The position numbers and the translations under genes are program-made. A DNA stretch of 52,095 bases, from contig CANRFC010000019.1 in the NCBI GenBank assembly GCA_947629795.1, positions 1 through 52,095 of the forward strand, written 5' to 3'. Positions 1 to 52,095 of this stretch are shown here, in pieces; the stretch's first letter is position 1; every line of letters begins with the position of its first letter. This DNA comes from an uncultured Oscillospiraceae bacterium (lineage in GTDB: Bacteria; Bacillota; Clostridia; Oscillospirales; Oscillospiraceae). Under the pieces are notes generated by a model that ran no database searches, had not been told where the DNA came from, and was given only the letters and a program-made list of their open reading frames with translations.

Positions 1-215
1 CGCAGGGGAGCATAGGTCGTGCCGTTGTAGGTGAACACCATCACATCGTTTCCGTTTACGTCCTTCGGCTGGAACACCTCGCCGTTGACCAGGACCTTGA
101 TGGGGTTGACCTCGATGGTGAGCGCCCCGGACGCGGCCAGCGCCGTGACCGGCAGGCCCACCAGCATCAGCATCACGACCATGCCGGACAGGAAAGATAA
201 CAGCTTGCTTTTCAT
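1..215 (-). CDS. Exported stalk-domain protein, N-terminal part (runs off left edge)
   Basis: Reads right to left from ATG at 215 and has no stop before the window edge, so only 71 codons are visible. It opens with a clear signal peptide (MKSKLLSF, a hydrophobic core, then a cleavage-like ALAAS around residue 28). The start of a copper-amine-oxidase N-terminal-like 'stalk' domain follows: VNPIKVLVNGEVFQPKDVNG, then FTYNGTTYAPLR. Such domains are common in exported Clostridia proteins as structural modules; no enzymatic role is implied. The start lies only 2 nt beyond the TGA of the tnpV gene, and its ribosome site (AAGGGAG) sits inside the tnpV 3' end, so translation is probably coupled. The stalk resembles that of the protein at 47693-48409. 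The C-terminal function cannot be judged. Confidence 0.85.
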   Translation of the reverse strand, partial: MKSKLLSFLSGMVVMLMLVGLPVTALAASGALTIEVNPIKVLVNGEVFQPKDVNGNDVMVFTYNGTTYAPL

Positions 216-217
216 TT

Positions 218-604
218 TCAAACGCTCCCTTCTTCGGTGTAAATCAGTTCCGTGGTTACGATTTCCTCCGCGCGGCTGCGGATGTTGTTCATACGCCGCA
301 CCCACTCCATCTGGTTGTCGGCTTTGAGGGCCTCGGTCACGCTCTCCCGCGCCGCCATAGCGGTGCAGATGCGTTCCATCCGCTCATGGCAGGTCTGGTC
401 GATCTCCGTCAGGTGTTCATAGAGTTTCCCGCTGGCGGTCAGTCTGGCATAGAGGCCGGGGTGGTACTCTTGCAGGTAACGGCGGCGCATACGCCCATAC
501 TTGCCGAGCGGTGCCGTGCCCGCGTCGGGCAGTTCGATGTTGGGGATGAAATAGTCCCCCTCGCGGCGGTAGGTGCCGCCCATCCGTTCAAACAATGATG
601 GCAT
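218..604 (-). CDS. tnpV: TnpV-family transposon-associated protein (copy 1)
   Basis: 128 residues. I chose ATG at 604 because an AAAGGAG site lies 8-9 nt upstream; a longer frame to 688 lacks such a site. Family hallmarks are visible: GDYFIPNIELPD near the N-terminus, a central R-R-YLQEYHPGLYARLTASGKLYEHL, and a C-terminal W-V-RRMNNIRSRAEEIVT. TnpV proteins are encoded on mobilizable elements of Clostridia; their biochemical role is not established. A second copy at 40168-40545 shares the same motif order but is clearly diverged. No transposase or integrase accompanies this copy in the visible sequence, so it may belong to an element lying mostly to the left, or be a remnant. Confidence 0.8.
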   Translation of the reverse strand: MPSLFERMGGTYRREGDYFIPNIELPDAGTAPLGKYGRMRRRYLQEYHPGLYARLTASGKLYEHLTEIDQTCHERMERICTAMAARESVTEALKADNQMEWVRRMNNIRSRAEEIVTTELIYTEEGSV

Positions 605-706
605 AAAAATTAGCTCCTTTCGTGCTGAAATGCTTGCAATTACTGAGGTTTTTACTCCTTTCCTCATAACTGCCGCTTTCTTCACCACAAATGAGCCGTC
701 ACAGCT

Positions 707-750
707 ATGATGTATTTGGGGAAGGCTGTTTTCCTACCCCTTTACATCAT
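707..750. repeat. Imperfect inverted repeat at the 5' junction of the InlB-repeat gene
   Basis: ATGATGTA at 707-714 pairs with TACATCAT at 743-750, and a GGGG/CCCC core lies inside. The base composition is more AT-rich than the gene that follows. The first 15 or so codons of the downstream frame fall within this repeat, so those residues are probably not native protein sequence but a recombination or insertion scar. Confidence 0.5.
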
Positions 751-2995
751 ATATCTTCTGAAAGAGAATTCGCTGAAGGTCAAGTGCGGCGACACCAATG
801 TCACCGTGACCAACAACAAGTTCACCATGAATACCGAGGGCACCTACACCGTTACCGCCGAGTTCGTTCAGCCCCTCAAAGAAGCGGAACTCTTCATCGT
901 TAACGATCAGGCTTCCTTCGATAAATTCTGTTCCTTCGGCTATAAGGAGGATCCGCCAAGGACCTATATTCCCGACCTGAAGACCATGCAGTGGCTTGCC
1001 TTAGGCCTTAAGCGGGACGATGCCTACAACACTGACGATGCCGCCAACAAGATCACAAACGGTAAGCTTACCGCCAACGGCGCTGAGGCGAAGTATAAGA
1101 CCGGGTCGGACAACACCCAGAACCCTTGGCCCGGTTCCATGGGCAAGTACAGCGCCCTCTATGTGGACCACAATACCCGCAATGAGGACCCCCAGAGCGA
1201 CCACCTGGACCTGACCGGTTCTTCCTACCACTTTGTCGTCACCTTTGAGTTCAAGGGTGCCAAATACGAGCTGTCCTGCGACTACACCGCGGACGGTGTG
1301 GACGCCAGCAAGCTGGTCACCGTGACCTTCAAGAACGGCTCCGAGACCGTTGCTACCTTCAAGGGCATGCCCAAGGTCGGCGAAACCGGCACCGCCGAGA
1401 AGTTCACCACTCCCGCCGCCCCCACCAAGACCGGCTACACCTTCGGCGGCTGGAAGGCTGGCGATACCACTGTCAACGCCAGCACTGCAACTGATTTCCC
1501 CGCTGCTGCCACTACCTACACGGCCGATTGGACCCCCAACACCTACACTGTGAACTTTGATCTGGATGGCGGCAAGGTCGGTGACAGCGCCTCTACCATC
1601 ACCGCTATCACCGCTACCTATGACCAGGCCATCAGCACCGAAGCCTTGTCCACTCCCACCAAGGACGGCTACACCTTCGGCGGCTGGTTCCTGGACGACA
1701 AGGAAGTTACCAAGGACAGCAAGAACCTGACCGACACCGCCAATGGCACTGTCACCATCAAGGCCAAGTGGACCGCCGTGAAGTACACCATCAAGTACGA
1801 GCTCGACGGCGGCACCGCTCCCGCCACGGCCAATCCCACCGAGTATACTGTGGACACTGATACCCTGACCCTGACCAACGAGCCCACCAAGACGGGTTAT
1901 ACCTTTGCGAAGTGGTGCACCGATGCCGAGTGTAACACCGAATTCACCTACGCCAAGGGCACCACCACCGGCAACCTGACCCTCTACGCCAAGTGGACCC
2001 CCATTCAGTACACTGTCTACTTTGGTGAAGAGAGCGCTAACGTCACCGAGACTTGGACCGTCGAGGGCCAGTTGGTCAACAACGCCCTGGTGCAGAATCC
2101 CGCACCCCTGAAACTGGTAAAACGGGAAAGCATGCAGGATCCCGCCGGATATAAGTATGACTATGATACTATGCCTTGGTCCTACAAAAACGCCGAGGGC
2201 GAAGCTGTGAGCCTGGAAAAAGCCACTGAGATCGCTCTCGCCGACCTGCCCACGTATGCTTATAAAGATGGCAATACCTGGAAGATTAGCCTCTCTCCCT
2301 CTCCGAGAATAGTTGCTACCATCGCCATTCCCTCTGTGGATAAAATCAAAGCCGTCCTCACTGACAATTGGGCGAAGAGCTTAGATGCTGACAAGATGCA
2401 CGTTGATGAGACGCTTACACCCGATGAAAGCCATGAGACCACCCTGAACGCCTCTGGCACCATCACCGCCTACAAGTGGGAGGGGTTTGACCCTGCCCAC
2501 AAGGATGAGAATCGCTGGTACATCGTTTTCACCATCGACAAGCCCACTGGCATGACGCCGGTGACGGGCGATCCCGTTGTTGTTCGTGCCGGCATTGATC
2601 AAGAGGCCCCTGCCTACAACATCAAGCTCAGCCAATTCACCGACGACAGTAACTCGAAGATCTATATCGCTATGCTCGTGGGTGATGTTGCGAGTGATAA
2701 GCAGGCCAAGACGGTCACCATCGTCGTCAACTGGAAGGGCGTCACCGATGGGGAAGAGGATGAGCACTACACCATCGACCTCACCGGCGTGACCTTTGCC
2801 AAGGCCGCCGTGGAGGGCGGCGGCCAGGGCGGCACCGAGCCCACCGACCCCGTGACTACCCCCACTGAAGGCGGCGCGACCACCCCCGATGAGGGTGGGG
2901 ACGAGACCGCTTCCGTCGAGGAAGCCCCCGAGGTAGTCGAGGAGACCCCCGTGGAGGAGGCCCCCGTCGAGACCCCCGCCCCCGAGGAGGAGTAA
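707..2995 (+). CDS. InlB-B-repeat surface protein, probably 5'-truncated
   Basis: Open frame of 762 residues. Three InlB/Listeria-Bacteroides-type beta-grasp repeats are visible at about 203-277, 278-358 and 359-434, each ending in GYTFGGW or GYTFAKW and then a K/D-W-T strand. The tail (about 700-762) is low-complexity and rich in E, P, T and V. The protein ought to be exported, yet no signal peptide is present. There is no ribosome site before the ATG pair at 707/710, and an in-frame TGA lies at 692-694. Native-looking sequence starts only around residue 22 (SLKVKCGD). I infer that the original 5' end was lost at the tnpV-side junction, which would make this a fragment or silent cassette. 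No LPXTG or SLH anchor is visible. Codon use after about 770 matches the host. Confidence 0.75.
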   Translation: MMYLGKAVFLPLYIIYLLKENSLKVKCGDTNVTVTNNKFTMNTEGTYTVTAEFVQPLKEAELFIVNDQASFDKFCSFGYKEDPPRTYIPDLKTMQWLALGLKRDDAYNTDDAANKITNGKLTANGAEAKYKTGSDNTQNPWPGSMGKYSALYVDHNTRNEDPQSDHLDLTGSSYHFVVTFEFKGAKYELSCDYTADGVDASKLVTVTFKNGSETVATFKGMPKVGETGTAEKFTTPAAPTKTGYTFGGWKAGDTTVNASTATDFPAAATTYTADWTPNTYTVNFDLDGGKVGDSASTITAITATYDQAISTEALSTPTKDGYTFGGWFLDDKEVTKDSKNLTDTANGTVTIKAKWTAVKYTIKYELDGGTAPATANPTEYTVDTDTLTLTNEPTKTGYTFAKWCTDAECNTEFTYAKGTTTGNLTLYAKWTPIQYTVYFGEESANVTETWTVEGQLVNNALVQNPAPLKLVKRESMQDPAGYKYDYDTMPWSYKNAEGEAVSLEKATEIALADLPTYAYKDGNTWKISLSPSPRIVATIAIPSVDKIKAVLTDNWAKSLDADKMHVDETLTPDESHETTLNASGTITAYKWEGFDPAHKDENRWYIVFTIDKPTGMTPVTGDPVVVRAGIDQEAPAYNIKLSQFTDDSNSKIYIAMLVGDVASDKQAKTVTIVVNWKGVTDGEEDEHYTIDLTGVTFAKAAVEGGGQGGTEPTDPVTTPTEGGATTPDEGGDETASVEEAPEVVEETPVEEAPVETPAPEEE

Positions 2996-3022
2996 TTCCC
3001 CCGAAAACGAACACCTAAGAAA

Positions 3023-3050
3023 GCCGCCGGGCCCTCGCCCGGCGGCTTTC
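3023..3050 (+). terminator. Terminator of the InlB-repeat gene
   Basis: A 10-bp perfect stem, GCCGCCGGGC / GCCCGGCGGC, with a CCTC loop, followed by TTTCCCTTCC. It starts 27 nt after the stop codon at 2993-2995. Confidence 0.8.
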
Positions 3051-3060
3051 CCTTCCTCTC

Positions 3061-3088
3061 TTGACAAACCCTGTAACTATGCTATAAT
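3061..3088 (+). promoter_or_regulatory. Consensus sigma-A promoter for a short rightward RNA
   Basis: Perfect TTGACA (3061-3066) and perfect TATAAT (3083-3088) with a 16-nt spacer. Nothing with a ribosome site follows; the transcript would start near 3095 and meet a terminator at about 3196. It converges on the small-peptide gene on the other strand. Confidence 0.8.
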
Positions 3089-3094
3089 GAATAC

Positions 3095-3196
3095 AGGAAA
3101 GGCACCGCAAAGCAAGCGGTTCCTGCCCAGAGTAAAGGTTAATCTATGGTATTATGTACCACAAAAACCGTCACCGGCCAGGGTGGCGGTTTTTGC
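3095..3196 (+). ncRNA. Predicted ~100-nt antisense RNA to the small-peptide mRNA
   Basis: Bounded by the consensus promoter at 3061-3088 and by the hairpin with T-run at 3164-3196. It contains a stem-loop at 3100-3124 (AGGCACCGC paired with GCGGTTCCT around an AAAGCAA loop, one mismatch). No start codon with a ribosome site lies inside. Its 3' third is complementary to the last nine or so codons and the terminator of the leftward peptide gene (3171-3260). This 3'-3' overlap through a shared terminator is the arrangement known from type I toxin-antitoxin loci; the antitoxin role is inferred. Confidence 0.5.
3163..3196. terminator. Shared bidirectional terminator
   Basis: AAAACCGTCACC and GGTGGCGGTTTT form a 12-bp stem with one mismatch around a short GGCCAG-type loop. 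It is followed by TTTTTG rightward and, read leftward, also by TTTTTG. It can end both the small-peptide mRNA (leftward) and the antisense RNA (rightward). The stop codon of the peptide gene (3171-3173) is inside the stem. Confidence 0.75.
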
Positions 3197-3260
3197 TATT
3201 ACGACTCAACCGTATGGATACCCGGATGCCCCGGATATGGAACGTCAGCGTAATAGGCAT
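3171..3260 (-). CDS. 29-residue cationic small protein, possible type I toxin-like peptide
   Basis: ATG at 3260, TGA at 3171-3173. The ribosome site is near perfect (AAAGGAGGTG, 5-7 nt before the ATG), much stronger than expected by chance. The peptide begins MPITLTFHIRGIRVSIRL and ends KNRHPGR. It is strongly basic, with alternating hydrophobic residues that suggest an amphipathic strand rather than a membrane helix. It has its own promoter (3359-3387), a roughly 90-nt leader with a CCCCGCC/GGCGGGG stem, and a terminator. A convergent RNA overlaps its 3' end. I do not recognise a family. Membrane or nucleic-acid action is possible from its charge, but this is speculation. Confidence 0.6.
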   Translation of the reverse strand: MPITLTFHIRGIRVSIRLSRNSKNRHPGR

Positions 3261-3358
3261 GGTCTCACCTCCTTTCAGAGGTGTGGCCGGAACCGCCTGC
3301 CGTACTTGCTGCAGTGCCTTGGCCCCGCCTATCCCATTTCAGCGGCGGGGTTAAAATT

Positions 3359-3387
3359 ACATTACAACAAATTCGAACAAATGTCAA
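3359..3387 (-). promoter_or_regulatory. Promoter of the small-peptide gene
   Basis: Read leftward: perfect TTGACA (3387-3382), a 17-nt spacer, then TAATGT (3364-3359), which keeps the key T, A and final T of a -10 box. It starts immediately after the terminator of the M14 peptidase gene, so the peptide gene is an independent unit. Confidence 0.6.
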
Positions 3388-3388
3388 C

Positions 3389-3415
3389 AAAAACCGCCGC
3401 CCTTCCGGGCGGCGG
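3389..3415 (-). terminator. Terminator of the M14 peptidase gene
   Basis: Leftward: CCGCCGCCC / GGGCGGCGG stem (9 bp) with a GGAA loop, then TTTTT. It lies about 25 nt past the stop codon. Confidence 0.8.
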
Positions 3416-3438
3416 CCTTGTTCTTGCTCGGTCCTCTT

Positions 3439-6400
3439 TTACAGGGCGGCCACCCGCAGCAGGATGGTGGCCAGCTGGGCCCGGGTCAGGATGTCGCCGG
3501 GCTTCATCGCCCCCGTTTCATCCCCGATGAGGATGCCCGCGTCATAGCAGAATGTCACGGCTCCCAAGGCTTCTCCGGGAATGTCCCCCTTGTCCGGGAC
3601 CTGGTCGATCTTCCCGGTGGCCTGGGCGGTGAGCCCCTTGCCCTGGCAGTAGGCCGCCACGATCTGGGCGGTGGCGGCCCGGTCGATGGCCCCGTTGGGG
3701 GCGAAGTTCCCGTCCACCGTGACCAGCCCGGCCTGGCTGGCCCAGTTGACCGCGTCGGTGTACCAGGCGTCGGCGGGGTAGGCGCCGGCGGTGACCTCCG
3801 GCTTGCCCTCCGGCTTGCCCTCCATGTTGTAGAGAGCCTGACAAACTGTGGCCAGGGTGATATCCGCCTCCGGCCTGAACTGCCCGTTCCCGGTGCCCAC
3901 CATGATGCCGGCGGTGACCGCCTGATCCACCGTGGCGGCGTACCAGGCGTTCTCCGGCACGTCCTTGAAGCTCTGGGCCACGGCGGTGAAGGCGGCGTTG
4001 GCGATGAAGCCGAACTCGTCCCGCTGGTGCATCTTGTTGGTCAGGGTGTTGGCGAAGAGGACCACGTCCATGCCGTCCTTCTTGTAGGAGATGGCCTGGA
4101 TGGAGTCGTTGAGGAAGTCCTCGTAGTGCTCCCCGGTCTTGGGCAGGAAGCCCTCCAGCAGCTCCTTGGAGCCGTCCAGCTTCACCAGGACCTGGGCGCC
4201 CTCAGGGATGGCGGCGAAGTACCCCGCGCCGTAGCCGTACAGGATGTCGTCCCCCTCGGCCACATAGCTGGCGGTGATGGGGCTCTTGGTGGGATAGGTC
4301 ACGTAGGCCAGGGCGTCCAGGGCCTGGTCGGCGGCGGCCTGCCACACCAGCTCACCCTCGCCGAAGAGCTTCATGGCCCCGTCCATGGCCTCGGGGCCGT
4401 AGCCGATGTAGGCCGTGCCCGCCTTCACGGCGGCCAGAGCGGCGTCGTCCAGGCTCACCGCACCGAGGATGAGGTCGGCCTCAGAGACGTTTTCGGTGGT
4501 CTGGAAGCCCATGAGCTCCATGGACTGCCGGTCATAGTTGTAGGAGGTGTTGTTCCAGTTGATGAGGGAGGAATGGACGAAGCCCTGCTCATTGTCGGGG
4601 GTCTTGCCCGCGATGTAGATGACGGGGGCCTTGGTCAGGGCCTTGGCGGCGGGAGCCAGGCCCTCCACCGCCGCGGCGGTGAGGAGGTGGTCCTTGGAAA
4701 CGCTCTCGTAGTCGGCCTTGGAGACCAGGAAGGAGCCCGCGTAGTCTCCGGCGGTGATGACGCTAACCTTCTTCCCCGCCCCGAGCAGCTCGTTGACTGA
4801 GATAATGGCGTCCTCAGAGGTGTTGCAGAGGATGACCTGGTCGCTGTCCACCTTATCGGAGGTCACAGTCCAGGCGTCCTTCTCGGTGCAGACAGCGGCG
4901 ATGGTCTTGTAGCTCTCGGGCTCGGCGCACACGGTCATGTCGAAGCCCCGGGTCTTGTTGAAGGCGGTGATGCCCTCGGAGTAGAGCACGGGCCAGCCGG
5001 TGATGACGGTGCCGTCATAGAGCACGCCGTTGGCCACGCTCCGCTTGGCCTGGTACATGGACACCACGGCAGTGCCGGCGGGGTACTCCGTGCCGTTATA
5101 GGTGAAGGCCTGGTCGGCGAAGAGCACCTTCACACCGTTGCGCTTGAGGTAGGTCAGCATCTGGTCGGCGGCGTCCAGGTTCTTCTGGTTGGCGCTGTCC
5201 AGGGGGATGATGTAGCACTCGGGGTAGAAGTTGCCGTTCTGTCCCTCGCCGTCGTACTCGGGCCGGAACACGTCCATCTCCGCGCCCTCCACGTCGTACT
5301 GGTCGCAGAACCACTGACCCACCAGGTCATAGGCGTCGGAGTTGGCGTTGGTGACCCCCCGCTCAAAGATCTTGGCCTGGGCCAGGAGGTAGCCGGCCTT
5401 GTTCTCGGCGATGTAGTGGGACTGGCCCAGCTGGCCGTAGGCGATGGCGGTGGCGGTCTGGTCGTTGTAGGCGGGCTGCTCCACCGTGTAGGCTACGGTG
5501 CCGTGGAGCATGGAGTACTGGGGGGTGTAGCTGGTGGACATATCGTCCCAGGGGTCGAACCACTGGGTCTGATCCTTGCCATCGGCGGTCTTCTGGCCAT
5601 TGTAGCTCAGGTAGTCCCGCTGGGGGATGACGTAGCTGTTGTAGCTGTCGTTGTTGGCCACCGCCGCGATGCCGAAGGCCTCACCGCCGCTGACCAGGTG
5701 CTCGGAGAGCAGGTCGTACTCAAAATTGGGCTCGTGGGGGGGATCGCAGGGCTCGCACTGGAAGGCGCTCACCCGGCCGTGGAACTCGGTGAAGCTCACG
5801 GGGTTCCAGGAGGCGATGAGGTGGGTCATGTTCTGGGTCTCCGCCTGGGTCTGGAAGGAGTTGTCCCGGTTCAGGTCCACGCCCCCGGAGGACTCCCGGG
5901 TCAGGTAGGTCCGGCCCTCGGCGTTCTCGGCGGGGACAATGAGGAAGAACACGTCGTCCAGCAGGGCGTCGGTGTCCACGGTGACGGTCTCGCTGGTGTA
6001 GAACTTATCCAGGTCCACCACGCCGGAGGCACTGGAGCCCTCGGGCTTGATGTAGCCCAGGTAGGTGGCGGTGTCCTTCACCAGGTCGGGGACGGCCACG
6101 CTGCCCTCCTCCCCCGCGGGGCCCATCTGCTTGGCCAGCTCGGCCTCGCCGGCGGCGGTGAAGCCGGTGAGGTTCTTGTAGTCGATCTTGCCATTGCCGG
6201 CGGCGGTCTCCAGCAGCAGGGCGGCGAACTTCAGGATGCCGTCGGTGGCGGAGACCTCGTTGGTGTGGACGTTGGAGTAGAGGATGGGCACCTGGTAGTC
6301 CTTCAGGGCGCCGCTCTCCAGCTTCTCGATGACAGAGGCGGGGTCGGACTCGGCCTGGGCCTTCAGCTTCTGCCAGTTGTCCACCGCCGCCTTGCTCTTG

Positions 6401-7134
6401 GCGATGATGAGGTAGGGCATATCCAGGCTCTGGTGGCCGTTGTCCCCCTGGGTCTTGCCCATGGAGAACTTCTCCACGTAGAGGTCGGTGTTCTCCTTGG
6501 CGAAGGCCACCAGCTCGTCCAGGGTCGCATAGACCTCCTTCATGGTGTGGAAGTTGTCGTAGGGGGTGATCTTCACGTTCTCCACCGCCCCCAGTTTCTC
6601 GCCGCCGGCGGTGGCGGTGAGGTCGTACCAGCCGCACAGGTCCATGTACGCGCCGCCCTCGGTGTGGGGGGCGCTGGGGTCGGCATACTGGGCGCCGGTC
6701 CTCCGGTTGGTGCCGTAGAAGTAGATGCTGCTGTCAAACTCCGCTGTCAGGCAGACCTGGCCGTCCACCGTCTCCACTTTGGTCACCGGGGTGGTGAACA
6801 GGTCCTCCCCGTTCATGGCCTTCCAGGTGTCCAGGGCCCCGCCCTGGGTGTGGTTGGGGAAGAGGGCCGGGTCCAGATAGCCCGCGTCGGCGTCGTAGTC
6901 CAGGGACCAGATCACGGTTTCGGCGGCCTTGGCCTCTTCCTCGGTCAGGTCCACGGGGAGCACCGCTTTGAAGGAGCGGCCCTCGCACAGGCTGATGTAG
7001 TTTTCTCCCTCGCCGCCGGTGTTTACAAAGCTGGCGGCGGGGGCGGCCTTCTCCGCTGCCAGGGTGGGCACGGTGACCAGGGACAGGCTCAGGGCCGTTC
7101 CCGTCATCAGGGCCAAAAGTTGTTTCTTCTTCAT
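3439..7134 (-). CDS. Secreted M14-family zinc carboxypeptidase with C-terminal SLH anchors
   Basis: 1231 residues from ATG at 7134 (MKKKQLLAL...). The signal peptide ends near AAEKAAPAA (about residue 27). The M14 catalytic part is recognisable: zinc ligands H290 and E293 in VHTNE, the DLNRD segment near 420, and H452 in FTEFHGR. A long middle part (about 480-1050) contains a glutamine-amidotransferase-like or surface domain that I cannot assign. The last ~170 residues hold SLH repeats (FKDVPENAWYAATVDQA, YPADAWYTDAVNWA, and a third with FCYDAGI), which bind secondary cell-wall polymers. It probably trims peptides or peptidoglycan stems at the S-layer. The start at 7134 has AGAGGA 13 nt upstream; ATG at 7146 is an alternative. 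Its own promoter lies at 7213-7241. Confidence 0.85.
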   Translation of the reverse strand: MKKKQLLALMTGTALSLSLVTVPTLAAEKAAPAASFVNTGGEGENYISLCEGRSFKAVLPVDLTEEEAKAAETVIWSLDYDADAGYLDPALFPNHTQGGALDTWKAMNGEDLFTTPVTKVETVDGQVCLTAEFDSSIYFYGTNRRTGAQYADPSAPHTEGGAYMDLCGWYDLTATAGGEKLGAVENVKITPYDNFHTMKEVYATLDELVAFAKENTDLYVEKFSMGKTQGDNGHQSLDMPYLIIAKSKAAVDNWQKLKAQAESDPASVIEKLESGALKDYQVPILYSNVHTNEVSATDGILKFAALLLETAAGNGKIDYKNLTGFTAAGEAELAKQMGPAGEEGSVAVPDLVKDTATYLGYIKPEGSSASGVVDLDKFYTSETVTVDTDALLDDVFFLIVPAENAEGRTYLTRESSGGVDLNRDNSFQTQAETQNMTHLIASWNPVSFTEFHGRVSAFQCEPCDPPHEPNFEYDLLSEHLVSGGEAFGIAAVANNDSYNSYVIPQRDYLSYNGQKTADGKDQTQWFDPWDDMSTSYTPQYSMLHGTVAYTVEQPAYNDQTATAIAYGQLGQSHYIAENKAGYLLAQAKIFERGVTNANSDAYDLVGQWFCDQYDVEGAEMDVFRPEYDGEGQNGNFYPECYIIPLDSANQKNLDAADQMLTYLKRNGVKVLFADQAFTYNGTEYPAGTAVVSMYQAKRSVANGVLYDGTVITGWPVLYSEGITAFNKTRGFDMTVCAEPESYKTIAAVCTEKDAWTVTSDKVDSDQVILCNTSEDAIISVNELLGAGKKVSVITAGDYAGSFLVSKADYESVSKDHLLTAAAVEGLAPAAKALTKAPVIYIAGKTPDNEQGFVHSSLINWNNTSYNYDRQSMELMGFQTTENVSEADLILGAVSLDDAALAAVKAGTAYIGYGPEAMDGAMKLFGEGELVWQAAADQALDALAYVTYPTKSPITASYVAEGDDILYGYGAGYFAAIPEGAQVLVKLDGSKELLEGFLPKTGEHYEDFLNDSIQAISYKKDGMDVVLFANTLTNKMHQRDEFGFIANAAFTAVAQSFKDVPENAWYAATVDQAVTAGIMVGTGNGQFRPEADITLATVCQALYNMEGKPEGKPEVTAGAYPADAWYTDAVNWASQAGLVTVDGNFAPNGAIDRAATAQIVAAYCQGKGLTAQATGKIDQVPDKGDIPGEALGAVTFCYDAGILIGDETGAMKPGDILTRAQLATILLRVAAL

Positions 7135-7212
7135 GTCACTCACCATTCCTCTCACAGGGGTATTACATAATTATTCCATATATTGGGGTATATGGTGAAT
7201 AATTATGCAAAT

Positions 7213-7241
7213 AGAGTACCACGTGATATCCCGCCTGTCAA
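7213..7241 (-). promoter_or_regulatory. Promoter of the M14 peptidase gene
   Basis: Leftward: TTGACA (7241-7236), 17-nt spacer, TACTCT (7218-7213). The region between it and the start codon is AT-rich compared with its surroundings. Confidence 0.6.
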
Positions 7242-7328
7242 GGCAAAAATGTATGAACAGCTTCACAATTCTTTCCTGGCTGATTTCCATTTTTTATGCA
7301 AGAAGCCATTTTGCCGCCGGGGCGGGGC

Positions 7329-7368
7329 AAAAAAAGCGGAGAGGACTTCCCTGTGAAGTCCTCTCCGC
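7329..7368 (-). terminator. Terminator of the MATE transporter gene
   Basis: A 13-bp perfect stem (GCGGAGAGGACTT / AAGTCCTCTCCGC), followed leftward by seven T residues, directly after the MATE stop codon. Confidence 0.85.
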
Positions 7369-7384
7369 ATGGGGCGGGGGCGCG

Positions 7385-8764
7385 TTATGCCGCGGGCAGC
7401 GGGTCCTTGACGGTCAGCCACTCCCCTTTCCACAGAGCCAGGGCGAAAAAGAGGGAGCTGATGGACCAGGTCACCGGGTAGGCGGTGAAGACCACGGTGA
7501 TGTTGTGGAACGCCCCCACCATACAGGTGATGTAGGTGATCCGGAACAGGCACCACACCGAGAGCATCACCACCATGGGGGTGATGGACCGGCCTGCCCC
7601 CCGGAGGATGGAGGCGGCAGCGTGGGAGAAGCCCAGGAAGCAGAAGAAAAGCGCCTCCACCCGGCACTGCCGCACCCCGAAGGCCACCACCTCCGCCGTC
7701 TCACTGAACAGCCCGATGAGCGCCGGCGCGGCGGCGAAGACCACCACACCCACGGCCTCGGAAAAGCCCATGGTCATCAGCACCCCAAGCCGGGCCCCGG
7801 ACTTCACCCGGTCATACCGCTGGGCCCCCAGATTCTGGCTGACAAAGGTGGTGATGGCCATGGTCAGGCAGGTGATGGGCAGGAACACGAATCCCTCCAC
7901 CTTGGCGTAGCTCCCGCACCCGGCCATGGCGTTGTCTCCGAAGGCGTTGATGTTGGACTGCACCACCAGGTTGGCGATGGCGATCACGCTGTTCTGCACC
8001 CCGCTGGGCAGCCCCAGCCGCACCACCTGGCCCAGGATGGCCCCGTCCGCCCGCAGCTTCCCCGGCCGGACCGTCACCACGAACCGGCCGCTCATCAGGT
8101 GCGCAAAGCCCAGAAAGGCCGACAGCGCCTGCCCGATGACGGTGGCCAGCGCCGCTCCGGCCACTCCCATGTCCAGCCCTGCCACGAACAGCACGTCCAG
8201 CACCGCGTTGACCACCGCGGCGATGATCAGATAGTACAGCGGATGCCGGGAGTCCCCCAGGGCCTGGAAGATCCCGTTGGAGGTGTTATACAGCACCAAT
8301 CCCAAAAGCCCTGCGCTGTAGACCCGGAAATACACGATGGAGTTGGGCATCACGTTCTCCGGCGTCCCCATCCACTCCAGAATGGTGGGAGTGAACAGCA
8401 CTCCCAGCACCGACAGCGCCGCCCCCATGGCCAGAGAGAAGATCACGGTGGTGTGGATGGCCCGGTCAGCCCCTTCCCGGTCCCGGGCTCCCCAGAAGCG
8501 GGAGATGATGACGCTGGCGCCGATGAACACCCCCTGGAAAAAGCCGATGAGCAGGTGGCACAGGCTTCCCGAGGAGCTCACCGCCGCCAGGGCCGCGTCC
8601 CCGCAGTAATTCCCCACCACCAGGGAGTCCACGGTGTTGTAGAGTTGCTGGAAGAGATTCCCAAGAAAGAGAGGTAGGGCGAATTTCAGCAAAATAGGGG
8701 CGATGGGCCCCTCGGTCATGAGGGTCTTCTCTTGGGTCAAGGCTGCTGCCTTCTTTCTTCTCAT
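7385..8764 (-). CDS. MATE-family multidrug/cation efflux transporter
   Basis: 459 residues with about 12 hydrophobic segments in two similar halves. It has the N-terminal MATE signature TEGPIAPILLKFALPLFLGNLFQQLYNTVDSLVVG and later ALGDSRHPLYY and ILRGAGRSITPMV, typical of Na+- or H+-driven antiporters of the DinF/NorM group. Substrate unknown. The start is uncertain: ATG at 8764 has no good ribosome site, and ATG at 8719 (MTEGPIAP) fits the usual family start. It follows murE after a 59-nt gap holding a hairpin, so it may be partly read through from the upstream operon. Confidence 0.88.
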   Translation of the reverse strand: MRRKKAAALTQEKTLMTEGPIAPILLKFALPLFLGNLFQQLYNTVDSLVVGNYCGDAALAAVSSSGSLCHLLIGFFQGVFIGASVIISRFWGARDREGADRAIHTTVIFSLAMGAALSVLGVLFTPTILEWMGTPENVMPNSIVYFRVYSAGLLGLVLYNTSNGIFQALGDSRHPLYYLIIAAVVNAVLDVLFVAGLDMGVAGAALATVIGQALSAFLGFAHLMSGRFVVTVRPGKLRADGAILGQVVRLGLPSGVQNSVIAIANLVVQSNINAFGDNAMAGCGSYAKVEGFVFLPITCLTMAITTFVSQNLGAQRYDRVKSGARLGVLMTMGFSEAVGVVVFAAAPALIGLFSETAEVVAFGVRQCRVEALFFCFLGFSHAAASILRGAGRSITPMVVMLSVWCLFRITYITCMVGAFHNITVVFTAYPVTWSISSLFFALALWKGEWLTVKDPLPAA

Positions 8765-8777
8765 TGACAAAATGGAG

Positions 8778-8799
8778 GGGCCGATGGGGACATCGGCCC
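8778..8799 (-). terminator. Hairpin between murE and the MATE gene
   Basis: A 9-bp perfect stem, GGGCCGATG / CATCGGCCC, with a 4-nt loop. The following leftward sequence (CTCCATTTTG) has only a short T-run, so it is a weak terminator or an attenuator rather than a full stop. Confidence 0.45.
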
Positions 8800-8823
8800 G
8801 CTGAGGGTTGGTAGAGTATGGGT

Positions 8824-10338
8824 TCAGCCTTCCGCCAGGGGGAGGTCCAGGTATTTTTTGGCCAGGAGGGCGTCGGGAACGCAGGGTTCGGGGCCGTTTT
8901 TCCGCTTCTGGGTGCCCTCGGCGCCCTTGCCTGCCAGCACCACCACGGCCCCGGCGGGGGCCTCTGTAATGGCCCGGCGGACGGCCTCCTCCCGGTCCTC
9001 CACGATCTCAAAGGTCCCGCCTGCCAAAGTCACGTATTTTCCCACTTCTTCGCAGATTTCCGTAACATTTTCCCCCGCCGGGTCGTCCTCGGTGAGGATG
9101 GTCCGGTCAGCCAGCTTTCCCGCCGCCAGGCCCATGCCCTCCCGGCGGTCCAGGGCCTTGCCCCCCACGCAGCCGAACACGGCGGTGACGGGGGCGCCGG
9201 GATAGTCGGCGCGGACGGCGCGCAGCAGGGCTTCCAGGGCCATGCCGTTGTGGGCGTAGTCCACGATGACGGTTTTGCCGCAATTGGTGTAGGTCTCCAT
9301 CCGTCCGGGGACCCGGGTCCGGGCCAGCCCTGCCTTCACGCAGTCAAAGGGCACGCCGACGAGCCCCGCCGCCGCCACGGCGCACAGAGCGTTGGACACG
9401 TTGAAGTCCCCGGGCAGGGCGATCTCCAGCTCCCGCTCCCCAGCGGGGGTGCGGAGGGTGAAGGCCGTTCCGGCGCCGGTGGGGCGCAGCTTGTGGCCGT
9501 ACACCCGGGCGGCGGGGTCCTCCATGGAATAGGTCACCACCCGGCCGGGGACCGTCCCGGCGGCGTTCAGGATCTCGCGGGCCCGGTCACTGTCCAGGTT
9601 CACCACGGCGTTCCCCGCGTGGTCGAAGATCTTCAGCTTGGACTGGAAGTAGTCCTCCAAAGTGGGGTGCTCCTTGGGGCTGATGTGATCTTCCCCCAGG
9701 TTGAGAAAGGCTCCCACGGAGAGCTCTACCCCCGCCATGCGGCCGTACTTCAGGGCTTGGGAGGAGCACTCCATCACCATGTACCCGCACCCCGCGTTCA
9801 CCGCGTTCCACAGGTGCCGCTGGAGGTCCAGGGGCTCCGGGGTGGTGAGGACGGCGGGCTTTCTCGCCGCGCCATCGTCGGTGATGATGGAGGAGAGCAG
9901 TGCCACGGAATGCAGGCCCTCCTTTTCCCGCCAGGCGTCCAGGATGGACTTGAGAAACCAGGCGGCGGTGGTCTTGCCCTTGGTGCCCGTGAGACCGATG
10001 ACCTTCAGCTCCCCCGAGGGATGGCCCCAGGCCATGTCGGCCAGGAGACCCATGGCGGCGCGGACGTCCCCCACCCGGATGCAGGGGGCGTCGGCGCGGT
10101 AGTCGGTCTCGCTGACATAGGCGAAGGCGCCGCCCCGGAGGGCGGCGGAGAGATATTCCGGCCGGAAGGCGGCACCCTTGCAGATAAAAAGACTCCCGGG
10201 CACGGCGGAGCGGGAGTCACAGGTGACGGCGCTCACCGGCCGGGCCAGATCGGCTCCCAGGGGAGCGCCGGAAGAGAGCAAACCCTTGCGCTGCAAGGCT
10301 TGCACGTATTCGCCGAGGGGCAAAACAGGGCGCTCCAT
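8824..10338 (-). CDS. murE: MurE-type UDP-N-acetylmuramyl-tripeptide synthetase
   Basis: 504 residues from ATG at 10338, which overlaps the TAA of the racemase gene (TAATG); GGAGGAGGAG precedes it. It adds the third, diamino acid residue to UDP-MurNAc-L-Ala-D-Glu in the cytoplasm. Visible features: ATP loop GTKGKTT (118-124), a lysine-bearing central segment with LNLGEDHIS, and VDYAHNG in the C-terminal part. The substrate-selecting motif reads DDPA (418-421). MurE enzymes using meso-DAP normally have DNPR, while L-Lys enzymes have D(D/N)P(N/A), so this copy predicts L-Lys (or a similar diamine). It sits last after an Asp racemase-like and a D-Asp ligase-like gene, consistent with one wall pathway. 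Whether a second MurE exists elsewhere cannot be seen. Confidence 0.88.
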   Translation of the reverse strand: MERPVLPLGEYVQALQRKGLLSSGAPLGADLARPVSAVTCDSRSAVPGSLFICKGAAFRPEYLSAALRGGAFAYVSETDYRADAPCIRVGDVRAAMGLLADMAWGHPSGELKVIGLTGTKGKTTAAWFLKSILDAWREKEGLHSVALLSSIITDDGAARKPAVLTTPEPLDLQRHLWNAVNAGCGYMVMECSSQALKYGRMAGVELSVGAFLNLGEDHISPKEHPTLEDYFQSKLKIFDHAGNAVVNLDSDRAREILNAAGTVPGRVVTYSMEDPAARVYGHKLRPTGAGTAFTLRTPAGERELEIALPGDFNVSNALCAVAAAGLVGVPFDCVKAGLARTRVPGRMETYTNCGKTVIVDYAHNGMALEALLRAVRADYPGAPVTAVFGCVGGKALDRREGMGLAAGKLADRTILTEDDPAGENVTEICEEVGKYVTLAGGTFEIVEDREEAVRRAITEAPAGAVVVLAGKGAEGTQKRKNGPEPCVPDALLAKKYLDLPLAEG

Positions 10339-11048
10339 TACCGCTCCTCCTCCTTCAGGGGATAGCCGCAGGCGGTCACACACCGCCGGGCCAGCACGTC
10401 CAGGGCGTCTAAATAGTAGGGGGGCAGGCTCCAGTTGTCCCGGAAGACCGACAGCTCGGTGCAGGCCAGCACTGCCCGGTCGCAGCCCATGGTCTTCAGG
10501 GCGGCGTCGATGGTCTCATACTTCTCCCAGGAGCCGGGCTTTCCGGCCTTGATCTCGTCATAGATGATCTCCATGACCAGCTTCTGGATCTCCGGGGACG
10601 GGGTCACGGCCTCCACCCCCTGGTCCCGGCAGGCGGCGTGGTAGAGCCCCATGCGGACGGTGCCGTCGGTGGCCAGGATGCCCACCCGGCGGGCCCCCTG
10701 GGCCTTGAGGACAGCGGCAGTCTCGCCGATCATGTTGACGATGGGGGTCTCCACCCGGGCCCGGAGCCAGGGAAGAAAGGCGTGGGAGGTGTTGCAGGGG
10801 ATGGCGATGCAGGCCGCCCCCCAGTCCTCCAGGAGCCTGGCGTCGGCCAAGAGCCGGTCCCGGCTGGGGCCCAGGTTCCCGGTGAGCAGGGCCCGGGTGC
10901 GGTCGGGCATCTGGGTGTCGCTGAGGATCAGGCTCTCGATGTGCTCCTGGTCACTGGCGGCGGCGGTGAAGTCCAGCACCCGCTGGTAGAAGAGAAGGGT
11001 GGCCTGGGGGCCCATGCCCCCCAGGATACCGAGCTTGCCCTTTGCCAT
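10338..11048 (-). CDS. Aspartate/glutamate racemase family protein
   Basis: 236 residues, near the usual family length of about 230-240. It opens with the GILGGMGPQAT signature and has the two cysteines expected for cofactor-independent racemisation: C85 in IPCNTSH and C196 in ACTEL. In this group, one Cys removes and the other returns the alpha proton. The start codon is separated by one nucleotide from the TGA of the ATP-grasp gene (TGATATG), and its stop overlaps the murE start, so the three are translated together. Given the D-aspartate-ligase-like neighbour, the most likely product is D-aspartate for the cell wall; this is inferred from context. MurI (glutamate racemase) is a less likely alternative because of the RacX/YgeA-like opening motif. 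Confidence 0.85.
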   Translation of the reverse strand: MAKGKLGILGGMGPQATLLFYQRVLDFTAAASDQEHIESLILSDTQMPDRTRALLTGNLGPSRDRLLADARLLEDWGAACIAIPCNTSHAFLPWLRARVETPIVNMIGETAAVLKAQGARRVGILATDGTVRMGLYHAACRDQGVEAVTPSPEIQKLVMEIIYDEIKAGKPGSWEKYETIDAALKTMGCDRAVLACTELSVFRDNWSLPPYYLDALDVLARRCVTACGYPLKEEER

Positions 11049-11049
11049 A

Positions 11050-12261
11050 TCAGTCCTTGGGCTTTTCCATGCTCCCGGCGTACCACTTGTACTGCCGGTG
11101 CTGGATGCGCCAGATGCGCAGCTTGTGGATGAGGTTCCTGTCGGCGGGATACCACAGGGGGTTCACCGCCTTGTCCGCGGCCTCCAGCTCCTGCATCTGG
11201 CCGTGGAGACGCTTGGGGATATAGTCGTAGGCCACCTTTTTGGGGACGGACCACCAAAGGTGGCGGTTTTGCGCCAGGATCAGCTCCTGGGGCCTGTGCT
11301 CCACCACGTCCTCCACCAGGAACCTGGCCAGGTTGTATCCGGCGCCGGTGACGTAGTAGTTGCTCCGGCCCTGGCGGCAGTTGATCTCAAAGGCCTTGAA
11401 CTTCCCGTCCCGCACGTCGTACTTGATGTCGAAGTTGGAGAAGCCCACGAAGTGGATGTCCTCCAAAAAGCGGCGGAAGGTCTCGCACAGCGCGTCGTTG
11501 GGCTCGGTGATGATGACGGCGTGGTTGCCCACCCCGTGGCGGGTGTGCTCCTCCAGGAGCACGTGGCCCAGGCACATGAGCCGCACCTTCCCGTCCTGGC
11601 CGGAGTAGCAGGTGAGCACCCGCATGTTCTCGTCCCCGCCGGGGATGAAGTCCTGGATGATCATGGAGTCCTCATAGCCGTGGGCGTACACGTCGTCCAG
11701 GATCTGCTCCACCTGGTCGCGGGTCTTGGCGATATAGCCCTTGCGCTGGGTGTCGAAGGGGTGGTCCCAGTAGGTGGCCGACTCGGCGGGCTTCACGGCG
11801 AAGGGGCCGTCGAAGGGGAGCTCAAAGTCGTGGCCCATGCCCTTTTTGTACACAAAGGTCCTGGGGTAGTCGATGCCGTACTGCTCGCACATCTCATGGA
11901 AGCGCTCCTTGTGGATGAGCTCCTCCATCTGCCCCAGGGGCACATAGGGGGCCACCACATTGGCGGGGTACTTCCCCAGATTGGCCGAGATGGCGGTGAG
12001 GTAGTTGTCCCCGCAGCCCAGGACCAGGACGGTCTTGTCCGGGAATTCGGCGGCCACATGGGACACGTTTTCCAGCACCTTTTCGGGGCGGTCGTTGTTC
12101 TCGCTGACCCGGTAGTCGATGATGTCGCTGCCGTAGCAGGGCCCCGAGGGGTACATGCCGTAGGCCACGGTCTTGACCCCGTAGGCCTCATGGAAGGCCC
12201 GGGCCATGGAGTAGACGTTGATATCGGCGCCCAGCAGAAGGGGAACGAAGGGATGATCCAT
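11050..12261 (-). CDS. ATP-grasp carboxylate-amine ligase, D-aspartate ligase (Aslfm)-like
   Basis: 403 residues from ATG at 12261, with GGAGG 11 nt upstream (an earlier TTG at 12279 is possible but poor). ATP-grasp features: VKPAES (ATP-binding lysine), MIIQDFIPGGDENMRV, FVGFSNFDIKYDVRDGKFKAFEIN (Mg2+/ATP acidic residues) and RQGRS. From memory, the opening (PLLLGADINVYSMARAF) and the order of motifs match the D-aspartate ligase of Enterococcus faecium, which ligates D-Asp to the epsilon amine of L-Lys in UDP-MurNAc-pentapeptide. As in that organism, an aspartate racemase gene is adjacent. I infer the same role; other ATP-grasp peptide ligases remain possible. A 78-nt gap with a hairpin repeat separates it from rel. 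Confidence 0.78.
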   Translation of the reverse strand: MDHPFVPLLLGADINVYSMARAFHEAYGVKTVAYGMYPSGPCYGSDIIDYRVSENNDRPEKVLENVSHVAAEFPDKTVLVLGCGDNYLTAISANLGKYPANVVAPYVPLGQMEELIHKERFHEMCEQYGIDYPRTFVYKKGMGHDFELPFDGPFAVKPAESATYWDHPFDTQRKGYIAKTRDQVEQILDDVYAHGYEDSMIIQDFIPGGDENMRVLTCYSGQDGKVRLMCLGHVLLEEHTRHGVGNHAVIITEPNDALCETFRRFLEDIHFVGFSNFDIKYDVRDGKFKAFEINCRQGRSNYYVTGAGYNLARFLVEDVVEHRPQELILAQNRHLWWSVPKKVAYDYIPKRLHGQMQELEAADKAVNPLWYPADRNLIHKLRIWRIQHRQYKWYAGSMEKPKD

Positions 12262-12280
12262 ATTTGAATTCGCCTCCAAA

Positions 12281-12342
12281 GAAAGAATGGTTTTCTATTG
12301 AAGTTTCTTTTGCCTGCTTTTCCTTTCAAAGGAAAGCAGGTC
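12281..12342 (-). repeat. Intercistronic hairpin repeat, copy A
   Basis: Read leftward it starts on the TGA stop of rel, forms a CCTGC...GCAGG stem-loop around TTTGAAAGG, and continues GCAAAAGAAACTTCAATAG and ACCATTC. A copy with about three-quarters identity lies at 38639-38700 on the other strand, again starting on a stop codon. A G-C pair in this stem is A-T in the other copy, so RNA or cruciform pairing is conserved. Confidence 0.7.
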
Positions 12343-14575
12343 AGCCAACCGCACGCTTGACCTGGTAGACGCTCTGGATCTGGCCCAACTTGTTGATGAC
12401 GTTGGTCAGCTCGTCCCGGTCCTTGACCTCCAGGACCACCGAGATGATGGCGTATCCGTCGGGCATGGCCTTGGCCGAGAGGGAGTTGACCTTCACCTTG
12501 GCCGCCGAGAGGGTCATGGCCACGTCCAGGGTCAGCCCCTGGCGGTCCTTGGCCGAGAGCTCCAGGGCGGTGTTGTAGCCGGGCAGGTCGCCGTCCACCC
12601 AGTCCACCTTCACCCAGCGGCCGGCCTCGTCGGGGCGCTTTTCGGCCACCTGGGCGTTGGGGCAGTCGGAGCGGTGGACCGACACGCCGAAGCCCCGGGT
12701 GATGAAGCCCACCACCGGGTCTCCGGGTACGGGGGAGCAGCACTTGGCGAACTTCACCAGGCAGTTGTCCAGCCCCTCCACGATGATGCCCGACTGGGAG
12801 TGCCGGGGCCGGACGGGGGTGGGGCTGATGGTGGAGGCGGGCATGATCACCGAGGTCTCGGTGTCGGCGGCCAGCTGGGCCGCGGCGGCCTTGTCGTGCT
12901 CCAGCTTGCCCAGGCGGATGAACTCGTCCCGGATGCGGGTCACCGCCTTCACCGCCGAGGTGCCCCCGTAGCCGATGGCGTTGTAGAGCTCCTCCAGGGA
13001 ATTGTAGCGGGCCTTTTTCAGCAGGGCGGGGAGGATGTCCGGGTCGGTGATCTGGGCCAGGGACAGGCCCTGGTGCTTCAGCTCGGACTCGAAGGCGGCC
13101 CGGCCGGTGGCGATGTTCTCCTCCCGGCGCTCCTTCTTGAACCACTGGCGGATCTTGTTCCGGGCCTCATTGGACTTGCACAGCTTCAGCCAGTCCCGGC
13201 TGGGGCCGTGGGTGGTCTTGGAGGTGATGACCTCCACGATGTCGCCGTTTTTCAGGGGGGTGTCGAAGGTGACGATGCGGCCGTTGACCTTGGCCCCGGT
13301 CATCCGGTTGCCCACGGCGGAGTGGATGGAGTAGGCGAAGTCGATGGGGGTGGCCCCGGCGGGGAGGCTCTTCACGTCCCCCTGGGGGGTGAAGACGAAG
13401 ACCTCGTCGGCGAAGAGGTCCACCTTCAGGGTGCGGACAAACTCGTCGGGGTCGGTGTCCTGCTGGGACTCCAGCAGCTTGCGCACCCACTCGAAGGCCT
13501 CCTCGGTGCCCAGCTTCTCGTTGGCCATGCCCTGCTTGTACTTCCAGTGGGCGGCGATGCCGTACTCGGCGGTGTTGTGCATCTCCTGGGTGCGGATCTG
13601 CACCTCGAAGGGCATGCCCTCCCGGCCGATGACCGTGGTGTGGAGGGACTGGTAGCCGTTGGGCTTGGGGGTGGAGATATAGTCCTTGAACCGGCCCAGC
13701 ACCGGGTTGTAGAGGTCGTGGATACAGCCCAGCACGTAGTAGCAGGTGGGCACGTCCTGGACGATGACCCGGAAGGCGTAGAGGTCAAAGATCTCGTCCA
13801 GGGTCTTGTTCTGGGTGTACATCTTGCGGTAGATGGAGTAGACGTGCTTGACCCGGCCGTAGACGGTGCAGGCGATGTTCTCCTCGGCCATCCGGGCCTG
13901 AATGCGGCTCTGGACGGTCTCCATAAAGGCCTCGTGGGAGGTGGCCTTGGCCTGGATCTGGTCGGCGATCTCCTGGTAGCCGATGGGGTCCAGGTACTTC
14001 AGGGAGGTGTCCTCCAGCTCCCACTTAATGCGCTGCATGCCCAGGCGGTGGGCCAGGGGGGCGTAGATCTCCATGGTCTCCAGGGCTTTCTCCCGCTGCT
14101 TCCGGGGGGTCTGGTACTCCATGGTGCGCATGTTGTGGAGCCGGTCGCAGATCTTGATGAGCACCACCCGGATGTCCTTGGCCATGGCCATGAGCATCTT
14201 CCGGAGGTTCTCCATCTGCTCCTCTTCCTTGGAGATATACTGCACCCTGGTGAGCTTGGTGACCCCCTCCACCAGCAAAGCCACGCTCTCGCCGAAGCGC
14301 TTGGCGATCTCCTCGTGGGTGGCGGGGGTGTCCTCGATGACGTCATGGAGGAGGGCGGCGATGATGGAATCGGTGTCCAGTTCCAGGTCGGCCACGATGT
14401 CGGCCACCGCCAGGGGGTGGATGATATAGGGCTCCCCCGACTTGCGGAGCTGGCCGTCGTGGGCCTGATAGGCAAAGGAGAACGCGTCGGACAGCCGCCG
14501 GGTGTCCAGGGCGGGGTTGTAGCTCCGGATCTTCTCCTCCAGAGCCTGATAGCGGGCCAGAATGGCCTCATCCAT
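12341..14575 (-). CDS. rel: Bifunctional (p)ppGpp synthetase/hydrolase
   Basis: 744 residues, the full RelA/SpoT homologue length. In order: HD hydrolase domain with H77-D78 in LLHDVIEDT; synthetase domain with the RLHNMRT segment, RVKHVYSIYRKM and EVQIRTQEMH; TGS domain (VFVFTPQGDVKSLPAGATPIDFAY); a zinc-finger-like stretch around FAKCCSPVPGD; and a C-terminal ACT domain. It makes and degrades the alarmone ppGpp in response to uncharged tRNA on ribosomes. The intact HD pair argues for both activities. The ATG at 14575 overlaps the end of recJ by 8 nt and uses AAGGAGG inside recJ. A hairpin repeat begins at its stop codon. Confidence 0.96.
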   Translation of the reverse strand: MDEAILARYQALEEKIRSYNPALDTRRLSDAFSFAYQAHDGQLRKSGEPYIIHPLAVADIVADLELDTDSIIAALLHDVIEDTPATHEEIAKRFGESVALLVEGVTKLTRVQYISKEEEQMENLRKMLMAMAKDIRVVLIKICDRLHNMRTMEYQTPRKQREKALETMEIYAPLAHRLGMQRIKWELEDTSLKYLDPIGYQEIADQIQAKATSHEAFMETVQSRIQARMAEENIACTVYGRVKHVYSIYRKMYTQNKTLDEIFDLYAFRVIVQDVPTCYYVLGCIHDLYNPVLGRFKDYISTPKPNGYQSLHTTVIGREGMPFEVQIRTQEMHNTAEYGIAAHWKYKQGMANEKLGTEEAFEWVRKLLESQQDTDPDEFVRTLKVDLFADEVFVFTPQGDVKSLPAGATPIDFAYSIHSAVGNRMTGAKVNGRIVTFDTPLKNGDIVEVITSKTTHGPSRDWLKLCKSNEARNKIRQWFKKERREENIATGRAAFESELKHQGLSLAQITDPDILPALLKKARYNSLEELYNAIGYGGTSAVKAVTRIRDEFIRLGKLEHDKAAAAQLAADTETSVIMPASTISPTPVRPRHSQSGIIVEGLDNCLVKFAKCCSPVPGDPVVGFITRGFGVSVHRSDCPNAQVAEKRPDEAGRWVKVDWVDGDLPGYNTALELSAKDRQGLTLDVAMTLSAAKVKVNSLSAKAMPDGYAIISVVLEVKDRDELTNVINKLGQIQSVYQVKRAVG

Positions 14576-16658
14576 AGCGTTCGCCTCCTTCCTGATCCTC
14601 TCCGGCCATGCGGCGGAGCTGCCGCATGAGCCGGGCTCCCTCCAGGTCCACCTTCCCGGAGGGCTCGGTCACAGTGATGCGCAGGTGATCGGTGGCACGC
14701 TCGATGCGGATGAGCCCGGTGTCGTGAAAGACCGCCAGGCACACCTCGGTGCGCATAAAGACCTCCCGTTCTCCACAGGCCCTGGCCACGTTCCGGGCCA
14801 GGCGCTGGGAGGTCTCCTCAATGAGTCCGCCCCCCTGACGGGAGCGGAGGTACCGCCACAGGTTGGCAAACTCCTGCCGGGTGGGCAGCAGGGCCTCGGC
14901 CTCGGCGGGGGAGAGCCGCTCGCCGCCCATAAAGCGGCGGAAGAGCTCCTCCTCGGCCTGGGCCCGGGTCCGGGCGGGACGCAGATCGCAGACCTGGAGC
15001 TGGACGCTGCGCCAGCCCCGGTACTCGTTGATCTGGGGGCAGAAGCACACGTCCACCCGGTCCCCGGCGGCCACCCCCAGCTCCCCGGAGCGGGCCGAGA
15101 AGAAGATGGCGTCCAGGGACCGGTCCCCCAGGTTGAGCTTGAGCTTCAGGTGCTTGCCGCCCCCCACCTGGGTCAGCCCCGCCACGGCGCACCGGTCCAG
15201 CCGGAACACCGGCTTGGGATTGCCGGGGCCGAAGGGCTCCAGCAGGGACAGGGCCTCCACCTCCTCCTGGCTGAGCAGGGAGGCGTCGGGCAGCACGCAG
15301 TCCACCGTCAGGGCGTTCCCCGCAGGGACGTTCTTCCGGGCCTCCCGGGCCAGGGCGTTCACCGCCTTGCGGAAGGCGGGGATGTTCTCCTCCCGGATGG
15401 TGAAGCCGGCGGCCAGCTCGTGGCCCCCGAAGGACTCCAGCAGGTCGGCGCAGCCCTCCAGCAGGGTGAACAGATTCAGTCCGCCGTAGGACCGGCAGGA
15501 GCCCTTGCCCCTGCCGTCCTGGACGCAGATCATGAAGGCGGGCACGGCGTATTTTTCGGTGAGGCGGGAGGCCACGATGCCCACCACCCCCTGGTGCCAG
15601 GTCTCCCCGGAGAGCACCAGGGCGTCCCGCTCCTGGCTGGGAAGGGCGTCCACCAGCAGATCGCACTGGGCGAAGATGTCTCCCTCCAGCTCCTGGCGCT
15701 GGCGGTTGAGCTCGCACAGCCGGCGGGCCAGAGTCTCGGCCCTGTGAGAGTCGTCGGTGAGCAGCAGCTCCAGGGCCACCTCGGCCTGCCCCATGCGCCC
15801 GGCGGCGTTGATGCGGGGGGCAAGGGTATACCCCACCGAGATGGAGGACAGGGCTCTGCCCTCGGCCCCCGACTCCCGGAGGAGGGCGGCCAGGCCGGGG
15901 CGGCGGGTCCCCGCCAGGGCGGCCAGGCCCCGGCGGACGATGGTGCGGTTCTCCCCGGTGAGCTCCATCACGTCGGCCACGGTGCCCAGGGCGGCCAGGT
16001 CGGCGTACTCCACCAGCAGTTCGCGTTCCCGGCCCGGTCCGGCCAGGGCCATGCAGAGCTTCAGGGCCACCCCCACCCCCGCCAGATGCTTGAAGGGATA
16101 GGGGTCCCCGGGCCGGTGGGGGTCCACCACCGCGGCCGCGGCGGGCAGGACCTCCTTGCACTCGTGGTGGTCGGTGATGACCACGTCCAGCCCCAGGGAC
16201 TTGGCGTACTCGGTCTCCTCCACGGCGGTGATGCCGCAGTCCACCGTGACGATGACCTGGGCGCCCTGCTCCCGCAGGCGCTCCACCGCCCCCCGGTTCA
16301 GGCCGTAGCCCTCCTCCAGCCGGTTGGGGATGTAGGGGATGGCCCGTCCCCCCTCCCGGCGGAGAAAATCGGTCAAAAGGCAGGTGGCGGTGATGCCGTC
16401 CACGTCGTAATCGCCGTAGACCGCCACCGTCTCGCCCCGTTCCAGGGCCTGCCGCAGCCGCGCCGCCGCCCGGGCCATGTCCAGCATGGCCGTAGGGTCG
16501 TGAAGGGGGGCGTCCTCATAGAGGAACCGCCTGGCCTGCTCCGGGTCGCTCCACCCTCTGGCGGAGAGCACCCGGGCGCACAGGGCGGGGATGCCCGCCG
16601 CCGTCAGCGCCCCGGCGTCCCGCTGGGGCGTGATCTCATTCCATTGTCTGAACTTCAT
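14568..16658 (-). CDS. recJ: Single-stranded-DNA-specific 5'-3' exonuclease RecJ
   Basis: 696 residues. DHH-family motifs are clear: VYGDYDVDGITAT (motif I), VDCGIT, VITDHHE (the DHH triad) and VVDPH, followed by a DHHA1-type domain with GRMGQAEVALELL and GSCRSYGGLNL, and an OB-like C-terminal part. RecJ degrades 5' single strands in recombination, mismatch and base-excision repair. It is the first gene of the leftward recJ-rel-ligase-racemase-murE run, with a promoter at 16698-16726 and GGGAG before the ATG. The recJ-rel pairing is common in Firmicutes. Confidence 0.95.
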   Translation of the reverse strand: MKFRQWNEITPQRDAGALTAAGIPALCARVLSARGWSDPEQARRFLYEDAPLHDPTAMLDMARAAARLRQALERGETVAVYGDYDVDGITATCLLTDFLRREGGRAIPYIPNRLEEGYGLNRGAVERLREQGAQVIVTVDCGITAVEETEYAKSLGLDVVITDHHECKEVLPAAAAVVDPHRPGDPYPFKHLAGVGVALKLCMALAGPGRERELLVEYADLAALGTVADVMELTGENRTIVRRGLAALAGTRRPGLAALLRESGAEGRALSSISVGYTLAPRINAAGRMGQAEVALELLLTDDSHRAETLARRLCELNRQRQELEGDIFAQCDLLVDALPSQERDALVLSGETWHQGVVGIVASRLTEKYAVPAFMICVQDGRGKGSCRSYGGLNLFTLLEGCADLLESFGGHELAAGFTIREENIPAFRKAVNALAREARKNVPAGNALTVDCVLPDASLLSQEEVEALSLLEPFGPGNPKPVFRLDRCAVAGLTQVGGGKHLKLKLNLGDRSLDAIFFSARSGELGVAAGDRVDVCFCPQINEYRGWRSVQLQVCDLRPARTRAQAEEELFRRFMGGERLSPAEAEALLPTRQEFANLWRYLRSRQGGGLIEETSQRLARNVARACGEREVFMRTEVCLAVFHDTGLIRIERATDHLRITVTEPSGKVDLEGARLMRQLRRMAGEDQEGGERYG

Positions 16659-16697
16659 GGGCTCTCCCGCCCCCTGGATTCAATCAATTTAACGCCT

Positions 16698-16726
16698 ATT
16701 ATACCAAATTTCCGGGGCGGTGACAA
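16698..16726 (-). promoter_or_regulatory. Promoter of the recJ-rel-murE operon
   Basis: Leftward: TTGTCA (16726-16721), 17-nt spacer, perfect TATAAT (16703-16698), 40 nt before the recJ start. Confidence 0.75.
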
Positions 16727-16742
16727 CCCCACTTTTTCCCGG

Positions 16743-16775
16743 AAAAAGCACGGGGCCCGTCCCAAGGACGGGCCC
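16743..16775 (-). terminator. Terminator of the M42 peptidase gene
   Basis: A 10-bp stem, GGGCCCGTCC / GGACGGGCCC, with a 3-nt loop and TTTTT further on leftward. Confidence 0.8.
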
Positions 16776-16794
16776 TTGCGTCTCTGCCGGGGCG

Positions 16795-17844
16795 TTATTC
16801 ACATTCCAGGTACAGCCCGATGAGCTCGATGGTGGCTTTAATGCCCTTCCAATGGGTCCGCTCCATGCCGTGGGAGGCGTGGACGCCGGGGCCGATGAGG
16901 GCGGCCTTCACGTCCCGGCCCGCCTTCCAGGCCACCGCCACGTCGGAGGAATAGTGGGGATAGACGTCCACGGCGTAGTCCACCCCGCCCTCCCTGGCCA
17001 GCTTCACCAGCCGGGAGACCAGCTCGTAGTCATAGGGCCCCGCCGAGTCCTTGGCGCAGATGGAGACCTGTTCCTCGGTGCAGCTCAGCTCGGCGCCGAT
17101 GCACCCCATATCCACCGCCAGCAGCTCGCTGAGGCGCTCCGAGAAGGTGGCCCCGCCGTGACCCACCTCCTCATAGACCGTGAAGGTGGCCTCCACGTCG
17201 TACCGGGGGGCGAGCCCCTTGTCCTTCATGCACTTCAGGGCGGTGAGGATGCAGGCGGCGCTGGCCTTGTCGTCCAGGAACCGGGACTTCAAAAAGCCCG
17301 AGTCGGTGAACTGGGTCTTGGGGTCGTAGCAGACGTAGTCCCCCACTCCCACCCCCAGGGCCTCCACGTCGGCCCTGGAGCGGACGATCTCGTCGATGCG
17401 CACGTACATATTCTCCGCGTCCCGGGGGCGGGAGCGGGCGTCGTCCTCCACGTGGGCGGCGGGGGAGAGGGAGAGCACCGTGCCGGTGTAGATCTTCCCC
17501 TCCCGGGTGTAGATCCGGCAGTACTCCCCGTCCAGGGTGGGCAGCAGAGGCCCGCCGATGGGGGTGATGAGGAGCTTGCCGTCGGCGGTGACCGACCGGA
17601 CCATGAGCCCCAGAGTGTCCACGTGGGCGCACAGGCCCACGGTCCTGGAATGGTCCCGGCCGGGGACCAGGATGGTCAGGTTCCCCTTGCCGCTGCGGCG
17701 GGTCTCCAGGCCCAGCTCAGCGGCCAGCTTTGCCGCCTCGTCCACGGCGGCGGCGGTGAAGCCGCTGGGGCTGTCCTTGCCCAAAAGTGCGGTGACATAG
17801 CGGAGGTAGTCCTGCCGGCAGGACTCCACATTCCACTTCTCCAT
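16795..17844 (-). CDS. M42-family metallo-aminopeptidase
   Basis: 349 residues from ATG at 17844, with GGAGG 8 nt upstream. The M42 (glutamyl aminopeptidase/FrvX) fold is shown by CAHVDTLGLMV (first zinc His and Asp), FLDDKASA, YEEVGHGGA (catalytic and ligand Glu), VDMGCIGAE and HASHGMERTH (last zinc His). These enzymes are cytosolic dinuclear-zinc tetrahedral dodecamers that remove N-terminal residues from peptides. The gene stands alone, divergent from ybaK, with its own terminator. Confidence 0.92.
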   Translation of the reverse strand: MEKWNVESCRQDYLRYVTALLGKDSPSGFTAAAVDEAAKLAAELGLETRRSGKGNLTILVPGRDHSRTVGLCAHVDTLGLMVRSVTADGKLLITPIGGPLLPTLDGEYCRIYTREGKIYTGTVLSLSPAAHVEDDARSRPRDAENMYVRIDEIVRSRADVEALGVGVGDYVCYDPKTQFTDSGFLKSRFLDDKASAACILTALKCMKDKGLAPRYDVEATFTVYEEVGHGGATFSERLSELLAVDMGCIGAELSCTEEQVSICAKDSAGPYDYELVSRLVKLAREGGVDYAVDVYPHYSSDVAVAWKAGRDVKAALIGPGVHASHGMERTHWKGIKATIELIGLYLECE

Positions 17845-17857
17845 TTCAAATTCCTCC

Positions 17858-17886
17858 TTGACTGCGGGCCCTTCCGGCCTTACAAT
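17858..17886 (+). promoter_or_regulatory. Promoter of ybaK
   Basis: TTGACT (17858-17863), 17-nt spacer, TACAAT (17881-17886), placed in the divergent region between the M42 gene and ybaK. Confidence 0.65.
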
Positions 17887-17944
17887 AGCCCCGGACGGCC
17901 CATTTCGCCTCCATAGGATACCACAGTTGGGGAGGTTTTTCCAG

Positions 17945-18421
17945 ATGACAGAGGAAAAAACCAATGTGATGCGTCTGCTGGACCAGAAGAAGGTCCCCTA
18001 TACCCCCCACGCCTTCGACGTCAGCGACGGGGTGCTGGACGCGGTGACGGCGGCGGAGCGCATCGGGGTGGCCCCCGGGACCTGCTTCAAGACCCTGGTC
18101 ACCGTGGGGGCCAGCAAGAAAAACTACGTCTTCGTCATCCCCGGTCCGGCGGAGCTGGACCTGAAGGCCGCCGCCAAGGCCGCCGGGGAGAAGTCTATCG
18201 AGATGCTCAAGCAGGCCCAGCTCCTCCCTCTCACCGGCTATATCCACGGGGGCTGTTCTCCCATCGGCATGAAGAAGCGCTTCCCCACCTTCCTGGACGC
18301 CTCGGCCCAGGGCCTTGGGGAGATGACGGTCTCGGCGGGGAAGCTGGGGCGGCAGGTGACCCTCTCTCCCGGGGACCTGGCCGCCTTTGTGGGGGCCCGC
18401 TTCGCCCCCCTGACCAAATAA
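17945..18421 (+). CDS. ybaK: Cys-tRNA(Pro)/Cys-tRNA(Cys) deacylase YbaK/EbsC
   Basis: 158 residues, the normal length. It hydrolyses mischarged Cys-tRNA(Pro) in trans. Family signatures: TNVMRLLDQKKVPYTPHAFD at the start, GTCFKTLV, the conserved lysine-bearing KNYVFVIPGPAELDLK, and GYIHGGCSPIGMKKRFPTF. The start at 17945 has GGGGAGG 9 nt upstream. It is a stand-alone gene; a new promoter follows for the next gene. Confidence 0.94.
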   Translation: MTEEKTNVMRLLDQKKVPYTPHAFDVSDGVLDAVTAAERIGVAPGTCFKTLVTVGASKKNYVFVIPGPAELDLKAAAKAAGEKSIEMLKQAQLLPLTGYIHGGCSPIGMKKRFPTFLDASAQGLGEMTVSAGKLGRQVTLSPGDLAAFVGARFAPLTK

Positions 18422-18423
18422 TT

Positions 18424-18452
18424 TTTACTTTTTCTGGCACTTGTGCTACAAT
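18424..18452 (+). promoter_or_regulatory. Promoter of the transglutaminase-like gene
   Basis: TTTACT (18424-18429), 17-nt spacer, TACAAT (18447-18452), directly after the ybaK stop codon. Confidence 0.55.
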
Positions 18453-18505
18453 AGCCCAAAACAGGTTTGGCGGCCCCGCTGCCGCCGGGAAAGAGGGATG
18501 ACCCC

Positions 18506-19840
18506 ATGAATCAGAACGACCATTTCCGCTTCCTCCACATCGCTCTGCCCACCGACATCGCCCAGCGCAAGGCGGCGGGGGACCTGGCCGGCGCCCGCCG
18601 GCTCATCGACCGGCGGCTTGCCGGGGACTGCGAGCCGGAGCTGGCCCACCGGCTCCTGGCCGAGAAGGTCCGCCTGGAGCGGCTGGCGTACGACTACCCC
18701 TTCACCCGGGCCCAGGCCCTGGAAAAGATCCGGGCTGAGTGGCCGGAGTGCACCGAGGCGCAATTCGACGCCCTGGTGGACGCCGGGCACATCCGCTGGT
18801 GCTACATAAACGGCGAGGAGCGCTACTTCGAGCGGTTCCTGGCCGTGTGCAAGATGTACCCCAAGGACGCCCCCGGCCTGAAGGCCGAGGAGGAGGACCA
18901 CACCCGGCGGGACCAAATGCTCCAGCGGATGCACGCCGAGGGCTCCCTCACCGCCCGCATCACGGTGAAGGCCACCGTGGCCGCCGCCCAGGGGGCCCAG
19001 GGGAAACAGGTCCGGGCCTGGCTCCCCATCCCCGCCGCCTGCCCCCAGCAGAGCGAGATCGAGATCCTCAGCGCTACCCCCGGTGCTAAGGTCGCTCCCG
19101 CCGACGCCCCCCAACGCACCATCTACTGGGAGAGCACGGACCGGGACCGCTTTGAGGTGACCTACCGCTACCTCCACCGCGCCCCCTATGTGGACCCCTT
19201 CACCATTGACTGCGACCCCATCCAGCCGGTCTTCGACCTCCAGGAGGAGCTGCCCCACATCCAGTTCACCCCCTACCTCCGCGCCCTGGCCGCCCGGCTC
19301 AGTGAGGGGTGCAAGACCCCGGTGGAGAGGGCCTGGGCCTGCTACAAGTACGTCACCGACCACGTGGACTACCGCTACCAGCCCTTCTACCTCCAGCTGG
19401 ACCCCATCGCCGACACCTGTGCCAAGACCCTCCGGGGGGACTGCGGGGTCATGGCCATCCTGTTCATCACCCTGTGCCGGCTGTGCGGGGTCCCCGCCCG
19501 GTGGCAGAGCGGCCTCCACGTCACCCCCGACAGCGCCGGGGCCCACGACTGGGCCATGTTCTACGTGGCCCCCTACGGCTGGCTCTTCGCCGACCCCTCC
19601 TTCGGCTCCTCCGCCCGGCGTAACGGGTCCCCGGAGCGGCAGAAGCACTACTTCGGCAATCTGGACCCCTGCCGGATGGTGGCCAACTCGGCCCTCCAGG
19701 CCCCCCTGACGCCCCCCGACCCGGCCCAGCGCCACGACCCCTTTGACAACCAGACCGGGGAGATGAGCGTGGACGGGGTGGGCCTCTACGGTGCCGGCCT
19801 TCTCCGCACCCAGGAGGTGGCGGAGTTCCAATTCCTGTAA
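18506..19840 (+). CDS. Transglutaminase-like cysteine protease/transferase family protein
   Basis: 444 residues from ATG at 18506 with AGAGGGA upstream. No signal peptide, so probably cytoplasmic. The N-terminal ~150 residues are helical and charged with no recognised domain. About 150-240 is a beta-rich part like the one preceding transglutaminase cores in other bacterial proteins (RAWLPIPAACPQQSEIEIL). The core then shows an intact triad: C313 in GDCGVMA, H347 in AHDWAMFY and D363 in FADPSFG. Such enzymes hydrolyse or transfer peptide bonds; the substrate is unknown. Confidence 0.85.
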   Translation: MNQNDHFRFLHIALPTDIAQRKAAGDLAGARRLIDRRLAGDCEPELAHRLLAEKVRLERLAYDYPFTRAQALEKIRAEWPECTEAQFDALVDAGHIRWCYINGEERYFERFLAVCKMYPKDAPGLKAEEEDHTRRDQMLQRMHAEGSLTARITVKATVAAAQGAQGKQVRAWLPIPAACPQQSEIEILSATPGAKVAPADAPQRTIYWESTDRDRFEVTYRYLHRAPYVDPFTIDCDPIQPVFDLQEELPHIQFTPYLRALAARLSEGCKTPVERAWACYKYVTDHVDYRYQPFYLQLDPIADTCAKTLRGDCGVMAILFITLCRLCGVPARWQSGLHVTPDSAGAHDWAMFYVAPYGWLFADPSFGSSARRNGSPERQKHYFGNLDPCRMVANSALQAPLTPPDPAQRHDPFDNQTGEMSVDGVGLYGAGLLRTQEVAEFQFL

Positions 19841-19982
19841 GCCGGAGAGCCTTGCCCAGGGCCCCTGATATGGGCCTTTGCAAGTTCTGGGTTTTCCCCT
19901 GCCAAGGAGCGGAGGGAAGTCCCTCTTTTGGGACCCGGGAGCCAACCCCCAGGCTTCCGATATTATGTAAACCAAAAGCCTC

Positions 19983-20020
19983 AAAAAGAGCTCTGCCCAG
20001 CCTGGGCAGAGCTCTTTTTT
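19983..20020. terminator. Bidirectional terminator between convergent genes
   Basis: A 16-bp perfect stem, AAAAAGAGCTCTGCCC / GGGCAGAGCTCTTTTT, with an AGCCT loop, giving T-runs in both directions. It serves the transglutaminase-like gene and the leftward stalk/DUF4358 gene. I see no gene in the rest of 19841-20094. Confidence 0.9.
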
Positions 20021-20094
20021 GAGGGGCGTTGCGTAGAAAAAGAGGGGAGTGGGCGCCCAAAACAGGGGGGTAGAGACGGCGTTTTTCGGGCTTT

Positions 20095-21018
20095 TTAAAG
20101 CCCGGCCACGCCCTGGCGGAAGAGCTGGATGGCGGCGTCGTTGTCCTCGGAGATGATGAGCATGACCCACGCTCCGTCCTCGCTCTCGGCGATCTGCCCG
20201 GCCTTGGCCACCTCGTACACGTCGGGGAGATAGTGCTCAAAAGCCTGCATCTGCGCGGCCTTCAGCTTCTCCAGGTCGGTCTTGGCGGCGGCCTTGTCCG
20301 CCTTTTCGGCGTACTTGCCGATGACCACGGTGTCCGCCTGGGTGTTCATCAGGGGCATATAGCCCGAGATCGACTCAAAATTGGCCAGATCCATGCCGTA
20401 CATCTCAAAAATGTCGCCGGTGAGCTCCATGCCGGCGGCCATGTCGGCCCCCTCCGCCACCGTGTCGCACAGGGTGAGCACGGGGTCCACGTAGAAGGAG
20501 ATGTCATAGTGCTCACTGTCCATCTCGGGGTGGTTGTCCACCGTCACCCCCTCCAGGGTGGAGAGGAAGGAGGCGGGCAGGAAGGTCACGCCCTGGGAGA
20601 GGTAGGCCTTCACGCCCTCCAGCGTTTCCCCGTCCATCTCCACGCGCATGTCGCCAAAGCGGACGACAAAGCTGTTGCCCCGGAAGGAGAACACGGCGGA
20701 GTCCTCCGCGGGGATCCAGTCGGCGTAGCCCTTGGGGTCGGCGGCGCAGAGGATGCGCATGGGGATGTAGCCCGTGGGGGCGCCGGGGATGTCCTCCATG
20801 GACATGGTGACCTGGGTGACCTCATAGGTCACCGGGTCTACGTTCTCGAAGGTGACGGGCTCCAGAGTCTTGCCGTTGACGGTGACCTGGGCGGTGTACC
20901 TGGCGGGGATGGGGACGTCCACCACCGACTCGGGCTGGGGCAGCTCGGCGGCGAAGGCGGTCAGGGAGGCCGCCAGAGACAGGCTCAGGGCGGCGGCGGA
21001 CAGGCGTTTCAGATGCAT
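20095..21018 (-). CDS. Exported protein: stalk domain plus DUF4358-like domain
   Basis: 307 residues. Signal peptide MHLKRLSAAALSLSLAASLTAFAAE. Residues ~40-165 look like a copper-amine-oxidase N-terminal-like stalk domain (VNGKTLEPVTFENV, GYIPMRILCAADPKGYADW, then VTFLPASFLSTLEGVTV). The C-terminal ~110 residues (FEMYGMDLANFESISGYMPLMN, then the DTVVIGKYAEKADKAA and AFEHYLPD stretches) resemble DUF4358, a domain usually found as a stand-alone lipoprotein in Clostridia. Function unknown. AGGAG lies 8 nt before the ATG. The combination of the two modules in one chain is the notable point. Confidence 0.7.
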   Translation of the reverse strand: MHLKRLSAAALSLSLAASLTAFAAELPQPESVVDVPIPARYTAQVTVNGKTLEPVTFENVDPVTYEVTQVTMSMEDIPGAPTGYIPMRILCAADPKGYADWIPAEDSAVFSFRGNSFVVRFGDMRVEMDGETLEGVKAYLSQGVTFLPASFLSTLEGVTVDNHPEMDSEHYDISFYVDPVLTLCDTVAEGADMAAGMELTGDIFEMYGMDLANFESISGYMPLMNTQADTVVIGKYAEKADKAAAKTDLEKLKAAQMQAFEHYLPDVYEVAKAGQIAESEDGAWVMLIISEDNDAAIQLFRQGVAGL

Positions 21019-21260
21019 AGATGCTTCTCCTTTTGTTTTTATATGTTCAGAACGGACGGGTTTGCTTACAGTGCCTTAGACGGCAGCCGGGACAAAAGGT
21101 TCCCGAAAAAACGGGGAAAATATCGGCAGCCCCCTTCGGTGGGGGAGGGCCCGGGGGAGCCGGCCGCCCCGGCGGGACACTGGCTGGAGCCCGCTCGGCA
21201 CGCCGGGGCTGATGGGGGCCGGGGCGCAGTCTCGGCGGAAGGTCGGGCCTTGCGGCGGAC

Positions 21261-21842
21261 TCAGCCCTCGGCTTCGGCGGCGCGCTGGGCCTGGCGGGCC
21301 TTGCGGCGCTTCTTCCAGCCCAGGTAGCGGTCCTCCTCGCTGAAGACGCAGCCGCAGTATTTCTGCATATAGAGCCCCAGCGCCCGGGCCTCGTCCTGGC
21401 CCTCCCGGTAGTGGGGGGAGAAGTCATAGGGGGCGAATTTCACGCCGAACTTTTCCGCCACCCGCTCCCCGGTCTCGAAGATCAGGGGGGTATTCTGGTA
21501 GGGGCTGACGGTGAGGGTGGTGCAGAAGGAGTCGAAGCCGTGGTCGGCGGCGTACTTGGCCGTCTCGGCCAGGCGCACGGCATAGCAGTAGGAGCAGCGG
21601 CCGGGGATGTCCCCCACCACCGCCTTGACGAACTTCTCCAGGCCGTACTCGTCCTCCTCCACCAGCGCAAGGCCGATGGAGGCGGCGTACTCCCGCAGGC
21701 AGTTGCGCCGGGCGCGGTACTCGGTGAAGGGGTGGATGTTGGGGTTATACCAGAAGCCCGTGGGCTCGATGCCCTCCCCCCGGAGCTGCCTGATGCAGGC
21801 CACCGAGCAGGGAGCGCAGCAGATGTGGAGCAAAAGGGACAT
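21261..21842 (-). CDS. queH: Epoxyqueuosine reductase QueH
   Basis: 193 residues from ATG at 21842 (MSLLLHICCAPCS). QueH reduces epoxyqueuosine to queuosine in tRNA anticodons and replaces QueG in many anaerobes. Its cysteine sets for an Fe-S cluster and second metal are visible: CCAPC near the start, C-SYC in GRCSYCYAVR, and YCGCVFSEEDRY near the end. FWYNPNIHP and TLTVSPYQN are further family motifs. AAGGTGGG precedes the start. Stand-alone gene; the ~240-nt stretch between it and the next leftward gene contains only a weak TTCCCG/CGGGGAA hairpin. Confidence 0.93.
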   Translation of the reverse strand: MSLLLHICCAPCSVACIRQLRGEGIEPTGFWYNPNIHPFTEYRARRNCLREYAASIGLALVEEDEYGLEKFVKAVVGDIPGRCSYCYAVRLAETAKYAADHGFDSFCTTLTVSPYQNTPLIFETGERVAEKFGVKFAPYDFSPHYREGQDEARALGLYMQKYCGCVFSEEDRYLGWKKRRKARQAQRAAEAEG

Positions 21843-21970
21843 GGGTCTTACCCACCTTTCCGGGGAAACTGGCTCCATTATAGAGGAAAAACCGGGGCTT
21901 GGGAAGGGGGGAGCGCACGATTCTCACAAAAAATTTTGCAAGCCGGAGGGAAATCTCTTGCACATTTTAG

Positions 21971-21999
21971 TTGCGTTTCCTTTAACACTCTGCTATAAT
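21971..21999 (+). promoter_or_regulatory. Promoter of the liv operon
   Basis: TTGCGT (21971-21976), 17-nt spacer, perfect TATAAT (21994-21999). Confidence 0.7.
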
Positions 22000-22018
22000 A
22001 AAGCACAAGTTACGGACA

Positions 22019-22041
22019 GGTGTCCACGTGCTGTGGACACC
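22019..22041 (+). promoter_or_regulatory. Palindrome in the liv operon leader
   Basis: GGTGTCCAC (22019-22027) and GTGGACACC (22033-22041), a 9-bp perfect inverted repeat with a GTGCT centre, placed in the 5' untranslated region just after the promoter. It could be an operator for a dimeric regulator or an mRNA-protecting hairpin; the sequence does not decide. Confidence 0.5.
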
Positions 22042-22065
22042 CCGTAGGGAAAAGGAGGAACTGAA

Positions 22066-23271
22066 ATGAAAAAGGTAATGTCTCTGCTCCTGGCCGGTAC
22101 CATGGCCCTGAGCCTGTGTGCCTGCGGCGGCGGTGGCGCCGCCGAGAGCAAGGCCCCCGAGGGGGCCCAGTCCGCCGCTCCTGCCGCCTCCGGCGACAAG
22201 GTGGTCCGCATCGGCGTGTTCGAGCCCTCCACCGGCGACTCGGGCCCGGGCGGCAAGCAGGAGATGCTGGGCATGCAGTACGCCAAGGAGGAGACCCCCA
22301 CCGTGGAGATCGGCGGGGAGACCTACACCGTGGAGCTGGTCCCCGCCGACAACGGCTCGGACTCCGCCAAGGCCCCCACTGCCGCCGCTGAGCTGGTGAG
22401 CCAGGACGTGTCCCTGGTGCTGGGCTCCTACGGCTCGGGCGTGTCCATTGCCGGCGGCCCCGTGTTTGACGAGGCCGGCCTGGCCGCCATCGGCGTGACC
22501 TGCACCAACCCCGGCGTCACCGCGGGCAACGACTACTACTTCCGCATCTGCTTCCTGGACCCCTTCCAGGGCACCGTCCTGGCCAACTTCGCCAAGGACA
22601 AGTTCTCCGCCCAGAAGGCGTACCTGCTGGGCGAGGTGGGCAACGACTACGACCAGGGGCTGCTGACCTACTTTGAGCAGGCCTTTGGCGGCGAGGTGGT
22701 CAAGGACTCCTTCCCCACCAACACTGCCGACTTCTCCACCTACCTCAACAAGGCCGTGGCCGAGGGCTGTGACGTCATCTTCTGCCCCGTGTCCATCGCC
22801 TACTCCACCCAGATCGTGAAGCTGGCCGCCGACATGGGCCTGGAGATCCCCATCCTGGGCTCCGACACTCTGGACAGCAACAAGGTCCTGGAGGCCGCCG
22901 CCGGCTCCGGCGTGCAGCTCTACGTGTCCACCTTCTATCAGGAGGGCGGCTCCCCCAAGTTCGACGACGGCATCAAGGCGTGGCTGGCCTCTGACTCCAC
23001 CGCCATGACCAACAACGGCGGCAACGACACCATCGCCGCCGTCACCGCCATGGGTTACGACGCCTACTATGTGGCCCTGGAGGCCCTGAAGGCCGCCGGC
23101 TCCACCGACCCCGCCGCCGTGAAGGCCGCCTTGCCCGGCGTGACCTACACCGGTGTGTCCGGCGCCATCGCCTTTGACGAGCAGGGCGACGCCGTCCGTG
23201 ACACCGCCTATATCAAGACCGCCGATACCGCCAACAACACCTGGGTCCTGGAGACCACCCAGAAGGTGTGA
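22066..23271 (+). CDS. livK: Branched-chain amino acid ABC transporter, substrate-binding lipoprotein
   Basis: 401 residues. A lipoprotein signal with lipobox LCAC (modified Cys about 20) is followed by a GGGGAAESK spacer, then a type I periplasmic-binding fold of the Leu/Ile/Val group (IGVFEPSTGDSGPGGKQEMLGMQYA, VLGSYGSGVSIAGGPVFDEAGLAAIGVTCTNPGVT). Anchored outside the membrane, it feeds amino acids to the permease encoded next. AAAGGAGG lies 7-8 nt upstream. It is first in the operon and separated from livH by a strong hairpin, which usually allows more binding protein than permease. The exact ligand cannot be read from sequence. Confidence 0.92.
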   Translation: MKKVMSLLLAGTMALSLCACGGGGAAESKAPEGAQSAAPAASGDKVVRIGVFEPSTGDSGPGGKQEMLGMQYAKEETPTVEIGGETYTVELVPADNGSDSAKAPTAAAELVSQDVSLVLGSYGSGVSIAGGPVFDEAGLAAIGVTCTNPGVTAGNDYYFRICFLDPFQGTVLANFAKDKFSAQKAYLLGEVGNDYDQGLLTYFEQAFGGEVVKDSFPTNTADFSTYLNKAVAEGCDVIFCPVSIAYSTQIVKLAADMGLEIPILGSDTLDSNKVLEAAAGSGVQLYVSTFYQEGGSPKFDDGIKAWLASDSTAMTNNGGNDTIAAVTAMGYDAYYVALEALKAAGSTDPAAVKAALPGVTYTGVSGAIAFDEQGDAVRDTAYIKTADTANNTWVLETTQKV

Positions 23272-23308
23272 TTCCCCGTAGGGCACAAAACCCAAATGGG
23301 TCGGGAAC

Positions 23309-23332
23309 GGCCAGCGGAGGGCTCCGCTGGCC
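23309..23332 (+). terminator. Hairpin between livK and livH (attenuator or mRNA stabiliser)
   Basis: GGCCAGCGGAG and CTCCGCTGGCC form a stem of 10-11 bp without a T-run. It probably stabilises the livK message or causes partial termination. Confidence 0.6.
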
Positions 23333-23374
23333 GCTCCCAGCGTTATAGACAAACTTTGAAAGGGAGGGAAAAGC

Positions 23375-24274
23375 GTGCAATTCGCCCTTTCCATCTTCCT
23401 CTCGGGGATCTCCCTGGGGGGACAGTACGCCCTCATCGCCATCGGGTATACCCTGGTCTACGGCATTCTGCGCCTGATCAACTTCGCCCACGGCGACGTG
23501 TTCATGGTGGCCGGCCTGCTCATGGTGTACCTCAGCGCCTTCCTGGGGAGCTTCCTCTCCCCCGGCGCCGCCATCGGCGTGGGGCTCATCCTGGTGCTGG
23601 CCCTCACCGTGGCCCTGGGCTTCGCCATCGAGCGGGCGGCCTACAAGCCCCTGCGCTCGGCCCCCCGTATGTCCGTGATGATCTCGGCCATCGGGGTGAG
23701 CTACCTGCTCCAGAATTTCGCCACCTACATCACCGGCGGCCTGCCCCAGACCTATCCCGCCCTGCCCCTGCTGTCCAACAACGTGATCATCGGCGGGGTG
23801 TCCACCAAGGTGGTCACGGTGGTGACCCCCTTCCTGGTGGCGGTGCTGGTCATCGCCCTGACCCAGCTCATCAACCACACCAAGGTGGGCATGGCCATGC
23901 GGGCGGTGGCCAAGGATTTTGAGACCAGCCAGCTCATGGGCATCAAGATCAACAACGTCATCTCCATGACCTTCGTCATCGGCTCGGCCCTGGCGGCGGT
24001 GGGCTCCATGCTCTACTTCACCAACTACCCCTCCATCGTGCCCCTGTCCGGCTCTCTGCCCGGGCTGCGGGCCTTTGTGGCCGCCGTGTTCGGGGGCATC
24101 GGCTCCATTCCCGGCGCGGTGGTGGGGGCCTTCATCGTGGGCATGAGCGAGAGCATCATCAAGGGCTCCCCCTTCAGCATCTTCTCCGACGCGTTCACCT
24201 TTGCCCTGCTCATCGTCATCCTGGTGGTCAAGCCCACCGGATTGTTCGGTGAGAAGGTCACCGACAAGGTTTAA
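23375..24274 (+). CDS. livH: Branched-chain amino acid ABC transporter permease LivH
   Basis: 299 residues, starting at GTG 23375 with AGGGAGGG upstream. Eight or so membrane segments. LivH signatures: GGQYALIAIGYTLVYGILRLINFAHGDVFMVAG at the N-terminus, GMAMRAVAKDFETSQLMGI (the EAA-type loop contacting the ATPases) and FVAAVFGGIGSIPGAVVGAF. Forms the membrane channel together with LivM. Confidence 0.94.
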   Translation: MQFALSIFLSGISLGGQYALIAIGYTLVYGILRLINFAHGDVFMVAGLLMVYLSAFLGSFLSPGAAIGVGLILVLALTVALGFAIERAAYKPLRSAPRMSVMISAIGVSYLLQNFATYITGGLPQTYPALPLLSNNVIIGGVSTKVVTVVTPFLVAVLVIALTQLINHTKVGMAMRAVAKDFETSQLMGIKINNVISMTFVIGSALAAVGSMLYFTNYPSIVPLSGSLPGLRAFVAAVFGGIGSIPGAVVGAFIVGMSESIIKGSPFSIFSDAFTFALLIVILVVKPTGLFGEKVTDKV

Positions 24275-24287
24275 GGGGGTGGACGGT

Positions 24288-25487
24288 ATGATTTCCGAGA
24301 AAAAGAGCAAGAGGGGCGTCTTCCTCGCCCTGGTGTGCGTGTGCGTCCTGCTGGCCCTGACCATCGTGCTGGAGAACACCCTGGACCCCATCAAGAACAC
24401 CATCCTCTTCACCGTGCTGAAAAAGGGCGCAGTGTACGCCCTGGTGGCCTGCTCCATGAACCTCCTCAACGGCTTTACCGGCCTGTTCTCCCTGGGGCAG
24501 GCGGGCTTCATGCTCCTGGGGGCCTATACCTACGCCATTTTGACCATCCCCGTGGACCAGAAGGCGGCGGTGTACTACCTCTTCGGGGGCAGCGCCGTGG
24601 GCTTCTCCCTGCCCGACCTCTTCGGCGGGGCGGACTCCCCGGTGGGGCTGATCCTGGGCGTGGTGCTGGCCCTCATCCTGGGCGGCGTGGTGGCCGCCGG
24701 CGTGGCGTGGCTCATCGGCCTTCCCGTGCTGCGGCTCAAGTCCGACTATCTGGCCATCGCCACCCTGGGCTTTGCCGAGATCATCCGGGCGGTGTTCCAG
24801 TGGGAGAAGCTGGGCCCGGTGACCAACGGCGCCAACGCCCTGAAAAACTTCCCCACCTTTACCAGCTTCAACGTGAAGGATGCCTCAGGGGCGGTGGTGC
24901 TGCGGCTTTCCACCTTCGTGGCCTTCCTCATCGCGGCCATCTGCATCGCCGTCATCCTGCTGCTCATCAACTCCTCCTACGGCCGGGCCTTCAAGGCCAT
25001 CCGGGAGGACGAGGTGGCCGCCGAGGCCATGGGCATCAACCTGGCCAAGCACAAGCGCCTGAGCTTCTGCATCTCCTCCTTCTTCGCCGGGGTGGGAGGC
25101 GGCATGTTCGCCATGTTCGCCAATCAGGCCCAGGCTAAGACCTTCACCACCGCCATGACCTATGAGATCCTGCTCATCGTGGTCATCGGAGGCATCGGGT
25201 CCATCTCCGGCTCCTGCATCGCCTCCTTCCTCTACGTGGCTGCCAGCGAGTGGTGGCTGCGGTTCCTGGACAGCGAGACCCAGCTGACGAGCATCTTCGG
25301 CTTCCAGCTGGCCAAGCCCTTCAAGGTCCCCCTGCTGCGCAACGGCTTCCGGATGGTGGTCTTCTCCATCATCATCATGATCGTGGTGCTGTTCTTCCGC
25401 CGGGGACTCATGGGAGACAAGGAGCTGCCCGACCTGCTGCGGAAGCGGCGCACGGCCAAAAAGAAGGGGGGCGGAGACCGTGGCTGA
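24288..25487 (+). CDS. livM: Branched-chain amino acid ABC transporter permease LivM
   Basis: 399 residues from ATG at 24288 with a GGGGGTGG site. Longer than minimal LivM because of an N-terminal extension. Motifs: LNLLNGFTGLFSLGQAGFMLLGAY, SDYLAIATLGFAEIIRAVF, GRAFKAIREDEVAAEAMGINLAKHK (EAA loop) and EILLIVVIGGIGSISGS. The stop codon overlaps livG by 8 nt. Confidence 0.94.
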   Translation: MISEKKSKRGVFLALVCVCVLLALTIVLENTLDPIKNTILFTVLKKGAVYALVACSMNLLNGFTGLFSLGQAGFMLLGAYTYAILTIPVDQKAAVYYLFGGSAVGFSLPDLFGGADSPVGLILGVVLALILGGVVAAGVAWLIGLPVLRLKSDYLAIATLGFAEIIRAVFQWEKLGPVTNGANALKNFPTFTSFNVKDASGAVVLRLSTFVAFLIAAICIAVILLLINSSYGRAFKAIREDEVAAEAMGINLAKHKRLSFCISSFFAGVGGGMFAMFANQAQAKTFTTAMTYEILLIVVIGGIGSISGSCIASFLYVAASEWWLRFLDSETQLTSIFGFQLAKPFKVPLLRNGFRMVVFSIIIMIVVLFFRRGLMGDKELPDLLRKRRTAKKKGGGDRG

Positions 25488-26322
25488 GAACGTCCTGAAA
25501 ATGGAGGACATCACCATGCAGTTCGGCGGCGTGGTGGCGGTGGACGGCCTCTCCCTGGAGGTCAACCAGGGGGAGATCGTGGCTCTCATCGGCCCCAACG
25601 GCGCCGGGAAGACCACCGCCTTCAACTGCGTCACCGGGGTCTACGAGCCCACCAACGGCCGGGTGGAGCTGCTGGGGGAGACCATTGTGGAGAACTACCC
25701 CCAGGGAAAAATGAAGACCCAGTACAAAGGCTCCCAGGCGGGGAAGTTCACCCAGGTGGTGCGCCACACCCCCGACGAGATCACCCGGAAGGGCATCGCC
25801 CGGACCTTCCAGAACATCCGGCTCTTCGGGGCCCTCACCGTCTTTGACAACGTGCTCATCGCCAAGCACATGCGGGCAAAGCAGAATGTCTTCTCCGCCA
25901 CCTTCCGGCTCAACAAGGCCGAGGAGGAGCGGATGCGGGAGGAGACCACCGCCCTGCTCTCCGAGCAGGACCTTCTGCAGTACAAGGACGAGGTGGCCTC
26001 CTCTCTGCCCTACGGCCTCCAGCGGCGGCTGGAGATCGCCCGGGCCCTGGCCACCGCGCCCAAGCTCCTCCTCCTGGACGAGCCCGCCGCCGGCATGAAC
26101 CCCCAGGAGACCCAGGAGCTCACCGACTTCATCCGGCAGATCCGCACCGAGTACGGCCTGACCGTGTTCATGATCGAGCACCACATGGACCTGGTCATGC
26201 AGATCTCCGACCGCATCTATGTGCTGGACTTCGGAAAACTCATCGCCAAGGGCACGCCTGCGGAGGTCCAGAACGACCCGCGGGTCATCGAGGCGTATTT
26301 GGGGGTGGCGGACGATGCTTAA
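25480..26322 (+). CDS. livG: Branched-chain amino acid ABC transporter ATPase LivG
   Basis: 280 residues, GTG start at 25480 inside the livM end. Walker A GPNGAGKTTAFN, a long insertion with RTFQNIRLFGALTVFDNVLIAKHM typical of LivG, a signature stretch SSLPYGLQRRLEIARAL (SYG form), Walker B LLLLDEPAAGMN, and switch His in MIEHHMD. Hydrolyses ATP in the cytoplasm as a heterodimer with LivF. The stop overlaps livF by 8 nt. Confidence 0.95.
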   Translation: MAENVLKMEDITMQFGGVVAVDGLSLEVNQGEIVALIGPNGAGKTTAFNCVTGVYEPTNGRVELLGETIVENYPQGKMKTQYKGSQAGKFTQVVRHTPDEITRKGIARTFQNIRLFGALTVFDNVLIAKHMRAKQNVFSATFRLNKAEEERMREETTALLSEQDLLQYKDEVASSLPYGLQRRLEIARALATAPKLLLLDEPAAGMNPQETQELTDFIRQIRTEYGLTVFMIEHHMDLVMQISDRIYVLDFGKLIAKGTPAEVQNDPRVIEAYLGVADDA

Positions 26323-27010
26323 AATCGACGGCCTGCGGGTCAACTACGGCGGCATCGAGGCGGTGAAGGGCATCACCTTCCAGGTCCCCGAGCGGCAGAT
26401 CGTCACCCTCATCGGCGCCAACGGCGCCGGCAAGTCCACCACCCTGCGGACCATCGCGGGACTGGTAAAGCCCTCGGCGGGGCGCATCCGCCTTCAGGCT
26501 GAGGACATCACCGGCATGTCCCCCGACCGCATCGTCTCCAAGGGCATCACCCTGGTGCCCGAGGGCCGGCGGGTCTTCCCCGACCTCACCGTGCTGGAGA
26601 ACCTGAAGATCGGGGCCTATCTCCGCAAGGACAGCCTGGAGGACGACCTGGAGTGGGTCTACTCCCTCTTCCCCCGGCTCAAGGAGCGCTCCTGGCAGGC
26701 GGCGGGCACCCTCTCCGGCGGCGAGCAGCAGATGCTGGCCGTGGGGCGGGCCCTCATGTCCCGGCCCAAGCTGATGATGATGGATGAGCCCTCCCTGGGC
26801 CTGGCCCCCCTGGTGGTGAAGGACATCTTCTCCATCATCAAGAAGGTCAACGAGCAGGGGGTCACCATCCTGCTCATCGAGCAGAATGCCAACATGGCCC
26901 TGCACATCGCCGACACCGCCTACGTCCTGGAGACCGGCCGCATCACCCTCACCGGCACCGGGGAGGAGCTGCTGAACAACGAGGCGGTGAAGAAGGCGTA
27001 CCTGGGGTAA
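26315..27010 (+). CDS. livF: Branched-chain amino acid ABC transporter ATPase LivF
   Basis: 231 residues from ATG at 26315. Walker A GANGAGKSTTLRTIAG, LivF-type LVPEGRRVFPDLTVLENLKIGAY, signature LSGGEQQMLAVGRALM, Walker B LMMMDEPSLGLAP, switch His replaced by Gln in LLIEQNANM, as is usual for LivF. Last gene of the operon. Confidence 0.95.
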   Translation: MLKIDGLRVNYGGIEAVKGITFQVPERQIVTLIGANGAGKSTTLRTIAGLVKPSAGRIRLQAEDITGMSPDRIVSKGITLVPEGRRVFPDLTVLENLKIGAYLRKDSLEDDLEWVYSLFPRLKERSWQAAGTLSGGEQQMLAVGRALMSRPKLMMMDEPSLGLAPLVVKDIFSIIKKVNEQGVTILLIEQNANMALHIADTAYVLETGRITLTGTGEELLNNEAVKKAYLG

Positions 27011-27030
27011 GAAAAACTTGGAGACCCATT

Positions 27031-27066
27031 CAAGGGAACTCCCGCTTGACAGCAGGAGTTCCCTTG
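27031..27066 (+). terminator. Inverted repeat after livF with an embedded promoter -35 box
   Basis: CAAGGGAACTCC (27031-27042) and GGAGTTCCCTTG (27055-27066), 12 bp perfect, but with a weak T-tail. The loop contains TTGACA, which serves the next gene as a -35 box, so terminator and promoter are superposed. Confidence 0.6.
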
Positions 27067-27075
27067 TTCTACAAT
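27046..27075 (+). promoter_or_regulatory. Promoter of the SLH/CAP protein gene
   Basis: TTGACA (27046-27051), 18-nt spacer, TACAAT (27070-27075). It lies across the 3' arm of the livF terminator stem. Confidence 0.6.
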
Positions 27076-27098
27076 GGAAGAGAAAGGAGCTGGTTCCC

Positions 27099-28256
27099 AT
27101 GAAGAAGAAATTGCTTGCGCTGTCCATGGCGGCCTGCCTGATGGTGGGCCTGGCCCCCCGGGCCCTTGCCGGCGGCAGCATTTTTGAGGACGTGCCCGAG
27201 GAGCACTGGGCGGTGGGCTACATCGGCTACGCCTACATGCGTGAGTGGGTGGACGGCATCGGCGGCGGCCTGTTCGCCCCCAACCGGACCCTCTCCGAGG
27301 CGGAATTCCTGACCATGACGGTCCGGGCCATGTTCCCGGAGACCCTGGAGAAGGTGTCCGTCACGGACTCCAAGTGGTATGCCCCCTATTGGGCCGCGGC
27401 CCTGGCCGAGGGGCTGGACGCCGGCACCGGGCTGGCGGAGAAGGAGGACCTGTTCGGACAGATCTCCCGCTACGACATGGCCCAGATCATCGCCAACGCC
27501 GCCAAGGCCAAGGGTGTGAAGGCCCCGGCCGACGCGGTGGCGGCGGCCGAGAGCACCATCCCCGACTGGGCGGACATTCCCCAGCAGTACCGGCAGGCCG
27601 TGGCCGAGTGTTATGCCATGGGGCTTCTCAACGGCAAGGATGAGGGCCGTTTCGCCGGCGGCGACACCATGATCCGCGCCGAGGCGGCCGCCGTCCTGTG
27701 CCGGATGGAGGAGGCGTTCACCGCCCAGTTCCAGCCCGAGCCCACCCCCACCCCCACGGTTACCCCCAAGCCCACCCCTGAACCCACTCCCACTCCCACT
27801 CCGGAGCCCACCCCCGAGCCCACCCCGGAGCCCACCCCCGCTCCGGCCACCGACGAGGAGAAGGAGCAGGAGCTCATTGACGAGGTGGTGCGCCTGGTGA
27901 ACGAGGAGCGGGCCCAGGAGGGCCTGGCCCCTCTGGGGACCTACGACAGCCTGACCCAGGCGGCGGCCATCCGGGCCCCGGAGATCGTGGGGACCTTCTC
28001 CCACACCCGGCCTGACGGCACCTCCTGCTTTACCGCCCTGGACGAGACCGGGGCCAAGAAGGGGGCCTACACCTGGGGCGAGAACATCGCAGCGGGCAAT
28101 TCCACCGCGGCGGCCACGGTGGAGCAGTGGATGAACTCCCCCGGCCACCGGGCCAATATCCTGAACCCCAACTACACCCACATCGGTGTGGGCCACGCCA
28201 AGGTGGCCGGCAGCACCTACGGGAACTATTGGGTGCAGCTGTTCGTGGGCAAGTAA
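27099..28256 (+). CDS. Surface protein: SLH repeats, Pro-Thr linker, CAP/SCP domain
   Basis: 385 residues from ATG at 27099 with AAAGGAG 9-10 nt upstream. Signal peptide to about ALAGG (residue 26). SLH-type repeats span about 28-215 (IFEDVPEEHWAVGYIGYAYMREWVDGIG, SKWYAPYWAAALAEGLDAG, PQQYRQAVAECYAMGLLNG). A PTPTP/EPTPEPTP linker of about 40 residues follows, then a CAP domain of the YkwD type (about 265-385: LVNEERAQEGLAPLGTYDSL, FSHTRPDG, GENIAAG, WMNSPGHRANILNPNYTHIGVGH). Held to the wall polymer by SLH and displaying the CAP domain outward. The molecular activity of bacterial CAP domains is unsettled. Confidence 0.9.
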   Translation: MKKKLLALSMAACLMVGLAPRALAGGSIFEDVPEEHWAVGYIGYAYMREWVDGIGGGLFAPNRTLSEAEFLTMTVRAMFPETLEKVSVTDSKWYAPYWAAALAEGLDAGTGLAEKEDLFGQISRYDMAQIIANAAKAKGVKAPADAVAAAESTIPDWADIPQQYRQAVAECYAMGLLNGKDEGRFAGGDTMIRAEAAAVLCRMEEAFTAQFQPEPTPTPTVTPKPTPEPTPTPTPEPTPEPTPEPTPAPATDEEKEQELIDEVVRLVNEERAQEGLAPLGTYDSLTQAAAIRAPEIVGTFSHTRPDGTSCFTALDETGAKKGAYTWGENIAAGNSTAAATVEQWMNSPGHRANILNPNYTHIGVGHAKVAGSTYGNYWVQLFVGK

Positions 28257-28286
28257 AGCAGAAGCGCCCCAACAGAAAATAAGCGA

Positions 28287-28328
28287 AAAAACGGGAAACG
28301 CCTCGAAGATGAGACGTTTCCCGTTTTT
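28287..28328. terminator. Bidirectional terminator between convergent genes
   Basis: AAAAACGGGAAACG (28287-28300) pairs with CGTTTCCCGTTTTT (28315-28328); an inner CTC/GAG extends the stem. T-runs exist in both directions. Confidence 0.85.
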
Positions 28329-28343
28329 CTCTGCTCTGACCTC

Positions 28344-29588
28344 TTACAGGGCGAACTCCCCCGCCCAGTTGCCGTCCCGGAACACGGGCACCGCCGTGCC
28401 ATCGGGGAGGATGCCGTCGATGTTCAGGTCGGCGGTGCCGATCATGAAGTCCACGTGGGTGGCCGAGAGGTTGATGTGGCGCTCCTTCAGGCCCGCCTCG
28501 TCCAGCTCCAGGCCCCCCTCCACGCACTCGGGGAAGCCCTTGCCCAGGGCCAGGTGGCAGGCGGCGTTCTCGTCATAGAGGGTGGAGTAGAAGAGGATGC
28601 CCGTGTCCGCGATGGGGGAGGCGTGGGGCACCAGGGCGCACTCGCCCAGGTGCCTGGCCCCCTCATCCACCGCCAGGATGCTCTTGAGAAGGTCCAGCCC
28701 CACCCGGGCGCCGCAGTCCACGGCGGTCCCCTTTTCGAACTTCACCCAGAAGTCCTCGATGAGCCCGCCGTTGTAGTTCAAGGGCAGGGCGGAACAGACG
28801 ACGCCGTCGGCCCGCTCCCGGTCCGGGGAGGTGAAGATCTCCTCGGTGGGCATGTTGGGGAAGAACCAGGTGCCGTCCACCGTCTCCGACCCGCCGCCGC
28901 CCCAGATGTGGTTTTTGTTCATGCCCACGGTGAAGTCGGTGCCGTTGGCGGCGGTGTAGTGGAGGGCATCGAACTGCCGGGCGTTGAGGAGCTTCACCCG
29001 CTTCTGGAAGGCGGCGGAGTGCTCCACCCAGGCCTTGGCCGGGTCGGGCCCGTCGGCCCTTGCGGTGGAGAGGATGGCCCTCCACAGCTTCTCCACCGCC
29101 TCGCCCTCGCTCAGGCCGGGGAAGACCTTCTTCGCCCAGGCCGGGGTGGCGGCCCCGGCGATGCACCAGATGTTGCGCCCCAGGTCCATCCCGTCGTAAA
29201 AGGCCTTGCAGTCCCGGTGAGAGGCCCGGGCCCAGGCGGTGAACCGGGCGGGGTCGATGCCCGCCATGCCGTCGGGGTCCTCCCCCTCCAGGGAGAGGAG
29301 GGCCGCCCCCCGCTCCGCCGCGCCGTTGCGCTGAAGGGCCTTCCAGTCGGGCACCTTCTCGAAGGCGGACATGGGGGCGTGGAGGTAGTGCAGGCGGCTG
29401 ACCACGTCGTCGGTCCACTCCACGGTGACGGCGCCCGCCCCGGCGTTCCAGGCGGCCTCCACCACCATCCGGGCAAATCCCGCCGCCTCCACCGGGGCGG
29501 TGAGGAGGAGCTCCTGCCCCGGCTTCAGGGCGCAGCCGGTCTCGATGAGCAGCTTGGCGTAGCTGCGCAGTTGGTCGTTGAGAGACAT
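28344..29588 (-). CDS. M29-family aminopeptidase (AmpS/aminopeptidase T type)
   Basis: 414 residues from ATG at 29588 with AAAGGAAG upstream. Family marks: LRSYAKLLIETGCALKPGQELLLTAPVEA at the start, the metal-ligand region LGECALVPHASPI (Glu), FYSTLYDENAACHLALGKGF (Glu and His) and THVDFMIGTADLNIDG (Asp) near the end. Cytosolic dinuclear metallo-aminopeptidase with broad specificity. Divergent from parE with its own promoter. Confidence 0.93.
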   Translation of the reverse strand: MSLNDQLRSYAKLLIETGCALKPGQELLLTAPVEAAGFARMVVEAAWNAGAGAVTVEWTDDVVSRLHYLHAPMSAFEKVPDWKALQRNGAAERGAALLSLEGEDPDGMAGIDPARFTAWARASHRDCKAFYDGMDLGRNIWCIAGAATPAWAKKVFPGLSEGEAVEKLWRAILSTARADGPDPAKAWVEHSAAFQKRVKLLNARQFDALHYTAANGTDFTVGMNKNHIWGGGGSETVDGTWFFPNMPTEEIFTSPDRERADGVVCSALPLNYNGGLIEDFWVKFEKGTAVDCGARVGLDLLKSILAVDEGARHLGECALVPHASPIADTGILFYSTLYDENAACHLALGKGFPECVEGGLELDEAGLKERHINLSATHVDFMIGTADLNIDGILPDGTAVPVFRDGNWAGEFAL

Positions 29589-29622
29589 GAAAAAACTTCC
29601 TTTCCAAGAGATCGTGCCCCCC

Positions 29623-29651
29623 ATTTTACACCGTCCCGGCAGAAAAAGCAA
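29623..29651 (-). promoter_or_regulatory. Promoter of the M29 aminopeptidase gene
   Basis: Leftward: TTGCTT (29651-29646), 17-nt spacer, TAAAAT (29628-29623). Confidence 0.5.
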
Positions 29652-29666
29652 CGCCGGGGCTTTCCC

Positions 29667-29695
29667 TTGACGTTTTCGAAGATTTGTTTTACAAT
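29667..29695 (+). promoter_or_regulatory. Promoter of the parE-parC gene run
   Basis: TTGACG (29667-29672), 17-nt spacer, TACAAT (29690-29695), 45 nt before the chosen parE start. Confidence 0.7.
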
Positions 29696-29739
29696 TATCC
29701 TGTATGATTATGACCACAAAAGACAGTGAGGGAAGACCC

Positions 29740-31737
29740 ATGGCAACAAAAAAGCAGACCTACGACAACAGCTCCATCTCCTCCCTGAAGGGAGCCGACC
29801 GGGTGCGCAAGCGCCCGGGCGTCATCTTCGGCTCCGACGGGCTGGAGGGCTGCGAGCACGCGGTATTTGAGATCCTCTCCAACGCCATCGACGAGGCCAA
29901 GGAGGGCCACGGCAGCCTCATCACCGTGAAACGTTACCTGGACAAGTCCATCGAGGTGGAGGACTTCGGCCGGGGCTGCCCGGTGGACTGGAACGAGAAG
30001 GAGCAGAAGTACAACTGGGAGCTGGTCTTCTGCGAGCTCTACGCCGGCGGCAAGTACGGCGGCGACGGGGACAACTACGAGTTCTCCCTGGGCCTCAACG
30101 GCCTGGGCTCCTGCGCCACCCAGTACGCCAGCGAGTTCTTCGACGCCGTCATCCACCGGGACGGCACCGAGTACACCCTGCACTTTGAAAAGGGCGAGAT
30201 CACCGAGCCCCGGGATACCTTCCTCCACAAGGCCCCCTGGAGCGGGAAGAAGACCGGCTCCAGGTTCCGCTGGAAGCCCGACCTGGAGGTCTTTACGGAT
30301 ATTGATATTCCGGTGGAATATTACACCGATGTGATGAAGCGCCAGGCGGTGGTCAACGCCGGGGTCACCTTCCGCTTTATGAACGAGACCGCCCCCGGCA
30401 AGTTCGAGACCACCGACTTCCTCTACCAGAACGGCATCCAGGACTACGTCAAGGAGCTCGCCGGGGAGAACAGCCTCACCGCCCCGGTGTTCTGGCAGAC
30501 CGAGCGCAAGGGCCGGGACCGCGCCGACAAGCCGGAGTACAAGGTGAAGCTCAGCGTCTCCTTCTGCTTCTCCAACCGGGTGAACATCACCGAGTACTAC
30601 CACAACTCCTCCTGGCTGGAGCACGGCGGAAGCCCCGAGAAGGCGGCCAAGTCGGCCTTCGTCTCGGCCATCGACGGCTACCTCCGTGCCCAGGGCAAGT
30701 ACCAGAAGAACGAGACCAAGATCATCTGGCAGGACGTGGCCGACTGCCTGGTGCTGGTCTCCAACAACTTCTCCACCCAGACCTCCTACGAGAACCAGAC
30801 CAAGAAGGCCATCAACAACAAGTTCGTCCAGGAGGCCATGACCGACTTCCTCAAGGCCCAGATGGAGGTCTACTTCATCGAAAACCCCTTCGACGCCGAG
30901 AAGATCGCCTCCCAGGTCCTCATCAACAAGCGCTCCCGGGAGTCCGCCGAGAAGGCCCGGGTGACCATCAAGAAGAAGCTCACCGGCGCCATGGACCTGT
31001 CCAACCGGGTGCAGAAGTTCGTGGACTGCCGCTCCAAGGACCCGGAGCGCCGGGAGCTCTACATCGTGGAGGGCGACTCGGCCATGGGCGCCGTGAAGCT
31101 CAGCCGGGACGCGGACTTCCAGGGCATCATGCCGGTGCGGGGCAAGATCCTCAACTGCCTCAAGGCCGACTACGGCCGCATCTTCAAGTCGGAGATCATT
31201 ACTGACCTGCTCAAGGTCCTGGGCTGCGGCATCGAGGTCAACGACAAGCGGGCCAAGGACCTGCCCGCCTTCGACCTGATGAACCTGCGCTGGAACAAGG
31301 TGGTCATCTGCACCGACGCCGACGTGGACGGCTACCAGATCCGCACCCTCATCCTCACCATGATCTACCGTCTCACCCCCACCCTCATCCAGCGGGGGTA
31401 CGTGTATATCGCCGAGTCCCCCCTCTACGAGATCACCTATAAGGAAAAGACCTGGTTTGCCTATTCCAACAAGGAGAAGGACGACATCGTCAAGGAGATC
31501 GGCGAGGGGAAGAAGATCAACATCCAGCGCTCCAAGGGCCTGGGCGAGAACGAGCCCGAGATGATGTGGCTCACCACCATGAACCCCGAGACCAGAAGGC
31601 TCATCAAGGTCATGCCCGAGGACGCCGAGGCCACCGCCCTGATGTTCGACCTGCTGGAGGGGGACAACCTCCAGGGCCGCAAGGACCACATCGCCGAAAA
31701 CGGATACAAATTCCTGGAGCTGGCCGACCTGTCGTAA
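29740..31737 (+). CDS. parE: Type IIA topoisomerase subunit B (ParE/GyrB-like)
   Basis: 665 residues from ATG at 29740 with GAGGGAAG upstream; in-frame ATGs at 29704 and 29710 lack a good site. GHKL ATPase domain: EILSNAIDEA (E44, N48) and EDFGRGCPVD, then GLNGLGSCATQYAS. TOPRIM domain: LYIVEGDSA (444-448), CTDADVDGYQIRTLIL, and QRSKGLGENEPEMMW near the end. The B subunit hydrolyses ATP and helps cleave DNA with the A subunit encoded at 34911. The sequence differs from textbook GyrB in the GHKL lid. I call it ParE-like because the A partner lacks a GyrA box. Two exported proteins lie between the subunits, which is unusual. Confidence 0.85.
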   Translation: MATKKQTYDNSSISSLKGADRVRKRPGVIFGSDGLEGCEHAVFEILSNAIDEAKEGHGSLITVKRYLDKSIEVEDFGRGCPVDWNEKEQKYNWELVFCELYAGGKYGGDGDNYEFSLGLNGLGSCATQYASEFFDAVIHRDGTEYTLHFEKGEITEPRDTFLHKAPWSGKKTGSRFRWKPDLEVFTDIDIPVEYYTDVMKRQAVVNAGVTFRFMNETAPGKFETTDFLYQNGIQDYVKELAGENSLTAPVFWQTERKGRDRADKPEYKVKLSVSFCFSNRVNITEYYHNSSWLEHGGSPEKAAKSAFVSAIDGYLRAQGKYQKNETKIIWQDVADCLVLVSNNFSTQTSYENQTKKAINNKFVQEAMTDFLKAQMEVYFIENPFDAEKIASQVLINKRSRESAEKARVTIKKKLTGAMDLSNRVQKFVDCRSKDPERRELYIVEGDSAMGAVKLSRDADFQGIMPVRGKILNCLKADYGRIFKSEIITDLLKVLGCGIEVNDKRAKDLPAFDLMNLRWNKVVICTDADVDGYQIRTLILTMIYRLTPTLIQRGYVYIAESPLYEITYKEKTWFAYSNKEKDDIVKEIGEGKKINIQRSKGLGENEPEMMWLTTMNPETRRLIKVMPEDAEATALMFDLLEGDNLQGRKDHIAENGYKFLELADLS

Positions 31738-31766
31738 CGTAAATAGGATACTGAAAGGAGCCCGAC

Positions 31767-32426
31767 ATGGAAAACAAACTGCCCCTGTTCTGTTCCCTGG
31801 CCGCCCTGGTGGTGGCCGCCGCGGCACTGGCAGCGGCGCTCACCCTGCCCCGGACCGCCGCCCCGGCGGACCCCGCTCCCTCCCCCGCGCCGGAGAGCGT
31901 CTCCGCCCCCGCGCCCACCCTCAGCTCCCGGGAGAGCTATCGGCTGGAAAAGCTCAATGAGGTCAACGACCTGGTGCTGGACCGGCAGGTGGTGTCCGAG
32001 GACTACCTCCGCTATCTGGACCAGGACCTCTCAGAGGGGGTAAAGGCGTACAATGCCGCCCTGGTCAACGCCAAGGCGGAGACCGTCCGGTACGCCAAGG
32101 AGTGGGCGGACACCTTCCGGGATCTGTCCCCGGAGGACGACTGGTATGACGAGGCCTTTGCCCGCTACGGTCAATATCTGAAGGAGGGGGACAACTACTT
32201 CCGCTTCATCGAGGAATTCTCCACCGCCCTCCTCTATCCCAACGCCAACGACTTCACCTTCTTCGCACCGGTGGTGGGATACCCCGCGGCCAGCGAGGCG
32301 GGGGGCTCCGGCGGCCTGTGGGCCACCGGGTACTATCTGGATAAGACCTGGACCGACGAGCTGACCTCTGCCGTGGACGGGCTGCTGACGAAATTCGACG
32401 CTGCCCGGGGGGCAGCGGAGGGATAA
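31767..32426 (+). CDS. Membrane-anchored or exported protein of unknown function
   Basis: 219 residues. An N-terminal hydrophobic segment (LPLFCSLAALVVAAAALAAAL) is followed by a Pro/Ala/Ser-rich spacer of about 30 residues and then a mainly helical domain rich in E, D, Y and W (YRLEKLNEVNDLVLDRQ, AVDGLLTKFDAA). I recognise no family. GGAGCCC precedes the ATG, 29 nt after parE, so it is probably co-transcribed with the topoisomerase genes. Confidence 0.7.
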   Translation: MENKLPLFCSLAALVVAAAALAAALTLPRTAAPADPAPSPAPESVSAPAPTLSSRESYRLEKLNEVNDLVLDRQVVSEDYLRYLDQDLSEGVKAYNAALVNAKAETVRYAKEWADTFRDLSPEDDWYDEAFARYGQYLKEGDNYFRFIEEFSTALLYPNANDFTFFAPVVGYPAASEAGGSGGLWATGYYLDKTWTDELTSAVDGLLTKFDAARGAAEG

Positions 32427-32464
32427 CATCATCCGTGACCGGACAAAAATAGGAGGAAAAAACC

Positions 32465-34855
32465 ATGAAAAAGCATCGCATCTCTGCCTCGCTCCTGTCC
32501 CTGGCCCTGGCCGTCTCCCTGTGCGCCCCCGCCTGGGCGGCGGAGACCCCCACCCCGGAGGAAGAGACCGCCCTGGCCGAAAAATACGCCCTGGAGGCCC
32601 CGGTGGAGGGGACCTACCTGGTCAACGGCCAGGAGGTTTTCACCCTTCCCGAGGGGGCCGACCCGGCGGACTACCTCACCGTCAACGTGGAGGACCTGAT
32701 GGCCGCCGGGATAGACCCCAGCCTGCTGGAGACCTCCCTGGCCGGGGAGGAGAGCGGCTATCCCGATTATTACGAGTTCACCAAGGGGTACTTTGCCGAG
32801 CACCCGGAGCACTACGCCGCCTTTGACGCTGACGGCTTCTACGCGGAAATGTACGGCGAATGGTATCCCAAGGAGGAGTACATGGCGGACATGGACCTTC
32901 CCGACGAGGAGGCCTTCCGGCAAGACATGTGGGACCAGTGGCTGATGAACTACGGCTACGGCAGGGACGACGAACTCTGCGCCACGGTGGACGCCGCCTA
33001 CAATGAGGAGCTGAGAGAACTCTACAGCGCCCGGCACCCCGGGGAGCTGGAGGAGCTGAGCACCGAAGACCTGCTCTCCCGGCAGGGCTACACCGAGACT
33101 CTGACCCCTATGGGGCAGTACATGAAGGACTGGGGGATGGACAGCGAGGATGAGGTGCGGCCCAACCTGCTGAATACGTATGTAAAGGACCGCATCCGGG
33201 CGGAGGAGACCCACGCCGACTATCTGGTCTATGCCGAGTCCTACGCCGACCAGTTGGCCGCCTTTGACGCCGACGCCTACTTCGCGGAGGAATACACCTG
33301 GTATGAGGACAAGGCGGAGTACATGCAGTCCTGGACGCTGCTCACCGACGAGGAGTTCGTCGAGGCCATGTTCGTGGAGTATGTGGAACAGAACTGCTGG
33401 AAGTGGGACGACGAGAATGAGGCCTGGACCGACCCCGACGACTGGTACTACCCCGACGACTGGTACTACCCCGACGACGAGCCCAAGCCCCTGACCCTGG
33501 TGGTCAACGGCGAGGTCCGCTCCTATGACCTGGTGATCGAGAACGGGGTGAGCTACACCGATGCCGCCACCCTCAACGACATCCTGGGCACCTCCCTCAC
33601 CGGGGACAAGGTGGCCATCCGTGCCGCCGCCGAGGGCGCCGGCTGGGGCGTGACCTGGAACCCCAGCCGCAACCAGGTGGTCCTCCTGGACCGGGAGATG
33701 CTTTTGAAGGGCCTGACGGCCCAGGTCACCGAGGAGGAATTGGCCCAGGCCGAGGCCCTTGGCATCGACGTGGACGCCCTCCTGAAGAGCCAGGACTTCA
33801 CCAACTTCGACGCCATGATGAACAAGGTCCTCTCTGCCGCCGACTACGACCGGTCGAAGACCTATCAGATGACCGAGACCGGCACCGTCACTCTCACCGC
33901 ATTCAACTCCCTGGACGGGGACGAGACCGTCAAGGCCACCGTGAAGAGCGAGACCGTCATGAAGGGCAAGGTCATAGAGCAGACCTTCACCCTCTCCGCC
34001 GGGGAGCTGGTGAAGCTCCTCTCCGATGAGACCCTGCAGGCTATCCAGGCCCAGCTGCCCAAGCACAGCGCCGGGGATCTGAAGACCCTCCTCACCGGGG
34101 TGCAGGTCCGGATCATCCTCAACGGGGAGACCGGGGAGATGTTCCTCAACGCCCCCATCCTGGCCAAGCTGGACCGGAACTTCACCGAGGACACCTGGCT
34201 CCGCGCCGACATGGGCGATGGACTGGACCTGACGTGGAGCGTGCTGGACAGCTTCGCCGCCGGGGAGTGGGACACCGCCGAGCTCCTCTATAATGTCCTC
34301 CTGGAGAGCAGCGCCCGGGACGAGTATGGTGCCGTCAGCGCCTACGGCAGCTATGCCGGCGCCCGGGGCATGCTGGGCGCCCTGGTGGGCGGGGACAGGG
34401 TGAAGGCCCGGAACGGCGGCTACACCTGGACCCTGGATGCTCAGTTCATTGACGACATGCTGAACACCGTGGCCGGCTACATGGGCGCCTCCGGCATCGG
34501 CCTGGAGCTGGACAGCCTGTTCAAGGAGTTTGAGATCACCCTCACCGTGGACAAAAACGGGGATCAGACCTCCGATATGGTCCTCCGCCCGGACATGGAC
34601 GCCATCGCCGGCCTGATCTCCCAGCTTGACGACGGCGACGGCGCCGAGACCGCCGCCATGACCTGGACGCTGAACCTCTTCGATTTCCGGATGGAGAGCC
34701 ACGCCCAGGGAACTGCCAACAGATCCCAGTCCACCGTCCAGCTCCACTGGAAGAACCAATTCAAGGTGGAGGTAGAGAGCCAAAATCGCCGGGTAGAGGC
34801 GAAAAACGGCCCCCTGGAGACCCCGCCCGAGACCGCAAAAATCGTGGAATTCTGA
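32465..34855 (+). CDS. Large acidic exported protein with internal stalk domain
   Basis: 796 residues, signal peptide to AWAAE (about residue 26), AGGAGG before the ATG. Residues ~95-330 are very acidic and aromatic; two similar segments (EHYAAFDADGFYAEMYGEWY and QLAAFDADAYFAEEYTWYED) suggest an internal duplication. A short tandem DDWYYP repeat occurs at about 323-338. Next comes a stalk-like domain (LTLVVNGEVRSYDL, SYTDAATLNDILG, NPSRNQVVLLDR; about 340-420). The last ~370 residues are beta-rich with no recognised domain, somewhat like exported substrate-coat proteins. Function unknown. Located between the two topoisomerase subunits. Confidence 0.75.
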   Translation: MKKHRISASLLSLALAVSLCAPAWAAETPTPEEETALAEKYALEAPVEGTYLVNGQEVFTLPEGADPADYLTVNVEDLMAAGIDPSLLETSLAGEESGYPDYYEFTKGYFAEHPEHYAAFDADGFYAEMYGEWYPKEEYMADMDLPDEEAFRQDMWDQWLMNYGYGRDDELCATVDAAYNEELRELYSARHPGELEELSTEDLLSRQGYTETLTPMGQYMKDWGMDSEDEVRPNLLNTYVKDRIRAEETHADYLVYAESYADQLAAFDADAYFAEEYTWYEDKAEYMQSWTLLTDEEFVEAMFVEYVEQNCWKWDDENEAWTDPDDWYYPDDWYYPDDEPKPLTLVVNGEVRSYDLVIENGVSYTDAATLNDILGTSLTGDKVAIRAAAEGAGWGVTWNPSRNQVVLLDREMLLKGLTAQVTEEELAQAEALGIDVDALLKSQDFTNFDAMMNKVLSAADYDRSKTYQMTETGTVTLTAFNSLDGDETVKATVKSETVMKGKVIEQTFTLSAGELVKLLSDETLQAIQAQLPKHSAGDLKTLLTGVQVRIILNGETGEMFLNAPILAKLDRNFTEDTWLRADMGDGLDLTWSVLDSFAAGEWDTAELLYNVLLESSARDEYGAVSAYGSYAGARGMLGALVGGDRVKARNGGYTWTLDAQFIDDMLNTVAGYMGASGIGLELDSLFKEFEITLTVDKNGDQTSDMVLRPDMDAIAGLISQLDDGDGAETAAMTWTLNLFDFRMESHAQGTANRSQSTVQLHWKNQFKVEVESQNRRVEAKNGPLETPPETAKIVEF

Positions 34856-34910
34856 AAACAAATCGTAATATTCTTCGTATAGATAACCCAATGGATAAGG
34901 ATTGATACCA

Positions 34911-37166
34911 ATGGCAAAGAAAAAAGCGCCGGATGAGATCAAGCACCGTCCCATGGACCCCAACGTGATGGGACTGCGCAAAGAGGTGCTGGAGCAGCCC
35001 ATCACCCAGACCCTGGAGATCAACTTCATGCCCTACGCCATGAGCGTCATCATGTCCCGGGCCATCCCCGAGATCGACGGCTTCAAGCCCTCTCACCGCA
35101 AGCTGCTGTACACCATGTATAAGATGGGCCTGCTCACCGGGGGGCGGACCAAGTCGGCCAACATCGTGGGCCAGACCATGAAGCTCAACCCCCACGGCGA
35201 CGCCGCCATCTACGACACCATGGTGCGTCTCTCCCGGGGCTACGGCGCCCTGCTCCACCCCCTGGTGGACTCCAAGGGCAACTTCGGCAAGGTCTATTCC
35301 CGGGACATGGCCTGGGCGGCCTCCCGGTACACTGAGGCCAAGCTGGACGCCATCTGCAGCGAGCTGTTCCGGGACATTGACCAGGACACGGTGGACTTCG
35401 TTCCCAACTATGACGGCTCCCTTATGGAGCCCACCCTGCTGCCCACCACCTTCCCCAACGTGCTGGTCTCCGCCAACCAGGGCATCGCCGTGGGCATGGC
35501 CTCCAACATCTGCGGGTTCAACCTGGGGGAGGTGTGCCAGGCGGCCATCGCCTATATGAAGGACCCGGACTGTGACCTGATGAGCATCCTCAAGGCCCCC
35601 GACTTCCCCACCGGCGGCGAGCTCCTCTACGACGGCGCCGCCCTCAGCGAGGTCTACAACACCGGCCGGGGCTCCTTCCAGGTCCGCTCCAAGTGGCGGT
35701 ACGTGAAGGAAGAGAACGTCATCGAGATCTACGAGATCCCCTACACCGCCACGGTGGAGGCCATCATGGACAAGGTCACCGAGCTGGTGAAGGCGGGCAA
35801 GCTCAAGGAGATCGCCGACATGCGGGACGAGACCGACCTGTCCGGCCTGAAGCTCACCATCGACCTCAAGCGGGGCTCCGACCCGGACAAGCTCATGGCC
35901 CGGCTCTTTAAGTCCACTCCCCTCCAGGACTCCTTCCCCTGCAACTTCAACATCCTCATCGCCGGCACCCCCAAGGTCATGGGCGTGCGGGAGATCCTGG
36001 ACGAGTGGGTGGCCTGGCGCTCCGAGGGGGTCCGGCGGCGGACCTGGTTCGTGCAGAAGAAAAAGAAGGACAAGCTCCACCTCCTCAAGGGCCTGAAGAA
36101 GATCCTGCTGGACATCGACAAGGCCATTAAGATCATCCGGGACACCGAGCTGGACGCCGAGGTCATCCCCAACCTGATGATCGGCTTCGGCATCGACCAG
36201 ATCCAGGCCGAGTACGTGGCCGATATCCGCCTGCGGAACATCAACAAGGAATATATCCTCAAGCGGGTCTCTGAGGTGGCGGACCTGGAGCAGGAGATCG
36301 CCGACCTGCAAGACATTCTGGACCACCCCCAGCGGGTGAAGGGCATCATCACCGACGAGCTCAAAGAGGTGATGAAGAAGTACCCCTCCCCCCGGCGCAC
36401 CGAGATCATCTACGAGTACCAGACCGCGGTGGAGACCGAGGTGGTGGAGGAGGCCCCCGACTACCCCGTCCACGTCTTCCTGTCCAGGCAGGGCTATCTC
36501 AAGAAGATCACCCCCCAGTCCCTGCGCATGAGCTCGGAGCAGAAGTACAAGGAGGGGGACGGGGCCTATCTGCGCTGGGACGCCGCCAACCGGGACGAGC
36601 TGCTGGTCTTCACCGACAGGCAGCAGTGCTACAAGACCCGGCTGAGCGACTTTGACGACGCCAAGGCCAGCGTGCTGGGAGACTACCTCCCCACCAAGCT
36701 GGCCATGGACCCCGGCGAGAACGTGGTCTGGGCCTGTGTCACCAACGACTACTCCGGGCACCTGCTCTTCTTCTTTGAAAACGGCAAGTGCGCCCGGGTG
36801 GAACTGTCCGCCTACCAGACCCAGACCAGGCGGAAGAAGCTCACCGGTGCCTTCTCCGACAAGTCCCCCCTGTGTGCCGCGTGGCACCTGAAGGAGGACC
36901 TGGAGATGGCCCTCATCTCCACCGAGGGGAGGTGCATGGTCTTCCACACCGCGGTCCTGAGCCCCAAGACCACCCGGAACACCCAGGGGGTCAACGTGAT
37001 GGTCCTCAAGCCCAAGTACCGCCTGGAGAAGGCCCTGCCCCTGACCGATACCGCCATCCAGGATGTGGCCCGCTACCGGGCCCGGTCCATCCCCGTGGCC
37101 GGGGCCCTGCTCAAGGAACAGGACCGGGGAGAGAAGCAGCTGTCTCTGCTGGAGGGCCTGGAATGA
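34911..37166 (+). CDS. parC: Type IIA topoisomerase subunit A (ParC/GyrA-like)
   Basis: 751 residues from ATG at 34911 (AAGGA about 9 nt upstream). Winged-helix cleavage domain: INFMPYAMSVIMSRAIPEIDGFKPSHRKLLYTMYKMG, NPHGDAAIYDTMVR, and catalytic R139-Y140 in AASRYTEAKL. It then has the tower, a coiled-coil (about 365-480) and a C-terminal beta domain (VHVFLSRQGYLKKITPQSL). No GyrA box (QRRGGKG-like) is visible, in keeping with ParC. Cuts and passes DNA duplexes with the subunit at 29740. The stop overlaps the YitT-family start (ATGA). Confidence 0.87.
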   Translation: MAKKKAPDEIKHRPMDPNVMGLRKEVLEQPITQTLEINFMPYAMSVIMSRAIPEIDGFKPSHRKLLYTMYKMGLLTGGRTKSANIVGQTMKLNPHGDAAIYDTMVRLSRGYGALLHPLVDSKGNFGKVYSRDMAWAASRYTEAKLDAICSELFRDIDQDTVDFVPNYDGSLMEPTLLPTTFPNVLVSANQGIAVGMASNICGFNLGEVCQAAIAYMKDPDCDLMSILKAPDFPTGGELLYDGAALSEVYNTGRGSFQVRSKWRYVKEENVIEIYEIPYTATVEAIMDKVTELVKAGKLKEIADMRDETDLSGLKLTIDLKRGSDPDKLMARLFKSTPLQDSFPCNFNILIAGTPKVMGVREILDEWVAWRSEGVRRRTWFVQKKKKDKLHLLKGLKKILLDIDKAIKIIRDTELDAEVIPNLMIGFGIDQIQAEYVADIRLRNINKEYILKRVSEVADLEQEIADLQDILDHPQRVKGIITDELKEVMKKYPSPRRTEIIYEYQTAVETEVVEEAPDYPVHVFLSRQGYLKKITPQSLRMSSEQKYKEGDGAYLRWDAANRDELLVFTDRQQCYKTRLSDFDDAKASVLGDYLPTKLAMDPGENVVWACVTNDYSGHLLFFFENGKCARVELSAYQTQTRRKKLTGAFSDKSPLCAAWHLKEDLEMALISTEGRCMVFHTAVLSPKTTRNTQGVNVMVLKPKYRLEKALPLTDTAIQDVARYRARSIPVAGALLKEQDRGEKQLSLLEGLE

Positions 37167-38029
37167 AACGGACCCCGAGAGAGCTGGTGAAGAACTATAT
37201 CATGGTGCTCCTGGGCTCGGCCCTGTACGCCTTCGCCTTCGACTGGGCCTACGCCCCCAACGACATCGCCAACGGCGGCGTCACCGGCCTTGCCCAGATC
37301 GTGAATTTCCTCTTCCCCCAGGCTTCGGTGGGCGCGGTGGTCATCGCCATCAACGTTCCCATCTTCCTGGTGGGGTGGAAGGTGCTGGGCCGGCACTTCC
37401 TGCTGACCTCCCTGGTGGCCACGGCGGCGTCCTCCCTGTTCCTCGACGCCTTCGCCGTCCTGTATCCCTTCCAGCCCATGGCCGACCCCATCCTGGCCGC
37501 CATCTTCGGCGGGGTCCTCTTCGGGCTGAGCCTGGGGCTCATCTTCCTCCAGGGGGGCACCACCGGGGGCAGCGACATCGTGGCCCGGCTGGTCCAGCGG
37601 AAGCTGGCCTGGCTGCCCATGGGCAAGCTCATCCTGGCGGTGGACCTGGTGGTCATCCTGGCGGTGGCCGCCGTCTTCCGCCGGCTGGACAGCGCCCTGT
37701 ACGGCGTGGTGGCCCTCTACGTCTCCTCCATCGTCATGGATGGGGTGCTCTACGGTATGAATCCCTCCAAGGTGGCCTATATCATCTCCGACCGGCCCGA
37801 GGCCATCGCCCAGGTCATCCTCCACGACCTGGACCGCAGCGTCACCTATCTGGAGGGCCAGGGAGGGTGGAGCGGAGCCAGGAAGCAGGTCATCCTGTGC
37901 GCCTTCCCTCAGAAGCAGATCGTGGATATCAAAGCGGCGGTGGAGGGGGCCGACCCCAACGCCTTTATGATCGTCACCAACGCCCATGAGGTACTGGGCG
38001 AGGGCTTTGGCAGCTATCACGACTTGTAA
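37163..38029 (+). CDS. YitT-family membrane protein with C-terminal DUF2179
   Basis: 288 residues; ATG overlaps the parC stop, so they are translationally coupled. Five or six membrane segments, with the family's YAFAFDWAYAPNDIANGGVTGLAQI and LGLIFLQGGTTGGSDIVARLV motifs, then a soluble ~90-residue DUF2179 (ISDRPEAIAQVILHDLDRSVTYLEGQGGW, DPNAFMIVTNAHEVLGEGF). Function not established; small-molecule transport or sensing has been suggested for the family. Confidence 0.93.
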   Translation: MKRTPRELVKNYIMVLLGSALYAFAFDWAYAPNDIANGGVTGLAQIVNFLFPQASVGAVVIAINVPIFLVGWKVLGRHFLLTSLVATAASSLFLDAFAVLYPFQPMADPILAAIFGGVLFGLSLGLIFLQGGTTGGSDIVARLVQRKLAWLPMGKLILAVDLVVILAVAAVFRRLDSALYGVVALYVSSIVMDGVLYGMNPSKVAYIISDRPEAIAQVILHDLDRSVTYLEGQGGWSGARKQVILCAFPQKQIVDIKAAVEGADPNAFMIVTNAHEVLGEGFGSYHDL

Positions 38030-38050
38030 CTTTATCAGGAGGGATCTATC

Positions 38051-38641
38051 ATGGCAAATTTCGAGAAGCTGGCGGAAAACCTGAAGAAGTTCGGCTATGA
38101 CGTGTCCGTCTTCCCCACCGCGGCGGCGGCCGCGGCCTATCTGGACGGGGAGATCGACGGGAAGACCGTGGGTTCCGGCGGGTCCATGACCCTTCAGGCG
38201 ATGGGCCTTCTGGAGCTGCTGGGCAAGCACAACACCCTGGTCTCCCACTGGCAGGGGGACCCGGTGGAGGCGGCTATGGCCACCCAGGTCTACCTCTCCT
38301 CGGTCAACGGCATCGCCGAGACCGGCGAGATCATCAACATCGACGGCACCGGCAACCGGGTGGCCTCCACCATGTTCGGCCACGACACGGTCTATCTCAT
38401 CGTGGGCCGGAACAAGGTGGCTCCCGACTACGATGCCGCCCTCTGGCGGGCCCGGAACATCGCCTCCCCCAAGAATGCCCAGCGCCTGGGGAGGAAGACC
38501 CCCTGCGCCGTCAAGGGGGACAAGTGCTACGACTGCGACAGCCCCGAGCGCATCTGCCGGGCTTTGGCGGTGCTCTGGCGCAAGCCCAACGGCATCCGCA
38601 AGATGGAGGTCGTGCTGGTGGATGAGGACCTTGGCCTTTGA
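38051..38641 (+). CDS. LUD-domain protein (lactate-utilisation/DUF162 type)
   Basis: 196 residues, AGGAGGG before the ATG. Single LUD domain: AYLDGEIDGKTVGSGGSMTLQAMG, LINIDGTGNRVASTMFGH-type core and VAPDYDAALWRARNIASPKNAQRL. A four-cysteine set near the end (C-x6-C-x2-C-x6-C, around CAVKGDKCYDCDSPERIC) could hold an Fe-S cluster. No LutA/LutB partners are adjacent, so a lactate role is uncertain. The stop codon TGA is the first part of hairpin repeat copy B. Confidence 0.85.
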   Translation: MANFEKLAENLKKFGYDVSVFPTAAAAAAYLDGEIDGKTVGSGGSMTLQAMGLLELLGKHNTLVSHWQGDPVEAAMATQVYLSSVNGIAETGEIINIDGTGNRVASTMFGHDTVYLIVGRNKVAPDYDAALWRARNIASPKNAQRLGRKTPCAVKGDKCYDCDSPERICRALAVLWRKPNGIRKMEVVLVDEDLGL

Positions 38642-38700
38642 CCTACTCTTTCTTGAAAGAAAGAGTAGGCAGAAAGAACTTTGATAGAAGACCATCCCGT
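38639..38700 (+). repeat. Intercistronic hairpin repeat, copy B
   Basis: Begins on the TGA stop of the LUD gene, forms CTACTCTTTCTTGAAAGAAAGAGTAG (stem of about 11-12 bp), then GCAGAAAGAACTTTGATAG and ACCATCC. It matches the leftward copy A at 12281-12342, including the placement on a stop codon and a compensated base pair. Confidence 0.7.
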
Positions 38701-38738
38701 TCCTGCAGGAAGGTGCAAATGGGGAGGAGGGCGGCGGC

Positions 38739-39872
38739 ATGAAAAAGCATATCGTGTCCCTGGCCCTGGCCGGGTGCTGCCTGCTTTCGGGCTGCTCGGC
38801 CATGCTGGAGCGATCCTACCAGACCTCCGCCCCCCACGAGGACAAGCCCATCACCGCCGAGGATGCCTCCTACGTCCGGGTGGAGGACTACCGGGAGCTG
38901 GTTTCCGCCGTGCTCTACCTGGTCTCCCAGGGAGAGGAGGAGGGGGTCATCCGGCTCTACGACTACGCCGGGGATGTGGACACCGACCTCTCCGACGCCT
39001 GCCTGGAGGTGGCCACCCAGGATCCCCTGGGGGCCTACGCCGTGGAGTACATCAAGCACGAGTACACCCGGGTGGTGGCCTACTACCAGGCCACCGTGTC
39101 CATCCGCTACCGCCGCACCCCGGAGCAGGTGGCCTCCATCGTCCGGGTCACCGGCTCCTCGGCCATCCGGGAGCGCATCCGTCAGGCCCTGGAGGACTTC
39201 CGGGAGGAGGCGGTGCTCCGGGTGTCCTATTTCGCCGAGGACGAGAGCTCCCTCCAGGAGCTGGTCCGTCAGGCCTACTACGACAATCCCGGCTCGGCTC
39301 TGGGCCTGCCTGAGGTGGAGATCTCCCTGTATCCCTCCGCCGGGCGGGACCGGATCATCGAGCTGGTGATGACCTACCCCGGATCCACGCCCCTCCTCCG
39401 GGTCCGGCGGGACGCGGCGGAGGACCGGGCGGAGGAGCTCTCCGCCTCCCTCCGGGGCATGGAGGGGGAGCAGGCCGCCCTGGCGGCCGCCGGGCTCCTG
39501 GCTGAGAATGCCGTCTGGGACAGCGAGGGGGACAGCACGGTCTACGCCGCCCTGGTGGGCGGCGCGGCCGACGACGAGGGCCTGGCCCTGGCCTACGCCC
39601 TGCTGTGCCAGAGCGTGGGCCTGAGCTGCGATGTGATGGAGGGAGAGCTTGCCGGCGAGAGCCGGATGTGGAACGTCCTGGCCCTCCCCGGCGGCGTGCG
39701 CTACTACGACCCGGCGGCGGGGGAGGGGGAGCTCTGTACCCCCCAGGAGCTGGCCCGGCGAGGCTACACCTGGCCCGGCGCCCCTCAGGTGGAGCGGACG
39801 GAGCTCCTTGCTCCTGAAGAAAGCCCCGAGCCGGCAGAGAGCACTGTTCCCGAGGAGCTCCTGGAGGGGTAA
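38739..39872 (+). CDS. Lipoprotein with a degenerate transglutaminase-like domain
   Basis: 377 residues. Lipobox LSGC (Cys 19). GGGAGGAGG lies upstream. Residues ~40-240 are helical/beta with repeated paired Tyr segments (YRELVSAVLYLVSQ). About 270-345 follows the transglutaminase-core pattern (LALAYALLCQSVGLSCDVMEGEL, RMWNVLALPGG, YYDPA), but the nucleophile position reads DDEG instead of G-x-C and the catalytic His position carries Arg (RMWN). Only the Asp of YDPA remains. I infer a non-enzymatic binding or scaffold role. The C-terminal tail is rich in E, P and S. Last chromosomal gene before the mobile element. Confidence 0.75.
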   Translation: MKKHIVSLALAGCCLLSGCSAMLERSYQTSAPHEDKPITAEDASYVRVEDYRELVSAVLYLVSQGEEEGVIRLYDYAGDVDTDLSDACLEVATQDPLGAYAVEYIKHEYTRVVAYYQATVSIRYRRTPEQVASIVRVTGSSAIRERIRQALEDFREEAVLRVSYFAEDESSLQELVRQAYYDNPGSALGLPEVEISLYPSAGRDRIIELVMTYPGSTPLLRVRRDAAEDRAEELSASLRGMEGEQAALAAAGLLAENAVWDSEGDSTVYAALVGGAADDEGLALAYALLCQSVGLSCDVMEGELAGESRMWNVLALPGGVRYYDPAAGEGELCTPQELARRGYTWPGAPQVERTELLAPEESPEPAESTVPEELLEG

Positions 39873-39972
39873 TGTTCTCTGCGCTGGCCTTCCCCACAAA
39901 CTATAAATTTGAACTCGTCAAAATCTTAGAGTGTTACCACCCATTATAGGGCGACAATAAAATCCTCCAAAA

Positions 39973-39995
39973 GCCTTGCAAATAAAGGGTTTGCC
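39973..39995 (+). repeat. Candidate left att core repeat
   Basis: GCCTTG-AAATA-AGGGTTT pattern, 19 of 23 bases shared with 47543-47565 in the same orientation. The four mismatches leave doubt, although AGGGTTT is identical. The 100 nt to the left (39873-39972) are AT-rich without a visible gene. Confidence 0.45.
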
Positions 39996-40059
39996 GCAGT
40001 TTTCTCACCGTATCTCATTATCTGGTTTCACACACTGTTGCCCTTGCTCTGGCAGCTCA

Positions 40060-40079
40060 TAAGGGAAAAAGCAAGGGAA
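40060..40079 (+). repeat. Candidate left integrase arm-type site
   Basis: TAAGGGAAAAAGCAAGGGAA, identical at 19 of 20 positions to 47488-47507. In both places a CCCTTG a short distance upstream can pair with its CAAGGG, giving a hairpin. Confidence 0.5.
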
Positions 40080-40167
40080 GGAAAATCCCACAACAAGCTA
40101 TAACAGAGTGTGGCAATCGGGAACCTGTGACGTATGTGCGAATAATATTATAGCGGAGGATTTCATA

Positions 40168-40545
40168 ATGGACAAGTACATTTTTGACGAAAGTAACGGT
40201 CTGTGGTACGAACTTCAGGGAGACTATTACATTCCCTGTCTGACCCTTCCGGCAGAGGAAGAAAAGCCGATTGGCCTTTGGGGACGGCGGCACCTGCGGT
40301 ACATCAAAGAACACCGCAAGGCTCTCTATTCCAGTCTTTTGTTGAGTGGCAAACTGAACAGCTATCTGGCTGACATTGACCAGCAAGCCCAAGAGCAGAT
40401 GGACATTATCATCCAGCAAATGGCTCAAGTCCAAGGCGTCACAGAGGGGTTGAAAGCCTCTGACCCGATGGTCTGGGTAGGGCGGATGAATAACATCCAG
40501 GCGTGTGCGATGGAAATTGTCAACGCAGAGATCATTTGCGCATAA
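40168..40545 (+). CDS. tnpV: TnpV-family transposon-associated protein (copy 2)
   Basis: 125 residues from ATG at 40168, GGAGG 8 nt upstream. Same family marks as the copy at 218-604: GDYYIPCLTLP, RYIKEHRKALYSSLLLSGKLNSYL, a helical DIDQQAQEQMDIIIQQMAQVQGVTEGLKA stretch and WVGRMNNIQACAMEIVNAEI. First gene inside the left end of the element. A hairpin (40555-40580) follows. Role unknown. Confidence 0.88.
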   Translation: MDKYIFDESNGLWYELQGDYYIPCLTLPAEEEKPIGLWGRRHLRYIKEHRKALYSSLLLSGKLNSYLADIDQQAQEQMDIIIQQMAQVQGVTEGLKASDPMVWVGRMNNIQACAMEIVNAEIICA

Positions 40546-40554
40546 GTGTACTAT

Positions 40555-40580
40555 GACGGCGAGGATTATTCCTCGCCGTC
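40555..40580 (+). terminator. Hairpin after tnpV
   Basis: An 11-bp perfect stem GACGGCGAGGA / TCCTCGCCGTC with a 4-nt loop; no T-run follows, so termination is uncertain. Confidence 0.5.
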
Positions 40581-40655
40581 AATACTATATTCTGTGTCCG
40601 CAGACGAGAGCAGCAATTGCTTTTTTGCTGTAACTAAACTGTAATCATTTTCTTG

Positions 40656-40684
40656 TTGACATTGTAGACACCATGCGTTACGAT
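40656..40684 (+). promoter_or_regulatory. Promoter of blaI-blaR1
   Basis: Perfect TTGACA (40656-40661), 17-nt spacer, TACGAT (40679-40684). Both boxes are flanked by repressor-like dyads. Confidence 0.75.
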
Positions 40685-40700
40685 ATATCTACAATGTAGA
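40658..40700 (+). promoter_or_regulatory. BlaI-type operator dyads
   Basis: TCTACAATGTAGA (40688-40700) is a perfect 13-nt palindrome with the TACA/TGTA halves known for BlaI/MecI sites, just after the -10 box. A second, imperfect one (GACATTGTAGACA, 40658-40670; its reverse strand shares TCTACAATGT) covers the -35 box. Autorepression of blaI-blaR1 is the natural reading. Confidence 0.7.
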
Positions 40701-40715
40701 TAAGGAGTGTGAACT

Positions 40716-41099
40716 ATGGACGACGTTAAACTAACTTCCAGTGAATGGAACATTCTCAACTGCCTGTGGAACAAAAATCCGTGTCCGTTGCTTCAACTTG
40801 TCGGTGAGATGGAACAAACCGTGGGTTGGGCGCGGAGTACCACGATTACCATCCTTGGCCGCATGGAGGCCAAGGGGTTGGTGCGGTGCCAGCAAATTGG
40901 GCGCGGAAAGGCTTATGTTCCCTTGGTGGAGCGCGAAGGCGCGGCCATCACCGAGACCCACAGTTTTCTGGATCGGGTGTATCAGGGCAGCGTTGAACTG
41001 ATGATGAGCGCCATGGTAAGAAGCGATGGTCTGAGCCGGGAGCAAATCGCCCAGCTTCGGGCTATTCTGGACGAAGCAGAGCAGGAGGGAAAGAAATGA
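40716..41099 (+). CDS. blaI: BlaI/MecI/CopY-family transcriptional repressor
   Basis: 127 residues, AAGGAG before the ATG. Winged-helix domain (KLTSSEWNILNCLWNKNPCPLLQLVGEM, RSTTITILGRMEAKGLVRCQQIGRGKAYVPL) and a C-terminal dimerisation helix (REQIAQLRAILDEAEQEGKK). In the known systems the sensor's protease action leads to cleavage of this repressor. Its stop overlaps the next start (ATGA), so the two form a pair. No beta-lactamase or PBP gene is found in the element. Confidence 0.92.
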   Translation: MDDVKLTSSEWNILNCLWNKNPCPLLQLVGEMEQTVGWARSTTITILGRMEAKGLVRCQQIGRGKAYVPLVEREGAAITETHSFLDRVYQGSVELMMSAMVRSDGLSREQIAQLRAILDEAEQEGKK

Positions 41100-43369
41100 A
41101 AATTACACAGCTCCTTTTGGGATGGGTGATCACATCTTCGGCCTTGATCTTAGTTGTGTTGGTCCTGCGGGCGTTGCTTGGAAATCGGGTGAGCGCCTGC
41201 CTGCGGTACGCCCTCTGGGCCGTGGTACTGGTACGGTTGTTGGTGCCGGTCTATTTGTTCCACATTCCCTTTGCCGGGGCAATTCTTTTCCCAGAGACAC
41301 AAATTGAGGAAATTACGCCGCCTACGAGTATTACTACGCCAGCCGAGAGCGTGGGAAATCCCGTCTTAGTGCCCCCTGCCTCGGACGGTGCGACGGTGAA
41401 TCGCGCCCCATCCGCCGCGCCAAGTGTCCCCGCGGCATCCTCCACGCCCAATATCCCGGACTTGACCGGCGGCCACGCATGGCTTGGCTGGGTGTGGCTG
41501 TCCGGGTCGGTGGTTATGGCTGCGGTATTGCTGGCCTGCAATTTGCGCTTTTCCGGGAAGCTGCGCCGGGTGCGCCTGCCCTTGGAAAACGCAGATTGTT
41601 TCTTACCCGTCTACGTGGCGCTGGGACTGCCCTCCCCTTGCCTGTCTGGGTTGATTCGTCCGGCGATATATGTTACGCCTGATGTGGCTGTAAATCCGGT
41701 TTTACTTCGTCATGTCCTTGCCCATGAGACCACCCATTTTCGACACGGAGATCGCATCTGGAACGTCCTTCGGAGTGTCGCTTTGGCAATCCACTGGTGG
41801 AACCCGCTGGTGTGGGCGGCGGTAGTCCTCAGTCGAAGAGACTGCGAATTGGCCTGTGACGAAGGAGCGTTGAAACGGCTGGATGCCGGGGAACGCATCG
41901 CCTATGGGCGCACCCTGCTGGTGCTGGTGAAAGAGAAGTCCCGTTCCTCCGGCTTGTTCACCTGTGCCACTACCATGACCGAGGATCAGAAGGGTGTGAT
42001 TGAGCGGGTGCAGCGCATCGCCCACGTCCCAAAGCGGGCGGCGTGGGCTGCAGCGCTGGCTGTGGTGCTGGCCATTGCCGTCACCGCCTGCGCGTTCAGC
42101 TCCGCCGCCGCGCCTCAGGAGAAGCCAGGGGAAAGCCCCGGCCCCGTGACCAGCGAGAGCCCGGAGCCCGCCGCCCCGGAGGATGCCGCCGCCTCTGCCC
42201 AGGTCAACGGCAAGACGGTCACGCTGACCATGGATTATCAGGGCGGCAATCCGGACGGCGAGGTGGGCGGCGCGGTCTTTACGGTGGCCTGGGGCGGAAA
42301 TCAGGCGCGGTTCACAGACGACTGGGTGGAGGAGACGCCCATCACCCTGGCCGGAGTTGACTTGGACGGCGACGGGACCGAGGAGGTCGTGCTGGCCTAC
42401 ACCACCAGCCACCTGACCGGCGGCCTGCTCCAATCCCTGCGCGTCTTTGACGGGGACACCCTGAATGAGCGGGCCACCTTTACCCGGGACGACCTGCCAG
42501 GTGTGATTTTTGAGCAGGTCAGGCTCACCGGCAAGGGGGACTGTTACGACCTCTCCGCCCCCGGTGTGACGGAGACCATCGTCAAATCGGAGTGGGACGA
42601 GGGCTATCCCACGGAAACCGATCTGATGAACACGATGGTTTTCGGCTATTACTATGAGTTCTCCGTGGCGGACGGACGGCTGTACTGCGATCTGGGCATC
42701 TGGCAGGGACAATGCGGCAGCGTCCGGGTGGAGCTGGGCCTGGAGGACGGCGGGCTGGCGTGCAAGTCCTTCCGGTATCTATCCGCCGGCGGAGAAAGCA
42801 CCCTCTTGGCTACCTACAATGCGGTCCTGAGCGGAACGGACACATTCCAATATGTGTCGGATGGAAAAGCTACCGCCACACATATCTCCGATGTGCCCGC
42901 TCTGTTTGACCCCTACGACAGCTATATGCAGATGTGGGACTTTACCGTGGTAGACCTGGACTGCGACGGTGAGATAGAAGTGGTGTTCACCGTTTCCGGT
43001 GTGAGCGGCGATATGGGGGGCTACCTGGTACTCCACCGTATGGACGGTCAGGTGTACGGTTATCCCTGCGGATTCCGCACCTTCGGGGACCTTCGCACCG
43101 ACGGCACCTTTGAGTGTACCGATCCCACCGGCAAGCGGGAGTTGTTCGTCTGTCAGGCCAGCTTTTCCAAAACGGCCATGACCCTGACCAAGCTGACATC
43201 GGAAGTGGATTCCAGCGGCCGGGGTGAAGGCTTCGATACCTACTATGTGAATGGAGAGACCGTCACCAAGGCGGAGTACGACGTGGCCTATGCCGCGTGG
43301 GAGGCTCAGCCGCTGGCCCAATGGTATGAGTTTACCCCGGAAAACATTGCGGCAGTATTTTCAACTTGA
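41096..43369 (+). CDS. BlaR1/MecR1-type M56 membrane protease with atypical sensor domain
   Basis: 757 residues. Membrane segments at about 7-30, 36-58, 128-150 and 313-335; zinc protease motif HETTH (210-214) in RHVLAHETTHFRHGD, with the downstream acid in CELACDEGAL (about 251). After a Pro/Glu linker (about 345-370) comes an extracellular part of ~385 residues. It is not penicillin-binding-like (no SxxK-SxN-KTG order visible). It contains two calcium-loop-like pieces, GVDLDGDGTEEVVLAY (about 415) and VDLDCDGEIEVVFTVSG (about 620), as in FG-GAP/VCBS propellers. The signal is thus probably not a beta-lactam. Terminator follows. Confidence 0.85.
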   Translation: MKITQLLLGWVITSSALILVVLVLRALLGNRVSACLRYALWAVVLVRLLVPVYLFHIPFAGAILFPETQIEEITPPTSITTPAESVGNPVLVPPASDGATVNRAPSAAPSVPAASSTPNIPDLTGGHAWLGWVWLSGSVVMAAVLLACNLRFSGKLRRVRLPLENADCFLPVYVALGLPSPCLSGLIRPAIYVTPDVAVNPVLLRHVLAHETTHFRHGDRIWNVLRSVALAIHWWNPLVWAAVVLSRRDCELACDEGALKRLDAGERIAYGRTLLVLVKEKSRSSGLFTCATTMTEDQKGVIERVQRIAHVPKRAAWAAALAVVLAIAVTACAFSSAAAPQEKPGESPGPVTSESPEPAAPEDAAASAQVNGKTVTLTMDYQGGNPDGEVGGAVFTVAWGGNQARFTDDWVEETPITLAGVDLDGDGTEEVVLAYTTSHLTGGLLQSLRVFDGDTLNERATFTRDDLPGVIFEQVRLTGKGDCYDLSAPGVTETIVKSEWDEGYPTETDLMNTMVFGYYYEFSVADGRLYCDLGIWQGQCGSVRVELGLEDGGLACKSFRYLSAGGESTLLATYNAVLSGTDTFQYVSDGKATATHISDVPALFDPYDSYMQMWDFTVVDLDCDGEIEVVFTVSGVSGDMGGYLVLHRMDGQVYGYPCGFRTFGDLRTDGTFECTDPTGKRELFVCQASFSKTAMTLTKLTSEVDSSGRGEGFDTYYVNGETVTKAEYDVAYAAWEAQPLAQWYEFTPENIAAVFST

Positions 43370-43396
43370 CAAAACACTTAATGGCATTACAGAAAG

Positions 43397-43433
43397 CGAC
43401 CCCGCCAGCCTTTAAGCTGGCGGGGTCGTTTTC
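43397..43433. terminator. Terminator between blaR1-like and relaxase genes
   Basis: CGACCCCGCCAGC / GCTGGCGGGGTCG, 13 bp, CTTTAA-type loop, with TTTTCT rightward and CTTTCTG leftward; serves both convergent genes. Confidence 0.85.
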
Positions 43434-43443
43434 TGCCCTAACG

Positions 43444-44871
43444 CTACCTCTCCATGTCGAAGGATCTCTGGCGCGGTCTCTGCCGCTGTCTGCCCTGCTC
43501 CTGAAACTGTCTAAGCTTTCTTAGGACGCTCTCCCGTTCGGGCGGTCTGAGCCGTTCCTCTCTGGCCGGCCACCGGCGCTCGTTCATCTTCCGTTCCCAC
43601 TCGGCCATCTCCCGGTTATACCGGCTGACAACGGACTCCGCCATGCGGTAAGCCGCCGTGAACGTCTGCACGTCGCGGTAGCCCTCCGCCCGGACGATGG
43701 CGGGCAGCGTGTCGATCCTGCGGGCAATCTCTTTTTCCGTCTGCTCGATCTGCTGCGAAAGGGCCTTGCGCTCCTTGCCCTTGAAGATGCCCGTGATGGC
43801 GGCGAGCTGCTCTTTCAGATCGGGCAGCACATCCTCCTGCAAGCGCCTGATGTCCCTGGCCTCGCTCTGTACCTGTATCATCAGGTTCTGCATGGAGCGG
43901 AACTCCGCCATGCTGATGTCCAGCGTGGGCCTCGGCGGCATCTCCCGTTGGCGGATCAGTCCTTGCAGGAAGTCCCTGGCCTTGCCCACGATGGCTCGGA
44001 ACAGGTGGGGCATCCACCCCTCCTGGCGGATGGACTGCCGGACTTTCTCGTGTATCTCAGCCTGTTTGACCTCCAATACTTCCGTCTCCGGGATGCCTGT
44101 CAGGAGCGCCACGTCCGCCGTTCGGTTCCACTCCTGTCTCGCCTCATTGTCCGCCCTGATCTCCTCCGCCCTGGGGTTGTTCTTGCCGATCTTCCTGGTG
44201 GGAAGATATACGCTTTGAGGGTCGAACACCTCCAGCCGCCGCTCCGGGTCTGACACATGGCGGTTGATGAGGCCGGTGTAGAGTTCCTTAGCCTCCGCCA
44301 CGAAGTCCTCCTGCTTGAAACGGGTGTCCTTGACGGTGAACAGGTGGCGCTCGTAGACCTCGCCCTTCTTGATAACGGTACACCCCTTGCGTATCTGCCC
44401 GTCCTCCCCGGTGATCTCTTTTTTGGTTCGGACGTGTTTTCCGGCCTCGTCATAGAACATACTCCGGGACGCGATCTTTACCTCCGGCTCTGGCAGCAAC
44501 CTCCGTTCACTGAAGATCAGGTGGATGTGATAATTGGTCTTGGTCTTGTTGTGGTGCAGGGCAGACACACACTCCACTCCGTACCGCCTGCGGAACACAT
44601 CCGTGAAATCTCCAAGCACCTGCTGAGGATCATAGCGGGTGTATTCTTCCGGCAGGGCGATGATGAGTTCCCTCGCCTCGATGCACTTTCCCTCTGTCCC
44701 GCTTCTCTTGAACTCCTGCCGGTTCTCTTTGGCAAGGGCTGTCCAGAACGCGGCGTCGGCGGTGCGATAGGTGGCGTACAGGTTCTCCTGTCTGGCCGGG
44801 CTGGTGATATAGGAGATCCGCCCCTTGACATTGGGCAGCTTCGACATCTGGATGAAGCTGTGTCTGGCCAT
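43444..44871 (-). CDS. MobA/MobL-family relaxase
   Basis: 475 residues from ATG at 44871, GGGAGG 5-6 nt upstream. N-terminal relaxase domain: YITSPARQENLYATY (candidate nicking Tyr near 21), then the metal-binding histidines in LHHNKTKTNYHIHLIFSERRL (H106/H107, H115, H117). The C-terminal ~200 residues are helical and charged, with a coiled-coil and an Arg/Gln-rich tail (RQFQEQGRQRQRP...). It would nick the transfer origin; an oriT-like repeat lies just upstream. No coupling protein or mating-pore gene follows. Confidence 0.88.
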   Translation of the reverse strand: MARHSFIQMSKLPNVKGRISYITSPARQENLYATYRTADAAFWTALAKENRQEFKRSGTEGKCIEARELIIALPEEYTRYDPQQVLGDFTDVFRRRYGVECVSALHHNKTKTNYHIHLIFSERRLLPEPEVKIASRSMFYDEAGKHVRTKKEITGEDGQIRKGCTVIKKGEVYERHLFTVKDTRFKQEDFVAEAKELYTGLINRHVSDPERRLEVFDPQSVYLPTRKIGKNNPRAEEIRADNEARQEWNRTADVALLTGIPETEVLEVKQAEIHEKVRQSIRQEGWMPHLFRAIVGKARDFLQGLIRQREMPPRPTLDISMAEFRSMQNLMIQVQSEARDIRRLQEDVLPDLKEQLAAITGIFKGKERKALSQQIEQTEKEIARRIDTLPAIVRAEGYRDVQTFTAAYRMAESVVSRYNREMAEWERKMNERRWPAREERLRPPERESVLRKLRQFQEQGRQRQRPRQRSFDMER

Positions 44872-44916
44872 TGATACCTCCCTTCTTTAAGCTCGTGGGG
44901 TCTGGCCCCCGGCAGG

Positions 44917-44967
44917 GCGAAATACACAGAGTACAAACCGAAGGTTTGTGCGATGGGTGTATTTCGC
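44917..44967. other. Candidate origin of transfer (oriT)
   Basis: Nested perfect inverted repeats: outer GCGAAATACAC (44917-44927) / GTGTATTTCGC (44957-44967), inner ACAAACC (44933-44939) / GGTTTGT (44943-44949) with a GAA loop. Non-coding, between the relaxase start and the excisionase-like gene, where oriT normally lies. The nick site cannot be read from sequence. Confidence 0.6.
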
Positions 44968-45005
44968 TCTCAAACGCCGAGGGCTTCCTACCGGCTGAAG
45001 AAAGG

Positions 45006-45221
45006 TCAGTCCAGCCTCCGCACATCGGCCTGGTTCCGCAGGTCCCGTCCCTGATTGACCGCCATGAACCGCTCCAGCGTGTCGCTGCGGATGATGGTCT
45101 TGCGCCCTACTTTGAGGACGGGCAGCTTCTTCCACTCCACCAGCTTCCGCATGGTGTTCCGCCCGATGCCGCTGCACTCTGCCGCTTCCTCGATGGTCAT
45201 TCCTAATTTGGTGATGCTCAT
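45006..45221 (-). CDS. Small helix-turn-helix excisionase/AlpA-type protein
   Basis: 71 residues from ATG at 45221, with GGAGG 7 nt upstream (an ATG at 45227 is too close to it). A MerR-like winged helix: MTIEEAAECSGIGRNTMRKLVEWKKLPVLKVGRKTIIRSDTLERF, the form seen in element excisionases and directionality factors. Very likely assists the integrase in excision. Transcribed from a consensus promoter at 45270-45298 facing away from the XRE regulator. Confidence 0.8.
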   Translation of the reverse strand: MSITKLGMTIEEAAECSGIGRNTMRKLVEWKKLPVLKVGRKTIIRSDTLERFMAVNQGRDLRNQADVRRLD

Positions 45222-45249
45222 TCTCATTCCTCCTTTGCGAAGTACCTGT

Positions 45250-45358
45250 TTTGCAACCCTTCTATCTCTATTATAATCATTCTGCATCTATCTGTCAACC
45301 TGTATTGCAACCTCTTAATAAAATTTTTTGAAAAAATATCGCAAAGGGGGTTGCAAAA
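45250..45358. promoter_or_regulatory. Three TTGCAACC-type sites in the excisionase/XRE divergent region
   Basis: TTGCAACC occurs near 45251-45258 and 45305-45312, and its reverse form GGTTGCAA at 45349-45356, over the -35 box of the XRE gene. These evenly placed sites in a divergent control region are candidate operators for the XRE protein. Confidence 0.5.
45270..45298 (-). promoter_or_regulatory. Promoter of the excisionase-like gene
   Basis: Leftward: perfect TTGACA (45298-45293), 17-nt spacer, perfect TATAAT (45275-45270). Confidence 0.85.
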
Positions 45359-45379
45359 TAAAAGCGCATATGCTATACT
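45351..45379 (+). promoter_or_regulatory. Promoter of the XRE regulator gene
   Basis: TTGCAA (45351-45356), 17-nt spacer, TATACT (45374-45379). The -35 box is part of a GGTTGCAA site. Confidence 0.65.
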
Positions 45380-45403
45380 GATACTCGACAGGAGGTGAAA
45401 ACC

Positions 45404-46066
45404 TTGAAAAATCCAGAAATGCTCACCCCAAAACAGGTCGGTGAGCGGATCAGAGAGCGCAGAGACGATCTAAAGATCTCCATGCCGGAGTTGGGGCGGC
45501 GGATCAATGTGAACAAGTCCACCATCCAGCGGTATGAGACAAGCGGTGTCGATCCCAACCGGACGATGGTCATCGCCGGTCTTGCCGAGGCCCTGCTGAC
45601 CACCCCTGAATGGCTGACGGGCCTCTCCGACGAGAAGGAGTACAGCGCCCCTACAGTCTGCCAGAGGGACATCGACAAGCACATCCAGAAGTACCTTGAC
45701 ACGGTGACCGCCGTGGTAAAGGACGAGCCCCAGCAGGAACTGCTCACGACCTTCCTTGGACAACTGATCGACCTGTACTCGGTACTCTGTCACCACTTCG
45801 CTTCCGCCATGGCGGAGGTAGACCGTGTGGCGGAGGACGAGGGGCTGAAGCAGTCGCTTAGGCGGTATGCCATCGAAGCGGGCGCGATCACTGAGCGGGT
45901 CTATTGCCGGGAGATGGAGACGCCGGTAGAAGATATGAAGCGTTATCTGGACGGATTGCTACATATCTACGACGAGGGCAGATCAAAAATAAAGATCAGC
46001 GACCTCTTCGAGATAGTGTCGGAGGCCGAGAGACGGCTTACCGAAAAGACATCCGTGGCACCTTGA
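45404..46066 (+). CDS. XRE-family helix-turn-helix regulator
   Basis: 220 residues from TTG at 45404, chosen because AGGAGG lies 8 nt upstream; GTG at 45395 overlaps that site. N-terminal HTH (GERIRERRDDLKISMPELGRRINVNKSTIQRYETSG), then a helical C-terminal part of ~130 residues that I cannot assign. Divergent from the excisionase-like gene, so it probably acts as the maintenance repressor of the element. Confidence 0.85.
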   Translation: MKNPEMLTPKQVGERIRERRDDLKISMPELGRRINVNKSTIQRYETSGVDPNRTMVIAGLAEALLTTPEWLTGLSDEKEYSAPTVCQRDIDKHIQKYLDTVTAVVKDEPQQELLTTFLGQLIDLYSVLCHHFASAMAEVDRVAEDEGLKQSLRRYAIEAGAITERVYCREMETPVEDMKRYLDGLLHIYDEGRSKIKISDLFEIVSEAERRLTEKTSVAP

Positions 46067-46076
46067 CAACAAAAAA

Positions 46077-46096
46077 GCCGGTTGGAACCAACCGGC
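46077..46096 (-). terminator. Hairpin with a T-run facing leftward, between XRE and integrase genes
   Basis: GCCGGTTGG / CCAACCGGC (9 bp, 2-nt loop). Rightward no T-run follows, but leftward six T residues do, so it would stop leftward transcription from entering the XRE gene antisense. It may also act as an mRNA hairpin before the integrase. Confidence 0.5.
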
Positions 46097-46164
46097 AGGA
46101 ATGATGAACGCACATCATACGTCACAGTCCCGGTTGCCACGGATAGAAAGGAGAAAAAATATCT

Positions 46165-47463
46165 ATGGCAAAAGGTTCTGTGCGCAAGAAAGGCAAAAAG
46201 TGGTACTATCGGTTCTACGTCGAGGATGAGAGCGGGAACCGGGTGCAGAAGGAGTGCCCCGGCACCGAGAGCAAGTCCGAGACGGAAGCCCTGCTTCGCA
46301 AGGCGATGGAGGAATACGAGGCAAAGCGGTTCGTGGCAAAAGCGGAAAACATCACCGTGGGTGATCTGCTGGATATGTGGGCGGAAGAGGAACTGAAGCC
46401 CGGAACCCTGGCGAATGGTACGGTGTCTCTGTATCAAAGCACCATCGGGAGGATCAAGCAGTATCCCATCGGGGAGCGCAAGCTGAAAACGGTCACGCCG
46501 GAGCATTTGCAGACGTTCTTCGATCTGCTGGCCTTTGGGGGCAAGAAGCCGGATGGCGCGGAGGTAAAAGCTCTGGCGGCCAATTCGATCCGGCCCTACT
46601 CGGCGGTGATGCAGGCGGCGTTCCGGTTTGCGGTCTTTCCCAGACGGCTGATGACTTTCAACCCGATGCAGTACGTCAAGATCAGGCATAGGCAGGAGAC
46701 TTATGAACTGTTCAACAAGGACAATGAGGACGGAGTGACTGTTCCTACGATCTCTTTCGAGCAGTTCAAGGCGTTGACGGACTTTCTGAAAAAGAAAGAG
46801 AACCCTGCGCTTCTGCCCATCCAGATCGCTTACTACACGGGGCTGCGGATCGGAGAGGTCTGCGCCCTCACCTGGCAGGACATCGACCTCAAGGAACAGA
46901 CCATCACGGTGCGGCGGAGCATCCGCTACAACGGGGCGAGGCACAAGACGGAGGTGGGCACGACCAAGCGGAGCAAGATCCGTACCGTGGATTTCTGTGA
47001 TACGCTGGCGGCGATCCTCAAAGCGGCAAAGCGGGAGCAAAACAAGAACCGCTTGCGCTATGGCGAGCTTTACAGCCTAAACTACTACAAGCAGGTACAG
47101 GAGAAGGGCCGCAGCTACTATGAGGTATACAGTCTGCAACGGTCAGAGGACGTGCCGGAGGATTACCGGGAGATCGACTTCGTTTGTCTACGGCCCGACG
47201 GTGCGATAGAGACGCCGGCAACGGTGAGCATCATGTGCCGCAGGGCAAAGGAGAAGGTAGAGGGCTTGGCAGATTTCCACTTCCATATGCTCCGTCACAC
47301 TTTCACAAGTAACCTCCTGTCCAACGGTGCCGCGCCCAAGGACGTGCAGGAGCTTCTCGGACACTCCGATGTCAGTACCACGATGAACATCTACGCTCAC
47401 TCCACGCGGGAGGCCAAGCGGTCATCTGCAAGGCTGCTGGACAAGTTGGACAGCGGGGCGTAA
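46165..47463 (+). CDS. int: Tyrosine recombinase/integrase
   Basis: 432 residues, AAAGGAG before the ATG. N-terminal AT-hook/arm-binding part ([24 protein letters not shown]), core-binding SAM-like domain (about 65-180), and catalytic domain with R228 ([14 protein letters not shown]), H374 and R377 (HFHMLRHTF), H400 ([10 protein letters not shown]) and nucleophile Y410 (MNIYAHST). All catalytic residues are present. Its 3' end is about 80 nt from the right repeat, the normal place for an element integrase. Confidence 0.95.
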
Positions 47464-47487
47464 AAAAATTTCCCTTGTTTCGACCCG

Positions 47488-47507
47488 TAAGGGAAAAAAC
47501 AAGGGAA
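47488..47507 (+). repeat. Candidate right integrase arm-type site
   Basis: TAAGGGAAAAAACAAGGGAA, one mismatch to 40060-40079. Together with TTCCCTTGTTT (47470-47480) it forms an 11-bp inverted repeat. Confidence 0.5.
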
Positions 47508-47542
47508 AACACATACGGTTTGAGGATGCAGACAGGCGGGAT

Positions 47543-47565
47543 GCCTTGAAAATACAGGGTTTTCG
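47543..47565 (+). repeat. Candidate right att core repeat
   Basis: 19 of 23 bases shared with 39973-39995 in the same orientation, located 80 nt past the integrase stop. Confidence 0.45.
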
Positions 47566-47601
47566 GAGAGAAAACACGATAAATAATAATTTGTTGATTT
47601 C

Positions 47602-47640
47602 CGTGGGGGCCGGTGTCCTCATCGGACCCACGAGGTTTTT
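47602..47640 (+). terminator. Candidate terminator right of the element
   Basis: CGTGGG / CCCACG (with an inner GCCG/CGG) followed by GAGGTTTTT. Stops rightward transcription leaving the element. Confidence 0.5.
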
Positions 47641-47645
47641 GGCAG

Positions 47646-47689
47646 ACGGAAACAGGCGGCAGAGCATTCGCTCTGCCGCCTGTTTCCGT
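47646..47689. terminator. Strong hairpin after the stalk/NPCBM gene
   Basis: 19-bp perfect stem ACGGAAACAGGCGGCAGAG / CTCTGCCGCCTGTTTCCGT with a CATTCG loop, directly after the leftward stop codon at 47693. T-runs are short, but stem strength suggests termination or 3'-end protection. Confidence 0.65.
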
Positions 47690-47692
47690 TGG

Positions 47693-48409
47693 TCAAAAAA
47701 GCTCAATGTTTCCGAGCCCTGTGGAATATCTTCCACCGTCCGATGTGGTTGCAATTTTTAGTTGAAGACCATAATTTAATGGCACGTCAATTTCATAGGG
47801 ATACTGGGCAGTATCTACCTCATATTCCGCAACGACACGACCATCTACGATAAATGCAATGTCGGAAGGATCTTCCGTTCCGTCCACTGGTCCAATCGTC
47901 ATATGCAGCGAAGAATATGCTCCGTTCAGATTGAAAAGTGCATATGTATCTGGAGAGTAACAACCAGCAAGTGTCAAACCATTTGTATATTTTTGTCCGG
48001 CCATCGTGAAATATTCTGTATTTGCGGAGTAATATGTTCCGCAACGGTGCCAGCTATTGTATTGATGAGTCTCGTAGGGCGGACACACTTCCATTAGGTA
48101 TTGCTTCTGTCCAGGCTGTTCTCCAATGTAGACGGTTTTTGAGTTTCCATCCCAGCCAACCTGTTTCCCCAGCGCGTTACCCAGGGCCCGGACGGGGAGG
48201 TAGGTGGTGCCGTTATAGATAAAGGGCTCCACCACCGTGCCGTTGGCGTCCTTGGGGGTGATCTGGATGCCGTCCACCACCAGCTTGATGTCCGCGTACT
48301 GTACGTCGATGGTCTTGGTGGTGACGACCGACAGGGCCAGGGCGGAGCCGCACACCAAGGCGGCAGACAGCCCCAGGACGCTCAGGCGTTTGAACAAATG
48401 CAGTTTCAT
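47693..48409 (-). CDS. Exported stalk-domain protein with NPCBM-like C-terminal domain
   Basis: 238 residues, AGGAGGG before the ATG. Signal peptide to about ALALS. Stalk domain (about 30-95: DIKLVVDGIQITPKDANGTVVEPFIYNGTTYLPVRALGNALGKQVGWDG), then a beta-sandwich (about 130-238: YTNGLTLAGCYSPDTYALFNLNGAYSSLHMTIGPVDGTEDPSDIAFIVDG) of the kind named NPCBM, associated with carbohydrate binding. The 5' third is GC-rich like the host, whereas the C-terminal coding part is AT-rich, suggesting a chimera. A divergent XRE gene with a palindromic operator over the promoter implies repression. Confidence 0.82.
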   Translation of the reverse strand: MKLHLFKRLSVLGLSAALVCGSALALSVVTTKTIDVQYADIKLVVDGIQITPKDANGTVVEPFIYNGTTYLPVRALGNALGKQVGWDGNSKTVYIGEQPGQKQYLMEVCPPYETHQYNSWHRCGTYYSANTEYFTMAGQKYTNGLTLAGCYSPDTYALFNLNGAYSSLHMTIGPVDGTEDPSDIAFIVDGRVVAEYEVDTAQYPYEIDVPLNYGLQLKIATTSDGGRYSTGLGNIELF

Positions 48410-48448
48410 ATCGTTCCCTCCTTTGATTTCCCAAAACGGGATATTTTA

Positions 48449-48477
48449 GTTATACCATTTTGGTATATTCTTGTCAA
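48449..48477 (-). promoter_or_regulatory. Promoter of the stalk/NPCBM gene
   Basis: Leftward: perfect TTGACA (48477-48472), 17-nt spacer, TATAAC (48454-48449). Confidence 0.75.
48451..48467. promoter_or_regulatory. Palindromic operator in the stalk/XRE divergent region
   Basis: TATACCA-TTT-TGGTATA, a perfect 7-bp inverted repeat. It overlaps the -10 box and spacer of the leftward promoter and lies 42 nt before the XRE start. The XRE protein is the obvious candidate binder. Confidence 0.65.
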
Positions 48478-48508
48478 GACGCTCAACACTGTGATTGAGG
48501 TTTTTGAC

Positions 48509-48730
48509 ATGAGATTGAAGGAATTGCGAAAAAAGCGGCACATCTCCCAGGTAAAGCTGGCCATGGACCTCAATATGAATCAGAACACCATCAGCCGCTA
48601 TGAGAACGGAGTGCGGGAGGCGGATTACAAAACCCTGATTGCCTTTGCCGACTACTTTCAGGTCTCCATCGACTACCTTTTAGAGCGCACGGATGTGCCT
48701 GAGCCCTATCCGCCCTCCTCCCATCCATAA
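48509..48730 (+). CDS. Small XRE-family regulator
   Basis: 73 residues from ATG at 48509, GAGG 9 nt upstream; an in-frame extension to 48398 crosses the operator and is unlikely. It is essentially one HTH_3 domain: MRLKELRKKRHISQVKLAMDLNMNQNTISRYENGVREADYKTLIAFADYFQVSIDYLLERTD, then a Pro-rich tail. Probably represses the divergent stalk/NPCBM gene and itself via 48451-48467. Confidence 0.9.
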   Translation: MRLKELRKKRHISQVKLAMDLNMNQNTISRYENGVREADYKTLIAFADYFQVSIDYLLERTDVPEPYPPSSHP

Positions 48731-48766
48731 AAAGCAAAAAAACTTGACTCAGGGCGTGTTTTTTCC

Positions 48767-48795
48767 TTTACAAGCGGCTGAATTTGTGCTATATT
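48767..48795 (+). promoter_or_regulatory. Promoter of rpsO
   Basis: TTTACA (48767-48772), 17-nt spacer, TATATT (48790-48795). TTGACT at 48754 is an alternative -35 without a matching -10. Confidence 0.6.
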
Positions 48796-48828
48796 GGAAA
48801 AGCTGTCAACGTCCGCCGGCTTGGAGAT

Positions 48829-48856
48829 GGGATACGGCCCCGCATCGGGGTATCCA
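48829..48856 (+). promoter_or_regulatory. Structured leader of rpsO
   Basis: Nested stem: GGATAC / GTATCC outside, CCCCG / CGGGG inside with a CAT loop, in the 120-nt leader. S15 often represses its own translation through a leader structure; that role is inferred here. Confidence 0.45.
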
Positions 48857-48915
48857 TCCGCCCATCCCTCAGCGGCTGGAGAGCGCAGTGAAAATTTTGA
48901 AAGGTGGTAATTCCC

Positions 48916-49182
48916 ATGATCCGCAAGGACGAAAAGACGGCCGTGATCGAGGCCAACCGCACCCACGAGACCGACACCGGCTCCCCTGAGGTGCAGATCG
49001 CCATCCTCACCGCCCGCATCAACCAGCTCACCGAGCACCTCCGGGTGCACATCCACGACAACCACTCCCGCCGCGGCCTGTACAAGATGATCGGCCAGCG
49101 CCGGAAGCTGCTGGACTACCTGATGAAGAAGGACATCGAGCGCTACCGCGCCATCATTGCCAAGCTGGGCATCCGTAAGTGA
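48916..49182 (+). CDS. rpsO: 30S ribosomal protein S15
   Basis: 88 residues, the standard S15 length, from ATG at 48916 with AAGGTGG upstream. Conserved: [54 protein letters not shown]. Binds 16S rRNA and organises the platform of the small subunit. Followed by a terminator and then pnp, the usual gene order. Confidence 0.98.
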
Positions 49183-49191
49183 GAATGGAAT

Positions 49192-49224
49192 AAGGGTGAC
49201 GGGCCTGAGCCTGTCACCCTTTTC
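49192..49224 (+). terminator. Terminator/attenuator between rpsO and pnp
   Basis: AAGGGTGACGGG pairs with CCTGTCACCCTT (one G-T pair), followed by TTTT. Confidence 0.8.
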
Positions 49225-49265
49225 CCCTATTTCAAGCACAAAAAATTTGCCCCGCCGAACCTCGC

Positions 49266-49321
49266 TTTAGCAGTTGGATCTGCGCCCCGGCAGCCGCTGG
49301 GACGTGGATTCAAGTGCTAAA
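49266..49321 (+). promoter_or_regulatory. Structured leader of pnp
   Basis: TTTAGCA (49266-49272) can pair with TGCTAAA (49315-49321), enclosing a GGCAGC/GCTGG-type inner stem. Located just before the AAAGGAGG of pnp. pnp leaders are known in enterobacteria as targets of RNase III and PNPase autoregulation; here this is only an analogy. Confidence 0.4.
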
Positions 49322-49355
49322 CGGGCAGGGCGGGAGCTACAAAGGAGGAAACCTC

Positions 49356-51497
49356 ATGTCAACCGTCATCACCCACAAGCAGTTCCCCAACCAGAAGAGC
49401 TGGTCCATGGACCTGTGCGGCCGGCCCCTCACCATCGAGATGGGCAAGGTGGCCGAGCTGGCCACCGCCTCCGCCATGGTCAAGTACGGCGAGACCACCG
49501 TCATGGTGGCCGTCACCGTTGCCCCCCGTCCCCGGGACGGCGTGGACTTCTTCCCCCTGAGCGTGGACTTCGAGGAGAAGCTCTACGCCGTGGGCCGCAT
49601 CCCCGGCTCCTTCCTGCGCCGGGAGGGCCAGCCCTCTCTTCCCGCCGTGCTGGCCAGCCGGGTCATCGACCGGTCCATCCGGCCCCTGTTCCCCTACGAC
49701 TTCCGCAACGACGTGGTGTGCACCTGCACCGTCATGAGCCTGGACCGGGACTGCTCCCCTGAGGTCACCGCCATGATCGGCGTGTCCGCCTGCCTGGCCG
49801 TGTCCTGCATCCCCTGGGCCGGGCCCATCGGCTGCCTGGAGGCCGGCTATGTGGACGGGAAGATCGTCCTCAACCCCGGCCAGGAGGACAAGCACAACTC
49901 CCAGCTTGACCTCACCGTGGCCGCCACCGCCCAGAAGGTCATCATGATCGAGGCCGGCGCCAAGGAGATCCCCGACGACATTATGTACGACGCCATCGTC
50001 AAGGCCCACGAGGAGATCCAGAAGCAGGTGGACCTCATCAACCGGATGGTCAGCGAGGTGGGCAAGGAGAAGATGACCTACGACCACGCCGCCTTCGACC
50101 AGGAGCTCTTCGACAAGATCACCGCCGACTTCATGGACGAGGCCAAGGCCGCCATGGACACCGACGACAAGAACATCCGCGAGGAGCGCTGGAACGCCAT
50201 GGTGGAGAAGTGGCACGAGAAGTATCTTGACGACCACCCCGACATGGACCAGTACCTGGAGGAGATCACCTACAAGTTCCAGAAGAAGATCGTCAAGGCC
50301 TGGCTCCTGGAGGGCCACCGGGTGGACGGCCGTCAGAAGAACGAGATCCGGCCCCTGGCCGCCGAGGTGGGCGTCCTGCCCCGGGTCCACGGCTCCGGCC
50401 TCTTCACCCGCGGCCAGACCCAGGTCCTCAGCGTGTGCACCCTGAACACCCTGTCCGCCTGCCAGAAGATGGACACCATCTGGGAGGAGGAAGAGGTGCG
50501 CTATATGCACCACTACAACTTCCCCGCCTACTCCACCGGCGAGGCCCGTGCCAGCCGCAGCGTGAACCGCCGGGAGAAGGGCCACGGCGCCCTGGCCCAG
50601 CGGGCCCTGGAGCCCGTCCTGCCCAGCGTGGACGAGTTCCCCTACGCCATCCGGGTGGTCTCTGAGGTCCTCTCCTCCAACGGCTCCACCTCCCAGGGCT
50701 CCATCTGCGGCTCCACCCTGGCCCTCATGGACGCCGGCGTGCCCATCAAGGCCCCCGTGGCCGGCATCTCCTGCGGCCTCATCCAGGACGACAACGGCGG
50801 CTTCACCACCTTCATCGACATCCAGGGCGTGGAGGACTTCCACGGCGAGATGGACTTCAAGGTGGCCGGCACCAAGGCGGGCATCACCGCCATCCAGATG
50901 GACATCAAGAACGACGGCCTGAGCCACGCCATCATCAAGGAGGCCCTGGACATCACCCGGGACGCCCGCTTCGCCATCCTGGACGAGATCATGCTCCCCT
51001 GCATCTCCGCCCCCCGGCCCGAGGTGAGCCGCTGGGCTCCCAAGATGCTCACCATGAAGATCGACGTGGACAAGATCCGGGACGTCATCGGCAAGGGCGG
51101 CAGCGTCATCCAGAAGATCACCGCCGAGTCCGGCGCCCAGGTGGACATCGACGAGGACGGCACCATCCACATCGCCTCTCCCGACGCCGAGTGCTGTGAC
51201 AAGGCCAAGAAGATGATCGAGACCATCGTCTTCGTCCCCGAGGTGGGCGCCCTGTACTACGGCAAGGTGGTGCGCATCATGCCCTTCGGCGCCTTCGTGG
51301 AGCTGGCCCCCGGCAAGGACGGCATGGTCCACATCTCCAAGCTGGCCGACCACCGGGTGGAGAAGTGCGAGGACGTGGTGAACATCGGCGACATGATCTG
51401 GGTGAAGGTCACCGAGATCGACGAGAAGGGCCGCGTGAACCTGAGCTACAAAGACGCCCTCCGGGAGCTGAAGAACAACCCCGGCCTGAAGAAGTAA
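49356..51497 (+). CDS. pnp: Polyribonucleotide nucleotidyltransferase (PNPase)
   Basis: 713 residues from ATG at 49356 with AAAGGAGG upstream. Two RNase PH-like domains (first with PLTIEMGKVAELATASAMVKYGETTVMV and FFPLSVDFEEKLYAVGRIPGSFLRREG; second with GSGLFTRGQTQVLSV and, at the active site, IQMDIKNDGL), KH domain (VIGKGGSVIQKITAESGAQVDI) and S1 domain (YYGKVVRIMPFGAFVELAPGKDGMVHIS). Degrades mRNA 3'-5' using phosphate. Confidence 0.98.
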   Translation: MSTVITHKQFPNQKSWSMDLCGRPLTIEMGKVAELATASAMVKYGETTVMVAVTVAPRPRDGVDFFPLSVDFEEKLYAVGRIPGSFLRREGQPSLPAVLASRVIDRSIRPLFPYDFRNDVVCTCTVMSLDRDCSPEVTAMIGVSACLAVSCIPWAGPIGCLEAGYVDGKIVLNPGQEDKHNSQLDLTVAATAQKVIMIEAGAKEIPDDIMYDAIVKAHEEIQKQVDLINRMVSEVGKEKMTYDHAAFDQELFDKITADFMDEAKAAMDTDDKNIREERWNAMVEKWHEKYLDDHPDMDQYLEEITYKFQKKIVKAWLLEGHRVDGRQKNEIRPLAAEVGVLPRVHGSGLFTRGQTQVLSVCTLNTLSACQKMDTIWEEEEVRYMHHYNFPAYSTGEARASRSVNRREKGHGALAQRALEPVLPSVDEFPYAIRVVSEVLSSNGSTSQGSICGSTLALMDAGVPIKAPVAGISCGLIQDDNGGFTTFIDIQGVEDFHGEMDFKVAGTKAGITAIQMDIKNDGLSHAIIKEALDITRDARFAILDEIMLPCISAPRPEVSRWAPKMLTMKIDVDKIRDVIGKGGSVIQKITAESGAQVDIDEDGTIHIASPDAECCDKAKKMIETIVFVPEVGALYYGKVVRIMPFGAFVELAPGKDGMVHISKLADHRVEKCEDVVNIGDMIWVKVTEIDEKGRVNLSYKDALRELKNNPGLKK

Positions 51498-51508
51498 AAC
51501 GAACAGCG

Positions 51509-51541
51509 AAAGGACCACCCCGCCGGGGTGGTCCTTTTCCT
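51509..51541 (+). terminator. Terminator of pnp
   Basis: AAAGGACCACCCC / GGGGTGGTCCTTT, 13 bp, 3-nt loop, then TTCCTTTTT. Confidence 0.9.
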
Positions 51542-52019
51542 TTTTATGGATATCCCTATGCTTCGGATTTTACCAATTGCGGTCCACTAATTTTTCAAAT
51601 ATCCCCTTGGGTTCACTTGATATTGCATATCGGTGCCCAGGTGCACCGGGGACTGGGGGATGATTCTTTTCTGCGAAAAGAACCACCCCCCATACCCCCC
51701 AAGAAAAGGCTAAGGTCAAGACCGAGCGCACGAACGGGCGGCTCTTGCGTCTTTACGCCCCGCAAGCACCTCTTGCCCCGCGCCCGCGCTGCGTCTGCGG
51801 AACACTGGAACTTGTTCGTTGCTCCCCACCGCCGCCGGCCTACACAGCTTGCTATGCTGTACCCCGCAGGTCCCGCACCCGTCAGCGGCAGCGGCGCAAG
51901 CGGTACACGGGGTCGCCGTGAGCAGCCCCTGAACAAATCCGAAGGATTGGAATCTCTCGTCGGTGAAAAAAGAGGTCCTGAAGGATAGGTATAGGATTCT
52001 TTTCTTGGAGAGTCTGAGA
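51542..52019. repeat. Non-coding, repeat-like stretch
   Basis: No frame here has a ribosome site or protein-like composition; a long leftward frame (51613-52092 region) is Arg/Ala/Ser-rich and looks spurious. Visible structure: TTCTTTTC/GAAAAGAA (51664-51682) palindrome, runs of C (ACCCCCCATACCCCCC), and the 11-mer GATTCTTTTCT at both 51662-51672 and 51995-52005. This suggests an interspersed element or decayed insert; only a genome-wide comparison can show that. Confidence 0.4.
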
Positions 52020-52061
52020 GGGAGCGTTGCAGAATGAGAAATTTTGCAACGCTCCCTTTTT
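52020..52061 (+). terminator. Terminator near the right edge
   Basis: GGGAGCGTTGCA (52020-52031) / TGCAACGCTCCC (52045-52056) and TTTTT. No gene directly upstream is visible, so it may end an unannotated short RNA or act as an attenuator for the next gene. Confidence 0.75.
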
Positions 52062-52090
52062 GCCAGCAACGGGGGATGCGGGAGGAAAAC

Positions 52091-52095
52091 ATGAG
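52091..52095 (+). CDS. Start of a further gene cut by the right edge
   Basis: ATG at 52091 follows GGGAGGAAAAC with ideal spacing. Only the ATG and two further bases are in the window, so nothing can be said about the product. Confidence 0.4.

Follow-up and report, generated by a model that had tools for sequence, protein, structure and literature searches.

A recurrent cassette of a small-peptide gene and a convergent RNA with a shared terminator in Oscillospiraceae, possibly working like a toxin-antitoxin unit

The window, as the whole stretch of DNA analysed is called here, comprises 52,095 nucleotides of contig CANRFC010000019.1 of an uncultured Oscillospiraceae bacterium (GCA_947629795.1). 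Positions 3061–3387 carry a leftward gene for a 29-codon peptide and a convergent RNA of about 100 nt (RNA2), with one terminator common to both. The cassette is located between the genes of a Listeria-Bacteroides-repeat protein and an SLH-domain protein, each of which, as judged by eye, has a terminator of its own. The RNA2 promoter, TTGACA-N16-TATAAT (3061..3088, plus strand), matches the consensus at 12 of 12 positions and is the sole promoter-like site in the region 2400–4200, where 0.2 sites are expected in shuffled sequences. RNA2 itself is predicted at about 3095..3197 (plus strand), with its ends derived from the promoter and the terminator; a covariance model of RNA2 matches 3094–3198 with an E-value of 2.1e-11, the window itself being among the training sequences. 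The peptide promoter, TTGACA-N17-TAATGT (3359..3387, minus strand), combines a perfect −35 box (3387–3382) with a poor −10 box (3364–3359) that agrees with the consensus at 3 of 6 positions. The two perfect TTGACA boxes facing each other, described in the earlier note, are indeed found at 3061 (plus) and 3387–3382 (minus); as a promoter, the rightward one stands in full and the leftward one is weaker in its −10 box than had been implied.

The peptide gene (29 codons and TGA, 3171..3260, minus strand) encodes MPITLTFHIRGIRVSIRLSRNSKNRHPGR and is preceded by a near-perfect Shine-Dalgarno (SD) sequence, AAAGGAGGTG (3275–3266, minus strand), both as the earlier note had read them. The bidirectional intrinsic terminator (3163..3194, both strands), also recognised there as a single hairpin ending both units, encodes the last codons of the peptide and the stop codon TGA (3173–3171), so that the reading frame ends inside the hairpin; a T-tract follows the hairpin on either strand, as seen by eye. 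The overlap of RNA2 and the mRNA amounts to nine peptide codons, the number given previously, when the stop codon is counted and the derived ends of RNA2 are used. Of the two units, RNA2 has the promoter closer to consensus, and both RNAs are predicted to end on the same terminator.

Three parts of the cassette go beyond the earlier note. The SD sequence lies within a computed hairpin, CACCUCU-GAA-AGGAGGUG (3266..3283, minus strand), which would hide it. Upstream of this hairpin, the mRNA contains an element designated E (3285..3318, minus strand), delineated by sequence match and by co-variation in relatives, which has the same sense as the 5′ hairpin of RNA2, GGCACCGC...GCGGUUCCUGCC (3101..3127, plus strand), itself delineated by pair counts and by the same-sense match to the mRNA element. 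Further upstream, a 5′ helix of the peptide mRNA, CCCCGCC...GGCGGGG (3323..3350, minus strand), was drawn by eye, and the fold of the whole mRNA pairs this region partly otherwise.

The same genome contains another cassette laid out in this way (paralogue C7, MPIVITFHIFGRTVTIRIR), and its peptide terminates before the usual tail. Altogether, 70 distinct peptide loci were dissected, with promoters scored as consensus matches, a few of which may be misplaced. A score of at least 9 of 12 was reached by the RNA2 promoter in 68 of the 70 loci and by the mRNA promoter in 54; the best RNA2 promoter scored 12 in 45 loci and 11 in 18, and the best mRNA promoter scored 10–11 in 48. Both promoters were assigned by rule in 48 of the 70 loci, where the −10 boxes are 211–256 nt apart. 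The stop codon has the context GTGACG in 63 of the 70. The search for conservation of the peptide together with its flanking promoters, which the earlier note had put forward as a check, thus found the reading frame, the convergent promoter and the shared terminator conserved together. Terminators and other single elements occur widely, which would suit a chance arrangement or an artefact of a GC-rich intergenic region; the whole layout recurs, however, and the peptide is under purifying selection (see below), which makes this explanation hardly credible. The second copy in the same genome and the recurrence in 70 loci place the cassette layout beyond chance.

The distribution of the cassette is patchy. 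When the single peptide was searched for with an E limit of 0.1, 8 of 99 genomes matched, including the genome of origin and one match, L017, that looks spurious; within the genus, 3 of 16 genomes matched. Of the 394 genomes covered from the order, 25 were matched by a profile of 11 peptides at E 0.01, again including the genome of origin, with several places weak or interrupted by stop codons. Named genome contigs account for 49 loci; 27 of these belong to contigs titled Oscillospiraceae or Ruminococcaceae and two to Faecalibacterium prausnitzii. The covariance model of RNA2 gave matches at E 0.01 in 56 of 150 genomes of the family, with a best E-value of 1e-7 or lower in 31 of them, and up to 14 matches per genome; these E-values are rough, some matches represent the opposite strand of the same place, and weak ones may be other terminators. 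By rule, 21 of 36 loci found with this model bear a peptide, and a second subfamily (MRITLHIGxFTVTIVVK and variants) makes up 10 of the 21; the remaining 15 are L105 (the early-stop paralogue), L106–L110 from the same genome as the window, and nine others. At a larger scale, a 30-member profile matched 2 of 341 genomes of the class (the genome of origin and one weak match) and 5 of 348 genomes of the phylum, namely the genome of origin, three of one genus and one further genome. Four of these five lie outside the class, and one of the three genomes that share a genus has 9 matches. In the loci L146, L148, L153 and L155 from outside the class, the peptide and the downstream part are kept and the upstream leader has apparently been replaced, as judged by eye.

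The core of the peptide reads MPITLTFHIxGxTVTIxVK, and the peptide is 27 residues long in 57 of the 70 loci. Over 68 distinct cores, the mean entropies of the first, second and third codon positions are 0.65, 0.33 and 1.34 bits, and codons 14, 16 and 18 each have an invariant second position. For the core codons, pS is 0.65 and pN 0.20, against 0.31 and 0.34 in the frame+1 control; dN/dS is about 0.26 in 833 close pairs. The peptide reading frame is under purifying selection; the lack of frame conservation that the earlier note had named as decisive against its reading was looked for and not found. Part of the peptide conservation and of the β pattern described below is built in by the search patterns: the loci in named contigs were retrieved by a pattern on residues 2–11, a further regular expression demanded P at residue 2, H at residue 8 and a hydrophobic-polar-hydrophobic run near residues 14–16, and the MRITLHIG subfamily was found through the RNA model, which includes the terminator that encodes the tail. 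This tail, NRHSAK or NRHPGR, is the translation of the terminator, and the peptides of L010, L055 and L084 end before it; for these reasons, the tail is probably not the part selected as protein.

Hydrophobic and polar residues alternate on either side of a central turn. For 64 peptides, the β moment is 0.67 versus 0.29 in shuffled sequences, the α moment is 0.22 versus 0.30, and the mean net charge is +4.1. The hydrophobicity is low (mean GRAVY 0.01, and −0.61 for the peptide of the window). The peptide is probably a β-hairpin. This agrees with the previous description of an amphipathic, cationic peptide that is no membrane helix, the amphipathicity being of the β and not the α type. The suggestion that it may represent a new class also holds as far as the computation goes: no convincing family match was obtained in Pfam, NCBIfam, PHROGs or PDB (best Pfam E-value 0.02), no paper containing the peptide words was found in the literature texts searched, and Rfam gave no match in the window at the gathering threshold and, in 8 loci at E up to 1, two sub-gathering matches judged to be due to chance.

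The cationic and weakly hydrophobic character of the peptide would suit a non-toxic small protein under antisense regulation, in which case the cassette would set the dose of a house-keeping or signalling peptide. In line with this, some copies are intergenic on chromosome-like replicons, for example next to the polyribonucleotide nucleotidyltransferase gene in Vescimonas. The patchiness (8 of 99 genomes), the presence of up to 14 RNA2-model matches per genome, the tandem copies and the carriage on viral contigs are better explained by a selfish or defence-type element, and the non-toxin explanation is considered rather unlikely.

As for the carriers, IMG/VR contigs contributed 23 loci (5 plus 18). 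L179 and L181 were dissected from the 18-contig set, in which L187 is a partial match; L071–L073 are near-identical. PHROGs comparisons were run on ten open reading frames from 6 of the 23 loci. In L179, the whole cassette (1866–2220) is flanked by tail-protein genes, one of which encodes an XkdN-like product, and this placement suggests moron-like cargo; in L181, the cassette (about 1890–2180) lies downstream of the genes of a major tail protein and of a product of unknown function. Two more terminator-like copies, possibly remnants, were seen by eye after the L181 cassette (2190–2270). The cassette adjoins a holin gene in L177, so that in L181 and L177, too, its position next to tail or lysis genes resembles that of a moron; in L071 it adjoins an anti-repressor gene, and the open reading frames neighbouring L182 and L074 had no named function in PHROGs. 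Annotated phage records gave one match, an unverified unannotated scaffold, further matches being weak. One plasmid record matched in four places, and the best of these adjoins pnp and a helix-turn-helix (HTH) gene, with no gene listed beneath it in a gene table that is incomplete. Tandem pairs occur at L021, L029 and L068, and some genomes carry several copies. Mobility of the cassette between genomes may be inferred from the patchy distribution, the copy number and the viral contigs. No empty insertion site was found when one was sought in the genus.

The RNA structures were compared using 65 RNA2s that passed the promoter and terminator rules and 50 mRNAs that passed the promoter and length rules, 46 of the 70 loci passing both; the alignments contained 61 RNA2s (L012, L019, L071 and L074 being left out) and 49 leaders. 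In the terminator of the 61 RNA2s, 7 of 13 pairs show two-sided changes, and 0 of 500 shuffles reach the observed values. One terminator pair is U-G in 60 of the 61 RNA2s; in the mRNA, where the stop TGA falls on this position, it becomes a C-A mismatch. In computed folds, 64 of 67 leaders have a paired SD core, versus 324 of 670 shuffled controls. An extra hairpin 5′ of E is found in 29 of 46 mRNAs and in 0 of 46 RNA2s, so it is not universal; in L066, L067 and L069, which are counted among the 29, part of E was taken as leader. Some leaders depart from this scheme by eye: in L028 and L038, an insertion of about 100 nt with a terminator-like end splits E between the promoter and the peptide, and L056 contains another insertion.

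In the E hairpin of RNA2, all 5 outer pairs show two-sided changes and 71.5% of the outer cells are paired (61 RNA2s), with 0 of 500 shuffles reaching the observed values; the pair counts for E, in RNA2 and mRNA alike, depend on the structures named by the analyst. The hairpin was not predicted by RNAalifold. The mRNA version of E is weakly supported by shuffles: values as high arose in 28 of 500 when paired cells were counted and in 319 of 500 when two-sided changes were, or in 3 and 85 of 500 with an alternative inner stem.

The relationship between the two copies of E is locus-specific. In 46 loci, the same-sense similarity of the leader to its own RNA2 is 28.4, versus 18.9 to the other RNA2s (0 of 20,000 permutations), and the own RNA2 is the best same-sense partner in 27 of the 46. 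Loci were also paired by peptide similarity, which lessens the effect of shared ancestry: 22 disjoint pairs gave 16 concordant, 0 discordant and 6 tied cases, and all pairs gave 628 concordant, 30 discordant and 30 tied cases at a peptide identity of at least 0.6, and 127, 9 and 24 at one of at least 0.8. The second subfamily behaves similarly (31.4 versus 20.6, 0 of 20,000, own best in 9; n = 12), as do the loci outside the class (24.3 versus 18.6, 12 of 20,000, own best in 4; n = 10), with two near-identical tandem pairs (L118 and L137) and loci with replaced leaders included in these comparisons. In the window, the similarity is 33, whereas none of the 64 other RNA2s exceeds 27; when the start of RNA2 was shuffled, 1 of 2,000 versions reached 33. 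By these comparisons, the two RNAs share a co-evolving E hairpin at their starts.

The two copies of E in the window are inverted repeats in the DNA, which is why they have the same sense in the RNAs; their arms are separated by 157 and 200 nt. Such an arrangement would permit gene conversion between the repeats, of which the shared E could be a functionless product. The mRNA and RNA2 versions keep their differences, however, for example in that many mRNAs have an extra GGCA or GGTA ahead of GCGG, as seen by eye, and the RNA2 stems contain compensatory changes; this origin of the similarity is quite improbable. Another explanation takes E for a DNA operator at which one repressor acts on both promoters. 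E closely follows each of the two −10 boxes and shows dyad symmetry, and HTH-like genes were found within about 1 kb of 8 of 71 loci, including L010 (the paralogue in the genome of origin) and L140 (Vescimonas). Pairs of the inner stem are often T-G (26 of 61 and 49 of 61), which is compatible with an RNA stem but breaks dyad symmetry in the DNA. Moreover, phmmer searches with three HTH proteins from the loci themselves, which would miss other HTH types, found no HTH-like neighbour in 63 of 71 loci (59 of the 71 having full flanks), and for this reason the operator explanation is regarded as very improbable.

Antisense contact between the RNAs was also evaluated. The duplex energy is −26.4 for own and −26.1 for mixed pairs in the 46 loci (4,617 of 20,000 permutations), that is, no difference was observed, and no excess of antisense complementarity outside the terminator was found in own versus mixed mRNA–RNA2 pairs. 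Since complementarity elsewhere is not above that of mixed pairs, the terminator of about 30 nt is the only assured antisense contact. Targeting of the SD by RNA2 as a general feature was rejected for the family as a whole (own 6.8 versus 7.0 nt for others, 4,888 of 5,000). As a separate observation, the 5′ region of L071 RNA2 contains a AACCUCCUUUC-like stretch complementary to the SD over 10 contiguous pairs, and similar stretches were seen by eye in the RNA2s of L074, L081 and L143; in these four loci, a variant blocking the SD directly is possible.

The same-sense similarity together with the null result for duplex energy raises the alternative that RNA2, instead of or besides acting as antisense, mimics the mRNA leader, its E copy titrating a shared ligand such as an RNA-binding protein, an RNase or the peptide itself. 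The concordance of the disjoint pairs, with none discordant, and its repetition in the second subfamily and outside the class are in agreement with such mimicry, as are the bulge strings, which the named structure leaves unpaired: 14 of 48 own pairs have identical ones, versus 2.4 expected by permutation (0 of 5,000). The ligand is hypothetical, though, and the bulge strings differ in 34 of the 48. Identity of the stems would equally be demanded by an exchange of arms between the hairpins, which the slightly better cross-pairing of own arms fits (0.77 versus 0.71 in mixed pairs, 0 of 2,000). Mimicry is a tentative alternative, on the unlikely side.

The cassette is best explained as a self-contained unit of a new family that may work like a toxin-antitoxin unit of the par/Fst type (type I), an interpretation considered fairly probable; "toxin-antitoxin" is used here as an analogy and the peptide as a candidate toxin. 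RNA2 would be in excess over the peptide mRNA and would meet it through the complementary terminator stem-loops, after which the mRNA would stay untranslated, be cut by RNase III, or both. When RNA2 drops owing to loss of the element, stress or shut-off of its promoter, the presumably more stable mRNA would be translated, and the peptide would then act, most likely on the membrane, as a β-hairpin or an oligomer of it. E could serve both RNAs either by binding one common factor or, the sequence being shared, by arm exchange, in which the 5′ arm of one RNA pairs with the 3′ arm of the other. Several features count against the toxin-antitoxin-like interpretation, namely the poor −10 box of the mRNA promoter in the window, the paralogue peptide without the usual tail, the low hydrophobicity of the peptides, the complementarity of own pairs that outside the terminator does not exceed that of mixed ones, the weak shuffle support for the mRNA version of E, and some copies that are flanked by chromosomal genes and show no sign of a mobile element. 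A more specific proposal, put forward tentatively and thought rather doubtful, is that RNA2 recognises or controls the mRNA through the co-evolving hairpin copy, by mimicry or arm exchange, and that the product is a β-hairpin peptide unlike the helical membrane toxins of the type I reviews consulted. RNA2 may follow a different recognition principle.

If the toxin-antitoxin-like interpretation is true, the cassettes would constitute a widespread family among gut Clostridia that are themselves abundant, and its peptide would stand apart from the helical toxins typical of such units; the literature search by peptide words found no description of such a family. The locus-specific, same-sense E also raises the question of how a convergent RNA finds its own mRNA among many similar copies.

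In Bacillus subtilis, the antisense RNA and the small-peptide mRNA of the txpA/RatA, bsrG/SR4 and bsrE/SR5 loci are convergent and overlap at their 3′ ends. The cassette resembles these loci in its convergent RNAs with a 3′ overlap and differs from them in that its RNAs overlap within the terminator alone. When 29 members were compared with Pfam and NCBIfam (E up to 1) and PHROGs (E up to 0.1), collections that we take to contain Fst/Ldr models, no match to an Fst or Ldr family appeared; by these searches, the cassette peptide is outside the Fst/Ldr superfamily. The YrzI family (TIGR02413/PF09501) was also considered: residues 6–22 of one member resemble profile positions 2–18 with 16.2 bits and an E-value of 0.0089, far below the curated cut-off of 47.05 bits. 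At E up to 1, 2 of the 29 members matched the NCBIfam profile of the family and 3 matched the Pfam one, which is near chance given the number of tests, and a PF09501 search of the genome of origin gave one match, below the cut-off (E 6.87) and elsewhere in the genome. The YrzI lead, followed into PMC10100781, PMC3871023, PMC10632193 and PMC11780869, was dropped.

The type I toxins of Clostridioides difficile and B. subtilis compared in PMC6563280 are described there as having a transmembrane domain, and, according to PMC8309996, most membrane type I toxins are α-helical, RalR and SymE being cytosolic. The par/Fst locus, as described in PMC7472228, has convergent promoters, a shared terminator, a 5′ helix on the toxin mRNA, an SD sequence in a 5′ stem-loop and a toxin, Fst, of 33 residues. 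The cassette departs from it in having a same-sense hairpin where par, in that description, has complementary direct repeats, in an RNA2 of about 100 nt versus an RNA II of about 40 nt, and in a β-amphipathic peptide with no family match. The layout of the cassette otherwise agrees with that account, as the earlier note had proposed: the convergent promoters (68 and 54 of the 70 loci), the shared bidirectional intrinsic terminator, the sequestration of the SD in a 5′ stem-loop in computed folds, the 5′ helix on the toxin-equivalent mRNA (29 of 46) and a peptide of about 30 residues are common to both.
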